DNA of 54,511 nt. It comes from a virus. The notes under the pieces are model-generated. The model worked only from the letters and a program-made list of their open reading frames with translations. It had not been told where the DNA came from and searched no databases. Both the position numbers and the translations under genes were made by a program. Below are positions 1 to 54,511 of the stretch, one piece after another. Where the stretch lies: the IMG/VR virus record IMGVR_UViG_3300042475_000999, positions 1 to 54,511 of that record; one strand, given 5' to 3'. Each line of letters opens with the position of its first letter. The stretch's first letter is position 1.

Positions 1-1115
1 CGGTGACTCCAGCTGTGACCCCAGCGGTTACTCCTGCTGTTACGCCAGCTGTAACGCCAGCGGTTACTCCTGCTGTTACGCCAGCTGTGACCCCAGCGGT
101 GACTCCAGCTGTGACCCCAGCGGTTACTCCTGCTGTTACGCCAGCGGTGACTCCTGCTGTAACGCCAGCTGTAACTCCAGCTGTGACTCCTGCTGTAACT
201 CCAACAACTACGCCTTTGGTTGGCGTTGACTGGATTGATAGAACACCACCACCTGTAGTACCACCTGGGGCTTTGCCTGTAGTACCATCTGAGCCTCCAG
301 TAGTGCCGCCTGTTGTACCACCTGAGCCGCCTGTAGTACCACCTGAAGTTGTACCACCTGTTGATGACGTTACGACAACAGACCCTACAAAGACAACAAC
401 TACAAAGACGCCAACTACGAAGACGCCGCCTAAAAAAGAACAGCAGTCAGGCGCGCTTGGCGCGGTTACAATGCCAACAAGCACTGGCGCGTTGCCCGGG
501 ACTTTGACCCCTACAATGCTGGCTGGCGCATCTATTAAGGACAACTCTGGAATGGCGCAACTCACGCAACTTTACCCGCAACTGGCTAATGTGGACCCCA
601 CGCTGTTACAAGTCTTGACAGGCCGCATTAAACCTAATATGGCTACGGCCGCTGAAACTGAAGAAGGCACAAGCTTTGTTGGCGCCAAGCTTGCAGGCGC
701 CCCATCTCCCGGGAATCCTGTAAGCGGCAACGACAATAGCACTGTAATTCCTGGGTACGACACAGGCAATATGACAGCAGCAGGATTAAAATACCTTGGT
801 GGAAGCCCGTTAGCAGGTTACGCTAGAGGCGGCCAAGTAGAGCATATTCCCGAGTTCATCACAGGAAAGACAGGCAATTACGTGCAAGGTGCAGGTGATG
901 GCCAATCAGACAGTATTCCTGCCATGTTGGCGGATGGCGAGTACGTATTTGATGCGGATACGGTTGCAGCATTGGGTAATGGCTCAAATAAGGCTGGTGC
1001 CCAAGTTTTGGATAAAATGCGTGAAAGCATTAGAAAACATAAAAGATCAGCCCCAGTGGGTAAAATACCACCTAAAGCTAAGTCACCCCTGTCGTATTTG
1101 AAAGGCATGAAATGA
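1..1115 (+). CDS. C-terminal part of a giant virion protein (continues from 51186-54511)
   Basis: The reading frame is open from the window edge (first full codon at position 3) and encodes about 370 residues. It starts with roughly 16 VTPA tetrapeptides, then a Pro/Val/Thr-rich linker, then a folded C-terminal region of about 220 residues. The tail has the pattern GYARGGQVEHIP, then SDSIPAMLADGEYVFDA, then a basic end. This GxSDSIPA-LxxGEYV signature is familiar from the C-termini of large phage virion/tape-like proteins. No start codon belongs to this fragment: the ORF beginning at 51186 runs off the right end and joins in frame if the CGGT shared by both ends is merged, giving a protein of nearly 1480 residues. 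It ends in an ATGA overlap with the next gene. Function is inferred as an internal or tail-associated virion protein. Confidence 0.75.
   Translation, partial: VTPAVTPAVTPAVTPAVTPAVTPAVTPAVTPAVTPAVTPAVTPAVTPAVTPAVTPAVTPAVTPAVTPTTTPLVGVDWIDRTPPPVVPPGALPVVPSEPPVVPPVVPPEPPVVPPEVVPPVDDVTTTDPTKTTTTKTPTTKTPPKKEQQSGALGAVTMPTSTGALPGTLTPTMLAGASIKDNSGMAQLTQLYPQLANVDPTLLQVLTGRIKPNMATAAETEEGTSFVGAKLAGAPSPGNPVSGNDNSTVIPGYDTGNMTAAGLKYLGGSPLAGYARGGQVEHIPEFITGKTGNYVQGAGDGQSDSIPAMLADGEYVFDADTVAALGNGSNKAGAQVLDKMRESIRKHKRSAPVGKIPPKAKSPLSYLKGMK
3..202 (+). repeat. 12-bp tandem repeat coding for (VTPA)n
   Basis: About sixteen consecutive 12-bp units of the form GTN ACN CCN GCN encode Val-Thr-Pro-Ala. Third positions vary (gtgactccagct, gttactcctgct, gtaacgccagct), so the peptide is more conserved than the DNA. 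The repeat sits at the window edge and is preceded, at the other end, by related Thr/Pro/Ser repeats. It probably explains why the circular sequence was cut or mis-resolved here, and the copy number may be wrong. Confidence 0.9.
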
Positions 1116-2164
1116 GTTTAATGCAAGGCAGCCCACTGCCGAATATCACCACGACGCAGAATCAGGTAACGTCCGCCCCATCTTGGTACACCGACTATTT
1201 AAGTGACTTGGCAAAAGGCGTTACTGCAGGGGTTTCAAACGCGCAATACGCAAATGCACAGCCACTGCAAACTGCGGCTTTTGAAAAGGCTGCAACAACA
1301 ACCAATACGTACCCTGGGTACTTTACTCAAGCATTGCAATCAACGAGTGATATTGGAAAAGCAGATATTACTGCAAAGCCTGTAGATCCAAAGACAGGTC
1401 AGTTAATTCCTGACGGGCAAAGCAGAATTGAACAGTTCATGAACCCATACACAACGCAGGTTGTGGATGCATTAGGTTCATTAGGTCAACGCAATATTCA
1501 GCAATTCTTAGCCCCACAGGCTACGGCATCTGCAGTTGGCACTGGCCAATTCGGTTCTAAGCGTGGCGCCGAGGTTCTTGGTCAAGCCATTAACACCGGC
1601 TTAATGAATACGCAAGCTGCGCAGTCACAGGCATTGCAATCTGGTTATACTGAAGCGTTGCGTGCTGCACAAGCTGATCAAGCGCAAAAGCTAGGTGCTG
1701 CTCAGCAATACGGGAGTCTTGCAACTGCAGGCCAAGCCGCTAACTTGGCAGACATTAACGCGTTGGCCACCATGGGTAGTCAACAACAAACTATCAATCA
1801 AAATCAGCAACTGTTTCCATTGACAGCTGCCAACTTAGGCGCACAAGCATTGCGTGGTTACAACGTACCAACAACTGTTGCTAATACCTACACAGGCCCA
1901 ATCCCTGGAGCTTACTCTGCTTCTCCATTGGCGCAGATTGCAGGCTTAGGCTCAATCATTGGCGGCGTAAGTAATACAAACTTTGGAAAAGCGGCAGGCA
2001 ATGCGCTAAGTAAGTTCTTCAGTGGCGGTACTGGAGGTGGTGATACAAGCGGTATGGGAACTATTGATCCTAATCAAATGCCGTTTGACTATGACTGGAC
2101 TCAAGACTTCCCTACTAACTTTGGTGGTAGCGGTAGTAACTCATTTGGTGAAGGCGAGTACTAA
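1112..2164 (+). CDS. Putative internal virion / ejection protein, 350 aa
   Basis: The start overlaps the previous stop as ATGA and is preceded by TTGAAAGG six bases upstream. The protein is rich in Ala, Gln, Thr and Gly. A recognisable segment near residues 110-160 reads QFMNPYTTQVVDAL, then Ala/Thr-rich sequence, then GQFGSKRGAEVL. MNPY followed by a G-FG-(S)R motif recurs in podovirus virion proteins encoded after the tail tube genes. The middle is predicted mostly helical, and the C-terminus is Gly/Ser/Asp-rich. Its place among other Ala/Gly-rich late genes suggests a structural protein ejected with the DNA. No enzyme motif is visible. Confidence 0.55.
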   Translation: MSLMQGSPLPNITTTQNQVTSAPSWYTDYLSDLAKGVTAGVSNAQYANAQPLQTAAFEKAATTTNTYPGYFTQALQSTSDIGKADITAKPVDPKTGQLIPDGQSRIEQFMNPYTTQVVDALGSLGQRNIQQFLAPQATASAVGTGQFGSKRGAEVLGQAINTGLMNTQAAQSQALQSGYTEALRAAQADQAQKLGAAQQYGSLATAGQAANLADINALATMGSQQQTINQNQQLFPLTAANLGAQALRGYNVPTTVANTYTGPIPGAYSASPLAQIAGLGSIIGGVSNTNFGKAAGNALSKFFSGGTGGGDTSGMGTIDPNQMPFDYDWTQDFPTNFGGSGSNSFGEGEY

Positions 2165-2166
2165 TC

Positions 2167-3726
2167 ATGGCAACACCAACAGGCGCATTACCTTCATCAA
2201 TGCCATTTATGATTGGCGGTGATGACAAGGCTAAATCAGAATATTTTGATGCAATTCAAAAGACTCTTGCAGCCTTGGAAGCAAGAACACAGCAAGGTCC
2301 TAACTTATTTCAAGTTGGCGCAGCCTTATTAGATCCCGGCCGCACAGGCAACTTTGGTGAGGCAGTTGGCAGAGCAGCAGGTGTTGTTGGTCAATACCAA
2401 GAAAAGCAACGTGAAGCTGAACTACCTATTGCGCAAATGCGTGCGCAGTTGGCTGGCCAAAAATATGAAGTAGAGAACCAAGGCAAGGCTTTGCAATTGC
2501 TTTCAGCAACATTAGGTGTTGCACCAGCGCAGGTTGAAGGCGTATTGTCAAGTGGCAATATGACTCCTGACGTGGCTGCAAAGCTTGCTAAGATCTACCC
2601 CATGGTTGCGCAGTTATCGCCTAAGGTTGGTGAAATTGTCAAAGGCACATTTACCATGCAGAATGAGATGGGCAAGCTTGGGCTTGACCGCGAGAAGTTT
2701 GTTGCTGAGCAAACTCAGCGTCAAGTTACCAACGCAGTTAAAGACCGCGAGCTTGGTATGACTGAAGCAGATCTCATTGCTAAGTATGGCGCTGACATTG
2801 TCCCACTTATGCCCGGTGGCAAACGTCTTGGCGATATACCTAAGCCTGCCCCTGCGCCAACTACAGCAATGCCCGGTGCTCCAGCGGTAATGCCCGGAGC
2901 TGCTCCAGGTCCTGTACCCGGCGCTCCAGTTCCGCCGCCTGTTGTTATGCCGTTGGTTGCGCAGCAACAAGCAGGCCAACCGCCAGCACCTGCAGTTACT
3001 GCGCAGCCGCCAATGCCTACACCCGGGCAAGCGCCTAGGGCAAGTGATTTGCAAGGTATGCCTTTGCAATCACGGGCTGAAATTGAAAAGCGTCGTGTTG
3101 AAGAGGCTGATAAGTCATTCAATCTTAAGCGTGATGAGATCCTTAACTACACGCCGCAGTTATTGGAATCATCCAATACTAACTTGAAGCAGTTGAATGA
3201 GATTGCAACGCGTAGACCGCAAATCTTTGCGATAATGCAAGAAAAAGGTTTGCTTTCTGGTTTGCTGACTGCAGCGCAAGAAGGTGCACAAGCACAAGCC
3301 GGCACTTATACTGCGCGACTTGGGTTGCCAGTTAAAGACTTTTTGCAACGCGTTAAGCTTGAGCCTGAAGATCAGCAAGCAGTTCGCGACGTAAGCCGTA
3401 TCTTGGGGACTGAATTCTTAGCCAACGTAAAAGCCAATAAGGGTTTGCTAGGTATTAACCCCACGGATAACGATGCAAGACTCTTGCAGGCGCCAATGGC
3501 AAGTATTGATGACTCATCAAAGGCTGTGCAATTATGGTCACGCCAGCAATTGCTATTGAATAAGCAGCGTGAAGCTTTGTACGGCGCCTATGATGGTTAT
3601 ACCCGTAGAGTTGGCCCCGCTGCTTCACCACGCCAATTCTTTAGCCCCGGCAGCGTGTATGAGAAGATCAATAAAGACTACGCCGATTATCGGATGCAGT
3701 TGTTCAGACAGTTTAACCCACAGTGA
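2167..3726 (+). CDS. Putative internal virion protein, 519 aa, Pro-rich linker
   Basis: This gene lies two bases after the preceding stop. Residues 1-210 are helical and Gln/Ala-rich (GQYQEKQREAELPIAQMRAQL). Residues about 220-290 form a Pro/Ala/Met/Val linker (MPGAPAVMPGAAPG and similar). Residues 300-519 are again helical and charged, ending RMQLFRQFNPQ. I recognise no catalytic motif. Two helical lobes around a flexible linker, late-strand position and neighbours suggest a virion or ejection protein; this is inference from composition and context. Confidence 0.5.
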   Translation: MATPTGALPSSMPFMIGGDDKAKSEYFDAIQKTLAALEARTQQGPNLFQVGAALLDPGRTGNFGEAVGRAAGVVGQYQEKQREAELPIAQMRAQLAGQKYEVENQGKALQLLSATLGVAPAQVEGVLSSGNMTPDVAAKLAKIYPMVAQLSPKVGEIVKGTFTMQNEMGKLGLDREKFVAEQTQRQVTNAVKDRELGMTEADLIAKYGADIVPLMPGGKRLGDIPKPAPAPTTAMPGAPAVMPGAAPGPVPGAPVPPPVVMPLVAQQQAGQPPAPAVTAQPPMPTPGQAPRASDLQGMPLQSRAEIEKRRVEEADKSFNLKRDEILNYTPQLLESSNTNLKQLNEIATRRPQIFAIMQEKGLLSGLLTAAQEGAQAQAGTYTARLGLPVKDFLQRVKLEPEDQQAVRDVSRILGTEFLANVKANKGLLGINPTDNDARLLQAPMASIDDSSKAVQLWSRQQLLLNKQREALYGAYDGYTRRVGPAASPRQFFSPGSVYEKINKDYADYRMQLFRQFNPQ

Positions 3727-3734
3727 GTTGACAT

Positions 3735-4754
3735 ATGGCAAAAGACGATAAGCTAGACGCCATTATTTTTGGCGACCCACAGAGTGCACCGCAAACTGAA
3801 AGTTTAGGGGAACTCGACGACATCTTTACCATGCCAATTGGGCCTGCAAAGACTGCGCCAAGTACAACTAAAAAGCCAAAGACTTTGGCGCCTATGCTAG
3901 GTTTATCACCGGATGAAGAGAAGGCTGTTGCCACTGGCGTAGGTGCTGTGTCTGGCCCGCTTGTACAAAAAGGCATGTCAAAGCTATTGCCGACAAAGGA
4001 AATGCGAACAGCCGAAGGCGTTAAGAAACTACAGGAGGAGCAGCGTGTTAAAGACATGTTGCTAAAACTACGCGATGAAGAATTACTTAAAGCAGGTATC
4101 CAACCTGAGCAATTGGCTACGCCTAAAGCTCAAACTTCTGGCACAAAATGGTATCAAAATTGGGCAGGCGGCTCAAAAGAAATTGCAGGCGGCGTACCAG
4201 AAGCTGCAGCAACTTATCAGCGCAGTAAAGGCCAAGGCGAAGTTACCAAAAAATTAACCAAGAAGTTTGGGCCTGACATTTATAGCGCAGGTGAGCCCGG
4301 GCAAATTAAAGAATCTTTGGTGGATAGACTTATTAGACAAGGCAAGGAAGCCGAGGCTGCCACTTCTGCAAGAGCTGCTGCTACACCAGCTGCCGAAGCG
4401 GCGGCTGCTAAACGATTGGCTGATGCAACTCCAGGGCCAATGTCTAAGTTGGCAAATGTTGCCAAAGCACCACTTGTTGGCGGTGCCTTAGGCGGTGCAG
4501 GAGCTGGTATGAGCTTTTATGAAGCTTATCAGCGGTACATGAATGGCGACCGCTCTGGCATGGTGCTATCAGCTTTGGCCGGCGCTGGTGGTTTAATGTC
4601 TATGGTCCCAGGGCTTCAAATTCCAGGGCTTGCCTTAGGCTTAGGCGCCACAGGAGCTCAGTATGCTTTGGATAAGTATAATGAGCCTGCAGCGCCTAAG
4701 GTTAACCCTATGGCTTTACCCCCACCATCGGAACCGCCGGGGTCTGTGCGGTAG
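3735..4754 (+). CDS. Putative internal virion protein with Gly/Ala-rich hydrophobic C-terminus, 339 aa
   Basis: This is the last gene of the rightward block. Residues 1-130 are charged (DKLDAIIFGDPQ, later LQEEQRVKDMLLKLRDEELLKAG). Residues about 200-230 are an Ala-rich helix, and residues 240-320 are hydrophobic and Gly-rich (GGALGGAGAGMSFYEAY, LSALAGAGGLMSMVPGLQIP). Such amphipathic, Gly-rich tails occur in podovirus ejection proteins that must enter the cell envelope. The last 47 bases overlap the 3' end of the minus-strand gene at 4708. No enzyme motif is seen. Confidence 0.5.
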   Translation: MAKDDKLDAIIFGDPQSAPQTESLGELDDIFTMPIGPAKTAPSTTKKPKTLAPMLGLSPDEEKAVATGVGAVSGPLVQKGMSKLLPTKEMRTAEGVKKLQEEQRVKDMLLKLRDEELLKAGIQPEQLATPKAQTSGTKWYQNWAGGSKEIAGGVPEAAATYQRSKGQGEVTKKLTKKFGPDIYSAGEPGQIKESLVDRLIRQGKEAEAATSARAAATPAAEAAAAKRLADATPGPMSKLANVAKAPLVGGALGGAGAGMSFYEAYQRYMNGDRSGMVLSALAGAGGLMSMVPGLQIPGLALGLGATGAQYALDKYNEPAAPKVNPMALPPPSEPPGSVR

Positions 4755-5034
4755 GCTCCAAGATCTCCAAGACTTTCTTAAGCAAACCAATTTGCATTTG
4801 CTTAACATCGGTGACCGACATAGTCGTGTCATCATCAAAGTCTTCTGAAGAAACCAGCCCCATGCTTGTGCGTATTTGATACGCGCAGTTCCTACGTTCC
4901 AAGATACTACCCACGTGGAAAGCCTCAATCCACACGTCATATGGATTGCTTAGCAATTCCAAATGATTAGTTTGCGTGAGTAGATCTACCCAATCTTCAT
5001 AAGATAGCTTAACCATATCTATTGGTTGCTTCAT
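4708..5034 (-). CDS. Hypothetical protein, 108 aa
   Basis: This is the last gene of the leftward operon. The ATG at 5034 overlaps the previous stop (ATGA), which favours it over a slightly earlier in-frame start. The sequence is soluble and acidic (KLSYEDWVDLLTQTNHLELL, then ERRNCAYQIRTSMGL), with an amphipathic helix VKQMQIGLLKKVLEIL near the end. I do not recognise the family. The end overlaps the convergent plus-strand gene, and no terminator is visible between them. Confidence 0.6.
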   Translation of the reverse strand: MKQPIDMVKLSYEDWVDLLTQTNHLELLSNPYDVWIEAFHVGSILERRNCAYQIRTSMGLVSSEDFDDDTTMSVTDVKQMQIGLLKKVLEILEPTAQTPAVPMVGVKP

Positions 5035-5243
5035 TGCTTCTTCCACTTCTTGATGGAGATGAACTGCGGCACCTCGATAGGTTGGTCAAGTGCTTCAATG
5101 CCTCTGGCAGACCGCGACCTAAAGTCATACCATTTTTTGACGTAGGCAGGATCCTCGGATGGAGGAACCCAGTTATAAACACGGCGCCATCTTTCGGTGA
5201 CGCAAGTTGATGAAGGTGTATACACAAAATCTTCGGTTGTCAT
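5031..5243 (-). CDS. Hypothetical small basic protein, 70 aa
   Basis: The start ATG overlaps the stop of the upstream gene, and its own stop overlaps the downstream start, so it is linked by ATGA junctions on both sides. It is rich in Trp, Arg and Lys (TERWRRVYNWVPPSEDPAYVK, ending ISIKKWKKQ). The translational coupling supports it being real; no function can be read from the sequence. Confidence 0.55.
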   Translation of the reverse strand: MTTEDFVYTPSSTCVTERWRRVYNWVPPSEDPAYVKKWYDFRSRSARGIEALDQPIEVPQFISIKKWKKQ

Positions 5244-5947
5244 AAGTCTTGTCCTTTAGTTTGTAGCCACATGCGGAGGGTTGACATGCCTCCATCTATT
5301 AAAACATGATTAGGGAATGCTTGGTACTTGTGGTACAGCGGGTGGTTGATGAAGTTCTTCATCAAAAGGTATGCATTAGCTTGTGGCGGTGACATACCCA
5401 TGGCTCTGTCGGTGTCAATACATTTTACCTCGTACCGATCAGAGAATTCTTTGGTGATGGCGTGGACCTGATCACCCAGCAACCCAATGATGACTACCTT
5501 AGGCAATGTCTTGCCAGATGCGCCATACGTTGGATTGTGCTTTTCAATCTTAAACTCATGCTCAAGCTCTTTAACAGCAACTTGCAGGCTTTCACGAAGC
5601 CCCAGAATGAATCGTTGTGTAATAGTATTCACCAACTGCTCAACGAGATCAACTGGTGCATCGATTCTAGGCATCACCAGTGGCGCTGGAGGCATTATTT
5701 CCACAGGTGTGGTAGTTTCCACCACCTTTCGCTTTGGCACATCCTGCATGGCACGTACCTTAAGCTCTTTGATTAAGTCAGGCACTGCAGAATGACTTTG
5801 CATAGTACGACGACGATCAGGTGACAGTACAATTTGCGCTTGCCTAAGCGACGCAATTGGGCTGTAAGTGCCTGAGTTGTAATACTCCACAGCGGTCATG
5901 ATAACTAGATCACGTTCACGTTTTGTCCAGCGAATTTTAGGTAACAT
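5240..5947 (-). CDS. Putative DNA-binding / regulatory protein, 235 aa
   Basis: I place the start at ATG 5947, seven bases after the ribosome site TTGAAAGGAATT; an upstream in-frame TTG is part of that site. Residues 1-60 (IRWTKRERDLVIMTAVEYY, then LSPDRRRTMQS) resemble a Myb/SANT-like W-x-x-x-E helical DNA-binding segment. A Pro-rich linker and helical region follow, then residues 145-235 with an alpha/beta pattern (PKVVIIGLLGDQVHAI, then HVLIDGGMSTLRMWL) reminiscent of DUF2325-like Rossmann folds. It is preceded by its own candidate promoter and a hairpin, unusual inside this operon. The regulatory role is inferred, not shown. Confidence 0.6.
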   Translation of the reverse strand: MLPKIRWTKRERDLVIMTAVEYYNSGTYSPIASLRQAQIVLSPDRRRTMQSHSAVPDLIKELKVRAMQDVPKRKVVETTTPVEIMPPAPLVMPRIDAPVDLVEQLVNTITQRFILGLRESLQVAVKELEHEFKIEKHNPTYGASGKTLPKVVIIGLLGDQVHAITKEFSDRYEVKCIDTDRAMGMSPPQANAYLLMKNFINHPLYHKYQAFPNHVLIDGGMSTLRMWLQTKGQDL

Positions 5948-5950
5948 TTC

Positions 5951-5969
5951 AATTCCTTTCAATAGTCAA
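5951..5969 (-). promoter_or_regulatory. Conserved leader/ribosome site TTGACTATTGAAAGGAATT
   Basis: On the minus strand this sequence precedes ATG 5947. AAAGG lies seven bases from the start and is the Shine-Dalgarno core. The 19-base block is nearly repeated before the genes starting at 9024, 16445 and 17505. Confidence 0.6.
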
Positions 5970-5979
5970 TTTACAAAAG

Positions 5980-5996
5980 TATGGGGGTATCCCATA
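5980..5996 (-). promoter_or_regulatory. Short hairpin in the leader of the 5947 gene
   Basis: TATGGG and CCCATA form a perfect 6-bp inverted repeat with a 5-base loop. On the minus strand it is followed by CTTTTGT. It lies between the candidate promoter and the start at 5947, so it could be an operator, attenuator or weak terminator. Confidence 0.4.
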
Positions 5997-6002
5997 ACGT
6001 AA

Positions 6003-6011
6003 ATTATATCA
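6003..6011 (-). promoter_or_regulatory. Candidate extended -10 promoter (TGATATAAT)
   Basis: The minus strand reads TGATATAAT, an exact TGn-TATAAT extended -10. No good -35 is visible. It overlaps the stop codon of the 60-aa gene and would drive the three genes from 5947 downwards. Confidence 0.4.
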
Positions 6012-6186
6012 CGTCTTTTGTACTTATTACATCTTGCCAAACCATGGCCGAAGCCATTTCCACTTTTAGAGCGGCCAATGCCGTCAGTATGTCCTCCATT
6101 TGATAACCGTCACGAATAAGTTCAAAAACAAATATTCTAAGTTCTTTTTGAACAGCGAATGATAAATCTACACGTTCGATAGCCAT
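6004..6186 (-). CDS. Hypothetical small helical protein, 60 aa
   Basis: The start ATG at 6186 lies 18 bases inside the end of the ThyA-fold gene in another frame, the overlap typical of this operon. The product is mostly helical and acidic (LRIFVFELIRDGYQMEDIL, ALKVEMASAMVWQDV). No domain is recognised. Its position directly after the dCMP-hydroxymethylase candidate makes it a possible accessory protein, which is only positional inference. Confidence 0.5.
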   Translation of the reverse strand: MAIERVDLSFAVQKELRIFVFELIRDGYQMEDILTALAALKVEMASAMVWQDVISTKDVI

Positions 6187-6950
6187 TTTGCAAACTCAAA
6201 AGTAGGGTTGATGGATTTGCCTGCCAAAAGGTTGGCCTCGTACCGGTTGATACGTGGGGGCTTGTCTTCAACTGGCAAATGCAAATTAGCGTTAATGATG
6301 TCATTGAACATGGTCAATCGAGACTCATAGACGTGGAAAGAACCTGCAGATATTGTCAATGTTCCCATCTCAGCGCCAACCAAGTTAGCCACAATTTCCT
6401 GCAGAAAGCTGAAAGTTGGCAAGTCATTTGCCATGCCCCAAAGAATATCTTGGCTACGCATGATAGCTCTGGCGTTCAATCTGCCATTCCTGATTCTGAA
6501 CTCAATGGCCAGCGTGCATGGAACATCCTTTGCCTCTATATCCATATGGTCTATGTCAGTGCCATACATTGGAATCACAGCACGGCGGGACATTGGATCT
6601 TGCGTAAGCAACTTTGCAATATGCAGAGCGCCGTGTTTGCCAAACCAATAACTGCCGTAGTTGCTATTCAACTTGCCGTTGGCTACGATCTTGCCCCACT
6701 GCGCAGCGTGATCAGCAATGCTAAGATCATACGGGTCAGCCTTGATGTACCAAGCCATTTCGCGCTTAAGGTACTTCACATTGAAGTTACGACCTTTGAA
6801 TGAGTTGAACCTTACAAAGGGGTTGACCGTGTAAGTAAAGTTTTCAATCTCAAGGCATTTTTCGCCGCGTGGACTTGTCCAAGTGCCATGCTTTTGCAGC
6901 ACGTTGTAAAGATTGATGAGCTCAGGCTCATTGCGAATCAGCATTTCCAT
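6168..6950 (-). CDS. ThyA-fold pyrimidine (hydroxy)methyltransferase, probable dCMP hydroxymethylase
   Basis: This 260-residue protein has the thymidylate synthase fold signatures. DPMSRR at 118-123 is the phosphate-binding Arg pair. DVPC at 142-145 carries the catalytic Cys145, RSQD at 165-168 follows, and HVY lies at 206-208. The residue corresponding to Asn177 of E. coli ThyA, 31 positions after the catalytic Cys, is Asp176 (WGMAND). Asn there selects dUMP; Asp is the hallmark of dCMP-acting enzymes such as T4 gp42, which has the same 31-residue Cys-Asp spacing. The best reading is a dCMP hydroxymethylase (methylene-THF plus dCMP giving hm-dCMP), not a dTMP synthase. It overlaps the kinase-fusion gene by 23 bases. 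The family call is firm; the substrate call is inferred from one residue and context. Confidence 0.78.
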   Translation of the reverse strand: MEMLIRNEPELINLYNVLQKHGTWTSPRGEKCLEIENFTYTVNPFVRFNSFKGRNFNVKYLKREMAWYIKADPYDLSIADHAAQWGKIVANGKLNSNYGSYWFGKHGALHIAKLLTQDPMSRRAVIPMYGTDIDHMDIEAKDVPCTLAIEFRIRNGRLNARAIMRSQDILWGMANDLPTFSFLQEIVANLVGAEMGTLTISAGSFHVYESRLTMFNDIINANLHLPVEDKPPRINRYEANLLAGKSINPTFEFAKWLSNV

Positions 6951-7869
6951 AATCAGCTTCCGTAATTAAATAGGGTTGGTCGGGGTAATGTTGCATGTGA
7001 TACAAAGGGGGTGGTAATTTAATTACAGGCACTTCATTGTTTAATGCCCATGTGTAGGCATTGTTGCCAAGGGCGTAAATACGTTTTGGCTTCAACTGTT
7101 TGATGAAGCTTGAATCCATAGGTGTGCCTTGGTAAGTTTGAGTGTTAACCCAGTACAAACCAGTTTCAGGTACATTCTCACGCTCCAAGGTTTCAGCCAG
7201 CATTCTGCTAGGGCCATCATTATCCAAGAAGTTAATGAAAGGCACCACGGCTGCGGTGGACTTAACATTTGTGCGAGGCCCCTTGTCGCAAAGCATTAGT
7301 GTATTGCCTTCAACAAAGGCGCCGCCACCGGATGATTTGTTAGTCATTGTCTTGGTTGCAAGCTTAATGAACAACTCTTCTATATCATCTTTGGTATAGT
7401 CGTAGGTGATGACTGGCAGTGAGGTATCCATAGGCAGTGAGGAATAGCCTTCATACACTTGTTCCAATTGTTTGATATTGTCTAAGTACTCATCCTCAAT
7501 GCGATCTTTGAATGTTTGCATACACACTTCAAAATCAGGTTGACAATGAATAACCACAACGCCTCGTGCCAAGGCTGCACGCTCTAACATTCTACGGCGC
7601 GGCATATCAATGCGGTTATCGCCTTTACGATACACGCTGCCATAGATTGGCTCAGACAGCCATGACCTATCCATGATGACGTGGTCATCATAGGTCAACG
7701 CCGCTGTCATGCCGCGAAAATACGTACGGCAAAGGTCCTCGGTATTCATACCACGATAAGGACCATGCTTTACGACATGGGTCATCTTGTCCTTTTGCAA
7801 TCGTTGTCGCAAGGTCTCTGACAGGGTAGTCTTTCCCCCGCCATCAGCCCCTTCTAGAATTACGATCAT
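6928..7869 (-). CDS. dNMP-kinase-like P-loop protein fused to a UDG-like domain, 313 aa
   Basis: Residues 1-170 are a thymidylate-kinase-like P-loop NTPase, with Walker A GADGGGKTT at 7-15, a DRSW motif at 67-70 and a basic lid-like DMPRRRMLERAA. A Ser/Gly-rich linker (174-185) leads to residues 187-302, whose pattern recalls the uracil-DNA glycosylase superfamily: LCDKGPRTN, then PKRIYALGNNAYTWAL, then LPPPLYHMQHYP in the place of the usual HP motif. The kinase part would phosphorylate a deoxynucleoside monophosphate, plausibly the product of the adjacent ThyA-fold enzyme, as T4 gp1 does for hm-dCMP. The role of the C-terminal domain is unknown, and classical catalytic residues are not evident. 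It overlaps both neighbours by more than 20 bases. Confidence 0.7.
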   Translation of the reverse strand: MIVILEGADGGGKTTLSETLRQRLQKDKMTHVVKHGPYRGMNTEDLCRTYFRGMTAALTYDDHVIMDRSWLSEPIYGSVYRKGDNRIDMPRRRMLERAALARGVVVIHCQPDFEVCMQTFKDRIEDEYLDNIKQLEQVYEGYSSLPMDTSLPVITYDYTKDDIEELFIKLATKTMTNKSSGGGAFVEGNTLMLCDKGPRTNVKSTAAVVPFINFLDNDGPSRMLAETLERENVPETGLYWVNTQTYQGTPMDSSFIKQLKPKRIYALGNNAYTWALNNEVPVIKLPPPLYHMQHYPDQPYLITEADYGNADSQ

Positions 7870-8755
7870 TTAAGATACCCTCAAGTTTTGATAGTGTGTC
7901 TTCAAGCGACGCGGTGCGCAAGTAAGTTGCCTGCTGCGCTGCAGTCAGTTGAAGTTGGTAATCATCCATGCTTTCTAATTCATGGAGTGTGTAATCATAC
8001 GATGGATCAATGACGCCAAGCTCTTTGGGGTCGCCACCAAGAACGCAGCCGGCATGCGCTGCGTGTAAATAACGAATACGCCACCAGCCGCAGCCTGCAT
8101 GCTTATACGTAGGGCAAAGAACGCCTTTATAACTGCCATACTGCCAAACAACATCGGACTCAAGGATTCTAGGCTGACCTAGTGCCTTGCCACCTACACT
8201 ATGTATAGGCCATGCAAGGTGCTGTGCCGTAGCCCAATCATGCGCCTCCTTTGAAAGGGATGCGTTGTACCACTCGGTTTTGCGACGATCCCAAGACATT
8301 TGATGCACAGCAGGCATTTCATACAGCGGGCTTGGATCCCATGCAATAATGTCTTCTACTGGCAAGCCCATGGCCTTGGTGCTGCCCCATGGAAATAATG
8401 GCGCAATCCATGTATGCTCACACAACGACTCGGGTGCAATCTTACTTTCCCATGATGGTAGGATCTTTTGGAAAGCCCAATCATCAAGGCAAACATAAGC
8501 ATCAAAGCGGCTTTCTAAGGCCCACAAGGCACCCTCGGGATCCAAAGCATTGTGATCCAAGGGGTATAGGTACACAAACACTTTGTCGTAACGGGTGAGG
8601 TCTTCACCTGATGTAACGGCACGATGATCAACATGATGCCCCATACGGCCAAAGGCTGATGCCATCAATTCAGGAATGGAAACAAACTTGGTTGAACTGG
8701 CACGCTGCGGATGGTTGGTATGCGTCTCTGTAACGCCGGTAATTAAGATATTCAT
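7844..8755 (-). CDS. Putative GT-B-like glycosyltransferase (candidate DNA base glycosyltransferase), 303 aa
   Basis: The N-terminus MNILITGV and the alternating strands/helices to residue 95 (YDKVFVYLYPL, FDAYVCLDDWAF) look Rossmann-like, with D91/D92 placed where GT-B enzymes such as T4 beta-glucosyltransferase keep the catalytic Asp. The second half has YKGVLCPTYKHAGCGWWRIR, then AHAGCVLGGDPKELG. That order matches the GT-B donor-site pattern of a conserved Arg followed by a small-residue helix and a hydrophobic strand, but the usual ribose-binding Glu is replaced by His. The start ATG overlaps the previous stop (ATGA). Neighbouring genes for a dCMP-hydroxymethylase candidate and a kinase suggest modification of hydroxymethylcytosine. 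Family assignment is by pattern only. Confidence 0.5.
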   Translation of the reverse strand: MNILITGVTETHTNHPQRASSTKFVSIPELMASAFGRMGHHVDHRAVTSGEDLTRYDKVFVYLYPLDHNALDPEGALWALESRFDAYVCLDDWAFQKILPSWESKIAPESLCEHTWIAPLFPWGSTKAMGLPVEDIIAWDPSPLYEMPAVHQMSWDRRKTEWYNASLSKEAHDWATAQHLAWPIHSVGGKALGQPRILESDVVWQYGSYKGVLCPTYKHAGCGWWRIRYLHAAHAGCVLGGDPKELGVIDPSYDYTLHELESMDDYQLQLTAAQQATYLRTASLEDTLSKLEGILNDRNSRRG

Positions 8756-9024
8756 GGCAATGCAAGCGTGATGTAGCCCTCAGCAGCATCGTGATTCACA
8801 TCACCTGATCTGCCACCTGCTTGGATGTATTCAGCAACTGTCATGCCAGTGCGGTACAAAGCAAAACGTTCACGTGACAACGTGTTGTTACGCTTTGGGT
8901 TGGTTTCTGCAACCAAAGTAATGATTGCTTTTTTGTTTGCACGGGCGCGTAGCTTTGCTTCTGACATGTCAGTATCTTCCTGTTGGATGGGGTTAGGTCT
9001 TTCGACAATAGGCGTAAATTGCAT
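8752..9024 (-). CDS. Conserved phage hypothetical protein, 90 aa
   Basis: I set the start at ATG 9024, seven bases after the leader TTGAAAGGAATT; an in-frame TTG upstream is part of that ribosome site. After a polar N-terminus the sequence runs NPKRNNTLSRERFALYRTGMTVAEYIQAGG, then DVNHDAAEGYITL (shown in pieces, positions about 42-88). The order NPKR, R-RF-Y--GMTV-EY, GG recurs in phage small proteins of unknown function and suggests a helical DNA-binding or dimerisation unit. It is the first gene of the modification cluster and is coupled to the glycosyltransferase candidate. Confidence 0.55.
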   Translation of the reverse strand: MQFTPIVERPNPIQQEDTDMSEAKLRARANKKAIITLVAETNPKRNNTLSRERFALYRTGMTVAEYIQAGGRSGDVNHDAAEGYITLALP

Positions 9025-9027
9025 ATA

Positions 9028-9046
9028 AATTCCTTTCAATGGTCAA
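9028..9046 (-). promoter_or_regulatory. Conserved leader/ribosome site TTGACCATTGAAAGGAATT
   Basis: This is the second copy of the 19-base leader block. The TGA inside it is also the helicase stop codon. The AAAGG core is seven bases before ATG 9024. Confidence 0.6.
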
Positions 9047-10433
9047 CGGGATTGATTGTATCACGATTAACGTAGTCACGCACTGCGGTTAACAAAGTTT
9101 GCTGCGTTTTATCTTTTCGCCTGATGGCCATCATGATGGCTTCATCAATGGTGTCTTTAGCCATGATGTGATGCACGACAATATGATTCTTTTGACCCTG
9201 CCTCCAGAGTCTGCGAATAAACTGCTCGTAGACCTCAAGGCTCCAAGTCAGCGAATACCAGATGACTGCATGTCCAGTACCTTGTAAGTTAAGACCGTGA
9301 CCCGCCGACATAGGGTGAGCCAAAAGAACAGGTATCTTACCGGCGTTCCAATCATTAATAATAGAATCAAGTTTATGACCAATGACCCCACTGCCAATGA
9401 TAGGCGCATCCGGAAAGGCACCTTTAAGCCTCTCGAGGTCATGTGCAAAATGATAACCGATGATGCAAGGTTGGCCTGATAGCTCCTCGACCAGATCGAG
9501 AACCGCTTCCGTCTTCGCATCATGAAGGTGTATACTTGTTCTAGCATCGCCGCTTCCATCATCATCTAAATAAGAACCGCCATTGGCAATTTGCTGGCCT
9601 TTCATAACTGCCACGGCGGCGTTAACTGCAGTTACATTCCCGCTATTCAATTCCACGGTCAGGTCGTTTTCAAAGGCGTCGTACAGTTTTCTAGCCTTTG
9701 GAGGTAGATCTACCATAATGTCGTTATAAGTTAACTCGGGCAAATCTAGATGGTCCAGCGCTGCCATACGAAGCACCTTGCCAGCCAAGGCTGCATGGAT
9801 TCTTGCCTCGCCATCAGATTGCAGCTTCCACTCGTACCCGCCGTAGCCAGAAGGGAAGAAGTATTCTGTTCTGAATCGTGAGATGTAAGGCCCAAAGGTA
9901 GCCCCTTGGTCAAGGATCAGCTGCGGGCCAAAGATGTCAAGCAAGCTGTTTGGGGCTGGTGAGCCAGTTAAGCCCCACCTGCGGTCAAACTTATCCAACA
10001 AAGGCTTTATTGTCTTAAACCTTTGAGTTTGCGTGTTTTTCATATAAGATATCTCATCCACCGTCAGGATCTGGAAGGGCCAATCTTTGCCATTAAGTTG
10101 CGAAGACAGCCAGCCAAGGCCTTCAAAGTTGATAACGTATATGTCATGCTGCTGCTTTAAGACTTTAGCCTTGGTGCCGCCATGCAGCACGCCAACTGAG
10201 TAATCTGCAAACTGCTCCCACTTTTTGGCTTCAGGCGGCCACACGCCATGCACAGGCCTGAGCGGGGCAATGACCAACATCTTCTTGGCCAAACCTTTAA
10301 GCTTCAGGATTCTGAAAGCCGATAGCACAACAGCTGTCTTACCAAGCCCGGGATCCAGCCATAAAGCTGCCGAGCCTTTTTCCACCAGAAACTTTACAGC
10401 TTCTTTCTGGTACTCATGCGGTTCCCAAAACAT
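9036..10433 (-). CDS. SNF2-type SF2 DNA helicase/ATPase, 465 aa
   Basis: I chose ATG 10433 (MFWEPHEYQKEAV) because helicase motif Q/I follows directly. Motif I is DPGLGKT at 27-33, motif II DEIS at 126-129, motif III TGSPAPN at 156-162, and motif VI lies in EQFIRRLWRQGQ at about 403-414. These are the hallmarks of phage SNF2-family helicases, which translocate on duplex DNA and take part in replication, recombination or fork remodelling. The length is compact, with no extra nuclease domain. The gene overlaps the VRR-NUC gene upstream by 20 bases, and with the Cas4-like gene forms a three-gene DNA-processing set. Expression is probably coupled along the operon. Confidence 0.92.
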   Translation of the reverse strand: MFWEPHEYQKEAVKFLVEKGSAALWLDPGLGKTAVVLSAFRILKLKGLAKKMLVIAPLRPVHGVWPPEAKKWEQFADYSVGVLHGGTKAKVLKQQHDIYVINFEGLGWLSSQLNGKDWPFQILTVDEISYMKNTQTQRFKTIKPLLDKFDRRWGLTGSPAPNSLLDIFGPQLILDQGATFGPYISRFRTEYFFPSGYGGYEWKLQSDGEARIHAALAGKVLRMAALDHLDLPELTYNDIMVDLPPKARKLYDAFENDLTVELNSGNVTAVNAAVAVMKGQQIANGGSYLDDDGSGDARTSIHLHDAKTEAVLDLVEELSGQPCIIGYHFAHDLERLKGAFPDAPIIGSGVIGHKLDSIINDWNAGKIPVLLAHPMSAGHGLNLQGTGHAVIWYSLTWSLEVYEQFIRRLWRQGQKNHIVVHHIMAKDTIDEAIMMAIRRKDKTQQTLLTAVRDYVNRDTINPVDH

Positions 10434-10701
10434 TGTCGATACCTTCCTTAGAGTCAATGATGTGGACGTGGTGGCCAAACTTTTCCAAGTCTTTATGCAC
10501 CTTGTCCTGCAACGCTGAGGTTTTACCTCCGGGCCGCTTTAGTTCTACCCACAAAACCCCGCCGCCTTTCAACGGCACAATACGATCGGGCCAACCACGG
10601 GCATAACGTACGTTCAACTTCAACGTAAGCAAGCCGCGTTTCTTGCAAGCGGCAGAGAAGTAAGTCTCCAAATGCCGCTCAAGCAATACTTTGGTTACCA
10701 T
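10414..10701 (-). CDS. VRR-NUC domain nuclease, 95 aa
   Basis: The chosen start ATG 10701 overlaps the end of the Cas4-like gene; a longer in-frame start would overlap it further. The protein is a minimal PD-(D/E)xK fold of the VRR-NUC type: a helix with LETYF, then GWPDR with Asp39, then WVELKR with Glu53 and Lys55, then Gln65 in SALQDKV, and a closing strand HHVHIID. Stand-alone VRR-NUC proteins are common in phages, and some cut structured DNA such as Holliday junctions. Here it sits between a Cas4-like nuclease and a SNF2 helicase, consistent with a recombination or junction-processing role. Confidence 0.88.
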   Translation of the reverse strand: MVTKVLLERHLETYFSAACKKRGLLTLKLNVRYARGWPDRIVPLKGGGVLWVELKRPGGKTSALQDKVHKDLEKFGHHVHIIDSKEGIDNVLGTA

Positions 10702-11330
10702 TGGCAGGGCCCGCCATTGGATTTGCGGAAGTGACACCACCTGCAGCCGTAAGACGGCTTAGGCGCAAAGATGTCATCATTCTCAAGTTTGCCTACACGT
10801 GCTGAAAGCCAAGCTTGTAAGTCTGGGAACTCTTTGCGTGTGTATTCTGGGTAAGGTGATTGCTTGTTTAAGTCAATGTAGCAAATCTCGGTGGTTACGG
10901 TCTCCACCTCTGGGTGGCTGGCCAAGATGATTGTTGCATACAACCTTAATTGCTCACCATACTCACGCTCTTTGCCGGTTTTCCAATCAAGGACGTGGGC
11001 TCTGGCGCCATCGAAATACACAGCGTCATAGATACCCCTTACCCAAGCCTCGGGGGCCTTGAAGTCACATGGTTGCCAATCCTTGGTTACAGCAAACTCT
11101 ACCTCACTGCGAGTTTTCTTTGCAACAAGCTCTTCAAGGTAAGGCAGCCAAAACTTGCGTTCATCCGGGATTAGATTGAGATTGATCAAAGCATCTTCAA
11201 ACTCGGCGTGAATCATCTTGCCACGTTCCGCGGCGTTGCCTGCCGGCTCATGGCGATGCTCGATGCGAGTCAGCTTGTACTTGTAAGGGCAATCCTCGTA
11301 TGTTTTGATTGATGAGTTTGAATATGCCAT
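10695..11330 (-). CDS. Cas4/RecB-like PD-(D/E)xK exonuclease with Fe-S-type cysteines, 211 aa
   Basis: The ATG at 11330 overlaps the upstream stop as TGATG. The protein opens with YSNSSIKTYEDCPYKYKL, which contains Cys14. It then has GKMIHAEFE (His41), Asp102 in the GIYDAV strand, the core DWKTGK with Asp115 and Lys117, and QLRLYA with Gln127. Three C-terminal cysteines (196, 199, 209; pattern C-x2-C-x9-C) with Cys14 form the usual four-cysteine [4Fe-4S] arrangement of Cas4 and AddB-type nucleases. It is probably a single-strand or end-processing exonuclease for replication or recombination. No CRISPR genes are nearby, so a CRISPR role is unlikely. Confidence 0.85.
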   Translation of the reverse strand: MAYSNSSIKTYEDCPYKYKLTRIEHRHEPAGNAAERGKMIHAEFEDALINLNLIPDERKFWLPYLEELVAKKTRSEVEFAVTKDWQPCDFKAPEAWVRGIYDAVYFDGARAHVLDWKTGKEREYGEQLRLYATIILASHPEVETVTTEICYIDLNKQSPYPEYTRKEFPDLQAWLSARVGKLENDDIFAPKPSYGCRWCHFRKSNGGPCQW

Positions 11331-11560
11331 CACTTATCTTTCAGAGTATCTGTGTAAGGGAAGAACGGCTTTGGGTTTGCAACAACAAGCTTTACTTGCT
11401 GCATGCCATTGCGGCTTCTAAATCTGGGGTCTTGCAAGAAGATGCTAGGGCGTGGATCGCTTTGCCATTCAAACGGGCTTAGTGAAGGGGCAGGCTTATT
11501 GCCTTTTGCAACAAAGCAACCTCTTTCGTGATCATATTTTATCAGTTCCATTATTTGCAT
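11330..11560 (-). CDS. Hypothetical protein, 76 aa
   Basis: The start is at ATG 11560 or three codons later at ATG 11551. It overlaps the preceding gene by about 29 bases and the following one by the TGATG junction. The product is a short beta-rich polar protein (IKYDHERGCFVAKG, QDPRFRSRNGMQQVKLVVANP). No family is recognised; coupling at both ends supports it as a real gene. Confidence 0.5.
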   Translation of the reverse strand: MQIMELIKYDHERGCFVAKGNKPAPSLSPFEWQSDPRPSIFLQDPRFRSRNGMQQVKLVVANPKPFFPYTDTLKDK

Positions 11561-11735
11561 CTTTTAGTTTCTCGTAGTATTGTTTAGGGAACGGGTCTTT
11601 TTTATCTAGCAATTTTCTTAACCATTCAGCCCCGCCAAGATGATTAAAAATAATCCATTGTCTGTCTGACATTCGTACTTGCTTACCCATGACTTGTCTG
11701 CCAATGAGTGGCTCAGGAGGTTTTGGTCTTGGCAT
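11532..11735 (-). CDS. Hypothetical basic protein, 67 aa
   Basis: The start ATG 11735 lies inside the end of the upstream gene. AAGGA occurs nine bases before it. The sequence begins with Pro/Arg-rich MPRPKPPEPLIGRQ and continues with VRMSDRQWIIFNHLGGAEWLRK, which resembles a short helix-turn-helix-like segment: the R-x-S-D-x-Q--I---LGG-EWLR order is seen in small phage and plasmid DNA-binding proteins. A role as a small DNA-binding protein is possible but weakly supported. Confidence 0.5.
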   Translation of the reverse strand: MPRPKPPEPLIGRQVMGKQVRMSDRQWIIFNHLGGAEWLRKLLDKKDPFPKQYYEKLKDANNGTDKI

Positions 11736-11973
11736 CCTTCATGTTCCTTACGTATACTGCAAAGCTTGAAATAGTGTCTGCGCCGAAAGCAGTCATCTTT
11801 TCAATTTCACGCGCAACTTCTTCTATTGTGTTGTTTCGACTTTCAAGGGCACCTGATTCGTAAATCTTTTTAAGCGCTGCCATAAAAGTTGTATCAGTAA
11901 ATTGAATGAGGGCGCCGTCAAATAAAACTGCGCCACCCAAACTTTCAACTAAATCTACTACGTCTTTGTTCAT
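11713..11973 (-). CDS. Hypothetical helical protein, 86 aa
   Basis: ATG 11973 follows a GGAGG ribosome site and overlaps the stop of the upstream micro-gene (ATGA). The product is acidic and helical (MNKDVVDLVESLGGAVL, NNTIEEVAREIEKMTAFG). No enzyme motif or membrane segment is visible, and the family is not recognised. Confidence 0.55.
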   Translation of the reverse strand: MNKDVVDLVESLGGAVLFDGALIQFTDTTFMAALKKIYESGALESRNNTIEEVAREIEKMTAFGADTISSFAVYVRNMKDAKTKTS

Positions 11974-12062
11974 AGCGGCCTCCAAACGTATAAGTCCATC
12001 AGCACAACCATGAGTCCCAACAGGAACACAACCCTTTCAATCTTTTCCCAACGTGTCATCAT
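11970..12062 (-). CDS. Micro-protein with one membrane segment, 30 aa
   Basis: The ATG at 12062 overlaps the polymerase stop (ATGA) and its TGA overlaps the next start (ATGA). An AGGAGGT ribosome site lies just upstream, inside the polymerase end. The peptide begins MMTRWEKIERV, continues with a hydrophobic stretch of about 12 residues (VFLLGLMVVLMDLYV) and ends WRPL. The strong ribosome site and perfect coupling argue that it is translated. It may be a membrane micro-protein, or serve mainly to couple translation between its neighbours. Confidence 0.55.
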   Translation of the reverse strand: MMTRWEKIERVVFLLGLMVVLMDLYVWRPL

Positions 12063-13879
12063 TTGACCTCCTGATACGTATTGCCGATTTTGTAATCACT
12101 GACCATGGGCACATCCATTGTTATTGCATTGCACATGGACCATGTTAAGCATTCAGCCTCGCGGACCACATGCTCTTCAGGAGCTGAGATAACCAACTCA
12201 TCATGCACACTAAGCAAAAGCCTACTGCCTTGCCGCTTGCTCTGGTACAACAGCATGGCCGCCTTGGCCTGATCAGCCGCTGAGCCTTGAATCAAAAGGT
12301 TAACCCCTTTGTAATCAAATTCACGCAGACGGCCATTGATGATCTTAGGCGGTTCCATCTTGATGAGACGCCCGCCAATGGTTTTAAGCGGTTGGCCTAA
12401 TTTATACCTTGTCCGCATGGTGGATTGCATCGTCTTGAGGCCCGGAGCCACCGCGGTGGTATATGCATCCATCAATGTCTTTGCCATTTCATAATCCACC
12501 TCAAGCATTTCACTGATTTTCTTAGGGCCTGCACCGTAGAGAATAGCAAATGATACGCCTTTTGAGTAAGTCCTTGACACCTCACGGCCGCTGGCCTCAG
12601 TCATCATCTTGGCTGCGTAGGTATGCAAGTCAGCACGAGCATCGGCTTGGTATTGCTTCATCAAATCACCGCCTTCAAAGTGCGCAAAGATACGCAACTC
12701 TTGAGCGTTGAAGTCACATGCAATTAGCTTATGCCCTTCATCGGCTAGGATGAAGCTGCGGATGAGCGGGAGGGGTGCAACTTCCAAAGCAGGGGGGAGG
12801 GTAACTTTCGGGTAACGGACAGGCGCATTTTGAAAGTTGGGTGTTGAGGAGAGTCGGCCGGTTCGTGTACCCCCACGTTCACCTCGTACACTGTTCCAGT
12901 TTGTGTAGATTCGACCTGTAGATGCAGAAGCTTGTAACCAGGGCTCAATGAAAGTTGACAAACATGTTGATAGGTTGGCTCTATATCTGAGGACATCTTT
13001 TAACTCCGCGTGTGTGATTAGTTCTTCAAATGTTTCTTTATCGGCTCTAGGCTGGCCCTTATCCGTGGTAGGCCACCCATTATCTTTCAACCAGTATTCT
13101 GTGGGATAAATACTATTGACCAGCTCTTTATCGCTGTCAAGATTCAAATCAGGAGAACCTAACAATGCGCGAACCCAAACATTACACTTTTCAATATCTA
13201 TTACTGCTTGCTCTTTTGCTTTTTGCAAACCGACTCGATCAACCCTTACGCCTAACCGGGAGTTTTCAAGTAACATTGGAATCAAAGCCACCTCACGGTG
13301 GTAAGCCTCCTGCTGTGCGGGTAAAACCTGCTCGATGAGATACTCATAAAGCTTGCTTGTAAGCCGCACGTCAGCTGCGGCGTATTTGCCAACTAATTCC
13401 ACGGGGCCGCGGGAGATGTATGCACCCCATGTAGACTTTTTACGACGTGCCTCATCAACATTAGCAAGAATCCATTCTTTCAGCTCATCCCTTTCATTAG
13501 GCGTGTCCAAGCTCCAAGTGACAACCAAATCTTTTAAAGATAAAGACTGCACGTGAGGATCGTGGAGAAAAGCAAGAATAAGAGTATCGTGTATGACTGT
13601 GGTGTTCTGTGGGATGGGTACATCCAAATGAGTTTCAGCAACATCAAGGTCAAACATAGCGTTATGAAAACAGATGTCGCGTCCGCTATCATAGATCATC
13701 TCCATCATTGCTTTAACAGCCGCTTGTGTTGTGTTATTGCCTGTAAGGTGGCCAAAGGCGTGGTAGCCGTCTGGGTATTCACCTTCAGGGTCGTAGACGG
13801 CCAAGCCAACTGGCACTGGAGGATACTCCGGCCGTGGGCCAATAGCCATTGTTTCAAAATCAAGATAGACAGGTTTCAT
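12059..13879 (-). CDS. Family A DNA polymerase with 3'-5' exonuclease, 606 aa
   Basis: I chose ATG 13879 (MKPVYLDFET) because exonuclease motif I begins at once; an upstream in-frame ATG at 13948 would add an unlikely basic extension. Exo I is DFE at 7-9, Exo II HNAMFD at 72-77, Exo III YAAAD at 166-170. Polymerase motif A is DFNAQELR at 389-396, motif B K440 to YG (KGVSFAILYG), and motif C HDE at 559-561. There is no 5'-3' exonuclease domain, as usual for phages. The residue matching E. coli Pol I position 762 is Phe444. This is the replicative polymerase, working with the primase-helicase at 17952 and the candidate SSB directly upstream. Confidence 0.95.
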   Translation of the reverse strand: MKPVYLDFETMAIGPRPEYPPVPVGLAVYDPEGEYPDGYHAFGHLTGNNTTQAAVKAMMEMIYDSGRDICFHNAMFDLDVAETHLDVPIPQNTTVIHDTLILAFLHDPHVQSLSLKDLVVTWSLDTPNERDELKEWILANVDEARRKKSTWGAYISRGPVELVGKYAAADVRLTSKLYEYLIEQVLPAQQEAYHREVALIPMLLENSRLGVRVDRVGLQKAKEQAVIDIEKCNVWVRALLGSPDLNLDSDKELVNSIYPTEYWLKDNGWPTTDKGQPRADKETFEELITHAELKDVLRYRANLSTCLSTFIEPWLQASASTGRIYTNWNSVRGERGGTRTGRLSSTPNFQNAPVRYPKVTLPPALEVAPLPLIRSFILADEGHKLIACDFNAQELRIFAHFEGGDLMKQYQADARADLHTYAAKMMTEASGREVSRTYSKGVSFAILYGAGPKKISEMLEVDYEMAKTLMDAYTTAVAPGLKTMQSTMRTRYKLGQPLKTIGGRLIKMEPPKIINGRLREFDYKGVNLLIQGSAADQAKAAMLLYQSKRQGSRLLLSVHDELVISAPEEHVVREAECLTWSMCNAITMDVPMVSDYKIGNTYQEVK

Positions 13880-13953
13880 AATAAAGGTGGGGGTACTAAC
13901 CGCTCGTCTGCAAGCTTTCAAAAAGCCTTTGCACGGCTTTCCCCCCATAATCC

Positions 13954-14697
13954 TTAGTACTTTGGATTGCCATCCACAGCAGGTGCTGCTTCAGAGTCTT
14001 CGTTGATAGCGCCGGCCGAGTCAATGGCCTTCTGCACTTCGGTCTTGGCACGCTCAATCAATGCGCCAATGACAGCGTTATCTTCAATAGCCTTGACCAT
14101 GTTGAAGACTACCTTGAACTGTGTCTTGGCATCAGGTGCAACAGCAACTTCACTGATCACACCCAGTGGAGGACGCTTCAACGTAGCAGCAAGTGTTTGC
14201 GCGTATGTTGCGTAGTTCTTTAAGCTGGTAACAGGTGGACGCAGCGCAGCAACCTCAGCAGCCTTGACAGCATCAACACTGCCAATGCTATCAGCAGGTA
14301 TCAAAAGCAAGCGGCGTGTTTCACGGCAAGCTTTACCCTTACCGCCATTCGGCGCGGAGCCCCACTCATTCTTAGGACAGCCTTCGCAGGTTGTGTGCTG
14401 AACTGCAGGCGACGCGGATGAGGGAGCCATGCCTGTTGCCGTTGCGCTGATGGCAAAGCAATCAGGGCCTGTGACCTTGGTAGGATCATAACGGCTGCTG
14501 TAGTACAGACGCTCGATGGGAGCTGCCAATACGACGCAGGCCAGCTTGTTGCCAGTGATTACATCACCACGGTATGTGAGGTTACCCCCCTTGGTGGAAA
14601 GAAATGCCGTGGCGAGGCTGCTTTGCTCGGCCTTAACCGATTCAATGGCCAAGGCGGCAAGTTGATCTTCAAACAACGCGATTTGATTTTTAGACAT
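13954..14697 (-). CDS. Candidate ssDNA-binding / replication accessory protein with zinc-ribbon-like cysteines, 247 aa
   Basis: An AAGGA ribosome site precedes ATG 14697. The protein has a beta-rich N-terminal half (STKGGNLTYRGDV, ACVVLAAP, then YDPTKVTGPDCFA) and a cysteine cluster CEGC followed about 18 residues later by ACRE. With the upstream PDCFA cysteine this makes a plausible four-Cys metal site. The C-terminus is acidic (EDSEAAPAVDG), as in single-strand binding proteins, where such tails recruit partners. Placement directly before the DNA polymerase supports an SSB-type role. The family recurs in phages, but I cannot prove the function from sequence. Confidence 0.55.
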   Translation of the reverse strand: MSKNQIALFEDQLAALAIESVKAEQSSLATAFLSTKGGNLTYRGDVITGNKLACVVLAAPIERLYYSSRYDPTKVTGPDCFAISATATGMAPSSASPAVQHTTCEGCPKNEWGSAPNGGKGKACRETRRLLLIPADSIGSVDAVKAAEVAALRPPVTSLKNYATYAQTLAATLKRPPLGVISEVAVAPDAKTQFKVVFNMVKAIEDNAVIGALIERAKTEVQKAIDSAGAINEDSEAAPAVDGNPKY

Positions 14698-14721
14698 AAG
14701 GATCCTTAGTTAAACAAGAAG

Positions 14722-15087
14722 TTATTTACGACGAACGGTAAGTTCCCAGACCTCAGATGCTTCGGTCCCGGGGATGGCCTCACCAGCTTCCCACCGCTCA
14801 CGGAAGGCTGTTGAGGAAAGCCGCTTATGCAGCAATTCAAATTGGCTTGTCTGTGCGACATAGCCGTAAAAAGCTTGCCAATCTTTGATGGCAGGGTGCT
14901 TGGTCATTTTCATAGAGCATGATGCTTTATCAGATGCAGCTTGGCTAATGCCTGCATCAGACATAAGTGCCATGATGTCACCTTCAAGGCGACCAAGTTT
15001 GGCCGTCATGTCTTTGATTTTAGATGAGAGCTCTTCACGCTCGTTCTTGGTTGCGACGTAATCGTCGATCAATTCTTTAATGTTCAT
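14722..15087 (-). CDS. Conserved phage coiled-coil protein, 121 aa
   Basis: ATG 15087 overlaps the stop of the MazG-like gene (ATGA), so I prefer it to a longer version. Residues 1-50 are a charged coiled coil (YVATKNEREELSSKIKDMTA, LGRLEGDIMALM). Residues 65-121 contain DWQAFYGYVAQTSQFELLHK, then AFRERWEAGEAIPG and a final strand VWELTVRRK. This W-x-x-FY-YV...F-LLH-R...RERWE-G--IPG order recurs in replication regions of podoviruses. Its role is unknown; a structural partner of the replication proteins is plausible. Confidence 0.6.
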   Translation of the reverse strand: MNIKELIDDYVATKNEREELSSKIKDMTAKLGRLEGDIMALMSDAGISQAASDKASCSMKMTKHPAIKDWQAFYGYVAQTSQFELLHKRLSSTAFRERWEAGEAIPGTEASEVWELTVRRK

Positions 15088-15491
15088 GACTTTGCTTTCT
15101 GCTGTTCTGTTTGTATGATGGCCAACATCATGGCCTCGGGGGCTTGCCAACCCATAGGTTTGATAACGTCGTATTGTGAGCCGCGCAACGATCTGATGTA
15201 GTCATTAGCTGGTTCTTTGTTCATGTTGGCTTCGTGCACCACATTAAAAAGCTGGTCAAACGGCAACCCCATAGCATGTGCACAGCCCATGGTAACGTAG
15301 GTAAGATCAACCAAAGCATCAGCGGCGTCGACAAGGCTATTCTCCTCGCAAGCACGAAGGTATTCACTAAGCTCTTCCATGATGAAGCGAGCAAAGTAAC
15401 TGGCTTGCTCGGATGTAAGCAAGGTAGGTGTGGTGGAGACTGGCAGACCCATCTTGCGACGGAAGGCCAGTACTTTTTCTGAATTAGTCAT
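15084..15491 (-). CDS. MazG-like / all-alpha NTP pyrophosphohydrolase, 135 aa
   Basis: I favour ATG 15491 (MTNSEKVLAFRRKMG), which overlaps the previous stop by eight bases; longer in-frame starts enter the upstream gene. The fold signature is an EELSEYLRA helix (E-E-x-x-E) followed by DAADALVDLTYVTMGCAHAM, giving the D-x-x-x-D metal site, then FDQLFNVVHEANMNK. Members of this superfamily hydrolyse NTPs or dNTPs to monophosphates, and the superfamily includes dCTP pyrophosphatases. In a phage with a possible hm-dCMP pathway it could deplete dCTP and supply dCMP. That specific role is inference; general house-cleaning or (p)ppGpp effects are alternatives. Confidence 0.82.
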   Translation of the reverse strand: MTNSEKVLAFRRKMGLPVSTTPTLLTSEQASYFARFIMEELSEYLRACEENSLVDAADALVDLTYVTMGCAHAMGLPFDQLFNVVHEANMNKEPANDYIRSLRGSQYDVIKPMGWQAPEAMMLAIIQTEQQKAKS

Positions 15492-15936
15492 ATGCATAAT
15501 CATTTGCTGTTGTAGTACGTGCGGCGCATTCTTTGTACATAAGTGATTCAAATGCATTGCGGTTAGCTGGGTTAAGTGTTGCTGTAATGTCTTTGCCATC
15601 CATCAACACAACGTAATCAAAGCCAAGGCGCTTTACGCTATACAACACAACAATGTCGCGTTCAATGTCGCCATCACCCCACTCGGCTTGCCAATTGTCT
15701 AAGCCATAGTGATCTAAAGAGTATTCGTATTCATCTGGCATGGTAGGTTTTGGTGTTGTGTAGATGACGTATGCACTAAGATGGCCAAGAGCGCGTGCTG
15801 CTGCCATGCGCAATTCTAATTGCTCTTTGTATGATGCCAAGGCTGTAGCATCAGCAGGTACATTAAGAACAAAAGCCTCAATGCCTTGGTAAATTTCCTG
15901 CAGCTCGGTAAGAGGGATGCTTACAGTTTTAGTCAT
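15484..15936 (-). CDS. Hypothetical protein, 150 aa
   Basis: ATG 15936 overlaps the upstream stop (ATGA) and has GGAGG seven bases before it, which decides against the longer in-frame start. It has an N-terminal helical part (LTELQEIYQGIEAF, SYKEQLELRMAAARALGHL) and a C-terminal acidic, aromatic part (DEYEYSLDHYGLDNWQAEW, DIERDIVVLYSVKRLGFDYV). No motif is recognised. Confidence 0.6.
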   Translation of the reverse strand: MTKTVSIPLTELQEIYQGIEAFVLNVPADATALASYKEQLELRMAAARALGHLSAYVIYTTPKPTMPDEYEYSLDHYGLDNWQAEWGDGDIERDIVVLYSVKRLGFDYVVLMDGKDITATLNPANRNAFESLMYKECAARTTTANDYAYD

Positions 15937-16445
15937 ACTGCCTCCACTGTTGCAAGCAAGTCGCGAAGCCACAGCGGCTGTTGGTCTTTGCCTTTGTTGT
16001 ACACAAGCGGCATGGTGGCAGCTTTGCTGGCATAGTAACGACGATAGGATTCGATGTGGTCGTCGCTTTTGTATTCGTCAGGCATTGCAAGTGTAGGTGG
16101 AGACCATTTGGTAGGCAAGGCAAGCATGGCCGGAGGGCACACTAGTAATTCGGCATGTAGTACATCATTGCTTTTGTGGCCATGGCCATAGCGATACTTG
16201 AATTCACGGCCAAGGAAGCGTGCAAGGTCGCTGGTCCAGTTGTAATGCAACCGGGACTGACGAACCCAGACGGCTGAGGGATGATTGGAATGTGTGGGGC
16301 GATAGGATACTTTGTCGCCGTTGCCGTAGTGGTGATGCGCAGTTGCAAGCAACTGGCAGGATTCGATAAGCATTTTGCCGACATGCTTGTCGCAATGCAT
16401 AACAGCAGCAATGCTGGGCAGATGGTGTAGATAGAAGATGTTCAT
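15933..16445 (-). CDS. Conserved phage protein of unknown function (CDKH family), 170 aa
   Basis: The start is ATG 16445 (MNIFYLHHLPSIAAVMHCDKH), six bases after the conserved TTGAAAGG leader; the in-frame TTG further up is part of the leader. The family pattern is clear: YL--P--AA--HCDKHVGKMLIES-QLL-TAH, later THSNHPSAVW, LHYNWTSDLA, and MPDEYK followed by an aromatic-rich SYRRYYASK. I have seen this pattern in many phages and some large viruses without an assigned activity. The conserved His/Cys/Asp and Trp residues suggest an enzyme or metal-binding protein. Confidence 0.65.
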   Translation of the reverse strand: MNIFYLHHLPSIAAVMHCDKHVGKMLIESCQLLATAHHHYGNGDKVSYRPTHSNHPSAVWVRQSRLHYNWTSDLARFLGREFKYRYGHGHKSNDVLHAELLVCPPAMLALPTKWSPPTLAMPDEYKSDDHIESYRRYYASKAATMPLVYNKGKDQQPLWLRDLLATVEAV

Positions 16446-16447
16446 AC

Positions 16448-16466
16448 AATACCTTTCAATAATCAA
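16448..16466 (-). promoter_or_regulatory. Conserved leader/ribosome site TTGATTATTGAAAGGTATT
   Basis: Third copy of the 19-base leader block, ending six bases (from AAAGG) before ATG 16445. Confidence 0.6.
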
Positions 16467-16510
16467 AAAAACAAGTGGACTAGTAACGTGAGATTAAATT
16501 GTACAACAAA

Positions 16511-16538
16511 TTTAGGGGCCGTATGAGGTACCCCTAAA
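16511..16538 (-). terminator. Hairpin between the DUF932 gene and the rest of the operon
   Basis: TTTAGGGG and CCCCTAAA form a perfect 8-bp stem around a 12-base loop. On the minus strand it starts just after the DUF932 stop at 16543 and is followed by TTTGTTGT. It could terminate or attenuate transcription so that the first gene is made in excess, or protect mRNA ends. Confidence 0.5.
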
Positions 16539-16542
16539 AATA

Positions 16543-17505
16543 TTATGACAATGCCAAAAGGGCGTCAACCGTTTGTTGCTTAACATTGACACCGCCGCCG
16601 AACCATGCGTTGGCCAACCGAGCATCGCCGGTGCGAGCTGTTTCCCAATCCATCAGCTGAGTCACGGCATTCAAAGCGCCCCATGCCGTGCCTTTGGCAG
16701 ACTCTAACTCAGCGCCGATGCCTGCACCTTCGAAGAGAGCCAATGCTCTGGCTGCTGCGCGTGAGGGATTCTTTTCATCGCCGCCAAGGATCTTGGTGAA
16801 GATGGCCTGTGCCTGTGTAGAGCCAACCTTGATGGAAGCCAAGAACTTGGCCGTTTGCTCGAACACACGGAATGTTTCGTTGCTGTTGGCCAACTCGGCC
16901 TTGATGGCCTCGGGGCGGAAGATGGAGTTATGACGAACGCTGACGTTGGCCTTGCCTTTTTGCTGTGCCAACTGCAAAGTGTTATTACATACAACACGGA
17001 CGCTGGTAAGGCGTGCCTGAGTGGCCAGAGAGCCATCAGCGGAGCTGGCCAATAAGAGATATTGGTTAACCTTATCGCCTGCAATGTTGAACTCGCCATC
17101 CATCTTGGCGAGGGCCCAGTAATGAGCGCCATTACGCAGGACGCCGGCTGTTTCAAGGTGAGCAATATTGCCAACCATGTCGCGGAAGAATTCGAGGACC
17201 TCGATCGGCTGCACGATCTTGTACTGGCTAGACACCAAGCCGAGTGGCAAGTTGCTGTCTGTGCGGTACATTACTTTCTTGCCGTCGTAAGGCAAGGACT
17301 GCGCCTTGAAGCCGTTCCACACGCTGGCTGGAGGAGTGAACTGGACATCGGCGGTAGCCAATTGGAAGTCAAGGCCAGATTCCTCGGCCCATGTTTCAAT
17401 GGTTGAGTCAGCAGTTAACTGCTGGCCAAGACCGTGCCAAGGAGTTTCACCAACGTAAGCCATTGCTGCCTTGCCGGAGATTGTGTTTGCGATTAAGTGT
17501 GCCAT
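16543..17505 (-). CDS. DUF932 / phage-plasmid-like protein (TIGR03299-type), 320 aa
   Basis: This is the first gene of the leftward operon and has the conserved TTGAAAGG ribosome site eight bases before ATG 17505. Family signatures include ETPWHGLGQQL at 20-30, DSNLPLGLVSSQYKIVQP near 83-100, and RLTSVRVVCNNTLQLA near 165-180. DUF932 proteins are widespread in phages and plasmids and usually lie early, but their biochemical role is not established; an anti-defence or replication-accessory role has been suggested only by context. Here it has its own promoter region and a downstream hairpin, so it may be the most abundant early protein. Confidence 0.88.
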   Translation of the reverse strand: MAHLIANTISGKAAMAYVGETPWHGLGQQLTADSTIETWAEESGLDFQLATADVQFTPPASVWNGFKAQSLPYDGKKVMYRTDSNLPLGLVSSQYKIVQPIEVLEFFRDMVGNIAHLETAGVLRNGAHYWALAKMDGEFNIAGDKVNQYLLLASSADGSLATQARLTSVRVVCNNTLQLAQQKGKANVSVRHNSIFRPEAIKAELANSNETFRVFEQTAKFLASIKVGSTQAQAIFTKILGGDEKNPSRAAARALALFEGAGIGAELESAKGTAWGALNAVTQLMDWETARTGDARLANAWFGGGVNVKQQTVDALLALS

Positions 17506-17509
17506 GATA

Positions 17510-17528
17510 AATACCTTTCAAAAGTCAG
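17510..17528 (-). promoter_or_regulatory. Conserved leader/ribosome site CTGACTTTTGAAAGGTATT
   Basis: Fourth copy of the 19-base leader block, before the first gene of the leftward operon. AAAGG is eight bases from ATG 17505. Confidence 0.6.
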
Positions 17529-17533
17529 TTTAG

Positions 17534-17562
17534 TTACAGCAATCTGAAGTTTGTTGCTGTAA
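17534..17562. promoter_or_regulatory. Inverted repeat TTACAGCAA-N11-TTGCTGTAA (operator candidate)
   Basis: A perfect 9-bp inverted repeat separated by 11 bases lies between the leftward -10 box and the DUF932 start. It overlaps the expected transcription start, a classic place for a repressor site. It could also form an RNA hairpin in the leader. Confidence 0.55.
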
Positions 17563-17566
17563 GTGA

Positions 17567-17594
17567 ATTATACGTCTGTTCTCGTGATTGAAAA
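17567..17594 (-). promoter_or_regulatory. Leftward early promoter, TTTTCA-N16-TATAAT
   Basis: On the minus strand there is an exact TATAAT (17572-17567) with TTTTCA (4 of 6 matches to TTGACA) 16 bases upstream. Its -35 lies inside a second inverted repeat. It would drive the whole leftward operon. Confidence 0.6.
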
Positions 17595-17654
17595 CAGGTT
17601 TTTGCAATTATTTTCAACTTTTTTGCATTTATTTTTGAATACCTGTGTTTTCAA
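17588..17654. repeat. Inverted repeat TTGAAAACAGG / CCTGTGTTTTCAA
   Basis: The two arms, at 17588-17598 and 17642-17654, are complementary apart from two extra bases in the right arm. The left arm overlaps the leftward -35, so it is a candidate operator pair. Confidence 0.4.
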
Positions 17655-17797
17655 AAACTGCAGCGGTTAGTGCTTCTGTATACTTTTGTTTCTCGAGGTA
17701 ACAGTTACTCAAAAGACCGAAAAGAAATACTTTTGCTGCCTACTGCAGCTGATGTATATTACTAATCCCACCTGTCTGCCGTAAGGGCAGATTCTTA

Positions 17798-17826
17798 TTG
17801 ACAAAATGGAACATTATGACTATTGA
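17798..17826 (+). promoter_or_regulatory. Candidate rightward promoter, TTGACA-N17-TATTGA
   Basis: There is a perfect -35 TTGACA at 17798-17803 with ideal 17-base spacing to TATTGA at 17821-17826 (4 of 6 matches). It would give a transcript covering the primase-helicase. A weaker alternative is TTGCTG-N16-TATATT at 17733-17760. Confidence 0.45.
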
Positions 17827-17895
17827 CATTACACATGGCCACCATTGGCCGAGCATATTCGCACCTGATATAGCCTGCACACAGGCAAAAAGAAA

Positions 17896-17919
17896 GGACC
17901 TAGAGGTAAGTCTAGATCC
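17896..17919 (+). promoter_or_regulatory. Leader hairpin upstream of the primase-helicase
   Basis: GGACCTAGA and TCTAGATCC pair in eight of nine positions around a GGTAAG loop, 32 bases before the start at 17952. No U-run follows, so a translational or processing role is likelier than termination. Confidence 0.4.
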
Positions 17920-17951
17920 TTATAAAGTAGCAACTTGCAAAGAAAAGCACT

Positions 17952-20039
17952 ATGTCATCAGGATTCGCATCACAAACAACACAGCCGAGTGAATTATACA
18001 CAAACTTCCTATCGGCAAGGGCATTTGAGGATACAGATATACAGGCCTTGGGCCTATCTCTCCTTGACCCCGAGGAATGTTACCAATTACTAGGCCACAC
18101 TCGTGAGTGGAGCATCAAAATCCCGTATTTTGATATGCAGGGCCAAGAAACCGGCTTTAATCGGGTCAGGATACTGACACCGAAGGGCAAAATGAAGTAT
18201 TCTCAGGCTCGAGCCAGCGGAAGCCACGTATACTTTCCACCAACTATCGGTTGGAAGCAGGTCGCGCAGGATGTAGATGTTCCCATCATCATCACCGAGG
18301 GTGAGTTTAAGACATGGGCTATCACCAAGCAAATCAGCAAGGACACCCTTAACTACGCCACCTTAGGTTTAGCCGGTGTTACAAGTTGGACTGACAAATC
18401 TGGTTTACACCTGCACAAAGACCTAATGAAGATCATATGGCAGCGTAAGACCAGCTTCGCTGAGAAGCACCGCAAGGTTTACATTGTCTTTGATTATGAT
18501 GGGGCCGGTGAGGATGGTGAGCCTAATGAACAGGTTGGCATGGCAGAAACAAAGCTTGCTGTCACGCTCCGTGGGCTAGGGGCTGAGGTACACCTTTGCC
18601 GTGTCGGCAGGTTCGGTGCTGGTAAGGGTAGCAAATACGCTATTGATGACCATCTACAAGCCGGCGGCAATCTTGGCCAAGTCCTCACCAGCACCAGCAC
18701 GGTGATGAACGGCATCGACACCCTCGAGACCAAGCTTTATGAGTTCAAAACTCAGTACGCACTTATCAACGGCGATGTGATCAGGCTCAAAGACGGCTTA
18801 ATTCTTGGTTGGAACAAGGCACGTATTGACGCCGCGCAGGATTACTTCGTGCAAGTCACGCAACGGCCAAACGGTGGCACCAGCAGCAAGACCATCTATA
18901 TCTTGGATGCCTATAAGGACTGGGCAAAGCGGTGTGATCTGGATGGCGTAGGCATGTATCCCGAGTATCAAGGCCTCACTATCACACCAACTAGGCATTA
19001 CAACCTGTTCAAGGACTGGTCCAATGAGCCCGTTGTGGGTGATCCTACACCTTACCTTGAGTTTTGTGAGTACTTTTTTAGAGATGAGCCTGCTTTTGCC
19101 GACTACTGGCATAACTGGGTGGCCAATGTTGTCCAATTCCCATGGAGAAGGAACTACACCACACCGCAGTTCGCATCCTCCATTGAGGGCATCGGCAAAT
19201 CAGCTATCGCCGAGTTTATAGCCGAGATGCTAGGCATTGGGGACGGTGGGCCTGCAGCTATCATCGGGCCTGATGAGCTGTTTGGCAACTTCAACGGTAT
19301 GTTGAAGGGTAAGATCTTCATAGTCGTGAATGAACCATCGTCTGATCGTGACGACCACTCGGCGAAGCTTAAGAACTACATCACATCTAATGAGCTCACT
19401 ATCAACAATAAGTATGGCGCCCAGTACGCCATCACTAACTACATCAACTTCGTATTCACGACAAATAAGAGCTACGTCACGCACATGGGTGATACCGCAA
19501 GGCGTGAAGCTATCTACAGTCCTGCTAGCTTGTCCAACCAAGAAACACATCCCAAGGTCATGGCTTTGATGAAGTGGGCCAAGGCGCAGCAGGGCTTTGG
19601 CATCATGCTTAACTGGTACATGAATCGTGATATATCGAGCTTTGATTGCAAACAGGCAGCACCAAAGACTCAGTATCGTGAGACTGCGATCCAGCTTTCC
19701 AAGACTCCACTTGAAGCTTTTGCATTGGAACTTAAAGCTTGGGTCAATGATCACCTTGATGGCATGGCTGCTTTTACAGCGCCGCAGCTGCAGATTCTGT
19801 GTGAGCGTTGGGGCCACGACAGCAAGGCCAAGGCGCAATACATACGTAAAGCTCTGCAACCCCAAGGGACAATTGATCCTAGTAAGCTCATCAAAGTGCA
19901 TGGTAAGCCTTCACGATATACCACGTTTATCACGTCTGAGGTAACATTAGCTCGAAGGGTCGAGCCGACTTGGTCACAGGTTGTCACGAGAACAGAGGAC
20001 GCAATGCAGCGTGAATTGGAGCAAAATGGTAGCTTCTAG
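17952..20039 (+). CDS. Primase-helicase: Toprim-like (DUF3854) plus SF3-type ATPase (DUF5906), 695 aa
   Basis: Residues 50-245 form a Toprim-like primase half, with ITEGE at 114-118 and FDYDGAG at 180-186, then YAIDDHL. Residues 370-560 carry a D5/SF3-like helicase ATPase: Walker A variant EGIGKS at 412-417, Walker B KIFIVVNEP at 454-462, and sensor region NFVFTTNK near 499-506, followed by RREAIYSP. The C-terminus is winged-helix-like. It would unwind the origin and lay primers for the family A polymerase. It is the only replication gene on the plus strand and lies directly before the candidate iteron origin. An SD is not obvious; the leader hairpin may matter. Confidence 0.9.
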   Translation: MSSGFASQTTQPSELYTNFLSARAFEDTDIQALGLSLLDPEECYQLLGHTREWSIKIPYFDMQGQETGFNRVRILTPKGKMKYSQARASGSHVYFPPTIGWKQVAQDVDVPIIITEGEFKTWAITKQISKDTLNYATLGLAGVTSWTDKSGLHLHKDLMKIIWQRKTSFAEKHRKVYIVFDYDGAGEDGEPNEQVGMAETKLAVTLRGLGAEVHLCRVGRFGAGKGSKYAIDDHLQAGGNLGQVLTSTSTVMNGIDTLETKLYEFKTQYALINGDVIRLKDGLILGWNKARIDAAQDYFVQVTQRPNGGTSSKTIYILDAYKDWAKRCDLDGVGMYPEYQGLTITPTRHYNLFKDWSNEPVVGDPTPYLEFCEYFFRDEPAFADYWHNWVANVVQFPWRRNYTTPQFASSIEGIGKSAIAEFIAEMLGIGDGGPAAIIGPDELFGNFNGMLKGKIFIVVNEPSSDRDDHSAKLKNYITSNELTINNKYGAQYAITNYINFVFTTNKSYVTHMGDTARREAIYSPASLSNQETHPKVMALMKWAKAQQGFGIMLNWYMNRDISSFDCKQAAPKTQYRETAIQLSKTPLEAFALELKAWVNDHLDGMAAFTAPQLQILCERWGHDSKAKAQYIRKALQPQGTIDPSKLIKVHGKPSRYTTFITSEVTLARRVEPTWSQVVTRTEDAMQRELEQNGSF

Positions 20040-20042
20040 TAC

Positions 20043-20208
20043 ACTGCAGCAGTTACCTGTTACTCGACTGTTACTTCGCAAAGCCTTATCCAGATTGAAT
20101 AGTAACAGAGTAACAGTAAGTAACAATATTTTTATAAAAGATATTAGATATAAGAATATAGTATAGCTATATAGTTTTCTGGACCATATGTTACCTTGTT
20201 ACCGTTAC
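20043..20208. other. Candidate replication origin with GTTAC iterons
   Basis: Nine copies of GTTAC or its complement fall within about 160 bp of non-coding DNA after the primase-helicase gene. Forward copies lie at 20052, 20059 and 20070; inverted copies (GTAAC) at 20102, 20110 and 20120; an AT-rich stretch of about 60 bp (20125-20185) follows; and three more forward copies lie at 20190, 20198 and 20204. Spacing is 6-11 bp. Iterons flanking an AT-rich unwinding element next to the initiator/helicase gene is standard origin architecture. No copy of comparable density is seen elsewhere, except a GTAAC/GTTAC pair at 17698. Function is inferred. Confidence 0.6.
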
Positions 20209-20257
20209 CTGCTGAATAAAATGTACACACTTCCAACTTTATGATTACAATCCGCAC

Positions 20258-20728
20258 ATGACTACAAAGACACCATCTAAGAACGGAAAGTTCTTGGGAC
20301 GTCCTTCAAAGTACGATCCCGCATACTGCGACGCCATCATGGAGCTCGGCAAAGAGGGCTTATCACGTTGGCAAATCTGTTCGCGCTTGAACATTGGCAT
20401 CCACAACATGAATGCTTGGGAAGGCGCACATGAAGATTTTCGCGGTGCCTTGGATCAAGCACGACTTGATGCGCTCTCATACTGGGAAGACTTGGCGCAT
20501 GATCACATACGTGAAGCTCCTGGCGGCGTGAGACTCAACACTGGGTTGTGGAGCCGAAGCATGGCAGCACGCTTCCCCGAGCAATACCGCGAGAACTCCA
20601 AGCTTGAGGTCACAGGCAAGAATGATGGGCCTGTGCAGGTTGATGTGGTGCATGACTTCTCACAAGCTTTGTTGGATGATCTCCTAGCTACGCGCCAAGC
20701 CGATGCTAAGCCAAGCAAGAGCAAGTGA
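20258..20728 (+). CDS. terS: Terminase small subunit, 156 aa
   Basis: This gene precedes terL and overlaps it by 26 bases. The N-terminus holds GRPSKYDPAYCDAIMELGKEG, then SRWQICSRLNIGIHNMNAWE, a clear helix-turn-helix with the R--I---L-I---N---WE pattern of small terminases. A helical oligomerisation part follows (DQARLDALSYWEDLAHDHI), then SMAARFPEQYREN and a C-terminal tail. It would recognise the pac or cos site and load DNA onto TerL. The adjacent iteron region could also contain the packaging site. Confidence 0.88.
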   Translation: MTTKTPSKNGKFLGRPSKYDPAYCDAIMELGKEGLSRWQICSRLNIGIHNMNAWEGAHEDFRGALDQARLDALSYWEDLAHDHIREAPGGVRLNTGLWSRSMAARFPEQYRENSKLEVTGKNDGPVQVDVVHDFSQALLDDLLATRQADAKPSKSK

Positions 20729-22130
20729 GTTCGCCGATCGGATCCGCAAGGGTCCTGATCTTAACCTCATGGCGGATGAGCGCAAAGCTGTGCACAAGGC
20801 GCGGCAAGCTTGGCTCACAATAGCCAATGATCATCAGATCCCTCCACCCGGCGACTGGTGGACTGTATGGCTTTTGCTCGCAGGCCGAGGCGCAGGCAAG
20901 ACTCGCGCAGCTGCCGAGTGGCTGTGGTACGAAGCTTGGACGCACCCTAAGACTCGATGGCTTGTCTCCGCGCCTACATCATCCGATGTACGCGATGTTT
21001 GCTTTGAAGGCGACTCAGGTCTGACAACGGTGATCCCAGAGCAGCTGATCCACCACTACACGCGATCCTTGCATGAGATAGTCCTCATCAACGGGTCGCT
21101 GATCAAAGGCATCCCTGCTTCTGAGCCTTCACGATTCCGAGGTCCGCAGTTCCATGGCGGCTGGTTCGACGAGCTTGCTGCATGGGACTACCTTGACGAA
21201 TCCTGGGACATGATTCAGTTCGGTATGCGCTTAGGTCAGAAGCCTAAGATGCTATGCACCACAACGCCTAAGCCCAAGCCATTAATCGTGGATCTGGTGA
21301 ACAGAGATGGGGAGGATGTGATATGTACCAAGGCCAGCACGTACGACAACATCCACAACCTCGCCCCATCGTTCAAAGCGCAGATCCTGCAATACGAGGG
21401 CACGAAGCTTGGACGCCAAGAGATCTACGCCGAGATTCTAGATCCTGAAGAGGCAGGCATCATCAAGCGTGATTGGTTCAAGCTGTGGGACAACGAGAAG
21501 CCGCTGCCTAGATTTGAGTACGTGCTTCAGTCTTATGACTGCGCGACCAGTGACAAGACCAAGAACGACCCGACTGCCTGCACTGTGTGGGGTATCTTCA
21601 GGCCAAGTCCCGACAAAGCTATGAGTGTCATGCTCATCGACTGCTGGGAGGAGTACATGCAGTATCCCGAGTTGCGACCCAAGGTGATCGAGGAGTCCAC
21701 CGCCATTTACGGTGATGAGAACGAGTTTGGTCACGGGAAAAAGGTAGACATGATCTTGATCGAAGACAAGTCAGCTGGCACGCAGCTTATCCAAGATCTG
21801 CAACGCGCAGGTCTGCCTGTGAGAAGCTACAATCCCGGGAACGCGGACAAGACTACACGCCTTAACATCGTGGCTCCCATCATAGCCAAGGGCAGAGTCT
21901 ACATTCCCGAGTCCTCGGTCAATGCAGGCATGGCTCGTGATTGGGCAGAGCCTTTGATTAGCCAACTATGCTCTTTCCCCGAAGTCCGGCACGATGACTT
22001 GGTGGACTCCACATCTCAAGCTTTAAGACTTTTGCGAGACTTAGGGTTAATTTCCATCGACCCGGTATACAATCCTGATGACGACTACGAAGAAGATCGT
22101 CCAAGGAGGGTAAACCCATATGCAGTATGA
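20703..22130 (+). CDS. terL: Terminase large subunit, 475 aa
   Basis: The ATPase domain has Walker A GRGAGKT at 61-67, Walker B GGWFDE at 152-157 (Asp156, Glu157) and the coupling segment TTTPKPK at 186-192. The RNase H-like nuclease has Asp279 (QSYDCA), Glu354 in LIEDKSAGT and the acidic group RHDDLVD at 429-435. This is a full-length phage DNA packaging motor with headful- or cos-type nuclease; the type cannot be told from this sequence. The start overlaps terS and the end overlaps the next gene. Confidence 0.97.
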   Translation: MLSQARASEFADRIRKGPDLNLMADERKAVHKARQAWLTIANDHQIPPPGDWWTVWLLLAGRGAGKTRAAAEWLWYEAWTHPKTRWLVSAPTSSDVRDVCFEGDSGLTTVIPEQLIHHYTRSLHEIVLINGSLIKGIPASEPSRFRGPQFHGGWFDELAAWDYLDESWDMIQFGMRLGQKPKMLCTTTPKPKPLIVDLVNRDGEDVICTKASTYDNIHNLAPSFKAQILQYEGTKLGRQEIYAEILDPEEAGIIKRDWFKLWDNEKPLPRFEYVLQSYDCATSDKTKNDPTACTVWGIFRPSPDKAMSVMLIDCWEEYMQYPELRPKVIEESTAIYGDENEFGHGKKVDMILIEDKSAGTQLIQDLQRAGLPVRSYNPGNADKTTRLNIVAPIIAKGRVYIPESSVNAGMARDWAEPLISQLCSFPEVRHDDLVDSTSQALRLLRDLGLISIDPVYNPDDDYEEDRPRRVNPYAV

Positions 22131-23295
22131 CGAAGAACTGGCCCGTATGCGAGCACAGATGCTTGCTAAAGAAGAGGAAGAGCCTCCTGTCTTTGACGAC
22201 GGCGCTCGATTCTTAGGGCAAAACCCCAACATGATGCAGGTTGGCTTATTCGGCCGACCAAAGAAGCCGGTAGCACCACCAACCGCGCCCCCAGTTAACT
22301 TACAACGGCGATCGATCTTAGGCCTGACGCCTTTGCCTGCTGAGTTGCCTGCTGTGATCCCACCTGCGCAGCCAAAACTAACGCCGCAGCAAATGGAGCA
22401 GGCCGTGAAGCCGCAAGCAACGTTCCCAGGTCCGCACCCTGATGTGTACGCAGGCGGACCGTTCATGAGCATGGGTGACATGGGTGATGTAATCAAACGT
22501 CACCTTGAAGAAAGAAAACCTTGGACACCTCCAGCAGAGCGCGAAGCAACGCCGCCTGCAGCGCCATCCGCAAACCCGCTTCAGACTTTGGCAGACAAGG
22601 CACTAAACGCGCCAATGTCAAGACGCGATGTACTAAAGCGCGCAGGCCAAGCAGCATTGCAACAAGTTGTGCCAATGCCTAGTGTTACAGACGTCATACC
22701 TCAGGTTATGTCGCCATTAACTGAAGCTGTTACAACTACTGCAGCAACTGCTGCGTCTGGCATGTCGCCTGCAATTGCATCTGTACTTCGCAACATGTTG
22801 AAAGAGCGTATGGATGATGTTATGGCGTACGGCGAAGATGAGGTGCCTATAACTGTTGAAAAGTTTTTGGGGTATGCGCCTGACTTTGACCCCGCGTTGA
22901 AAAAAGATATTACGCGTGAGCTCAAAGAATACAACGACTTAACGCAAGAAAAAGGGCAATACCTTGAGCGTTATGACGACATACGCGATAGAGAGTATGA
23001 GTTAGCTGAGTACCTTGAACCGCTTGTTGATCGCATGCCCGGTGATAAAGCTTGGCAAGAATTGACTAGTCACATGGAGTTTGATGACTACTTAAACGAG
23101 CACGGCGAACTAGGCTTAGCAAAACAATTCCGCAACGCAGGCGCAACCAAGCAAGAAGTGATTGACTTTTTGGATACGTATTATATGGGCTTTGACCCTG
23201 ATGATAAAAACTTTGCGCGTGGTCTAAATAGGTTATACGCAAAACCTCTTGCACAACCAAAGCCAAAAGCAAAACCTAAGTCTAAGGGCAAATAA
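22120..23295 (+). CDS. Putative virion-associated protein with internal Tat-like motif, 391 aa
   Basis: The start overlaps the terL stop. The N-terminal half is Pro/Ala/Met-rich and low in structure (PKKPVAPPTAPPVNLQ and similar). At about residues 166-185 there is SRRDVLKRAGQAALQQVVP, matching the twin-arginine consensus S-R-R-x-F/V-L-K followed by a weakly hydrophobic stretch, but placed internally rather than at the N-terminus. The C-terminal half is acidic and helical (ITRELKEYNDLTQEKGQYLE, ELAEYLEPLVD). The family is not recognised. Location between terL and portal, with a giant protein downstream, suggests a virion or morphogenesis role. Confidence 0.55.
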   Translation: MQYDEELARMRAQMLAKEEEEPPVFDDGARFLGQNPNMMQVGLFGRPKKPVAPPTAPPVNLQRRSILGLTPLPAELPAVIPPAQPKLTPQQMEQAVKPQATFPGPHPDVYAGGPFMSMGDMGDVIKRHLEERKPWTPPAEREATPPAAPSANPLQTLADKALNAPMSRRDVLKRAGQAALQQVVPMPSVTDVIPQVMSPLTEAVTTTAATAASGMSPAIASVLRNMLKERMDDVMAYGEDEVPITVEKFLGYAPDFDPALKKDITRELKEYNDLTQEKGQYLERYDDIRDREYELAEYLEPLVDRMPGDKAWQELTSHMEFDDYLNEHGELGLAKQFRNAGATKQEVIDFLDTYYMGFDPDDKNFARGLNRLYAKPLAQPKPKAKPKSKGK

Positions 23296-23297
23296 TT

Positions 23298-26200
23298 ATG
23301 TATGAAGTACCGTTTGGCGAAGAAGGTGGTAGCGGTGACTTAGACAAGATGCGATTGGCTTTGGCCAAACAGAATAGGCCTGCGCCTACGCCGCCGTCTG
23401 CAGCTTCGCAGATCCCCGGGTATGGCAAACCAGTCCCACCTGCGCAAACAAAGCCTGACCCCTTAGGCGCGGCGGCAGGTAACTTCACCGAGTTGGCTAC
23501 AAAGTACAACCCGCTGATGATGATGAAGTCCATGCAGGAGTCTGTGCGCACTCTCAACCCAGTCCCACCAATTGCGGGCGCATGGGCTGACGTGGCGCAA
23601 AACGTACAGACCGCCGGCGCAGAGGCGATGTACGACATACTTGGCAATCCGCAAGGTATTATGAAGATGCAAAAGAACTATGTGCCTGTTACTACAGGAC
23701 GGTTCTACCAAGCACCAACAACGCAGCTAGGCAAAGAGTTTGAGACAGATGTGACCAAGGCGATGGACGCGTCCAAGATGCCTGCCGTTTGGCCTATGGC
23801 CTTGAACCAGCCAATTAGACCGCCAATTACCCCTAATGACGTCCGCGTTATGGGCGCTGAGGCCACAAGAATAGGCAGGCAAGTCAAGGATATACCTACA
23901 GACTTCTACAACGCGCAATCCGGCCTGCAGAAGTTAGACCCGATCACAGGTCAGCCAACGTATGGCGCCAAGCTTCAGGGCGTGGCTGAAAGCGTAGGTG
24001 ACATTGCTGCAGCACGCCGAGCCGAAGGCAAGAGTCTGATCCCCGGGATTCCAGATGTCGTAACGCCTGAGACAAGTCTGTATGCAGTACGCCCGCAAGG
24101 CTCACGCTTGGTACGACCCACAGTGCCTGAAGGCGCAAACCTTTCTCGCACTTGGGACAAAGAAGTTTTGGAAGATGTTAGCACTGGGCCAATGTCGCCT
24201 AGTGGAGCTTGGAACGTTATTGATAACACTGTGTTGGCGCAGGGCCCGCAACGTACGGCGTTTCGAAAGTTCATGGAAGATAAGTACAAAGAGATGTATC
24301 CGGACGCGCCGTCGATTACAGAAGCCAAAGACGCGTTTCAGACAATGTATAACAATAGAGATACAAGGGCTGCTAAGGTCTTAGAATTCTATGATGAGTT
24401 TCTCCAAGCGCCTGAAGGCGCAATTGTAGGCGCAAACAACTTACTTACACCAACTGAAGTCAAAGCTCGTCATGACGCGGCTTCGCAATGGCTTAACAGC
24501 AATTTGCTTAACTACATTCAAAAGAACGTAGGCACAGAAGGCGACCCCTTGGTTAAAGCAGCCAGTGAAGGTCTTACTTTTTTGCCTTCTGAAAAGTATG
24601 AAAACGCGTTGCAATCAACGGGTGGTAAGTCTAACGTCGAGGAAAACAGACGCAGAGGCAACATGCCTATTGAAGGCAGCCTTGCTGAGCCTATTGCAAA
24701 GAAAGAGTCTGAGCTTGCTGAGGCGCAAAGCAAGCTTAATGAGATTGAAGCCAAGCGTCGTAACTTGTCAGACATTGCCATGAAGCAAGGTTTGCCCGAT
24801 CCGGCAATGCTGCCTGAGTACGCGGCACTGACCAACCCGGTGCGCAACGCTGTTCGTGAGCGTGACAGAGTCGAAGAGCAGCTTGACAACTTAAAGCTGG
24901 GGCGTAAATATGAGGCAGCTGTTGACTATGGCGTGACTCCGCATACTGCTGAAGACTTCCTGGGTCGTAAGTTGGAGTACAGCGAACGTCAGTTCTATCC
25001 CACGGTACTAAAGACGCCTCCACAAGAAAATGTGTACCGCACATACGGCGCGCACTTGGATGCGCTAGGCTTTAATAAGTTGGCGCAAAGCTTTTACAGC
25101 GACGTTATGTCAGGCGACATACCGCTGGACAAAGTCGGTAAGATGACCGTAGAGAACTACGTACGCAAAACTGCCAAGGCTAGAGTTGATGAAGAAAGAC
25201 TTGCTAAGGAAGCGGCCAAGGCGTATAAGCGTAATGCTGAAGCAACACTGCAACAGCGCGCTGCAGCCATACCCAATGACAAGACCTTTGGCAATGCAGG
25301 TATGATTGAGCTTACCAAAGACACACCGGAGTACGACATCATTCGTACTATGAGTGAAGACACCGCGGTGTTGGATCATTGCGTAGGACAGGGTGGCTCA
25401 GCTAGAGGCAGTGAAGACAGGAACCCATGGTACGGCAATAGCCAACGTTCATATGAACCTATCCTTGACTTGGTAACAGGCCAACCTAACCCACGCGCCA
25501 GTAGTGATAGAACATCGTATGTTAACTACGTGCAAAATGGAGACAAGATTATTAGTGTGCGTGACTTGACTACGGGCTTGCCGCAAGCAACATTGCATCT
25601 TGAGCAATCTCGCATCGGCAATAGCGGCCAGCAAAAGTACAGCATTGGCTACGCATCGGGTCACCAAAATGGCGACATTGACGCCAAGTACTCAGGCGCA
25701 ATTAGGGATTACCTAAACTCAATTGCTGACGAGATCGATAGCTCGGGTCATAACTTGCAAAGCCATGCCGGTGTGTTTGACATGTATGACGGCGGCTTTC
25801 TTAATGACATGCGCAAGCAACTTAACATGAGCAAGCAGGAGCTTTCAAAGTATAACTTGGAAGATATGCTGCCACGCTTCATGACCGTGTCCGATGCGCG
25901 CGCTGCGATCAAGGCTGCTAATCTTGCCAATGCAGAACCTGCCAAAGCTGAGCTGATTGAACTAAACGCTGCAATAGAAGATGCAATACAAGAGCATGCT
26001 GATCTTATGCGCGTGGCAAGACGCAGACCAATGGATGACGCAGACCGCAATCACGTTGCCGAGTTGGAAGCCAATATAAATACTATGCGTCAGCGTATTA
26101 GAGATCTTGAGCAACCTGTGGTGGCACCTGTGCCTGCAACGCAGTCTAACATGACGTACCGCACGCCTTCACTTGTTGAGGCAAATACTATCATTGGTAG

Positions 26201-28889
26201 TCTTGATGACGTAGGCAACTCGCAGATGATTGACTTGCGCAATGATGTCAGTGAAAGAGCAAGAGAACAGTTTATGAATACGTATGCAGAGTTGGCAAGA
26301 CAGCAAGGTCTTACTACTGTGACCATAGACAACATTGCAGATTTTGGACGTGCATTAAGCGGTTTACGTGACGACATAAACGCACAGATTGCGCACAATA
26401 GAACAGCGGGCTTTGAAGGTAGGGCAGTTGCCGAGGCTTTCACAAACGTTAATGACGTACTTAATAGGCATATTGACAACTTGGCAACAGGACCGGATGA
26501 GGCTGCTGCAGTGGCTGGTGCCTTGATGGCTGACCCTGAGCTTTTTGCTAATGCGCCTGCGCCACGACAAACCGGCGCATTACCCCCTGATGAGTTTGAT
26601 GCACTAACTAGGCGCGTAATGGCAGACTTTGCTGACGACCCTGTTAGAATGAGAAACTTAATTCGCAATTTGCAGCTTGGGTTTACTGATTTACAAACAA
26701 TTGCAAACTTGCCTTTTGAGCAACAAGCAATAACAGCAGCTGCACTTGGCGACGCATTAGAACGCGCAACGCTTAACCCTAATGGTGTACCTGCGCCGCA
26801 ACCAAACAATCAGGCTGAAGTTGCACAAACAATTCGTGACATGGCTGCGCAACGCACTGAAAACTTACGACAGATTGACCCAGACTTAGGCAATCAGATG
26901 GATACCATTGTCACTGAAACTGCTGCGTTTTATTCACCTGCAACTGCGCCTCGAAGGTTTGCGAATGCTATTCGCGGTGCAGGGATTCAGGCTGAAGCTG
27001 AAGCTTTGCGCAATGCATTAGCAGCATTGGCAAACACAGTTGACTCGATTGTTGACCTCGCTGATCAACTTCCTGCGCAACTGCCTGCAGTTCGTGAGCC
27101 TGACGAGTTTGACCCCGAGACTTTCTTTAGCAACTATGTTGAAGATCTTAGACGCACAATGCCAACAGATGATCTCATACGCTTTACGCGTGAGGTTGAA
27201 AACATTGCCCAATTTTTGAGCATGCGCGATAACACTGCAGAATTTGTAACGCGTCTACGTAGAGCCGGTGATCTTGCGCAATCTGAAATTACTGAGCTTA
27301 CGTTGTATGACCTTGCAGACCAGCTTGAGACTCGTATGCAAGAGCAACAAGAAGCGCAGCATCAACGTATGCTTGAGCCTATACGCGATCGAGAGGTCTT
27401 AAGCTTACTTGCAGACCCTGAGATAGACCCTGAAAATTTACGTGCCGTAGCATTTGCAATGGATGGTATGCCTAATGAGTATTGGTCGCCTTTATCAGAG
27501 CAGTATCGACGTGATGCAGTTATGCAATTACGTGAACGTGCCAATTACGGTGAGTTCAATGCTCGAAACTTTGCTGAGCGCCTTGCAACCGACGCAGGCT
27601 TAGACCTCGTTGAATTGCGCGATACAGTGGAAGCTTTAAATAATGAGCAGTTTGATCACGAGGTTTTACGAGGCTTACCTTTTGCAGAACGTAATCGTTC
27701 GGCGCAACGTACTGCAATGGAATTGTCGCAACTTATAAACCAGATTCAAAATGGCGAAGCCATTATCCCTCAGCAAATTGCGCAAGCACCCGACTTAGCG
27801 CATATAGGCACTGATTTGCTTAGAGATCAAATCACGCAAATGGAAACTGATACTGGCGGCGTCTGGGATCGCGTGAATCAGTCTATTGATCGCGTGTTAG
27901 GCGTTGCAAGACGCCAAGGCGCGGACGCAGATGCTGTGGGTCGCGCAATTAGGCAAGGCGTGTACATGGATCCAGACTCTACGCCTATAGAGCGTGAATA
28001 CATAGCGCGTGAGGTAGTTGCAGGTTTGCAAATGGACGCGCAACGTCCTGCACTTGCGCAAGCTGATCAACGTGAATTAGGTATTGGCAATCAACGACCT
28101 GTTGAAGTCACGCCTGCGGACCAAACTGACGCCAACATGATTGTTACGGCTTTGGATGAAGCGTACTATCAAGATGCTGATTCACCGCAGCAGGCACTGG
28201 CTCAAATTAACCAGAATCTTAGCTTGTTGCGTGATAGACCTACCGCTGCATTTGACGCTATTGTAGGCCCTGCAGGCGATGAATTTACGTACTCACCCGC
28301 ACTTGTGCAGGCCATGATCAATGAGCTTGAGATTCTTCGCAGTCAGTACCAAGCACTTATTGCAGGTGGCAACGCCAATGGCGGTCCAGTTCGTGGTTAC
28401 CAAGCCGGTGGATCAGTCAAAAAACCTGAAGTTAAAACGCCGTACCTGTTCAGTGTCCCGACTTACTCTGAGACTGTGGCCTATGAGATGTACCCCGGCC
28501 AAAAAGGGCAGAATGACCAGCGGGACGCTGCAAGACACATGTTGGCGGCAGGCACGCTTTCACGTAAGTATGGACCTAAGACTGCTGAGTTCCTAGGCAA
28601 AGCACACGAGTTTACGACTTCTCCACTCCAATCTGTCAAGTCCATGTTTACGGGTAAAATGCCTGCTGACTATGATATGGATACCCACAATAACACGATT
28701 GGGGCAAGGTTGGGGCAACGTGCTAAGTCACAGGCAGAGCTGGAAGATCTTGTACAAGAAGAAGCTGAGCGCGCATCTCGTACACAAACTCAGGATAAAG
28801 CCTTCATCAAGAAGGCAAATGGTGGTATAGTCCAACAAAATCCGACTACAGACCAAATGCGGTATGCACTTATGATGCGGAGAAAATAA
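23298..28889 (+). CDS. Giant virion-associated protein with PcfJ-like and DUF6973-like segments, 1863 aa
   Basis: This is the largest complete gene, between terL and portal. Residues 1-400 are Pro/Ala-rich, then mixed alpha. About residues 685-810 read TAVLDHCVGQGG, then KIISVRDLTTGLPQATLHL, then ASGHQNGDID: the order DHCVGQ, I-S-RD--TG-P-ATL, G--NG resembles PcfJ-like domains of mobile elements. Residues about 860-1680 are long, charged, mostly helical repeats (RRVMADFADDPVRMRNLIRN, similar segments). About residues 1710-1840 contain RDAARHMLAAG, GKAHEF and DMDTHNNTIGARLG, the DA-RH / HE / D--NN--G pattern of DUF6973-like domains. An ejected virion protein with an enzymatic tail is a reasonable inference. 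A YQAGGSVKK motif precedes the last domain. Confidence 0.6.
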   Translation: MYEVPFGEEGGSGDLDKMRLALAKQNRPAPTPPSAASQIPGYGKPVPPAQTKPDPLGAAAGNFTELATKYNPLMMMKSMQESVRTLNPVPPIAGAWADVAQNVQTAGAEAMYDILGNPQGIMKMQKNYVPVTTGRFYQAPTTQLGKEFETDVTKAMDASKMPAVWPMALNQPIRPPITPNDVRVMGAEATRIGRQVKDIPTDFYNAQSGLQKLDPITGQPTYGAKLQGVAESVGDIAAARRAEGKSLIPGIPDVVTPETSLYAVRPQGSRLVRPTVPEGANLSRTWDKEVLEDVSTGPMSPSGAWNVIDNTVLAQGPQRTAFRKFMEDKYKEMYPDAPSITEAKDAFQTMYNNRDTRAAKVLEFYDEFLQAPEGAIVGANNLLTPTEVKARHDAASQWLNSNLLNYIQKNVGTEGDPLVKAASEGLTFLPSEKYENALQSTGGKSNVEENRRRGNMPIEGSLAEPIAKKESELAEAQSKLNEIEAKRRNLSDIAMKQGLPDPAMLPEYAALTNPVRNAVRERDRVEEQLDNLKLGRKYEAAVDYGVTPHTAEDFLGRKLEYSERQFYPTVLKTPPQENVYRTYGAHLDALGFNKLAQSFYSDVMSGDIPLDKVGKMTVENYVRKTAKARVDEERLAKEAAKAYKRNAEATLQQRAAAIPNDKTFGNAGMIELTKDTPEYDIIRTMSEDTAVLDHCVGQGGSARGSEDRNPWYGNSQRSYEPILDLVTGQPNPRASSDRTSYVNYVQNGDKIISVRDLTTGLPQATLHLEQSRIGNSGQQKYSIGYASGHQNGDIDAKYSGAIRDYLNSIADEIDSSGHNLQSHAGVFDMYDGGFLNDMRKQLNMSKQELSKYNLEDMLPRFMTVSDARAAIKAANLANAEPAKAELIELNAAIEDAIQEHADLMRVARRRPMDDADRNHVAELEANINTMRQRIRDLEQPVVAPVPATQSNMTYRTPSLVEANTIIGSLDDVGNSQMIDLRNDVSERAREQFMNTYAELARQQGLTTVTIDNIADFGRALSGLRDDINAQIAHNRTAGFEGRAVAEAFTNVNDVLNRHIDNLATGPDEAAAVAGALMADPELFANAPAPRQTGALPPDEFDALTRRVMADFADDPVRMRNLIRNLQLGFTDLQTIANLPFEQQAITAAALGDALERATLNPNGVPAPQPNNQAEVAQTIRDMAAQRTENLRQIDPDLGNQMDTIVTETAAFYSPATAPRRFANAIRGAGIQAEAEALRNALAALANTVDSIVDLADQLPAQLPAVREPDEFDPETFFSNYVEDLRRTMPTDDLIRFTREVENIAQFLSMRDNTAEFVTRLRRAGDLAQSEITELTLYDLADQLETRMQEQQEAQHQRMLEPIRDREVLSLLADPEIDPENLRAVAFAMDGMPNEYWSPLSEQYRRDAVMQLRERANYGEFNARNFAERLATDAGLDLVELRDTVEALNNEQFDHEVLRGLPFAERNRSAQRTAMELSQLINQIQNGEAIIPQQIAQAPDLAHIGTDLLRDQITQMETDTGGVWDRVNQSIDRVLGVARRQGADADAVGRAIRQGVYMDPDSTPIEREYIAREVVAGLQMDAQRPALAQADQRELGIGNQRPVEVTPADQTDANMIVTALDEAYYQDADSPQQALAQINQNLSLLRDRPTAAFDAIVGPAGDEFTYSPALVQAMINELEILRSQYQALIAGGNANGGPVRGYQAGGSVKKPEVKTPYLFSVPTYSETVAYEMYPGQKGQNDQRDAARHMLAAGTLSRKYGPKTAEFLGKAHEFTTSPLQSVKSMFTGKMPADYDMDTHNNTIGARLGQRAKSQAELEDLVQEEAERASRTQTQDKAFIKKANGGIVQQNPTTDQMRYALMMRRK

Positions 28890-28892
28890 TTT

Positions 28893-31433
28893 ATGGCCAC
28901 ACAGATGCCAATCCCACCGGACTTCGATCGCTTTATCGAGCCTATGTCAGACGAAGAAGTCGAAGCCGCTGGGCCTTCTGCTCTCACCATGTTTGATGAG
29001 ATGGAAGATGAGACTTCGGAAGTAGAGGAATTGCCCGATGGCTCGGCCATCGTAAGAATGGAAGATGATTCCAAAGGGCCTGAGGGTGAGCCTGACTTCT
29101 ACGAGAACTTAGCTGATGTACTTACCAGCTACGATCTCAGTAAATTAGCTCATAAGTACGTTGAGCTGATTGAGAAAGACAAAGAAGCTCGTGAAGAGCG
29201 TGATAAGCAATACGAAGAAGGTCTGCGTCGTACTGGCTTAGGCCATGATGCACCGGGCGGCGCACAGTTTACCGGAGCCAGCAAGGTTGTCCACCCTGTT
29301 ATGGCTGAGGCGTGCGTTGACTTTTCAGCTCGCGCCATTAAAGAACTATTCCCCGCCGATGGGCCGGTTAAAACCAAGATTATTGGCGAGACTACTGACG
29401 AGAAGGTAGAACGCGCCGAGCGTAAGCGCGACTACATGAACTGGCAGCTCACTGAGCAGATTGAAGAATACCGCGATGAGGAAGAGCAGTTGCTGACGCA
29501 GTTGCCGCTTGGTGGTAGCCAATACATGAAGATTTGGTACGACGAGCAGAAGCGCAGGCCTTGCGCTGAGTTTGTACCAATTGATAACGTGTACTTGCCC
29601 TTTGCAGCTGTAAACTTCTACACCGCAGGCCGCGTAACGGAAGTACAAGACATTACGCAGGAAGTATTTGAAGAACGCGTTGATAGTGGTTTATACATTG
29701 ACATTGATATTGTTCGTGCCAGCATGGAGCCTGAAGAGTCCAAGGCTGAAAAGGCAAACAATAAGATTGAGGGTCGTAAGAGCCAAGCGGATAACGTAGA
29801 CGGCGTTCGCCGTGTATATCACATCTACACTTGGCTGAACCTTGATGATGACAATTACTCAGATGGCAAGCGCGCCCCGTACATCTTGATGATTGATGAT
29901 CTAACAACCGAGGTTGTTGGCTTGTACCGCAACTGGGCTGATGGTGATGACACCATGGCCAAGCTGGACTGGTTGATTGAGTTTAAGTTCATTCCATGGC
30001 GAGGTGCTTATGCAATCGGTTTACCGCATCTTATTGGTGGCTTATCTGCAGCGCTTACCGGCGCATTGCGAGCGTTGCTGGATTCCGCGCATATTACTAC
30101 GGCGCCCACAATGCTTAAGCTCAAAGGCGCCAAGATATCAGGCCAGTCATTAACCATTGAGCCTACGCAGGTCAGTGAGATTGAAGGCGCACCGGGTGTG
30201 GATGACATTCGTAAGATTGCCATGCCATTGCCATTTAACCAGCCCTCTCCTGTGCTGCTTGAATTGCTAGGTTGGTTATCCAATGCCGCTAAGGGCGTGG
30301 TCACCACGAGCGAAGAAAAGATTGCAGACATTACATCTAACGCGCCGGTTGGCACAACGCAAGCTTTAATTGAGCAAGGCGCTGCGGTGTTTAGCGCTGT
30401 GCATGCTCGCTTGCATGACTCACAACGCCGTGTGTTGAAAGTTATTGCAAGGCTGAATAACTGGTACTTGGATGAGCAGGTCAAGGGCGACATGGTTGAG
30501 GACTTGGAAGTCACTAAAGAAGACTTTGCCAAGAACTCAGATATTGTTCCAGTGTCTGACCCTCATATCTTTGCTGAAACGCAACGGTACGCGCAGATTC
30601 AGACTTTGGCTGCACGAGCTCAGGCCAACCCTGACTTATACAACCGCCTTGCTGTTGAGAAACGAATCCTCAAGCAGATTAAGTTGCCTGACATTAACGA
30701 GGTTCTGCCTGATCCTAATGAGGTGAAGGAAATGAACCCCGCATTGGAGAATGTGGCCATGACATTTGGTCGCCACGCCGGTGCGTTCCCGCGGCAAGAT
30801 CACTTGGCTCATATTCAGGTTCACTTGGATTATTTGCAAGACCCAATGTATGGTGCCAATCCAATCATGGCTCCGGCTTTCATTCCATTGTGCTTAGAGC
30901 ATGTAAAGCAGCACTTGACCCTGTGGTATCTTAACCAAGTGGATTCTTATAGCAGCGCGGCGTTGAATAGGCCATTTAATGTTTTGAAAGAGCAGACACT
31001 GCCGCAAGGCGCGGATCAGTTGCTTGCAGCAGTTGCGCAGCATGTGCATAAGGATACTGGTGAGACCTTTAAGGCATTGCCACCTATCATCCAAAACGCC
31101 ATTGCTGCCATTAAGCAATTGTCAGGCCAACCGCCTACCGACCCCGCAACTCAAGCATTCATCCAAACCAGCATGGCAGAGACACAGCGCCGCGCTACCA
31201 AGGATCAAGCCGAGATGCAGTTGGAAGCTGCAAAGCTTCAGCAAGACATGCAACTTGCAACTCAGAAACTCCAAGCCGATATGGCTAAGAATACTGAGAA
31301 CAATCTTACGCAAGAAAGAATTAAGTCAGCGGACCTTACGCGCGATGCCGCTAACTTACAGTATGAGCAGGTTAAAACTGCTTTAGAAGCGCAGAATCTA
31401 ATTCAACAAACCCTAGGAGCTCAAAATGGCTGA
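28893..31433 (+). CDS. Portal protein, 846 aa
   Basis: This large podovirus-type portal starts three bases after the giant gene. An acidic N-terminal arm is followed by the portal core: AQFTGASKVVHPVMAEACVD near 125-145, RAIKELFP, then LPLGGSQYMKIWYDEQKRRP and FVPIDNVYLPF near 200-235, and IPWRGAYAIGLPHLIGG near 365. The C-terminal 150 residues form Gln/Lys-rich coiled coils (KLQQDMQLATQKLQADMAKN), consistent with a barrel domain. It would form the dodecameric channel at the capsid vertex, binding TerL and later the adaptor proteins. Confidence 0.92.
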   Translation: MATQMPIPPDFDRFIEPMSDEEVEAAGPSALTMFDEMEDETSEVEELPDGSAIVRMEDDSKGPEGEPDFYENLADVLTSYDLSKLAHKYVELIEKDKEAREERDKQYEEGLRRTGLGHDAPGGAQFTGASKVVHPVMAEACVDFSARAIKELFPADGPVKTKIIGETTDEKVERAERKRDYMNWQLTEQIEEYRDEEEQLLTQLPLGGSQYMKIWYDEQKRRPCAEFVPIDNVYLPFAAVNFYTAGRVTEVQDITQEVFEERVDSGLYIDIDIVRASMEPEESKAEKANNKIEGRKSQADNVDGVRRVYHIYTWLNLDDDNYSDGKRAPYILMIDDLTTEVVGLYRNWADGDDTMAKLDWLIEFKFIPWRGAYAIGLPHLIGGLSAALTGALRALLDSAHITTAPTMLKLKGAKISGQSLTIEPTQVSEIEGAPGVDDIRKIAMPLPFNQPSPVLLELLGWLSNAAKGVVTTSEEKIADITSNAPVGTTQALIEQGAAVFSAVHARLHDSQRRVLKVIARLNNWYLDEQVKGDMVEDLEVTKEDFAKNSDIVPVSDPHIFAETQRYAQIQTLAARAQANPDLYNRLAVEKRILKQIKLPDINEVLPDPNEVKEMNPALENVAMTFGRHAGAFPRQDHLAHIQVHLDYLQDPMYGANPIMAPAFIPLCLEHVKQHLTLWYLNQVDSYSSAALNRPFNVLKEQTLPQGADQLLAAVAQHVHKDTGETFKALPPIIQNAIAAIKQLSGQPPTDPATQAFIQTSMAETQRRATKDQAEMQLEAAKLQQDMQLATQKLQADMAKNTENNLTQERIKSADLTRDAANLQYEQVKTALEAQNLIQQTLGAQNG

Positions 31434-31725
31434 TGAAGGAATTAACATGCACAAACGCTTGGCAATGGGGGCAGGTGAGTCCACAGCCAAAGCTAAAGGC
31501 AAAAGTGTTATTCAAAAATACAAATCAGGCGGCAGTGTGATGTCTGAATCTCGCGTGGCAAACTTGCCTGCAAAAGGTTCAGCACCTCCACCACTTGCTC
31601 GCCCTGCTCCCGGCGCAGCCGGCAAAATTGCGACGATGAAAAAAGGCGGAGCCGCTAAGAAGATGTCTGGCTTTGCTGTAACCATTGCAATCCCCGTGAA
31701 GAAGTCTGCAGGTCGTGGCCGCTAA
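31426..31725 (+). CDS. Small basic Lys/Gly-rich protein, 99 aa
   Basis: This gene overlaps the portal end by eight bases and has AGGAG upstream. The composition is Lys, Gly, Ala and Pro (SVIQKYKSGGSVMSES, KKGGAAKKMSG, ending SAGRGR). The short motif IQKYKSGG recurs in the small protein at 35927 (IQKYKTGG). It is probably DNA- or capsid-associated; no enzyme motif is visible. Confidence 0.6.
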   Translation: MADEGINMHKRLAMGAGESTAKAKGKSVIQKYKSGGSVMSESRVANLPAKGSAPPPLARPAPGAAGKIATMKKGGAAKKMSGFAVTIAIPVKKSAGRGR

Positions 31726-31727
31726 AC

Positions 31728-31919
31728 ATGGCTATTCTTGCAGATTTCATTGGTCAAATTAAGCAAAGGCAAGATCAAATTGCTGAATCCCTAGTTCAGG
31801 GAAACGCAGTCAATTTTGAAACCTACCAGCGCTTAGTTGGCCAGCACCAAGGCTTGGAGGAAGCCTTGTCTATCATTAATCAACTTTTAGAAGAGGAAAA
31901 GAATGTCGAACGACGTTGA
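31728..31919 (+). CDS. Small coiled-coil protein, 63 aa
   Basis: The start lies two bases after the previous stop. The whole protein is an amphipathic coiled coil (ADFIGQIKQRQDQIAESLVQ, LEEALSIINQLLEEEKN). It overlaps the co-chaperonin gene by 17 bases. It may be a scaffold or chaperone accessory; there is no recognised family. Confidence 0.6.
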   Translation: MAILADFIGQIKQRQDQIAESLVQGNAVNFETYQRLVGQHQGLEEALSIINQLLEEEKNVERR

Positions 31920-32325
31920 ACAGACGCTTGGAGAAGCGTTTCCTGTAATAGACCCTTTAATGGCACCGTATGGCGCAAGGATACTTGTGCAGTTACGAGC
32001 AGTTAAAGAAAAAGTCTCATCTGCTGGAATTTTTATTCCACAAGAAACTAAAGAGACCGAGAAATGGAATACCCAAGTTGGGAAAGTCATTGCAATCGGG
32101 CCTCTTGCTTTTAAGAAACGCGAGTCCATGGAGTCTTGGCCTGAAGGCGCATGGGCACAGGTAGGCGACTTTGTTCGCGTACCAAAGTGGGGCGGTGATC
32201 GATGGGAGATTGATTTCAAAGACGAGCAAGGTGCAGAGGGCAAATGCCTTTTTACCTTCTTCAATGATCATGAACTCATTGGCAAAGTCACTGGCGACCC
32301 TCGTGACATTAAAGCTTTTATTTAA
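31903..32325 (+). CDS. GroES-like co-chaperonin, 140 aa
   Basis: The sequence follows the Cpn10 fold order: PYGARILVQLR, then KEKVSSAGIFIPQETKETEKW (here the mobile-loop region), then QVGKVIAIGPLAF, VGDFVRVPKWGG and the closing FNDHELIGKV. Phage GroES homologues such as T4 gp31 redirect the host GroEL to fold the major capsid protein. Position between portal and scaffold/capsid genes fits that role. The protein is longer than the bacterial form by about 40 residues because of extensions around the base loop and C-terminus. Confidence 0.82.
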   Translation: MSNDVEQTLGEAFPVIDPLMAPYGARILVQLRAVKEKVSSAGIFIPQETKETEKWNTQVGKVIAIGPLAFKKRESMESWPEGAWAQVGDFVRVPKWGGDRWEIDFKDEQGAEGKCLFTFFNDHELIGKVTGDPRDIKAFI

Positions 32326-32343
32326 GCTTTGAAAGGATGATAT

Positions 32344-33336
32344 ATGAATGCAACTGAAAAGTTGGAAATGCAGGTCGATGAGACCAAAGACGGGTCTGCA
32401 ATTGCGCAACTACCCGAAGGAATGTCAAATCCCCAGTCTGAAGATCTAGATGATGACGAAGATGGCGTATCTAATGCATCAGGTGACACTGAGGGACCCG
32501 GAGACGACGGTGGTGAAGGTTCTACCACAGACGATCCGGAAAGAGAGGCCATTCGTGCCGCTCGACGTGATGAAAGAAGGCTTAAGAAGCAACTTCATCG
32601 TGAAAAAGCCCGTGAATCTAATCATTTAATCACGGCATTGCGAAAACAAAACTCGCAAATGGCGGAGCGAGTAGCTCTTTTGGAGAAACGCACGTCTGGT
32701 GCCGAGCTAGCAAGGGTTGATAAGGCCATTGATGACGCTGGTACAAGGCTTGAGTACGCCAAAATGAAGCTACAAGAGGCTGTCAATGCTCGAAATGGTG
32801 AAGAAGTTACCAAAGCTCAGCAGCTCTGGTACGATAGCCAACGGCATTTAGAGTCTTTGCAGTCATTGCGTGAAAATGCTAACAAGCAGCTTTCGCAATC
32901 CTCGCAAAGCATCAAACTTCCCGATCCAATGGTCCAGAAAATGGCCTCAGATTGGATCGATAAGAATAAGTGGTATGACCCCCAATTGAAGGATGCAGAT
33001 TCTAAGATTGCTCAGACCATTGACGTGGCGTTGACCGAAGAAGGCTACGACCCAGCACTTCCCGACTATTGGGATGAGCTCGACGACAGATTGCAAAAAT
33101 ATTTACCACACCGATATAATTCGGGGTATAGTAATGGTACGAGAAACCAGAGACCGAGGTCTGTTGTGACAAGTTCAGGACGTGATACTACAGCGACGAC
33201 AAGAGCCAACGAATACATCGTTGACCCTAAGCGCGTTGCCGCCATTAAAGAGGCGGGCATGTGGGATAACGTTGAGCAGCGAAACAAAATGATTCGCAAG
33301 TTCGCAGAATATGACAAACAACAGAAACGGAAATAA
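32344..33336 (+). CDS. Capsid scaffold protein, 330 aa
   Basis: It has the TTGAAAGGA ribosome site at 32329. The N-terminus is very acidic (SEDLDDDEDGVSNASGDTEG), followed by a basic charged coiled coil (EREAIRAARRDERRLKKQLH and on to about residue 190) and a C-terminal capsid-binding-like region (DWIDKNKWYDPQLKDADSKI, then PDYWDELDDRLQKYLPHRY). Acidic head, helical core and position just before the capsid genes are typical of phage scaffolds, which organise procapsid assembly and are removed before packaging. No protease gene is evident nearby. Confidence 0.8.
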   Translation: MNATEKLEMQVDETKDGSAIAQLPEGMSNPQSEDLDDDEDGVSNASGDTEGPGDDGGEGSTTDDPEREAIRAARRDERRLKKQLHREKARESNHLITALRKQNSQMAERVALLEKRTSGAELARVDKAIDDAGTRLEYAKMKLQEAVNARNGEEVTKAQQLWYDSQRHLESLQSLRENANKQLSQSSQSIKLPDPMVQKMASDWIDKNKWYDPQLKDADSKIAQTIDVALTEEGYDPALPDYWDELDDRLQKYLPHRYNSGYSNGTRNQRPRSVVTSSGRDTTATTRANEYIVDPKRVAAIKEAGMWDNVEQRNKMIRKFAEYDKQQKRK

Positions 33337-33338
33337 TC

Positions 33339-33875
33339 ATGGATGATCGTATCAAAAAGAATACCAACGCAGGACGTGAGAATCGTGCTATGCAAGATGC
33401 ATCGCGTGCTGCACCTGAAGAAAACTTTGTTTCTTCCGAGGAGCGTCGTAGGATGTTCCGCTCGGAGTGGCTTCAAGAAGCGCTTCCGACCCCTCCCGAG
33501 ATTCCGGGATACCACCTATGCTGGTTGTCTTCTACCAACCAATATGATCCAATTCACAAGCGTATGCGACTGGGCTACGAACCAGTAAAAGCCGAAGAAT
33601 TACCCGGCTTTGAGCATCTGAAAGTGAAAGCTGGTGAACACACAGGTTTTGTTGCTTGCAACGAGATGCTTTTGTATAAATTGCCTATGGACATTTATCA
33701 AGAGCTGATGTATGAACTTCATCACCTTGCCCCTATGGAAGAGCAAGAAAAGATTAAAGTTCAGCAAGAACAATTGCTGGGTGAACGCGATAGCAATGGC
33801 AAGACATTGGTTTCAATTGAAGGCGGCGGTGTAGGATTCGATGCAAAAGTTAAACCACGTCCTGTTTTTGAGTAA
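33339..33875 (+). CDS. Conserved head-region protein of unknown function, 178 aa
   Basis: This gene starts two bases after the scaffold stop. A basic, Arg/Glu-rich N-terminus (SSEERRRMFRSEWLQEALPT) is followed by IPGYHLCWLSSTNQYDPIHK, then LPGFEHLKVKAGEHTGFVAC and NEMLLYKLPMDIYQELMYEL. The GYH--W-S--N--D-I--R pattern appears in phage proteins encoded between scaffold and capsid genes. The location suggests a capsid-assembly factor; its function is unknown. Confidence 0.6.
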   Translation: MDDRIKKNTNAGRENRAMQDASRAAPEENFVSSEERRRMFRSEWLQEALPTPPEIPGYHLCWLSSTNQYDPIHKRMRLGYEPVKAEELPGFEHLKVKAGEHTGFVACNEMLLYKLPMDIYQELMYELHHLAPMEEQEKIKVQQEQLLGERDSNGKTLVSIEGGGVGFDAKVKPRPVFE

Positions 33876-33917
33876 ACATGACAAAGTTTTTATTTCAATT
33901 TTTGAAAGGACTCAATC

Positions 33918-34490
33918 ATGAGTGCAACTAATGCGCCGTTTGGTCTTCGTCCCGCGTATCATCCCTCAGGGTTAGATCGCGCTGTGACGTTGGCGGATGG
34001 CATTGCTTCTGCCTATAACACGGCTATCCTAAAAGGTCAACCCGTAAAGTTGAACTCTTCAGGTAATATCGTCGTCGCCGCTGCTGGTGATGCATTCCAA
34101 GGCGCCTTTGCTGGCGTTCAGTGGACTGACACTACCGGCCGTGCTCGTGTATCCAACAACTGGCCCGCAAATACTGCGTACCAAGCTGGCACATGCGTCG
34201 CTTACTACTACAACGATCCCAACATTGTGTATGAGATCCAAGCTGCTGGTTCACTGGCTCAAACTTCCGTGGGTGACATGGCTGATTTGAGCAACACCAC
34301 TGCTGGCTCAACCACAACAGGTTTGTCTGCTTGCACCTTGTCAACCACATTGGTTGGCGCTGGTAATAGCGCACAGATGTTGATTCGTGACTTGGCCCCG
34401 TACCCCGACAATGCTTGGGGCGATGCGTACACGATTGTGCGCGTAACCATTAACGAGTCGCAGTTCAATGCGTCCGTTCTTGCCGTTTAA
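33918..34490 (+). CDS. Putative head decoration / minor capsid protein, 190 aa
   Basis: It has the ribosome site TTGAAAGGA at 33902, nine bases before the start. The protein is beta-rich and polar: NAPFGLRPAYHPSG near residues 5-18, then AAGDAFQGAFAGVQWTDTTG, later MLIRDLAPYPDNAWGDAYTI and VRVTINESQFN. NAPFGLRP...G-R is typical of small structural proteins encoded beside the capsid gene in cyano- and freshwater phages. It lies 15 bases before the capsid gene, which suggests a stabilising protein of the shell. Confidence 0.65.
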   Translation: MSATNAPFGLRPAYHPSGLDRAVTLADGIASAYNTAILKGQPVKLNSSGNIVVAAAGDAFQGAFAGVQWTDTTGRARVSNNWPANTAYQAGTCVAYYYNDPNIVYEIQAAGSLAQTSVGDMADLSNTTAGSTTTGLSACTLSTTLVGAGNSAQMLIRDLAPYPDNAWGDAYTIVRVTINESQFNASVLAV

Positions 34491-34505
34491 AGGAGGGAGT
34501 GAACC

Positions 34506-35420
34506 ATGGCAGCTCCAATGCGCAGTACCGACTTTCGTAGTATTGTCGAACCAATTCTGAATGAATGCTTCGACGGTGTCTACGATCAACGTTCGGACGA
34601 ATGGTCCACGGTCTTCCGTGAACAACAAGGTATTCCACGTAACTACCACGAAGAGCCTGTCTTGTACGGCTTTGGTGCAGCACCTCAGTTGCCTGACGGC
34701 AGCCCTGTTGCTTACCAACAAGGTGGCGTGCTGTTCCTCAAGCGTTACCTCTACAATGTGTATGGCTTGGCCTTCGCATTGACCAAGGTATTGGTTGAAG
34801 ACGGTGACCACATCCGTATTGGTCAAGTTTACGCTAAGCATTTGGCCCAATCTTTGGTGGAAACCAAAGAGACATTGGCAGCCAATGTGTTGAACCAAGC
34901 GTTCAACTCAGCATATGCTGGCGGCGACGGCGTTCAGTTGAATGCTTCTACACACCCACTGGTTAGCGGTACAGCAAGCAATTTGCTGAACACAGCTGCT
35001 AACTTGAGCCAGACTTCCTTGGAGCAGATGCTGATCCAAGTTCGTCAAGCAGTGGACAACAACGGCAAGAAGATCCGTTTGCAACCCCTGAAGTTAGTGG
35101 TTGCTCCCGGTAATGTCTTCCAAGCTGAAGTTCTGTTGAAGAGCGTTCTTCGTGCTGGTACCGCCAACAACGACATCAACCCAATTAAGTCTATTGGTTT
35201 GATGCCTGAAGGTGCTTCAGTTATCTCTCGTTTGACATCTGCCACAGCTTGGTGGGTTCAGACTGATGCCCCTGAAGGCATGAAGTTGATGATGCGCCGT
35301 GGCTTGGAAAAGACCATGGAAGGCGACTTTGAGACCGACTCAATGCGTTATAAGGCCACCGAGCGTTATGACATTGGTTGGACTGACTGGCGCTCAATGT
35401 ACGGTACTCCCGGCGTCTAA
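34506..35420 (+). CDS. Major capsid protein (HK97-fold), 304 aa
   Basis: A strong AGGAGG ribosome site precedes it. The N-terminal arm (MRSTDFRSIVEPILNECFD) leads to the E-loop-like segment, then a spine helix with HLAQSLVETKETLAANVLNQ. Later segments include QPLKLVVAPGNVFQAEVLLK, TAWWVQTDAPEGMKLMMRRG and the terminal TERYDIGWTDWRSMYG, a pattern shared with Mu gpT-like and related capsid proteins. A UUCG hairpin follows immediately. The location after scaffold and the strong ribosome site support it as the main shell protein. Confidence 0.9.
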   Translation: MAAPMRSTDFRSIVEPILNECFDGVYDQRSDEWSTVFREQQGIPRNYHEEPVLYGFGAAPQLPDGSPVAYQQGGVLFLKRYLYNVYGLAFALTKVLVEDGDHIRIGQVYAKHLAQSLVETKETLAANVLNQAFNSAYAGGDGVQLNASTHPLVSGTASNLLNTAANLSQTSLEQMLIQVRQAVDNNGKKIRLQPLKLVVAPGNVFQAEVLLKSVLRAGTANNDINPIKSIGLMPEGASVISRLTSATAWWVQTDAPEGMKLMMRRGLEKTMEGDFETDSMRYKATERYDIGWTDWRSMYGTPGV

Positions 35421-35428
35421 ACCCAAGT

Positions 35429-35444
35429 GGGGGCTTCGGCCCCT
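35429..35444 (+). terminator. GGGGC-TTCG-GCCCC hairpin after the capsid gene
   Basis: A 5-bp all-GC stem with a UUCG tetraloop (plus one flanking G-T pair) starts nine bases after the capsid stop. No strong T-run follows, so it may be a partial terminator or an mRNA-stabilising 3' end. A second copy is at 36388. Confidence 0.65.
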
Positions 35445-35465
35445 ACGTATTAAGGAGAAAAGACA

Positions 35466-35915
35466 ATGGCACAAACCTATTTTGGTTCTACCCTGCGTGC
35501 AGGTTCTGGTTCTTTGACTGACACAGTTGACGGCGGTTTCGTCGTTATGATGCAGACAAACACCGTGACCACTGCAGCCGCAGGTACGGCTACTAGCGTT
35601 ACTGAAGTCCTTCCTGCAGGTTCACAGATCATCGATATTTACATTGATACGATGGTTGACGAAGCAGTGGGTGGCGGTACAGCAACAGCTATTGCGGCAA
35701 CAGTAGGGACAGCGGCTGCAGGTACACAATATGTATCTTCTACCGATGTTTTTGCTGGTGGTCGTTTTGTTCCTACATTTACCACAGCTCAACTTGCAGC
35801 TATGGCAGATATTGGCACGAACGTCAACGTCGTTTTGACTGTTGATCCTAACGGCACGATCAGCACAACGCAAGGCGTTTATCGCTTGACAGTTGTGTAT
35901 GCTCAGAAACTTTAA
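35466..35915 (+). CDS. Small structural protein, 149 aa
   Basis: AAGGAG is placed seven bases upstream. The sequence is beta-rich, Thr/Ala/Val-rich and lacks charged clusters (TAAAGTATSVTEVLPAGSQI, VDEAVGGGTATAIAATVGTA, ending VYRLTVVYAQKL). It resembles decoration or fibre-base proteins encoded after capsid genes, but no family is recognised. It is bounded by two UUCG hairpins together with the next gene. Confidence 0.6.
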   Translation: MAQTYFGSTLRAGSGSLTDTVDGGFVVMMQTNTVTTAAAGTATSVTEVLPAGSQIIDIYIDTMVDEAVGGGTATAIAATVGTAAAGTQYVSSTDVFAGGRFVPTFTTAQLAAMADIGTNVNVVLTVDPNGTISTTQGVYRLTVVYAQKL

Positions 35916-35926
35916 GGGGCAACATC

Positions 35927-36379
35927 ATGGGTCAATTTAAACCAATGCCTAAGATGAAAACCACTGAGCCTTCAGTTGAGCTGAAGCTCAAAAAAGGCGG
36001 TGCAGTAGCTAAAAAGGGTATTATTCCTGAAAGCGCTTCTGCACGTGGTGTCCCTATGGCAGCTCGTCGTGGTATGGCTCCTGCCATGCCTTCGCGCGGT
36101 ATTGGTATGGGTGGTATTCCTACAAAAATGGAAACCGGCCCAATGCCAATGATGCGTAAAAAAGGCGGTGAGGTTGAGTCTTCTAAGATGCATAAAGCTG
36201 AGATGTCAGCTATTAAAGGCATTAAGGGCGACATTAAGTCTCATGCTAATAAGCCTGCGTCTAAAGCTCATAAAGGTCTGAAAACTGGTGGAGTAATTGA
36301 GAAGTACGCTACAGGTGGCGTAATTCAAAAGTACAAAACCGGTGGTAAGATGAAAAAAGCTTACGGCGGTTCTTGCTAA
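35927..36379 (+). CDS. Basic Lys/Gly/Met-rich protein, 150 aa
   Basis: A ribosome-like AAGGGG lies upstream. The protein is strongly basic and low in hydrophobic residues, with KKGG motifs (LKLKKGGAVAKKGI, RKKGGEVE) and the C-terminal series IEKYATGGVIQKYKTGGKMK, ending YGGSC. The IQKYK(S/T)GG motif is shared with the protein at 31426. It probably binds DNA or the inner capsid surface. A true terminator follows. Confidence 0.6.
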   Translation: MGQFKPMPKMKTTEPSVELKLKKGGAVAKKGIIPESASARGVPMAARRGMAPAMPSRGIGMGGIPTKMETGPMPMMRKKGGEVESSKMHKAEMSAIKGIKGDIKSHANKPASKAHKGLKTGGVIEKYATGGVIQKYKTGGKMKKAYGGSC

Positions 36380-36387
36380 TCAAGGTC

Positions 36388-36411
36388 GGGGCTTCGGCCC
36401 CTTCCTTTTAA
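36388..36411 (+). terminator. Intrinsic terminator, GGGGC-TTCG-GCCCC plus T-rich tract
   Basis: The same UUCG hairpin as at 35429, here followed by TTCCTTTTAATTTATTTT. This is a convincing Rho-independent terminator downstream of the capsid-region genes. Confidence 0.75.
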
Positions 36412-36429
36412 TTTATTTTGGAGAGCCAA

Positions 36430-37209
36430 ATGGCAACCGTAATTTCATCTATTTCGCGCCAAGGCGCGTATGAACCGTTCGAGTTGCAGGTCTCTCGCGG
36501 TCAAATTCAAGGTCACACCACGGTTATTGTTTTTGGGTACAACCCAGATGTGGATACATCTGAAGAAACAATTTGGCCTGATGGTGGTCTTATTCCACAC
36601 CCAACAACTGCATCCGTCTTAAAAATTAGTTCATCCAGCGCCGCCGACACATCTGATGGCACTGGCGCACGAACCGTTTTTATTGAAGGCGTGGACGGCA
36701 ATTTCAACGTGGTAAGCGAGACTGTGATATTGAACGGTCAAACAGCAGTCAATACAACAAACTTGTACCTATATGTGAACAGTTTCTATGTCGCTACAGT
36801 TGGCTCTGGTGGGGCAAACGCAGGCAACATCAATGCTGGTACTGGCACGGTGACATCTGGCGTCCCAGCAGTTTTGTATGACATCATCGCAATTGGTTAC
36901 AACCAGCGCACCACTGGTCATTACTGTGTTCCAGCAGGCTTCACAGGCTACATAACAACAGGTTCAATTTCTGCTGGTCAAGCCACTGGTTCAACTTCTG
37001 TCACTACCTTTCTAAAGCAACACGGCACAGACAACATCTTGCGTGTTGGCGCGGTTGCCGCAGTAAACAATAACGCCGCTGTGTTTGATTTTGTACAGCC
37101 TTACACAATTCCAGAAAAGAACTGTGTCGGAGCATCTGCAATTGGAACCGCCGCAAACAACGCAGTAAGTTCGTACTTTAATATTATTTTGATTAAAGAC
37201 GGTCCTTAA
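36430..37209 (+). CDS. Conserved virion structural protein, 259 aa
   Basis: ATG 36430 has GGAGAG upstream; an in-frame TTG at 36418 is part of the leader. The sequence runs ISRQGAYEPFELQVSRGQIQ, then VFGYNPDVDTSEETIWPDGG, SSSSAADTSDGTGARTVFIE and VVSETVILNGQTAV. This order is shared with structural proteins of T4-like and podo-like aquatic phages. It is beta-rich with no enzyme motif. It lies just after the capsid terminator, probably a head or neck fibre. Confidence 0.68.
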   Translation: MATVISSISRQGAYEPFELQVSRGQIQGHTTVIVFGYNPDVDTSEETIWPDGGLIPHPTTASVLKISSSSAADTSDGTGARTVFIEGVDGNFNVVSETVILNGQTAVNTTNLYLYVNSFYVATVGSGGANAGNINAGTGTVTSGVPAVLYDIIAIGYNQRTTGHYCVPAGFTGYITTGSISAGQATGSTSVTTFLKQHGTDNILRVGAVAAVNNNAAVFDFVQPYTIPEKNCVGASAIGTAANNAVSSYFNIILIKDGP

Positions 37210-37210
37210 T

Positions 37211-37609
37211 ATGCCAAGCAAATCACCAGCCCAACATCGTTTGATGCAAGCCGCCGCTCACACCAAGGGCGGCTTTGGTGGTGTGCCCCAAAAAGTCGGC
37301 AAAGAGTTTGTGAAAGCAGATAAAAAGATGAAAGATGGTGGTGAGCCAAGACTTTCAGTCTCTCGTGGCGAGAAGCTACCCACAAGTCGTGGGGCTGGCT
37401 TAACTCAAAAAGGCCGCGACAAAATCAATCGTGCAACAGGTTCTAATTTGAAAGCACCTGCGCCTAACCCAAAAACTAAAGCTGATCAAGGTCGTAAGGA
37501 TTCATTCTGTGCTAGAATGTCTGGAATGCCGGGGCCTAAGCGCGATGAAAAAGGCGAGCTTACTCGTAAAGCCGCATCTCTTAAACGTTGGAACTGCCCA
37601 GGGTGGTAA
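37211..37609 (+). CDS. Small basic protein, DUF6321-like, 132 aa
   Basis: The start is one base after the previous stop. The pattern is characteristic: MPSKSPAQHRLMQAAAH at the start, GVPQKVGKEFVKADK, then LPTSRGAGLTQKGRDKINRA, TGSNLKAPAPNPKTK, SFCARMSGMPGP and the end KRWNCPGW. The SFCAR...RWNC order suggests a two-cysteine basic protein of the DUF6321 type often encoded by phages. It is probably nucleic-acid-binding or virion-internal; the function is not known. Confidence 0.7.
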   Translation: MPSKSPAQHRLMQAAAHTKGGFGGVPQKVGKEFVKADKKMKDGGEPRLSVSRGEKLPTSRGAGLTQKGRDKINRATGSNLKAPAPNPKTKADQGRKDSFCARMSGMPGPKRDEKGELTRKAASLKRWNCPGW

Positions 37610-37612
37610 TGT

Positions 37613-38671
37613 ATGAGCACTAGTGGAACAGTTGGACAGACAACAATTACGGTTCAAAAGCTAATTGATCATGGCGCGCGTCGTTCTGGCAAGCTGGCTG
37701 AAGAGTTAACCAATGAACAAGTATCTGCGGCTAAAGACAGTCTTTACTATTTGCTGTCTAACCTTGCCAATCGCGGAATTCAGTATTGGTGCATTGATAA
37801 GACCGTTGTAGGTCTTAATCCCGATAAATACGTTTACTATTTGCCAACTGGCACGGTGGACGTGCTGAACGCCAACTACCGCACGGTGACAGCTAATAAC
37901 ACTGGTGCGAATAGCTCTTCAGGCAATGCAGCCAACGCTTTTGATGGCCAGTACACTAACATTTGCCAATTAACCAACAACTCGGGTTTTATTGGCATCA
38001 ATAACGGGTCTGGAAATGACATCTACATGGGGACCGTGGGTATACTACCGGCAATATCCGGCTCAGTGACCATCTCAATTCAGTCTTCTACCGATGGCAC
38101 AACATGGACAACGGTTTATAGCCCTGGAGCCGTTACTTGGGCTGCAGGCACATGGCTTTACTATGACTTAGAGCCTTCAGCCAGCACGCCGTATTGGAGA
38201 ATCTTGCAAACAGCAGGGGCCAATATGGGTGTCTATCAGGTGGTATTTGGCTCAAACGCCAATGAAATTCCACTGGCTCGTTTGAATCGTGATGACTACA
38301 CGAACTTGCCTAACAAGAACTTTACAAGCCTTTATCCCTTGCAGTATTGGTTTGACAGAAACATTCCCCAGCCTGCAATGTACTTGTGGCCTGCGCCATC
38401 ATCATTTGCGCCACAACTCGTGGTCTGGAGACATCGTCAAATTCAGGATGTAGGTGATCTATCAGGTGAGATAGAAATTCCTCAGCGATGGTATCTTGCC
38501 GTTCAGAACATGCTTGCGCACCAGATGGCTATGGAGCTGCCTACAGTCCCGGGTGAACGTATTCAGTATCTTGAAGGGCAAGCTGAAAAGTATTGGAATA
38601 TCGCAGAACAGGAAGAAAGAGACAAATCTCCTATTTACTGGGCTCCGAATATTAGTTACTATACAAGGTAA
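37613..38671 (+). CDS. Head-tail adaptor with inserted discoidin-like domain, 352 aa
   Basis: Residues 15-95 are an adaptor-like helical region (KLIDHGARRSGKLAEELTNE, LYYLLSNLANRGIQYWCIDK), and residues 225-352 resume it (LARLNRDDYTNLPNKNF, ALYLWPAPSS-like, PQRWYLAVQNMLAHQMAMEL). Between them, residues about 95-215 form a beta-rich insert with NAANAFDGQYTNICQLTNNSG, SVTISIQSSTDGTTWTTVY and PYWRILQTAGANM. This is the A-FDG / IQ-S-DG-TW / R-L pattern of F5/8 type C (galactose-binding-like) domains. The adaptor core connects portal and tail; the insert may project outwards and bind sugars. Confidence 0.7.
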   Translation: MSTSGTVGQTTITVQKLIDHGARRSGKLAEELTNEQVSAAKDSLYYLLSNLANRGIQYWCIDKTVVGLNPDKYVYYLPTGTVDVLNANYRTVTANNTGANSSSGNAANAFDGQYTNICQLTNNSGFIGINNGSGNDIYMGTVGILPAISGSVTISIQSSTDGTTWTTVYSPGAVTWAAGTWLYYDLEPSASTPYWRILQTAGANMGVYQVVFGSNANEIPLARLNRDDYTNLPNKNFTSLYPLQYWFDRNIPQPAMYLWPAPSSFAPQLVVWRHRQIQDVGDLSGEIEIPQRWYLAVQNMLAHQMAMELPTVPGERIQYLEGQAEKYWNIAEQEERDKSPIYWAPNISYYTR

Positions 38672-38673
38672 GT

Positions 38674-39009
38674 ATGCCACGTACGCTTGATACTCTTGGC
38701 AATGCTGTATTAAGTATTGCAATTTGTGACCGCTGTCACATGAAGAGAGCGTACGTTGAACTGGGACCTGATCCTAATTTCCCGGGCTTAAAAGTCTGTG
38801 ATCATGGGTGCAAAGATCAGTTTGACCCATACCGTTTACCTGCGCGGCAGCCTGAAAAGATTGCACTTAGATTTCCAAGGCCTGATGTTAATATTGCTGT
38901 AGAGCAAGACTCGTTGATCACTGGGCCGTATAATACGTACAATATCTCGCCGGAGCAGAATACTGATGATCCAGAGAATAATGGCAACCTTGATAACCTG
39001 AGTCCGTAA
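38674..39009 (+). CDS. Small zinc-ribbon-like conserved phage protein, 111 aa
   Basis: This gene lies two bases after the adaptor gene. The N-terminal half has CDRC followed by MKRAYVEL, then CDHGCKDQFDPYRLPARQPE. The pattern C-x2-C, C-x3-C would fit a zinc-binding knuckle. The C-terminus is Asn/Asp/Glu-rich and disordered. It recurs next to adaptor genes in related phages; a connector or assembly role is inferred from location. Confidence 0.6.
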   Translation: MPRTLDTLGNAVLSIAICDRCHMKRAYVELGPDPNFPGLKVCDHGCKDQFDPYRLPARQPEKIALRFPRPDVNIAVEQDSLITGPYNTYNISPEQNTDDPENNGNLDNLSP

Positions 39010-39010
39010 T

Positions 39011-41443
39011 ATGGCCAATATACAAATTACGCAACTGCCAACCGCCGGCGCAATCACAGGCACAGAGTCAGTGCCAATTGTGCAGAATGGCGTCACGGTT
39101 CAGACAACTACAGGCGCCATTGCTGCATCACCTGCGCTAACTGCGACATTCTTAACTAAAAATCAAGAGCCTACACTACCCAATAGCCGCTATTTATCTA
39201 CCAACACTGGTATTACATTGGTTGATGGCGGCGCGCAGTCTTACTATCAAATTGCACTAACAGGCGCGGTTTCTCAGTTAAATGCACTTGGCGGTGGCAT
39301 TGTTGTTAAAGACGGCGCGGGTTCACTGGTTAACCGCGCTATAGCAACTTCAGGTGCGGGTTTAAGTGTTTCTAACGGTGATGGTACTGGTGCTAATCCA
39401 ACGCTTGCTTTAAGTGGCGTGGCAGCGGCTGTAGCAAACTTAGGCGGCACTGGGCTAATGGCTATTGTGAGTGGCTCTACTGTCGCAGGACGCGAGATTC
39501 TTGGAACAGCAAATCAAATTGATGTTGCCAATGGCAATGGCTCAGGCAACCCTACTCTATCATTAGCTTCTAACGCAATATTTCCTGGGACTGGCGCAGT
39601 TACTGTGCCTAACGGCACTACGGCGCAAAAACCAGTAGGCGCAGCAGGTCAAATTCGATACAACACTGACACGCAAGTATTTGAAGGATACGCTAGCGGG
39701 TCATGGAACCCATTTAGTTTGGCTGGAGGTGTTTCTACTTTTAGCGCAGGGTCTACAGGGCTTACGCCTTCTGCCGCTACTGGAGGTGCTGTCACCCTTG
39801 GTGGCGTACTCAATGTAACGAATGGCGGTACTGGTGCAAGTACTTTGACTGGCTACGTTAAGGGTGCCGGTACAGCCGCCATGACTGCCAGCGCTACCAT
39901 CCCCAATACAGACATTACTGGGTTGGGTACGATGTCCACGCAGAATGCCTCTGCTGTTGCGATTACAGGCGGAACTGCTTCTGGTGTTGCGGTAACTGGT
40001 AGCACGATCAACAGCACTCCAATCGGAGCGACAACCCCTTCTACTGGGGTGTTCACGTCTGTCTCTACAACGACAGGCACAATTACAACAACACCATCAA
40101 GTGCCACAGACTTGGTCAACAAGCAATACGTTGATGACCAAGTTGCGGCTGGTATTAACATCCACACAGCTTGCTTGGTCGAGTCTCCAACGCCGCTGAC
40201 GGCGACATATAACCAACCCGGTGGGGCTGGCGTTGGTGTTGGTGCAACATTGACCAATGCAGGCGCACAAGCCGCCTTGGTAATTGACGGCGTGACAATG
40301 GCTGTTAGCAACCGCGTTTTAATTTATACGCAAACAGATGCCACCCAAAACGGCGTTTACACGGTCACCAACATTGGTTCTGGTTCAACGAACTGGGTTT
40401 TGACCCGCTCGACGGACACCGACACCTATGGGTCAAACTCCTCAACACAGTTAGGGCAAGGTTCATATTTCTTCATTCAGAGCGGCGCAACTGGTGCTGG
40501 TGAGTCATATGTATGCAACACCGTAGGCACGATTACGTTTGGCACAACTGCAATTACTTTTGCTCAATTTAGCCAGTCTATTTTGTACAGCGCTGGTACA
40601 GGCTTGACTTTGTCCGCTGGGTATCAGTTCAGCATCACCAACACTGGCGTGTCTGCGGCTACCTACGGTTCTGCTTCACAAGTCCCAGTTTTGGCTGTCA
40701 ATGCTCAGGGTCAAATCACTTCCGTCACCAACACGTCGATTGCCATCGCTTCTGGTGCTGTATCAGGCTTAGCGGCTTCTGCTACTACCGACACTACCAA
40801 CGCCGCCAACATCACCTCTGGAACGCTTCCTACAGGTCGTTTAAGCGGTTCTTACACTGGAATTACTGGTGTTGGTACGCTGACTGCTGGAACATGGAAC
40901 GGTACGGCTATCGGTGTTGCGTACGGTGGTACAGGTTTAACAGCTACACCCACCAATGGTCAGTTGGCTATCGGTAACGGAACTGGCTACACCTTAGCTA
41001 ACTTGACGGCAGGAACAAACGTCAGTATCTCAAATACAGCTGGTGGGATTACGATCTCAGCAACTCCTGCAGCTGGCGGTACTGTGCAAAGCGTGGATGG
41101 CTCAGGCGGTACAACGGGGCTAACGCTTACAGGTGGTCCTATTACCGTGTCAGGTACTTTGACTCTTGGTGGTACGTTAAATGTTGCCAACGGCGGTACA
41201 GGTGCTACAACTTTAGCTGGGTACTTATTTGGCAATGGCACTTCAGCAGTTACTGCTTCTACAACAATTCCTAATACAGCAATCACTGGCTTAGGTACAA
41301 TGTCAACGCAAAACGCTAATACTGTTGCAATCACAGGCGGTGCAATCAATGGCACAATAATTGGCGCTTCAACAGCTGCGGCTGGTAGCTTTACTACTGT
41401 GACTGCCACGAATTACGTTGGCGTATCTGGAGGAACTTTCTAA
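39011..41443 (+). CDS. Tail fibre protein with internal repeats, 810 aa
   Basis: The sequence is Gly/Thr/Ala/Asn-rich with no charge clusters and a typical fibre start (MANIQITQLPTAGAITGTES). The block NVTNGGTGASTL-GY...ITGLGTMSTQNA...ITGG occurs near residues 260-330 and again near 730-800, an internal duplication. Between them, about residues 370-520, is a different module (NKQYVDDQVAAGINIHTACL, GVYTVTNIGSGSTNWVLTRS, GESYVCNTVGTITFGTTAI) commonly found in phage fibres. The protein ends VGVSGGTF. It binds host surface structures or forms the shaft. It overlaps the next gene by one base (TAATG). Confidence 0.78.
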   Translation: MANIQITQLPTAGAITGTESVPIVQNGVTVQTTTGAIAASPALTATFLTKNQEPTLPNSRYLSTNTGITLVDGGAQSYYQIALTGAVSQLNALGGGIVVKDGAGSLVNRAIATSGAGLSVSNGDGTGANPTLALSGVAAAVANLGGTGLMAIVSGSTVAGREILGTANQIDVANGNGSGNPTLSLASNAIFPGTGAVTVPNGTTAQKPVGAAGQIRYNTDTQVFEGYASGSWNPFSLAGGVSTFSAGSTGLTPSAATGGAVTLGGVLNVTNGGTGASTLTGYVKGAGTAAMTASATIPNTDITGLGTMSTQNASAVAITGGTASGVAVTGSTINSTPIGATTPSTGVFTSVSTTTGTITTTPSSATDLVNKQYVDDQVAAGINIHTACLVESPTPLTATYNQPGGAGVGVGATLTNAGAQAALVIDGVTMAVSNRVLIYTQTDATQNGVYTVTNIGSGSTNWVLTRSTDTDTYGSNSSTQLGQGSYFFIQSGATGAGESYVCNTVGTITFGTTAITFAQFSQSILYSAGTGLTLSAGYQFSITNTGVSAATYGSASQVPVLAVNAQGQITSVTNTSIAIASGAVSGLAASATTDTTNAANITSGTLPTGRLSGSYTGITGVGTLTAGTWNGTAIGVAYGGTGLTATPTNGQLAIGNGTGYTLANLTAGTNVSISNTAGGITISATPAAGGTVQSVDGSGGTTGLTLTGGPITVSGTLTLGGTLNVANGGTGATTLAGYLFGNGTSAVTASTTIPNTAITGLGTMSTQNANTVAITGGAINGTIIGASTAAAGSFTTVTATNYVGVSGGTF

Positions 41444-42198
41444 TGGCTCAAGCTGGATTCACACCTATATCGCTGTATTTCAGCACAACGGCTGCTGCCG
41501 TTCCGTCTTCAGGCAATCTTGCTAATGGCGAATTGGCAATTAACATTACTGATAAGAAGCTTTACGCAAAAGACAATACCGGTGCGGTATTTTTGCTAGC
41601 GTCTGAGTCAGGCACAACAGGTACAGTTTCAACCGTGTCGGTTGTAAGTGCTAATGGTTTGGCAGGCACTGTTGCAAATGCAACTACAACACCTGCAATT
41701 ACGCTTTCAACAACCATTACTGGTGTTCTAAAGGGTAATGGTACTGCAATTAGCGCGGCAGTATCTGGGACAGATTACGCACCAGCAACAAGCGGTACGT
41801 CAATTCTTTATGGAAATGGCGCAGGCGGGTTCAGCAATGTCACCATTGGCACAGGTGTTACCTTTGCAGGTGGTACGCTATCTGCAACTGGTACAGGCGG
41901 TACAGTAACTTCTGTTGATGTGTCTGGTGGAACTACAGGGTTGACCACAAGCGGTGGCCCAATCACTACATCAGGCACTATCACATTAGCTGGCACACTT
42001 GCTGTTGCTAATGGTGGTACAGGGCAGACATCTTATACCGATGGTCAATTGCTGATTGGTAACTCTACAGGCAACACGTTGACTAAAGCCACCATAACTG
42101 CTGGTACTGGTATTAGCGTTACAAACGCTGGCGGTTCTATTACCATCGCATCAGTTGGTGGTGGCGATAACGCACTTCTTTATTATTTCCTGACTTAA
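41443..42198 (+). CDS. Tail fibre protein, 251 aa
   Basis: A typical phage fibre N-terminus, QAGFTPISLYFSTTAAAVPS, then NLANGELAINITDKKLYAKD, is followed by Gly/Thr repeats such as VANGGTGQTSYTDGQLLIGN. These NGGTG segments match those in the 810-aa protein. It ends DNALLYYFLT. It is short, so it probably makes a trimeric fibre or a module attached to the other fibre proteins. The start overlaps the upstream stop. Confidence 0.75.
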   Translation: MAQAGFTPISLYFSTTAAAVPSSGNLANGELAINITDKKLYAKDNTGAVFLLASESGTTGTVSTVSVVSANGLAGTVANATTTPAITLSTTITGVLKGNGTAISAAVSGTDYAPATSGTSILYGNGAGGFSNVTIGTGVTFAGGTLSATGTGGTVTSVDVSGGTTGLTTSGGPITTSGTITLAGTLAVANGGTGQTSYTDGQLLIGNSTGNTLTKATITAGTGISVTNAGGSITIASVGGGDNALLYYFLT

Positions 42199-42207
42199 GG
42201 ATAAATC

Positions 42208-44550
42208 ATGGCACAAACTCCAAAATCAGTTAGCGTAAACGTTCAAGGTTTAACTAACTCTACTATTTACACGGTTCCTGCTCTTAAAACTGCAATTGTC
42301 AGGGCTGTCATTGGCGCAAACGCTAATAACGGTAGTAATACTTTCTCAATATCAAAAGCTATTTCAGGTCAGAACTATCCTATTAGCACAGACCAGATTC
42401 CTATTACTGTTAATGCAACTGGCGGAACTAGCATTCGGAATGTTAATCTATTGCAAGCACCAATTACTATGGCGGCTGGGGAAGAGCTAAAAGCGTATTC
42501 TTCAACATCTAATCTTTACAATTTACCTTCTGTATCTTCAGCAACGCCTACCACAGCCGCTGATGGGTCAACGTATAGTATTTACGCCAATGTGTTTGCA
42601 AACGGCATTTACATGGCGGTTGGTATTTGTACTTCTGGTGCGTATGTAGCAACAAGCACCGATGCGATTACATGGACGCAAAGAACAGGCGCTTTGTCAA
42701 TGGCTGGCCAATTTACTTTACTTTCATGCAATGGTTCAGTTTGGGTAGCCGCTAACTCAGCCAGCAGTCAAGGAACTGTTTTTTACAGCTCAGACAATGG
42801 GGTGACTTGGGCTCCTGCTGTTGTCACCGCTACCTCTACAAATTTTCAGTGCCTAATAGCCAATGGTTCTACTTTTTTAATCAGTTCCTCTGGAACTCAG
42901 AAAATTTATTCTTCTACTAACGGAAGCACTTGGACGGACGTAACGGCGTATACCACAGCAATTGGAAGTAGTACCGCGGCTATATACAACCTTGGTTGGA
43001 CAGGTTCACATTGGATTGTAGAAAACCAATATGGTTCTTTAGCAAGCGCAGACCTTACCACTTGGTTTGGTTATGTGGGTGTGAGTTTGGGTAGGGTAAG
43101 CGTTACAACCGTTTACACAACCACGTATTCTGAGGCGTATAGTAAATATTACTCTACAAAATTGATTGCAGGGCAACCAAACGTATTTTCTTCATCCAAC
43201 GGACTGTTGTGGGAAACAGTGGCATCAATAACGGGGACGACTCCTTATAAAATTTGCTGTGCAGGAACTAACCCAATACTTATTGGGGTTAGAGAATCAA
43301 GCAATACAACCAGATATAAGTCTACAGACGGCTCTACATTTACAACAACAACTTCCGCTGGTAGTTATGTTGGCCCTGTTCATGGGTTGGCAAATGGTTA
43401 CTTTTTGACAATGCAAAACAGTGGCACAAACGATGCTTGTTCATTGAGTACAGACCCAGTAACATCAACAGGAACTACAGGTGGGGGCGCAATTTCTAGT
43501 TTCGTTTTGAGCCACGCCGCCGCAGACCCAGTTTCTGGTAAGTGGATTGGAGTTGGCAAAAATGCAACTAATATCTATGCAATTGGTGGTACTAGTGGAA
43601 CCAATATTGGAACTGCATACAACTCAGCATTGCCTGTGTCGACTTACGGAATTCCAACTTCTGTTACTTGGTCTGCCGCAGACAGTTATTTTTACATGGT
43701 AACTGACACTGGCAATGTATTCAGAATGACTGACTATAACGCTGGATGGACTTTACAAACTGCCAGCAATCAGGTATTCACTGGTTCAACTACATCTATT
43801 AAATCCGTAGGAACAACTTTATATGTTGTAAGTGAAAGCGTTGGTAGCTATTTGGATTATGTATTTTCAAGTTCAACCGCTTCTGGCGGTTCTATTTGGG
43901 GCCTTAACAACTACGGAGCTAACGTTTCATACCGAGGTACGGGTTATGTGCAGAGAGCAGGAATGTATTATGGAGAAACACTTGCTACAAACGGTACAAC
44001 CTTAGTTTGGAATAACTACAGAGGTTTTGCTTTTGCTTTGACACCCTCGGTTAGTCTTTACGGAATGCGTATGCCAGTTCCCACCGTTGGGACTGTTCAA
44101 ACAGTGAATGGCAACCAGTTTATGTATGGTGGGTACGTTGAAGGTGTAGGCGAATATACTGGGTATTTCACGTCTACAAACGTAATAACTACATATGGAA
44201 CTTACACAACCGCTAGGAACAGTGGTACGGCTTATGCATTTGCTGGAATACAACAACCACCAAATAAAATTGCATATTCTGGTAGTGTGTATTATGTTAC
44301 CAGTACTCTTACAAATAGTCTTATATGGAATGGAGCAACGCCTCTGCTACTTGGATCAAATGCCGCACAAGTTGGAACGACAATTGCGGGTGTTACTGTA
44401 GTTAACCCATCAAACGGGTGGATGCTTGATGGAACTAATTTGGTTAGCTCGCCAAACAGTGGAAGATTAAATGCCGTTTGCAAAACATCTACACCAGCCA
44501 ATTTTTTATACTCCGCAACAGTGACGGCATCTATTGTTGAAATTGATTAA
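42208..44550 (+). CDS. Receptor-binding protein candidate with Asp-box beta-propeller, 780 aa
   Basis: AAGGA lies upstream. After a 110-residue beta-rich part, the rest contains repeated Asp-box-like motifs S-x-D-N/G-x-T-W: TSTDAITWTQRT, SSDNGVTWAPAV, SSTNGSTWTDVT, SSSNGLLWETVA and STDGSTFTTTTS. Such repeats build sialidase-like beta-propellers. The catalytic Arg triad and Asp/Glu of true sialidases are not evident, so carbohydrate binding is likelier than cleavage. It follows two fibre genes and is the best host-specificity candidate. Confidence 0.7.
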   Translation: MAQTPKSVSVNVQGLTNSTIYTVPALKTAIVRAVIGANANNGSNTFSISKAISGQNYPISTDQIPITVNATGGTSIRNVNLLQAPITMAAGEELKAYSSTSNLYNLPSVSSATPTTAADGSTYSIYANVFANGIYMAVGICTSGAYVATSTDAITWTQRTGALSMAGQFTLLSCNGSVWVAANSASSQGTVFYSSDNGVTWAPAVVTATSTNFQCLIANGSTFLISSSGTQKIYSSTNGSTWTDVTAYTTAIGSSTAAIYNLGWTGSHWIVENQYGSLASADLTTWFGYVGVSLGRVSVTTVYTTTYSEAYSKYYSTKLIAGQPNVFSSSNGLLWETVASITGTTPYKICCAGTNPILIGVRESSNTTRYKSTDGSTFTTTTSAGSYVGPVHGLANGYFLTMQNSGTNDACSLSTDPVTSTGTTGGGAISSFVLSHAAADPVSGKWIGVGKNATNIYAIGGTSGTNIGTAYNSALPVSTYGIPTSVTWSAADSYFYMVTDTGNVFRMTDYNAGWTLQTASNQVFTGSTTSIKSVGTTLYVVSESVGSYLDYVFSSSTASGGSIWGLNNYGANVSYRGTGYVQRAGMYYGETLATNGTTLVWNNYRGFAFALTPSVSLYGMRMPVPTVGTVQTVNGNQFMYGGYVEGVGEYTGYFTSTNVITTYGTYTTARNSGTAYAFAGIQQPPNKIAYSGSVYYVTSTLTNSLIWNGATPLLLGSNAAQVGTTIAGVTVVNPSNGWMLDGTNLVSSPNSGRLNAVCKTSTPANFLYSATVTASIVEID

Positions 44551-44557
44551 AGGATAA

Positions 44558-44827
44558 ATGATGACTACTATTTACGACGGTGGCCCAGCCAACCCAATCG
44601 GTAACGAATCAGGCATTTCAGTTCGAGATTACTTTGCTACAGCGATTATGACTGGCGTGTACTCTTCAGGTGCTCAAGCAACGATCACCGCTGAAGACGC
44701 ATATCGCGCCGCTGACTTAATGTTGGCAGCTCGTACTGCTGATCTGTACCCAGTTGCCGTGCCAGTGGTAACGCCTGTTGTGGAAGAAACACCAGTTGAC
44801 GAAACACCTACGGAGCCAACAGCATGA
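44558..44827 (+). CDS. Conserved phage small protein (RDYFA type), 89 aa
   Basis: AAGGA is placed upstream, with two adjacent ATGs at 44558 and 44561. The sequence starts YDGGPANPIGNESGISVRDYF and then has EDAYRAADLMLAART. G-ISVRDYFA...AY-AAD-ML is a pattern seen in small proteins of many tailed phages, of unknown role. The tail is Val/Pro/Thr/Glu-rich. It overlaps the next gene by ATGA, at the head of the lysis-side cluster. Confidence 0.62.
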   Translation: MMTTIYDGGPANPIGNESGISVRDYFATAIMTGVYSSGAQATITAEDAYRAADLMLAARTADLYPVAVPVVTPVVEETPVDETPTEPTA

Positions 44828-44973
44828 AGTTACACCTAGACATTGAAGTCGTAAACCAAGTGCTTGGTTATCTTGGAACACGCCCTTACCAAGAGGTGTA
44901 CGGCTTGATCCAAGCGATTCAAGAAGCCGCTAAACCACCTGCGGTAACTGAACCCGACTTAACGGCGGGCTAG
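44824..44973 (+). CDS. Small helical protein, 49 aa
   Basis: ATG 44824 overlaps the previous stop (ATGA). The peptide reads KLHLDIEVVNQVLGYLGTRP, then YQEVYGLIQAIQEAAKP. The pattern V-NQVL-YL-TRPY-EV--LI-A-Q is seen in small phage proteins next to lysis genes. Its role is unknown. Confidence 0.6.
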   Translation: MKLHLDIEVVNQVLGYLGTRPYQEVYGLIQAIQEAAKPPAVTEPDLTAG

Positions 44974-44974
44974 C

Positions 44975-45070
44975 ATGTGGGACTGGGCTGAAGCATTTGT
45001 TGCCGCAGCCTGTATAGTGGCCTTCGTTATCTATGGCACTTACATAATTGCATGGAGCTGGGCGTGGTAA
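44975..45070 (+). CDS. Micro-protein with one membrane segment, 31 aa
   Basis: One base separates it from the previous stop, and the stop touches the next start. MWDWAEAFVAAACIVAF, then VIYGTYIIAWSWAW: one clear transmembrane segment flanked by Trp. It could be a holin-like or regulatory membrane peptide of the lysis cassette. No family is recognised. Confidence 0.55.
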   Translation: MWDWAEAFVAAACIVAFVIYGTYIIAWSWAW

Positions 45071-45226
45071 ATGCGTTGGCTGTTGATGCTCTTTTTGGTG
45101 TTTCTACCGGGAGCCGCCAGCCAAGACAGGAAGACTGAATATCGCTGTGTGCGGTGGGCATGGACGGGTGATGTTTATAACCGCAAAGTTGTTTGCCTAC
45201 AGTGGGAAAAGGTTGTACGGAAATGA
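45071..45226 (+). CDS. Secreted small protein with signal peptide, 51 aa
   Basis: It starts directly after the previous stop. MRWLLMLFLVFLPGAASQ is a clean signal peptide with an AAS-Q cleavage site. The mature part has two cysteines (26 and 42) and is rich in Trp, Arg and Lys. There is no lipobox. It could be a periplasmic lysis accessory, perhaps spanin-like, though no hallmark of spanins is present. Its stop overlaps the next start. Confidence 0.55.
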   Translation: MRWLLMLFLVFLPGAASQDRKTEYRCVRWAWTGDVYNRKVVCLQWEKVVRK

Positions 45227-45717
45227 TTGATCCGATCACGGCGCTAGAAGGATTGCAAACTGCAATCAGTGTCGTTAAAAAAGCTAGTAAAGTCGCTAGT
45301 GATCTGGCAGGTCTAACTCCGTCAATAGCCAAGCTTTTTGATGCAAAGAGCACCGCTACAAAAGCCATGCTTCATGCCAAGCGTACAGGGGGTAAGTCTA
45401 ACCTTGGTGCGGCCCTGCAAATTGAGATGGCTTTGGATGAAGCCAAGCGGTTTGAAGAGCAGTTAAAGATGCTTTTTATGCAAGCTGGGCGCATAGATGT
45501 ATGGAATGCAACCAAAGCCCGTCAAGCTGAAATGGACAGGGATGATGCCAAAGAGATGGCGGCCTTACACGCTGAAGAAAAAAGGCGCAAAGAGGCTGAA
45601 GCCGAACAGATGCAATGGGCGGCTGCCATTGTTATTATTGTGATGTTTATTGGTGCTGTTGGTTGGGGTATTAATGAAGTCTCTGATCTGTGTGCTAGAT
45701 CAAGGTGTGGTCGGTGA
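45223..45717 (+). CDS. Membrane-anchored coiled-coil protein, 164 aa
   Basis: I choose ATG 45223 (MIDPITALEGLQ), which overlaps the previous stop, over a longer in-frame start. The N-terminus is amphipathic (LQTAISVVKKASKVASDLAG), the middle a charged coiled coil (KARQAEMDRDDAKEMAALHA), then one transmembrane segment (AAIVIIVMFIGAVGWGI) and a short Cys/Arg tail. N-out or C-out topology cannot be decided. It may act as an antiholin, pinholin partner or spanin-like protein. It is known to me only as a recurring phage hypothetical. Confidence 0.6.
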   Translation: MIDPITALEGLQTAISVVKKASKVASDLAGLTPSIAKLFDAKSTATKAMLHAKRTGGKSNLGAALQIEMALDEAKRFEEQLKMLFMQAGRIDVWNATKARQAEMDRDDAKEMAALHAEEKRRKEAEAEQMQWAAAIVIIVMFIGAVGWGINEVSDLCARSRCGR

Positions 45718-45863
45718 ATGAGTACCAAAAGCAATTTGACCTTTTCCTTAAAGTCTTTGTGCGGTTATGCATTGCATGGTGGGTGCTTGGACTGCTTCGG
45801 TTTCTGCCAGATGAGTTGGCGGGAAAGATTGTCGATAAACTACTTGGAATGATTGGACTGTAA
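45714..45863 (+). CDS. Small protein with one membrane segment, GTG start, 49 aa
   Basis: The GTG start at 45714 overlaps the previous stop as GTGA, and the TAA overlaps the next ATG. The frame reads MNEYQKQFDLFLKVF, then LCIAWWVLGLLRFL (a membrane segment), then DELAGKIVDKLLGMIGL. This frame is preferred to the ATG at 45718 in another frame, which gives a Cys-rich unlikely peptide. It may be a small holin-like protein. Confidence 0.55.
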   Translation: MNEYQKQFDLFLKVFVRLCIAWWVLGLLRFLPDELAGKIVDKLLGMIGL

Positions 45864-46366
45864 TGCTATCTCTATTCTCAACACTTGGCGGTTTGCTCAT
45901 ATCGGGCTTACCCAAACTACTGGACTTCTTCCAAAACAAGGCAGACCAAAAGCATGAATTGGCTCTTGCCCGTGTCCAAGTAGAACTACAGCTACAGATG
46001 ATGGCGCAAGGCTTTGCGGCTCAAGAGCGTATGGAAGAGATCAGAACTGATCAGATCGCCATGCAGACAGACGCAGAGATGACTGTTGCCGCCTATGACC
46101 ACGACAAGAAGATCATGGAAGAAGCCAGCCGCTGGGTGGTCAACTTTGTAGGCACTGTGCGCCCGATGGTCACTTACATCTTTGTGCTTGAACTATGCGC
46201 TATTAATGCTTGGATTGCCTATTACGTCTACAGCAACCCACGGCTTGTACTGAGTATGGAAGACTTGATTCGTGTTTCTGACATTATCTTCTCCACAGAT
46301 GAGATGGCCATGCTTGGGGGCATCATTGGTTTCTGGTTTGGCTCACGTAGCTGGAGCAAGAAATGA
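45863..46366 (+). CDS. Holin, 3-TM type (GTA_holin_3TM-like), 167 aa
   Basis: A hydrophobic N-terminus (LFSTLGGLLISGLPKLLDFF) is followed by a long charged coiled coil (HELALARVQVELQLQMMAQG), then two hydrophobic segments: MVTYIFVLELCAINAWIAYY and MAMLGGIIGFWFGSRSWSK. This layout and the GFWFGSR-WSK ending match the 3-TM holin family linked to gene-transfer agents and phages. It would form the inner-membrane pore that releases endolysin. It overlaps the endolysin gene by ATGA. Confidence 0.8.
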   Translation: MLSLFSTLGGLLISGLPKLLDFFQNKADQKHELALARVQVELQLQMMAQGFAAQERMEEIRTDQIAMQTDAEMTVAAYDHDKKIMEEASRWVVNFVGTVRPMVTYIFVLELCAINAWIAYYVYSNPRLVLSMEDLIRVSDIIFSTDEMAMLGGIIGFWFGSRSWSKK

Positions 46367-46869
46367 AATTAAGTGAGGCTGGTGCTACTTTAATGCATCA
46401 ATATGAAGGGTACAGAACTAAGCCGTACCTTTGCCCAGCCCATATTTGGACGATTGGTTACGGCCATGTGCTGTACCAAGATCAAATCCGCTTGCCTGTC
46501 GTCAGGGTAGAAGGAAAAAATACAGCAATGATTCGTAAAGAAATGCCACTGAAACCGGAGGACAATCGTGTCTGGACTAAAGAAGAGATCGAGAAACTAT
46601 TCGCAGATGACGTCGCTAGTTTTGAACGTGGTGTTCTTAGACTTGCTCCCGTTGTACTTGATCGTCAAGGGGCTTTCGATGCGTGCGTCAGTTTTTCCTT
46701 TAACGCTGGATTGGGCAATTTTCAGCGGTCTACTATTAGGATGAAAACTAATAGACGTGAATGGGAAGCTGCAGCAGACGCTTTTATGCAATGGACAAGA
46801 GGCGGTGGCAAGGAATTGCCGGGTCTTGTTAAGCGTAGAAAAGCCGAAAAGGCATTGTTTTTATCATGA
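46363..46869 (+). CDS. Endolysin, GH24 phage-type lysozyme, 168 aa
   Basis: The catalytic pattern E-x8-C/D-x5-T is visible: Glu15 in HQYEGYR, Cys24 (the Asp position of T4 lysozyme) and Thr30 in IWTIGYGH. The substrate cleft continues with DDVASFERGV and ACVSFSFNAGLGNFQRSTI, then FMQWTRGGGKELPGLVKRRK. It cleaves peptidoglycan between MurNAc and GlcNAc. No N-terminal signal-arrest segment is visible, so export depends on the holin upstream. The start overlaps the holin stop. Confidence 0.92.
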   Translation: MKLSEAGATLMHQYEGYRTKPYLCPAHIWTIGYGHVLYQDQIRLPVVRVEGKNTAMIRKEMPLKPEDNRVWTKEEIEKLFADDVASFERGVLRLAPVVLDRQGAFDACVSFSFNAGLGNFQRSTIRMKTNRREWEAAADAFMQWTRGGGKELPGLVKRRKAEKALFLS

Positions 46870-46904
46870 AAATTCTATATCTTTATTTTTAAGAGGTGAT
46901 TAAA

Positions 46905-47075
46905 ATGGCATCAAGTAAGCCTGTTTGGGAAAAACAACGGCCAAAATCTTTAGGTAAGCCTAAGCCTCTTACGCCGCAGAAAAAGTCTGCAGCAAAAGCA
47001 AGAGCCAAAGCAGCAGGCCGACCCTACCCTAATTTGGTTGACAATATGGCTATGGCTAGGAAGCGGAGCAAGTAA
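46905..47075 (+). CDS. Small basic protein, 56 aa
   Basis: AAGAGGTG lies upstream of ATG 46905. It is composed mainly of Lys, Arg, Ala, Pro and Ser: KPVWEKQRPKSLGKPKPL, then TPQKKSAAKARAKAAGRPYP and LVDNMAMARKRSK. It is probably nucleic-acid-binding or virion-internal, like the other small basic proteins of this phage. It lies two bases before the next gene. Confidence 0.6.
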   Translation: MASSKPVWEKQRPKSLGKPKPLTPQKKSAAKARAKAAGRPYPNLVDNMAMARKRSK

Positions 47076-47077
47076 GC

Positions 47078-47713
47078 ATGGCAACTGCCGCAGTAATGAC
47101 CTACGACTCCCTAGTGGAGAACATCCAGTCTTATCTGGAGCGTACTGACGCCGCCACCATTGCGAAGATTCCGCTCTTCATTATGTTGGCGGAGCAGATC
47201 ATTGCTAGCCAGATTAAGTTCCTTGGTAACTTAACGGTCAACACAAGCACAATGGTATTAGGCAATGGCGTCATTGCCAAGCCCGCACGTTGGCATAAGA
47301 CTGTTTCCATGAACGTAACGGTAAGCGGTGAACGTCAGCCTGTGCTGCTTCGTAAATATGAGTACCTTCGCAATTATTGGCCAGATTCAACTGCCACCGA
47401 TGTGCCTTTGTATTATTGCGACTATGACTACTCCAATTGGTTGATAGCGCCAACGCCAAATGCAAACTACGCGTTTGAGGTACTCTATTATGAACGAGTA
47501 CAGCCTCTGGATTCATCAAACCAAACCAATTGGTTTACTATTTACGCGCCACAAGCTTTGCTCTACGGGTCCCTCATGCAGGCCATGCCGTTCCTTAAGA
47601 ACGATGAGCGTATGCCAATGTGGCAGCAAAATTACGATTTGATCATGCAAACATTGATGGCTGAAGATAAGCTTCGCATTGCTGATCGTCAAGCCGTAGC
47701 GGTGGATTCATGA
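47078..47713 (+). CDS. Second head-tail adaptor (SU10-adaptor-like), 211 aa
   Basis: An N-terminal helix (TYDSLVENIQSYLERTDAAT) is followed by KIPLFIMLAEQIIASQIKFL and ARWHKTVSMNVTV. Then come PLYYCDYDYSNWLIAPTPNA and YAFEVLYYERVQPLDSSNQT, and a C-terminal helical part (LMQAMPFLKNDERMPMWQQN). The Y--YD---L---PTP--NY--EV-YY pattern is shared with gp4-like or SU10-type adaptors. It probably sits between portal and the tail stabilisation protein. Two adaptor-like genes are therefore present, this and 37613. Confidence 0.7.
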   Translation: MATAAVMTYDSLVENIQSYLERTDAATIAKIPLFIMLAEQIIASQIKFLGNLTVNTSTMVLGNGVIAKPARWHKTVSMNVTVSGERQPVLLRKYEYLRNYWPDSTATDVPLYYCDYDYSNWLIAPTPNANYAFEVLYYERVQPLDSSNQTNWFTIYAPQALLYGSLMQAMPFLKNDERMPMWQQNYDLIMQTLMAEDKLRIADRQAVAVDS

Positions 47714-48945
47714 GCTATGTAAGCCCATTCACCGGTGATGTTATCCAGCCAACGGATGTTAGCTTTCGCGCCGTCACGCTAGCTGCCAACACGCAACTAA
47801 ACTGGCCTTCCAACAGCACGACCAACGCTGACTACGCTGCTCGTATTATGCAGGTGACTGCAAGTACTGCGGGTTTAAGCATGTACATGCCGCCTGCGGA
47901 TCAAACATCTGTTGGCAATGACGCGTTAATTCGCAACATTGGCGCCAATACTTTCACCGTTAAGGATTATGCAGGCACAAATACCATCGTCTCAGTGTCT
48001 GCTGGAGAATCCAAGTATATCTATATAACAACTAATTCAACCAGTCAAGGCACTTGGGGTGTAATTGCCTTTGGTGTTGGAACATCTGGTGCTGATGCGG
48101 CTACTTTGGCAGGTTATGGATTAGTTGCAAGTGGCGCAACACTGAATCAAAGCCATCCGTCAGCAGCAATTACGACAGGCACTACATTTGCAGCTGCAGA
48201 TAGAGCACAAACCAGAGTATGGAGTGGCGGTGCAGGAACTGCAACACTACCGGCCGCAGCTACACTAGGTAATAACTGGTTTACACTGTTTAAGAATAAC
48301 GGCACAGGGTCATTCACAATCTCTTGCACCGGTGCTGAGTTGATTGATGGCAATAGCACTAAGACATTTAATCCAACCGAGTCTGCGTTTATTGTTTGCA
48401 CAGGCACAGCTTATGTCACCATTGGCTATGGCGTAAGTACATCTTTCGTGTTTACCGCTTTAACTAAGAGTGTTACCGGTGGCGCGGTTTTGCTAACCAA
48501 TAACGAGGCGGCAAATAACATTCAGGAGTATGTTGGCAGTCTAGTCAGCAATGTAACCGTAACATTCCCGCCTATTGTTAATTTGTATGTTATTTCAAAC
48601 CAAACAACAGACAACGGCTTTGGTCTTACTGTTACTACAGGGTTAGGCTTTTCAGCAACTATTCCACCGGGACAGCAAGCTACACTGATTTGTGATGGCG
48701 TTAACTTTTTAAATGCCAATACAACACAAGCCGGCGCGTCAACCGTAAGTTTATTGGATGGCAGCGTAGGCACTCCCTCACTTAACTTTGCTGCAGAAAC
48801 AAGCACTGGTGTATACCGACCTGCAGCAGGTGAGTTTGGAATTTCAGTGCTTGGCACACAAAGGCTTAAAGCAACTGCTACAGGCGTAACGGTTACAGGC
48901 TCTGGTGTATTTACCACCGGCATTGCTGGAGGCACCTTTACATGA
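47710..48945 (+). CDS. Tail fibre / head fibre protein, 411 aa
   Basis: This gene overlaps the adaptor gene by ATGA. The N-terminal domain (SPFTGDVIQPTDVSFRAVTL, then NTQLNWPSNSTTNADYAARI) looks like a virion-attachment part. The rest is Thr/Gly/Ala-rich beta. The C-terminal 70 residues have LNFAAETSTGVYRPAAGEFG, then ISVLGTQRLKATATGV, ending GIAGGTFT, a common fibre-tip-like pattern; the GGTF end resembles that of the 810-aa fibre. It is likely part of the tail tip or a whisker. Confidence 0.68.
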   Translation: MSYVSPFTGDVIQPTDVSFRAVTLAANTQLNWPSNSTTNADYAARIMQVTASTAGLSMYMPPADQTSVGNDALIRNIGANTFTVKDYAGTNTIVSVSAGESKYIYITTNSTSQGTWGVIAFGVGTSGADAATLAGYGLVASGATLNQSHPSAAITTGTTFAAADRAQTRVWSGGAGTATLPAAATLGNNWFTLFKNNGTGSFTISCTGAELIDGNSTKTFNPTESAFIVCTGTAYVTIGYGVSTSFVFTALTKSVTGGAVLLTNNEAANNIQEYVGSLVSNVTVTFPPIVNLYVISNQTTDNGFGLTVTTGLGFSATIPPGQQATLICDGVNFLNANTTQAGASTVSLLDGSVGTPSLNFAAETSTGVYRPAAGEFGISVLGTQRLKATATGVTVTGSGVFTTGIAGGTFT

Positions 48946-50930
48946 CTAAAAAGGTTTTTGCCTTAGATACAAAGCCTGGAATTCAGCGTGACGGCACTAC
49001 TTTTGATGCCGACGCTTATACTGACGGCCGCTGGGTAAGGTTTCAGCGCGGTCGCCCACGTAAGATGGGTGGTTACAGAGAGATTGTAAATGACTTGGCA
49101 GGCCCAAGTCGTGGCATTTATTTGAACCCGCAACAAAGCTTTAACAACGTTTTTAATGGCTATTCAGGCGGGTTGCAAGTGCTGCCAATTAGCAATAGTG
49201 GTATTGGCTCAGGCATTACTGATATGACTTTGACAGGGTTTACGGCCAACGCCAATAACCTTTGGCAATTTGATGCATTTTTTGATGGCACGGGATCGGG
49301 CAATAACTTATTACTTGCACACCCAGGGCAAAACCTTACGCTGATTGACAATAATACTAATACACCTGTTCTTGGCGGGTCAATTACAGGCACAAGTTTG
49401 TCGCCTATTGGTGTATTTACAGCAGTTGCTGCCACTATTACTAGTGGATCAGCCTCTATTACAATGTCTGCTGTCAATACGCAAATTGGAGCAGGTCAGT
49501 TGGTAACAGGCACAGGCATACCGGCTGGCGCTACTGTAGTATCGATTGCATCCACCACGTTAATTATTTCAGCACCTGCAACAGCCAACGGCTCTAGCAT
49601 TACGCTGACATTTGACAATCAAGTCTCAGTGTCTGGTGGTGTAGTTACTTTGCACCCTTACGTGTTTGTTTATGGCAATGATGGCCTAATTAAGAACTGC
49701 TCGGCTGGAAATGTAAATGATTGGGTATCTGCTGATGCCAACGAGGTCTCAGTGGCCACCGGCAAGATTGTCCAAGGATTACCTGTACGTGGTGGATCAA
49801 ATGCACCATCGGGCCTCTTTTGGAGCTTGGATTCTTTAATTCGAGTATCTTATATTGGCGGCGCAGGCACGCCTCCACAGTTTTGGCGGTATGACTTAAT
49901 CTCTAGCCAGTCATCTATTCTTTCAAGCCAGTCGGTGATTGAGTACGACGGCGTGTATTACTGGTGCGGCGTTGATAGGTTCTTGCTTTATAACGGTGTT
50001 GTAAAAGAGATTCCTAATAACTTTAATCAAAATTACTTTTTTGACAACTTAAACTACGCTCAACGCGAAAAAGTTTGGGTAACTAAAGTTCCACGTTTTG
50101 GTGAGATCTGGTGGTTTTACCCATCAGGCAATGCCACAGAATGCAATAACGCTGTTATCTACAACACACGTGAAAACGTATGGTATGACGCAGGTTTTGC
50201 TGTAGGGGCACAGCGATCTGCAGGCTTCTTCTCTCAAATCTTCCAGTTTCCAGTTTCATCTGACTGGAACGTCAATGCAACCGGCGGTATCTTAACTGCC
50301 ACTATTACCAATGCAGGATCTGGTTATACCAATGGTACGTATAACAACACGCCACTAACAGGTGGCGCCGGTACTGGTGCTACGGCTAATATTACTGTGG
50401 CTGGCAACGTTGTTACATCAGTTGTGATTAACGGGCATGGAATTAACTACGCGGTTGGTAATACTTTATCTGCAGTGATTGCAGGTGGAGCAGGCTTTGT
50501 TTTAACAGTTAACACACTAATGAGCTTTGTGTCGTTGTACCAAAATGAGATTGGCACTGATAAAGTTAGTGGGGCGCTTTCCACAGCCATTGAGTCATAC
50601 TTTGAAACTAGTGATCTAGGATTGGTTGCAGGCGGGCCTTCGCAGCCTAGTCCTATTGGTGAGAATAGATGGTTAAGACTAGAGCGTGTAGAGCCTGACT
50701 TTATTCAATCTGGTGACATGGATCTATATATTACAGGTCGACCATTTGCGCAGATTGCTGATGAGACAACAGGCCCCTATACGTTTGGACCTAGCACAGG
50801 TAAGATTGACATGCGTGAGCAACGTCGTGAGTTGCGATTAAAGTTTGTATCCAATGTGGCAGGTGGTAACTACCAAGTAGGCAAGGTCTTATTGGATGCT
50901 GATGTTGGAGATTCAAGACCTTATGGCTAA
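48942..50930 (+). CDS. Tail stabilisation / tubular protein B-like (P22 gp10-like), 662 aa
   Basis: This gene overlaps the previous one by ATGA. The N-terminus shows the stabilisation-protein hallmark: KPGIQRDGTTFDADAYTDGR, then WVRFQRGRPRKMGGYREI. The central region has WFYPSGNATECNNAVIYNTR and ENVWYDAGFAVGAQRS, typical of this beta-propeller-like nozzle family. A Gly/Thr-rich insert (residues about 450-530, NGTYNNTPLTGGAGTGATAN) is an added module. The C-terminus reads MREQRRELRLKFVSNVAGGN. It seals the DNA in the head and forms the tail nozzle after the adaptor. Confidence 0.85.
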   Translation: MTKKVFALDTKPGIQRDGTTFDADAYTDGRWVRFQRGRPRKMGGYREIVNDLAGPSRGIYLNPQQSFNNVFNGYSGGLQVLPISNSGIGSGITDMTLTGFTANANNLWQFDAFFDGTGSGNNLLLAHPGQNLTLIDNNTNTPVLGGSITGTSLSPIGVFTAVAATITSGSASITMSAVNTQIGAGQLVTGTGIPAGATVVSIASTTLIISAPATANGSSITLTFDNQVSVSGGVVTLHPYVFVYGNDGLIKNCSAGNVNDWVSADANEVSVATGKIVQGLPVRGGSNAPSGLFWSLDSLIRVSYIGGAGTPPQFWRYDLISSQSSILSSQSVIEYDGVYYWCGVDRFLLYNGVVKEIPNNFNQNYFFDNLNYAQREKVWVTKVPRFGEIWWFYPSGNATECNNAVIYNTRENVWYDAGFAVGAQRSAGFFSQIFQFPVSSDWNVNATGGILTATITNAGSGYTNGTYNNTPLTGGAGTGATANITVAGNVVTSVVINGHGINYAVGNTLSAVIAGGAGFVLTVNTLMSFVSLYQNEIGTDKVSGALSTAIESYFETSDLGLVAGGPSQPSPIGENRWLRLERVEPDFIQSGDMDLYITGRPFAQIADETTGPYTFGPSTGKIDMREQRRELRLKFVSNVAGGNYQVGKVLLDADVGDSRPYG

Positions 50931-51183
50931 TCTACTTAACGTTGCACAGGTTTATGACCCTAGGTATCACACCTTTGAGTCATGGGCTTGCCTTATGGTT
51001 GAGTTATACTCGGCACAACAGCTATCAATTCCAGATGCTAATACTGACTGGAAAGAGTGGGGTGCAGGCTTGAAAGCTATCGATGTGTTTAGCAATGAAG
51101 GTATCCCCGGACCGTATCAATATGATGATTGGCAAGAGTGGGCTGAGCAGCTTGTCAACGCAGTTAACCCAGCAACGAGCTAA
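50923..51183 (+). CDS. Small acidic protein, 86 aa
   Basis: ATG 50923 overlaps the end of the nozzle gene by eight bases; longer in-frame starts enter it. The sequence is acidic and aromatic (VYDPRYHTFESWACLMVELY, TDWKEWGAGLKAIDVFSNEG, DDWQEWAEQLVNAV). Two W-EW helices suggest a helical bundle. Small genes at this location often accompany nozzle proteins; the function is unknown. Confidence 0.62.
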   Translation: MANLLNVAQVYDPRYHTFESWACLMVELYSAQQLSIPDANTDWKEWGAGLKAIDVFSNEGIPGPYQYDDWQEWAEQLVNAVNPATS

Positions 51184-51185
51184 AT

Positions 51186-54100
51186 ATGGCACGATTTTCA
51201 GACGAACAAATTGCGGACTTTGTTGCAGCAAACATAGGCAATCCTGAAGCAATTGCCTCAGCTGCTGCCACGTATGGCATTTCAGTTGCGGATATTTCAC
51301 GTGCAACTGGTTACGCGCCTAGCGCCGTTAACACATACTTTGAAACTGCAAGTGTGGCACCGCCTACACCTGTTTACACCCCACCACCAGCACCAGCCCC
51401 AGCATACGTTCCGCCGCCAACAACTGTTAGAGCTTCTGCGCCTACTAGTGGTCGTGTATTAGAAGATACAGACGAAGCTTCAATTGAGCAGCAAGTTGCA
51501 GCCGCACCAGTTTTGCACTCATACTCACAAGTAGACCCAAATAATCCTGCAATTGTTAGGCAAATTTCGTATTCAACTGGTGAAGTTTTAGGCACTCACA
51601 TATTAGCTGGTGGCGGCGATCAAGGGTTAGCCAAAGCTGCAATGCCAGTTATTGGCATGGCGTTGAACATCATTGCCCCTGGCGCTGGCGCAATTATTGG
51701 AAACGCGTTAGGCGTGTCGGCAACTACAGGCGCTGCTATTTTGCAAGCGGGTTTAAATGTTGCAGGTGGTGCCTCGGTTGAAGATGCCATTAAAGGCGTA
51801 GCGCTTTCTCAAGTTGGCGGGGCAGCCACAAGCGCTTTAAATTCTGCAATAGGCCCTATTTCAAGCAACCCACTTGTTAACAACATTGTTAGCAACGTTG
51901 CTTCCAGTGTAGTTAATAGCGTCGTAACAAATCAGCCTATAACTAATTTGGCAACCACAGTTCTTGGCACAGTTGTTAACACTACAGTTACTGCTGAGAC
52001 AGGTAATAGCGCAATTGGCGCAGCTGCGGCAACTTTAGTTACAACAGGCGGAAACACCACTGCTGCGTTTAATACGCTTGTTAATTCTGCAGCAGGCTCA
52101 TTTAAAGCTACAGACGCAGCCAATATAATTAACCAACTGCAAAACTCAACTGCTGTAACAACAGGCACAGAAGTAGCAGCAACAGTTGCAGATGCAGCAG
52201 GTTCAACAACAGGCACAACAGGTACTGGCGCGCTTAGTACAGTGGGTACTGGTACCGGCGGATCGTTTGATGACTTTAATCTTACCGACAATTCCACTGT
52301 AGATACAACAGTTGCAGATACCACAGGCACTACAGTTGCAGATACCACAGCAACAACTACTACAGGCACAGGTACGCCTAGCGTCTTAGCAAGTGTCAAC
52401 AATAACGTAGTATCTGATGCCGGAAACGGCGTAACACTAACCGGTGTTGATGCTAATACACAAGCAACTCTTGACGCTATTCAGAATGTTAATAACATTG
52501 GTACAGGCACAGGCGCTCTCAGCACAGTAGGCACCGGTACAACGGTTGCAGATACAAGTGGCGCAGGTACAACAGTTGCAGATACATCAGGCACAGGCGC
52601 CCTTGGCACAGTTACTACCCCTGTTGTTGATACTAATACATACGTTGATACTGAGTTTGGCGATTTGCAAGGCGCAATAGATCGAAACGCCGCAACAACT
52701 ACTAAACCACTAACGTTTAATGAGGCTTTTGCTGCTAACCGCTTAGCGTTCGGCCCTAACGCCACCTTTGAGTGGAACGGGAAGTTATATAATACTGGCA
52801 CTGCAGCTGAGGCCGCTGCGGCAGCTGATGCTAAGATTAACGCGTTAAACAAGACTAACTTGTCTACAGTAACAAACGCATCGCAAACAGTTGCTGCGCA
52901 AAATGATACCGCTGCGAGAGATGCAGGTACAAGCAATCAAAGCGATGCAGAAACTAGAAGACTTACTGCACTAAATAACACTTTAGTCTTAGGCAACGCG
53001 CCAAATGAGTCAAACGCTGAAACACAAAGGCTAATGGAGTCCGGTCAGCGATCGGCAGCAGACAATTTAAGCGCCATGGGTGCACAAGCACTAGGCACTA
53101 CCATTAGAGGCGCAGGCAGTTTAATTACCAACATTGGCAATACATACGCGCAACTAACTGGTGATTTTGACTATAGTAATACTGCCACAAAAATCGGACA
53201 AGAGCTTGCCGAGCTTGCACAAAGCAAAGATGGTTATGGCATTGATGTGCAAAAAAATCGGATTATGCAAGCAGTAAAGCAATCAGAGTCTGCTGATTTT
53301 TGGGATAAGCCTAAGATTATTGGCGCAGCAATTATTAAGAACCCTATTGGCTTCTTTGATATTGCGGGCACAGAAGCTGTTGAAGAACTTCCTGAAACTG
53401 CAATTCAAATTGGCGCCGCATTAATGACAGGTGGTGGTTCTTTAGCTCTTAGTAGCGCAAGACTAATCCAAGGTACTGCAAGCGTTGTTGGTTCCTTCAT
53501 GGAAGTCTTTGGCTCATCAGGCAAAGAAACGTATCAAAAGTCAATTGCGCAAGGCGACAGTAAACAAGTTGCGCAAGATAAGTCATACATTAGTGCTGGC
53601 TTAAACGCATTGGCGGAAATGGGGCCTGACTTTATTGCTGATAAAGCACTTGTTGCGCCTTTAATGAAGAGCTTGGTTGATAAGACGCTTACATCCGTCG
53701 GTGCAGGTTATGCAACCAATACTGCAGCAGGTATATTGTCTAACTTTGTTGCAGGTGCAGCGCAAAACTACATTACTGCTTACACGGTAAACCCCAATAC
53801 TGCAAACTGGAGTACGGCTTTATCTAATGGCGTGTTTGAAAGCTTTATTGGCGGCACAGTACAAACAGCAATGTCCACACCCGGCACTGTCATTGATACC
53901 GGTGCAGTAATTGGTAGAGATTATTCAGGCAACCCTGTTACTGTTCAGCAAGTTTTAGATGGCAATAGCAATATTGATCTATCCACTGTAGATTCTAGCA
54001 CGCCTATTGCAACATCAAGTAATGGCGATAGCGTCACGGTCGGCGCCTCCATGCTTTATGGCGATTCTGTAGGCTTAGGCAGTGATGTTACAGGCAGCAT

Positions 54101-54511
54101 TTTGCCTAGCAACTTAACCGGTACAGGCAATGTTGTAGCAACAAGTGCAGACGGCACTGATCTTACATTTGAACAAGTATTCTCAGGCGAAACTACTAGT
54201 GAGCAAGATACAAGCTTAACAAACTATGTCAATAGTGTTTTAGGCCCTGCAAAAATTGAGCCTACTTTTGGTACAGGATCGCTTATAGGTACTACACCAA
54301 CTGGTGCGCTTACAACAACACCAGTAAGTACAACGTCTACAACCACAGGTGCGCTTTCTACAACACCCGCAAGTACAACACCAGTAAGTACGACACCAGT
54401 AAGTACGACACCAGTAAGTACGACACCTGCAACTACAGGCGCGCTTACTACAACACCTGCTGTTACGACTACGCCTAATGGCGCAGTAATAACAAATCCT
54501 TTGTCAACGGT
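51186..54511 (+). CDS. N-terminal part of a giant virion protein (continues at 1-1115)
   Basis: ATG 51186 opens a frame with no stop to the window end, at least 1108 residues. The first 40 residues (MARFSDEQIADFVAANIGNP, SAAATYGISVADISRATGYA) form helical repeats. A Pro-rich linker follows, then Ala/Gly/Thr-rich hydrophobic stretches (LNIIAPGAGAIIGNALGVSA), long Thr/Gly repeats with TTVADT, then a helical, charged part (about 53030-53700) and a Thr/Ser/Pro repeat tail (TTPVSTTPVSTTPVS). The protein resembles podovirus internal or tape-like proteins. It joins in frame to the left-edge ORF if the shared CGGT is merged. The last codon is incomplete. Confidence 0.75.
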   Translation, partial: MARFSDEQIADFVAANIGNPEAIASAAATYGISVADISRATGYAPSAVNTYFETASVAPPTPVYTPPPAPAPAYVPPPTTVRASAPTSGRVLEDTDEASIEQQVAAAPVLHSYSQVDPNNPAIVRQISYSTGEVLGTHILAGGGDQGLAKAAMPVIGMALNIIAPGAGAIIGNALGVSATTGAAILQAGLNVAGGASVEDAIKGVALSQVGGAATSALNSAIGPISSNPLVNNIVSNVASSVVNSVVTNQPITNLATTVLGTVVNTTVTAETGNSAIGAAAATLVTTGGNTTAAFNTLVNSAAGSFKATDAANIINQLQNSTAVTTGTEVAATVADAAGSTTGTTGTGALSTVGTGTGGSFDDFNLTDNSTVDTTVADTTGTTVADTTATTTTGTGTPSVLASVNNNVVSDAGNGVTLTGVDANTQATLDAIQNVNNIGTGTGALSTVGTGTTVADTSGAGTTVADTSGTGALGTVTTPVVDTNTYVDTEFGDLQGAIDRNAATTTKPLTFNEAFAANRLAFGPNATFEWNGKLYNTGTAAEAAAAADAKINALNKTNLSTVTNASQTVAAQNDTAARDAGTSNQSDAETRRLTALNNTLVLGNAPNESNAETQRLMESGQRSAADNLSAMGAQALGTTIRGAGSLITNIGNTYAQLTGDFDYSNTATKIGQELAELAQSKDGYGIDVQKNRIMQAVKQSESADFWDKPKIIGAAIIKNPIGFFDIAGTEAVEELPETAIQIGAALMTGGGSLALSSARLIQGTASVVGSFMEVFGSSGKETYQKSIAQGDSKQVAQDKSYISAGLNALAEMGPDFIADKALVAPLMKSLVDKTLTSVGAGYATNTAAGILSNFVAGAAQNYITAYTVNPNTANWSTALSNGVFESFIGGTVQTAMSTPGTVIDTGAVIGRDYSGNPVTVQQVLDGNSNIDLSTVDSSTPIATSSNGDSVTVGASMLYGDSVGLGSDVTGSILPSNLTGTGNVVATSADGTDLTFEQVFSGETTSEQDTSLTNYVNSVLGPAKIEPTFGTGSLIGTTPTGALTTTPVSTTSTTTGALSTTPASTTPVSTTPVSTTPVSTTPATTGALTTTPAVTTTPNGAVITNPLST
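54331..54450 (+). repeat. Thr/Ser/Pro-coding short repeats near the right end
   Basis: Repeated units of about 15 bases such as ACACCAGTAAGTACGAC occur several times between 54331 and 54450, coding for TTPVS or TTPAS. They precede, across the circle junction, the VTPA repeats at the left end. Such near-identical repeats favour assembly collapse. Confidence 0.8.

Follow-up and report, generated by a model that had tools for sequence, protein, structure and literature searches.

A predicted cassette for glycosylated 5-hydroxymethylcytosine in a viral genome

Phage T4 makes glucosylated 5-hydroxymethylcytosine (5hmC) with the dCMP hydroxymethylase gp42, the kinase gp1, the dCTPase gp56 and alpha- and beta-glucosyltransferases. 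Hypermodified cytosine of this kind shields phage DNA from restriction and from many CRISPR nucleases. In the MetaGPA study, positions 147 and 177 of the thymidylate synthase fold best discriminated contigs with modified cytosine from unmodified ones, and a carbamoyltransferase encoded on a modified contig with a thymidylate synthase homologue was demonstrated to act on 5hmC (PMC8670742). Of 37 enzymes tried on DNA of the Stenotrophomonas phage AXL3, only two cut it, and their sites are A/T-only; the DNA resisted every tested enzyme with G or C in its site (PMC7504290). The window analysed here is the whole 54,511-nucleotide stretch of virus record IMGVR_UViG_3300042475_000999, from an uncultured phage, and it encodes predicted counterparts of several of these activities (Table 1).

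Table 1. Positions of the cassette genes, their diagnostic residues and the MazG-like gene in the window
Feature	Position	Strand	Basis
ThyA-fold enzyme, predicted dCMP 5-hydroxymethylase	6168-6950	minus	260 aa; PF00303 5e-18
Codon of Asp176 (E. coli N177, T4 D179), cytosine-specificity residue	6423-6425	minus	alignment; D kept in 70/71 rows
Codons of catalytic Cys145 and Thr146 (E. coli ThyA C146/H147)	6513-6518	minus	C and T kept in 70/71 rows
TMPK-type (d)NMP kinase with C-terminal UDG-like domain, predicted 5hm-dCMP kinase	6928-7869	minus	313 aa; PF02223, AF2 and Foldseek
C-terminal domain of the kinase protein, residues 174-313, remote UDG-superfamily resemblance	6931-7350	minus	PF03167, weak PDB matches, alignment
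P-loop GADGGGKT, kinase residues 7-14	7828-7851	minus	sequence; conserved among relatives
GT-B glycosyltransferase, predicted 5hmC-DNA glycosyltransferase	7844-8755	minus	303 aa; AF2 and Foldseek
Family signature HAGCGWWRIR, glycosyltransferase residues 219-228	8072-8101	minus	alignments
DDW motif of the glycosyltransferase family, residues 91-93	8477-8485	minus	alignments
MazG-like/PRA-PH NTP pyrophosphohydrolase, candidate dCTPase	15084-15599	minus	171 aa; PF01503 2.8e-17, phrog_671

The cassette and its ThyA-fold enzyme

The earlier note had described three overlapping genes at 6168-8755, and the ORF coordinates agree, with overlaps of 23 and 26 bases and all three ORFs on the minus strand. 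In 64 of 64 distinct related contigs the genes for the glycosyltransferase, the kinase and the ThyA-fold enzyme directly follow one another in this order, and dN/dS for the cassette genes is about 0.05-0.09 in the cases where it is computable, which indicates purifying selection. The cassette is therefore not a chance arrangement. No dCMP deaminase was found within the window or among 13 related contigs.

The cassette probably yields glycosylated 5hmC in the phage genome (probability about 0.78), and we infer that the virion DNA of the window phage carries modified cytosine. The MazG-like enzyme may lower dCTP and so give dCMP, which the ThyA-fold enzyme would convert to 5-hydroxymethyl-dCMP, a step strongly supported by residues and phylogeny. 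As its family and operon suggest, the TMPK-type kinase would make the diphosphate, a host kinase would finish the triphosphate, and the phage polymerase would build it into DNA. The GT-B enzyme would then put a sugar on the 5-hydroxymethyl group, most likely in DNA, for which its fold and its co-occurrence across phage lineages argue. The same combination of dCMP hydroxymethylation, kinase, sugar transfer and NTP pyrophosphohydrolase had been proposed from the first inspection of the sequence, and residues, phylogeny, fold and genome context support it. Sugar-coated cytosine would protect the phage DNA from bacterial defences, and cytosine-modifying enzymes are useful as reagents.

The ThyA-fold enzyme is predicted, with strong support, to turn dCMP into 5-hydroxymethyl-dCMP. 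Among solved structures, the CMP 5-hydroxymethylase MilA and the T4 dCMP hydroxymethylase are its best relatives, and it has NSNYG, PCT and ND motifs in common with T4 gp42. The Asp signature of dCMP hydroxymethylases proposed for this fold is borne out, since the Cys, Thr and Asp at E. coli positions 146, 147 and 177 are kept by every relative long enough to be read (70 of 71 alignment rows, the remaining row being cut off before these sites). The SPO1 dUMP enzyme has Asn at the 177 site and Cys-Asn at 146/147, and in the rows of canonical ThyA these sites read Cys-His and Asn. Structure 6l18 has N in the Asp-177 column, where wild-type T4 has D. In the tree, the window enzyme clusters with the Xp15, MD-2021a and HHU4 enzymes with support of 96/95, which covers that clade and not the deeper branching; the SPO1 dUMP enzyme and the RB69 5-hydroxycytosine enzyme fall outside it. 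A carbamoyltransferase gene adjoins the ThyA-fold gene in Xp15 and MD-2021a.

The kinase tail and the MazG-like protein

The kinase domain matches PF02223 (1.5e-8), and its AF2 model (pLDDT 86) has YorR and thymidylate kinases as its closest folds in Foldseek. The protein had been called dNMP-kinase-like, and this now becomes a TMPK-type assignment. The UDG-like domain proposed to be fused to it is weakly supported. PF03167 matches the tail in 17 of 27 members with a best E of 0.0016, the window member lying under the curated cut-off, and the weak PDB matches of the tail (E 0.4-2) are dominated by type-4 UDGs. The resemblance is weak and remote, and the motif III His-Pro is lost in all members of the window clade, with PPPL[YH] in its place. 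The fusion itself stands as a TMPK-type kinase with an extra domain, but it does not distinguish this phage, since it is also present in AXL3, PW916, ctUtU524 and DSL-LC01. A search seeded with the AXL3 kinase protein returned one relative.

It is unlikely that the tail is an active glycosylase, which could for example excise uracil, or cytosine that is unmodified, from the DNA of phage or host. The remote UDG similarity would fit such an activity, as would the HPQ that the AXL3, PW916, ctUtU524 and DSL-LC01 homologues keep at motif III in the alignment, but the His-Pro is absent from every window-clade member and the comparison of E. coli Mug with the tail profile was negative. Most likely, at low confidence, the tail in the window clade is a base- or DNA-binding module that lacks glycosylase activity. 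The window clade and AXL3 pose the question of why a glycosylase-like tail sits on a kinase.

The MazG-like gene lies about 6.3 kb upstream of the cassette. It had been placed upstream in the same operon, and the strand and the gene cluster are indeed the same, but the gene is not adjacent. All ten related near-genome contigs encode a member of the family, and in AXL3, PW916 and ctUtU524 MazG adjoins the kinase and ThyA-fold genes.

The glycosyltransferase, its sugar and the predicted modified base

The 303-aa protein is a GT-B glycosyltransferase by its predicted structure. The AF2 model (pLDDT 86) has two Rossmann-like domains and SenB, GT4 and BshA as top PDB folds in Foldseek, with TM of about 0.5-0.6, in agreement with the GT-B-like label that the protein had been given from its sequence. 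Viral glycosyltransferases are also among its structural relatives. These matches speak well for GT-B as a fold class, and DNA as the acceptor is a prediction. Within the family signature, WWRxR varies neither in its second Trp nor in its two Arg among 13 diverse phage homologues. The family has no match in Pfam, NCBIfam or the sequences of solved structures, only a PHROG of unknown function, and sequence and profile searches of solved structures with the protein gave nothing meaningful. Against T4 beta-GT, hhalign gave a P of 0.0027 over only 43 columns and a probability of 11%, at most a weak N-terminal similarity. RB69 ORF003c found no support as a homologue, the comparison being negative; a second comparison, which had no positive control, was also empty.

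In the viral contig collection the family is found at about 500 loci, and its carriers in culture include Aeromonas phage AS-gz and Gordonia phage BlueNGold. A bacterial origin was rejected: a search of 84,980 bacterial and archaeal genomes found one relative only, and a viral contig matches that protein at 100%.

Could the ThyA-fold enzyme make 5hm-dCMP, and cytosine be modified, while the GT-B enzyme acts on a virion protein, a host surface glycan or a nucleotide? This seems improbable. The GT-B fold is generic, and in C48C1 the glycosyltransferase adjoins a UDP-galactopyranose mutase gene with no thymidylate synthase-fold gene, so the family does not always go with hydroxymethylation. Against this, the window clade keeps the glycosyltransferase contiguous with the dCMP enzyme in all 64 contigs, and in another branch of the family (L240) a gp42-like enzyme lies within 10 kb in 30 of 34 loci. 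Among the distant homologues, an Asp-177 enzyme is encoded in the same record in nine of ten phage records, several from separate lineages.

DNA glycosylation remains the preferred reading, and the sugar moved by the window enzyme need not be glucose. In the L240 branch, the mutase gene directly follows the glycosyltransferase gene in 34 of 34 loci, and for this reason the branch probably makes galactofuranosyl-5hmC, with a furanose donor as the leading guess. The mutase is present in five of ten GT-bearing phage records, and none was found among 13 window-clade contigs. As a search of the window phage for sugar-nucleotide genes came up with none, its donor is presumably a host sugar nucleotide. 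We tentatively propose, at somewhat less than even odds, that the 303-aa protein belongs to a family of DNA glycosyltransferases almost confined to viruses, distinct from T4 beta-GT and from RB69 ORF003c, whose members decorate 5hmC; its mutase-coupled branch would have galactofuranosyl-5hmC in virion DNA and the window clade another, host-supplied sugar. We found no report of galactofuranosyl-5hmC as a DNA base. A phage mutase gene is usually taken for cell-wall metabolism, as in Atu_ph04 (PMC6630229), and its link with the glycosyltransferase leads instead to a prediction, open to test, that DNA carries a furanose sugar.

The base itself is very unlikely to be 5-hydroxycytosine, as in the arabinosyl-cytosine of RB69 and NP. 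The RB69-type 5-hydroxy-dCMP synthase is also a thymidylate synthase homologue with Asp at the site (PMC13390438), and a homologue of the window glycosyltransferase lies inside the arabinose cluster of Providencia PSTRCR_127. However, the tree sets the RB69 and PSTRCR enzymes apart in a clade of their own (100/100); these have NTFYG, and their Asp loop is rewritten. Like T4 gp42, the window enzyme retains NSNYG and the G-x-x-ND loop, and it clusters with the Xp15 clade. No arabinose genes were found in the window.

It is also very improbable that the ThyA-fold enzyme methylates dCMP (giving 5-methylcytosine, as happens in XP12) or is a plain thymidylate synthase for dUMP, with neighbours unrelated to base modification. 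N177D changes do switch ThyA to dCMP methylation (PMC8670742), so that Asp alone is no proof of hydroxymethylation, but the nearest relatives are of the Xp15 type and come with carbamoyltransferases, enzymes that require a hydroxyl acceptor, the glycosyltransferase is always adjacent, and the Cys-His and Asn of canonical ThyA are unlike the window enzyme.

Comparison with known systems

The RB69/NP arabinosyl-cytosine pathway (PMC6024577, PMC13390438) likewise combines a thymidylate synthase-fold enzyme with a sugar transferase, but its enzyme is a 5-hydroxy-dCMP synthase and RB69 ORF003c is not detectably related to the window glycosyltransferase.

Stenotrophomonas phage AXL3 and Pseudoxanthomonas PW916 have a full-length homologue of the kinase-UDG-like protein beside an Asp-177 enzyme and MazG. 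Their hydroxymethylases belong to another clade, a dCMP deaminase and a methyltransferase are present, and a homologue of the window glycosyltransferase was not found in them.

The Xp15/MetaGPA 5-carbamoyloxymethylcytosine phages (PMC8670742) have the closest dCMP hydroxymethylases (33-39% identity, within the 96/95 clade) and arrange their DNA polymerase, nuclease, helicase and modification genes in a similar order, and Xp15 has a PRA-PH-type homologue. These phages have their own carbamoyltransferase and a dCMP deaminase, whereas the window has the glycosyltransferase and the kinase-UDG fusion and lacks the deaminase.

As in T4, the window encodes a predicted dCMP hydroxymethylase whose specificity site holds Asp, an NMP kinase, an NTP pyrophosphohydrolase and a GT-B transferase. 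However, gp42 is only 26.6% identical to the window enzyme and lies in another clade, the window kinase is TMPK-type with an extra domain, the pyrophosphohydrolase is of the MazG/PRA-PH type, and the glycosyltransferase resembles beta-GT weakly at its N-terminus, if at all. The suggestion in the earlier note of an independent version of the T4-type pathway agrees with these differences, and the cassette appears to be a new variant of a kind of trick already known from T4.

Gene cassette and its conservation

GT, KIN and TS, the overlapping genes of the earlier note, lie on the minus strand of this 54.5 kb uncultured-virus record and are contiguous in the order GT-KIN-TS in all 64 distinct viral contigs that bear TS and at least 2 kb of upstream sequence (192/192 by locus, the loci being redundant by contig). 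Each of the three genes gives dN/dS values of 0.05-0.09 in the pairs where dS was computable, most pairs being saturated (experimental Biopython module). The region upstream encodes, on the same strand, DNA polymerase A, a helicase and nucleases of the PD-(D/E)XK type; the PRA-PH/MazG-like protein that had been noticed previously is encoded there too, ~6.3 kb before GT begins. This family is found in 10/10 near-genome relatives; its specificity in the pathway is putative. The proteins flanking the cassette have no family match and are kept in relatives, and are perhaps further module parts. A DUF932 protein heads the window's cluster, and the ctUtU524 cluster likewise contains a protein annotated TIGR03299 (phage/plasmid-like).

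Features of the cassette and its surroundings
Feature	Position	Strand	Description
GT	7844-8755	-	303 aa; transcribed first of three overlapping genes
KIN	6928-7869	-	313 aa; transcribed second, overlaps GT and TS
TS	6168-6950	-	260 aa; transcribed third
Flanking protein	5240-5962		240 aa
Flanking protein	8752-9039		95 aa
DUF932 protein	16543-17505		PF06067, 7e-51; heads the cassette's gene cluster
ORF at window start	3-1115		Long TPAV repeat run; beside other plus-strand ORFs

ThyA-fold enzyme and two-domain kinase

TS matches PF00303 at 5e-18, and its nearest solved structures are MilA (CMP 5-hydroxymethylase) and T4 dCMP hydroxymethylase. Asp176 (E. coli ThyA position 177) lines up with the T4 Asp that 6l18 replaces by Asn; the same column holds Asn in a bacterial thymidylate synthase. 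The Cys, Thr (146/147) and Asp are kept in every relative long enough to cover the sites, bearing out the proposed ThyA fold and Asp signature. In MetaGPA, positions 147 and 177 are the top two separating TS-fold proteins of modified-cytosine contigs, which have Asp at 177, from others (PMC8670742). A maximum-likelihood tree, which does not settle the deep branch order, groups the window TS clade with Xp15, MD-2021a and HHU4 (support 96/95). SPO1's enzyme, a dUMP hydroxymethylase with Asn177 and Cys-Asn, falls elsewhere, as does the 5-hydroxy-dCMP type of RB69/PSTRCR (100/100). A carbamoyltransferase from a modified contig with a TS-fold gene carbamoylates 5hmC in vitro (PMC8670742). Based on the signature residues, the Xp15-type clade and the carbamoyltransferase evidence, the TS product is most probably 5-hydroxymethyl-dCMP; dCMP would be the specific substrate.

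KIN residues 1-173 form a TMPK-type kinase (Pfam; AF2 pLDDT 86; Foldseek matches to YorR and TMPKs), whose predicted substrate is 5-hydroxymethyl-dCMP. L255-type contigs encode a ~200 aa kinase lacking the tail beside a gp42-like enzyme. In RB69 (L277:4048-6214) a thymidylate-kinase-annotated gene lies near the 5-hydroxy-dCMP synthase homologue, suggesting that TMPK-type kinases recur in modified-cytosine modules. Residues 174-313 remotely resemble the UDG superfamily (PF03167 in 17/27 members, best 0.0016). With diverse homologues added, weak PDB matches are mostly type-4 UDGs (E 0.4-2); Mug by itself gave no match to the tail. Tail homologues carry UDG-like motifs in sensible register (VG[ED] ... 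PF ... N ... LG..A ... HPQ), and in the window clade the last-motif His-Pro is always replaced. Of the kinase-UDG fusion claimed earlier, the kinase stands and the UDG part survives as a remote likeness with a putative role. The two-domain protein adjoins an Asp-177 TS-fold enzyme in AXL3, PW916, ctUtU524 and DSL-LC01 (L001, L002, L140, L145); since HPQ is intact in these four, the tail could be catalytic there. Only 2/37 enzymes cut AXL3 DNA, both with A/T-only sites (PMC7504290).

Glycosyltransferase family and its genomic company

The GT sequence has no match in Pfam, NCBIfam or PDB, and falls in phrog_14998, a PHROG without known function. The structure prediction that the earlier note had named as a check (AF2, pLDDT 86) points to a GT-B glycosyltransferase fold: among solved structures Foldseek ranks SenB, a GT4 enzyme and BshA highest (TM ~0.5-0.6), and among viral proteins it matches CgeB-like glycosyltransferases and homologues from phages. 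Thirteen diverse phage homologues (22-39% identity to the first row) share 11 invariant columns, some of them within the DDW and WWRxR motifs. Nearly all members are viral. The single relative from the collection of bacterial genomes has a 100% match in a viral contig, and lies on a contig encoding dCMP hydroxymethylase, dCMP deaminase, GT and UDP-galactopyranose mutase consecutively.

Ten annotated phage records carry a homologue of GT, and nine of them encode an Asp-177 TS-fold enzyme; several are T4-like and so not independent, the separate lineages being Gordonia phages of three genera, DSL-LC01 and ctIqW946. The exception, C48C1 (L144, Kyanoviridae), has the GT homologue beside UDP-galactopyranose mutase (9001-11033) in a genome without any thymidylate-synthase-fold gene. 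Of the ten records, five encode the mutase, which adjoins GT in FBB1, AS-gz and DSL-LC01. In the sister L240 branch it lies within 15 bases after GT in 34/34 loci, with a gp42-like enzyme within 10 kb in 30/34. The phage operon there (L240:6144-10090, L241-L274) combines dCMP hydroxymethylase, dCMP deaminase, the GT homologue and the mutase, and galactofuranosyl-5hmC DNA is therefore predicted for these phages. In PSTRCR_127 the GT homologue sits inside an RB69-like arabinose cluster.

The module is observed directly in its genes, conservation, signature residues, folds and contexts. The simplest reading is that members of the family glycosylate 5hmC (or 5-hydroxyC) in DNA and that some branches use furanose donors; DNA is the putative acceptor, and the sugars are likewise predictions. 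Since neither the mutase nor dCMP deaminase was found in the window clade, the donor there is presumably a host nucleotide sugar.

Comparison with known systems

No galactofuranose DNA modification was found in the open literature, most subscription papers lying outside the search, which limits novelty claims; the Atu_ph04 mutase is described solely as cell-wall related (PMC6630229). The pathway type is already known from T4 and the 5-carbamoyloxymethylcytosine phages; its gene combination, GT family and kinase tail together mark the window's version as a new one. The window TS shares NSNYG/CT/ND with T4 gp42, whereas the RB69/PSTRCR homologue has NTFYG and an altered Asp loop. Xp15 and MD-2021a, of the same TS clade, carry a NodU-type carbamoyltransferase in their TS clusters. 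AXL3 has the same arrangement of kinase and Asp-177 enzyme as the window, but its tail keeps HPQ where the window clade has PPPL[YH].

What the first reader, a model, noticed from the sequence alone, without database searches (positions are those of the whole stretch)
20043..20208. Nine GTTAC iterons around an AT-rich element: candidate origin
Three forward, three inverted, a 60-bp AT-rich stretch, then three forward copies, directly after the primase-helicase gene. The first two triplets are in opposite orientation and could also fold into a long hairpin. No protein-coding sequence explains them. A further GTAAC/GTTAC pair sits in the divergent control region, and an ACTGCAGC(A/G)GTTA block is shared between 17657 and 20043, linking the two sites.
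Basis: seen in the sequence. Interest (0 to 1): 0.65.

Follow-up and report, generated by a model that had tools for sequence, protein, structure and literature searches.

The report
Phage replication origin with co-evolving iterons
The nine short repeats around an AT-rich stretch are very probably the phage's replication origin, and across related phages the repeats all change spelling together, in step with one or two amino acids in the tail of the neighbouring primase-helicase, so the pair behaves like a lock and key that evolution has repeatedly re-cut.

Summary
Observation confirmed: nine GTTAC copies (3 forward, 3 inverted, an AT-rich element, 3 forward) lie between a DUF3854-DUF5906 primase-helicase and terS. 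The AT element is the most AT-rich 64 bp of the 54.5-kb genome. In about 85 distinct arrays from IMG/VR relatives the layout '< < AT-rich > >' is kept, with spacing clustered at 65-73 and 77-80 bp.

The iteron is TGT-NNN-Y, and NNN changes in concert at nearly all copies of a genome: TAC, AAC, AAT or ATC. The change tracks the helicase's predicted C-terminal winged helix, not terS. One near-identical pair (L013/L016) has identical TerS and almost identical helicase, except in the wing and the following loop, yet most iterons differ. Residue 646 is Leu in 23/23 T-type and 0/57 A-type genomes; this beats all tree-simulated nulls. A basic residue at 648 goes with C at core position 3. Two genomes whose array has moved away from the helicase gene still match.

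Best reading: an initiator-helicase origin of the SaPI Rep/Cch2/P4-alpha kind. The hairpin and the link to the divergent control region are not supported. No binding or replication experiment exists.

The parts
17952..20039 (+). primase-helicase gene (695 aa): DUF3854 (res 101-239, with the TEGE...DYDG motifs typical of TOPRIM) + DUF5906 SF3/D5-type helicase (res 411-518) + C-terminal domain
   Evidence: Pfam DUF3854 E 2.4e-13, DUF5906 E 1.9e-17; PHROG 1156 DNA primase; nearest solved structure by sequence is the phage NrS-1 primase helicase part, 6k9c
19707..20024 (+). codons of the predicted winged-helix domain, residues 586-691 (a1 586-602, b1 605-608, a2 610-619, a3 628-638, b2 639-649, b3 652-661, a4 674-691)
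   Evidence: AF2 on 56 sequences, mean pLDDT 82.3; weak structural matches, including the NrS-1 C-terminal region, Z 4.6-4.8
19887..19895 (+). codons 646 (Leu) to 648 (Lys) in wing strand b2: proposed specificity residues
   Evidence: Leu646 matches T at core position 1 in 80/80 representatives; basic 648 matches C at core position 3 in 76/80 by the alignment used
20051..20057 (+). iteron 1 (AGTTACC), left set
20058..20064 (+). iteron 2 (TGTTACT), left set
20069..20075 (+). iteron 3 (TGTTACT), left set; this set is the last to change in intermediates L027 and L016
20101..20107 (-). iteron 4 (TGTTACT), middle inverted set
20109..20115 (-). iteron 5 (TGTTACT), middle inverted set
20119..20125 (-). 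iteron 6 (TGTTACT), middle inverted set
20117..20180 (.). AT-rich element, proposed unwinding region; 84% AT, most AT-rich 64-bp window of the genome
20189..20195 (+). iteron 7 (TGTTACC), right set
20197..20203 (+). iteron 8 (TGTTACC), right set
20203..20209 (+). iteron 9 (CGTTACC), right set
20222..20251 (+). promoter-like TGTACA-18-TACAAT before terS (consensus match only)
   Evidence: PHROG 309 E 1.7e-14; identical TerS in L013 and L016 with different iterons

Best explanation
The array is the phage's replication origin. The primase-helicase encoded just upstream binds the TGTTACY iterons through its C-terminal winged helix. The invariant core is two iteron sets in opposite orientation on either side of an AT-rich element, at a conserved helical phase. 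They would assemble two helicase rings facing each other across the AT-rich DNA, melt it, and let the attached primase domain prime both strands for the phage's own family A polymerase. The left, third set is accessory. Specificity: the conserved TGT would be read by the helix-turn-helix, while the variable three-base core is read by the wing, with residue 646 setting core position 1 (Leu for T, other residues for A) and residue 648 setting core position 3 (Lys/Arg for C, non-basic for T). Shown here: the array, its conservation, its layout and phasing, the concerted changes, and their co-variation with the wing and not with TerS. Inferred: binding, ring loading, melting and replication start.
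For: Nine sites conserved in close relatives; one shared TGT-NNN iteron type per genome, cores TAC/AAC/AAT/ATC. 82 of 85 arrays give '<' AT-rich '>' by the automatic rule; the other 3 do so too at their last long gap. Gap lengths cluster at 65-73 (63 arrays) and 77-80 (14), none at 74-76. Most AT-rich window of the genome. Near-identical pair L013/L016: helicase 1-590 differs by 0.7%, TerS by 0, residues 641-680 by 25%; the 10 changes after residue 640 all fall in b2, b3 and the following loop, and middle and right iteron sets switch completely. In close pairs with different iterons the wing is 4.8x and the loop 4.4x as diverged as in pairs with the same iterons; helix a3 0.93x. Leu646 rule 80/80, 9 changes on the tree, 7 of 7 independent pairs, p 0.016; 450 tree simulations never exceeded 0.94. 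Partial Mantel: TerS adds nothing once the C-terminal domain is known (r 0.01), nor does the helicase core (r -0.02). New loci obey the position-1 rule 14/14 where an adjacent array exists, 9 of them with new sequences. In L123 and L417 the array has moved away from the helicase gene and still matches its wing type. Precedent: the Cch2 C-terminal domain binds iterons downstream of its gene (PMC7581432).
Against: No binding, footprint or replication data. GC skew shows no sharp turn at 20 kb. The position-3 rule is weaker: 4 of 80 fail by the alignment used, all in one divergent clade where a one-residue shift would repair 3, and only 4 supported independent pairs exist. In the two displaced genomes the array stays near terS rather than the helicase, so an added role near terS is not excluded. 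The full-length helicase model is poor. The new test loci are mostly close to training clades. Several relatives lack a full left set.
Confidence: 0.84

Rival explanations
1. Packaging site (cos/pac): the repeats are bound by the terminase small subunit encoded just downstream, as R sites are in lambda cosB.
For: Array lies about 50 bp upstream of terS, and stays near terS in the two genomes where the helicase gene is elsewhere.
Against: L013 and L016 have identical TerS but different iterons; best TerS column predicts core position 1 at 0.84 against 1.00 for helicase 646; TerS adds nothing in the partial Mantel test. Long contigs of relatives run through the array and break at other, differing points (coordinates), not expected of a cos end.
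Confidence: 0.05
2. Operator: the array controls transcription of the terS/late operon (promoter-like TGTACA-18-TACAAT at 20222-20251), with the helicase or another protein as regulator.
For: The promoter-like sequence lies directly right of the array; terS and structural genes follow.
Against: An operator needs no AT-rich element between inverted site sets at helical phase; the protein that tracks the specificity is a helicase. A dual role remains possible.
Confidence: 0.07
3. Stem-loop origin as in plasmid pRN1 and phage BIP-1: the structure, not the repeat sequence, is recognised.
For: Left and middle sets of the window can pair, z -3.7; a stem-loop 3' of the replication gene is essential in pRN1 (PMC4234260).
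Against: Structure lost in L016, L094, L095 while iterons are kept; many arrays have left and middle sets in the same orientation, so they cannot pair.
Confidence: 0.03
4. The co-variation of iterons and helicase tail is mere linkage: adjacent DNA exchanged together by recombination.
For: The helicase tail and the array are contiguous, about 15 bp apart, in most genomes.
Against: In L013/L016 the spacers between iterons and the AT element stay nearly the same while most iteron copies change one base; the array of L027 is partly changed; matches persist when the array is away from the gene; the equally close TerS does not co-vary.
Confidence: 0.05

Closest known systems
Staphylococcal SaPI Rep / SCCmec Cch2 initiator helicases and their origins
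   Same: D5-type helicase whose C-terminal domain recognises short iterons directly downstream of its own gene; two hexamers proposed (PMC7581432; SaPI origin work by Ubeda et al. cited there). In Cch2 the isolated C-terminal domain was shown to bind its repeats.
   Different: Here a phage genome with its own terminase and family A DNA polymerase, a DUF3854 primase fused to the helicase, a different iteron sequence (TGT-NNN-Y), and a natural series of matched specificity changes.
Phage P4 alpha protein with ori/crr
   Same: Primase + SF3 helicase + C-terminal winged helix in one protein binding repeats at the origin (comparison in PMC4234260).
   Different: P4 has two separate iteron regions, ori and crr (own knowledge); only one array is seen here.
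Phage NrS-1 primase-polymerase
   Same: Nearest solved structure by sequence in the helicase part; its C-terminal ~100 residues are among the weak structural matches to the modelled winged helix, at the highest sequence identity of that list (18%, Z 4.6-4.8).
   Different: Prim/Pol-type primase; an 8-nt recognition sequence in two copies, no iteron array reported in the passages read (PMC7102993).
Geminivirus iterons and Rep specificity determinants
   Same: Short iterons that differ between close relatives in step with the initiator (PMC12548392).
   Different: Rolling-circle Rep of small ssDNA plant viruses, an unrelated protein; here a dsDNA phage helicase.
pRN1 ORF904 origin
   Same: Origin directly 3' of a primase-SF3 helicase gene with C-terminal winged helix (PMC4234260).
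   Different: pRN1 uses a stem-loop without iterons; here iterons without a conserved stem-loop.

Membership tests
SaPI Rep / Cch2-type initiator-helicase replicon | SF3/D5-type helicase domain in the initiator | tested here: met
   DUF5906 E 1.9e-17; NrS-1 helicase match
SaPI Rep / Cch2-type initiator-helicase replicon | Iteron array directly downstream of the initiator gene, with an AT-rich element | tested here: met
   displaced in 2 genomes
SaPI Rep / Cch2-type initiator-helicase replicon | C-terminal dsDNA-binding domain that binds the iterons | tested here: inconclusive
   winged helix predicted and co-variation very strong, but binding not measured
SaPI Rep / Cch2-type initiator-helicase replicon | Carried by a satellite island or cassette | tested here: not met
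   IMG/VR virus record with its own terminase and DNA polymerase genes; hence 'works like', not 'is a SaPI replicon'
Phage P4 alpha/ori-crr replicon | Fused primase-helicase-winged helix initiator | tested here: met
   TOPRIM assignment of DUF3854 rests on motifs read in the sequence
Phage P4 alpha/ori-crr replicon | Second iteron region (crr) away from ori | tested here: not met
   single cluster of TGTTACY in the window; the GTTAC cluster at 27-200 is coding repeat
pRN1-type stem-loop origin | Conserved stem-loop 3' of the replication gene | tested here: not met
Classical iteron plasmid origin | DnaA boxes beside the iterons | tested here: not met
   no TTATCCACA in the window; relaxed matches not in the array
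cos/pac terminase recognition site | Repeat sequence recognised by TerS | tested here: not met
   identical TerS with different iterons; no TerS column tracks them; direct binding not testable here
Any replication origin | DNA synthesis starts there in infected cells | not testable with these tools
   metagenomic virus, no culture or infection data

The most novel reading that the evidence does not exclude
The wing of this helicase family carries a simple recognition code: residue 646 sets core position 1 and residue 648 core position 3 of the TGT-NNN iteron. It has been rewritten repeatedly (at least 9 changes at position 1 on the tree), each time with the whole origin array rewritten to match, giving a natural panel of apparently orthogonal phage origins with intermediates caught part-way.
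Probability: 0.6. Interest if true: 0.8.

Novelty: new variant of a known kind. Interest (0 to 1): 0.7.

Why it matters
It is a well-sampled natural experiment on how an initiator and its origin change specificity together. About 80 initiator-origin pairs, four core sequences, repeated switches, near-identical pairs and partly switched arrays make a DNA-recognition code for an SF3 initiator helicase directly testable with one small domain and four oligonucleotides. It also gives a cheap way to find origins in uncultured phages, and predicts which phages could share or block each other's origins.

Tried and rejected
All-5-mer scan statistic: weak by itself, since common 5-mers cluster by chance. 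Near-DNA search of the phage collection: no match. Cultured or named relatives PW916, AXL_3 and the Manatee Spring phage: no array of at least five same-core TGTNNN sites found. Full-length AF2 model: pLDDT 50.8, its fold search meaningless. Foldseek with the C-terminal model: nothing significant. Sequence search of PDB and Pfam with the C-terminal profile: no credible match. Rfam: nothing. Hairpin: rejected as a conserved feature. Link to 17657/17698/17704: rejected. DnaA boxes: none in the array. No paper on an origin for DUF3854/DUF5906 phage proteins found in the open library searched; subscription papers not covered.

Full report
What is there. The window is a 54.5-kb IMG/VR virus record. 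Nine GTTAC copies lie exactly as described between the stop of a 695-aa primase-helicase (17952-20039; DUF3854 + DUF5906) and terS (20258): three forward, three inverted, an AT-rich stretch, three forward. As a bare 5-mer the cluster is not extraordinary; as TGTNNN sites with one shared core it is (7 in 160 bp; simulated genomes 4-6). The AT-rich stretch is the most AT-rich 64 bp of the genome, and no DnaA box lies in it.

Conservation. Thirty-six relatives from IMG/VR and further sets carry such an array downstream of the same gene. Close relatives keep all nine sites at nearly the same spacing, although the bases before the array differ. Across 85 distinct arrays the sites just left of the AT-rich gap point left and those just right point right in 82 by an automatic rule; the three others do so at their last long gap, as their printed spacings show. 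The distance across the gap clusters at 65-73 bp (63 arrays) and 77-80 bp (14), with none at 74-76: about one helical turn apart. The left-most set is variable in number and direction, so the core is 'sites < AT-rich > sites'. The arrays are not independent of each other by descent, so these counts are descriptive.

The iterons change together. Each genome uses mainly one core in TGT-NNN-Y: TAC (as in the window), AAC, AAT or ATC. L016, L017, L026, L030 and L027 have GTAAC where the window has GTTAC, while the flanking TGT..Y keeps its orientation, so this is a base change and not an inversion. L027 and L016 are intermediates: middle and right sets fully changed, the left set still holding two and one old copies. 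A tree of the helicase without its C-terminal part needs at least 14 changes of core type.

What reads them. L013 (TAC) and L016 (AAC) are nearly the same virus here: helicase residues 1-590 differ by 0.7% and TerS not at all, but ten substitutions fall between 645 and 670. The C-terminal domain is predicted as a winged helix with good confidence (pLDDT 82); these substitutions lie in the wing strands b2 and b3 and the loop after them, none in helix a3. In close pairs with different iterons the wing is 4.8 times and the loop 4.4 times as diverged as in pairs with equal iterons, a3 0.93 times. Partial Mantel tests: the C-terminal part explains iteron type beyond the helicase core; TerS or the helicase core add nothing once it is known. 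The best TerS column reaches 0.84 for core position 1.

A possible code. Of 695 columns one is perfect: residue 646 is Leu in all 23 representatives with T at core position 1 and never in the 57 with A (V, M, A, I, P, S or T there). The tree needs 9 changes of each, 7 of 7 independent pairs on supported branches agree (p 0.016), and in 450 traits simulated on the same tree the best column never passed 0.94. Residue 648 is Lys/Arg in 57 of 61 genomes with C at core position 3 and in 0 of 19 with T; the four misses are one divergent clade where the alignment is unsure and a one-residue shift gives Lys in three and Thr in L031, whose array is mixed AAC/AAT. Position 3 has only 4 supported independent pairs, so it is a weaker claim.

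Tests on fresh data. Fifteen further contigs were fetched after the rule was set. In the 14 with an array next to the gene the position-1 rule held in all; 9 of these were new sequences, mostly of known clades. The fifteenth, L417 (45% identical to any earlier one), has no array beside the gene; its Met646/Lys648 predict A.C, and the record holds TGTAAC pairs about 2.4 kb away. L123, likewise without adjacent array, has a wing like the TGTATC genomes and TGTATC pairs elsewhere in its record. Both displaced arrays lie upstream of terS, in L417 with a further ORF between. So the match does not depend on physical closeness.

Mechanism. Shown: array, layout, phasing, concerted change, co-variation with the wing. 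Inferred: the helix-turn-helix reads TGT, the wing reads the core, two helicase rings load facing each other over the AT-rich DNA, melt it and prime. [quoted passage not shown] P4 alpha binds origin repeats with a winged helix (PMC4234260).

Rivals. A TerS packaging site is disfavoured by the identical TerS of L013/L016 and by contig breaks that fall at different places: 18.0 kb upstream of the helicase in the window against about 33-37 kb in the long contigs of L006, L009, L024, L027 (computed). A stem-loop origin is disfavoured because the fold is lost in L016, L094 and L095. A role in late transcription cannot be excluded.

Novelty. The kind (initiator helicase, iterons, AT-rich element) is known. 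What I did not find described is this phage family's origin and its repeated, apparently code-like, matched changes; the paper search covered open-access papers only.

Noticed in passing
1-230 and 54300-54511: Both window ends lie in coding repeats (Thr/Pro/Val/Ala-rich), one of which holds ten GTTAC/GTAAC copies by codon use; the assembly probably broke in a repetitive gene, consistent with a circular or permuted genome.
   Followed up: partly
17894-17921: A hairpin in the leader of the helicase gene (AAGGACCTAGAGGTAAGTCTAGATCCTT) is kept in relatives with compensating changes (e.g. AAGGGC/GCCCTT in L013) and replaced by another strong hairpin in L020: possible attenuator.
   Followed up: no
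L020-L023, L028, first ~200 bp after the helicase stop: Extra ~185-bp block between helicase and array; in L020-L023 it contains a long inverted repeat (TTGATCACCTTCTATT...AATAGAAAGTGATCA), MITE-like.
   Followed up: no
L194:6759-6990 and L197:3234-3420: Very distant DUF3854-type helicases in bacterial MAG contigs have iteron arrays (TGTGACG; TGTTCCACTT) in two opposed sets inside the 3' end of the gene itself.
   Followed up: partly
L426:1015-1587: ORF between terS and the displaced array in the L417 genome; its start resembles a GIY-YIG homing endonuclease (read by eye).
   Followed up: no
array of most relatives, just left of the right-hand iterons (window 20165-20181): A second conserved motif, roughly (CG)TATATAGTTTTC, sits at the right end of the AT-rich element in nearly all relatives; role unknown.
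   Followed up: no
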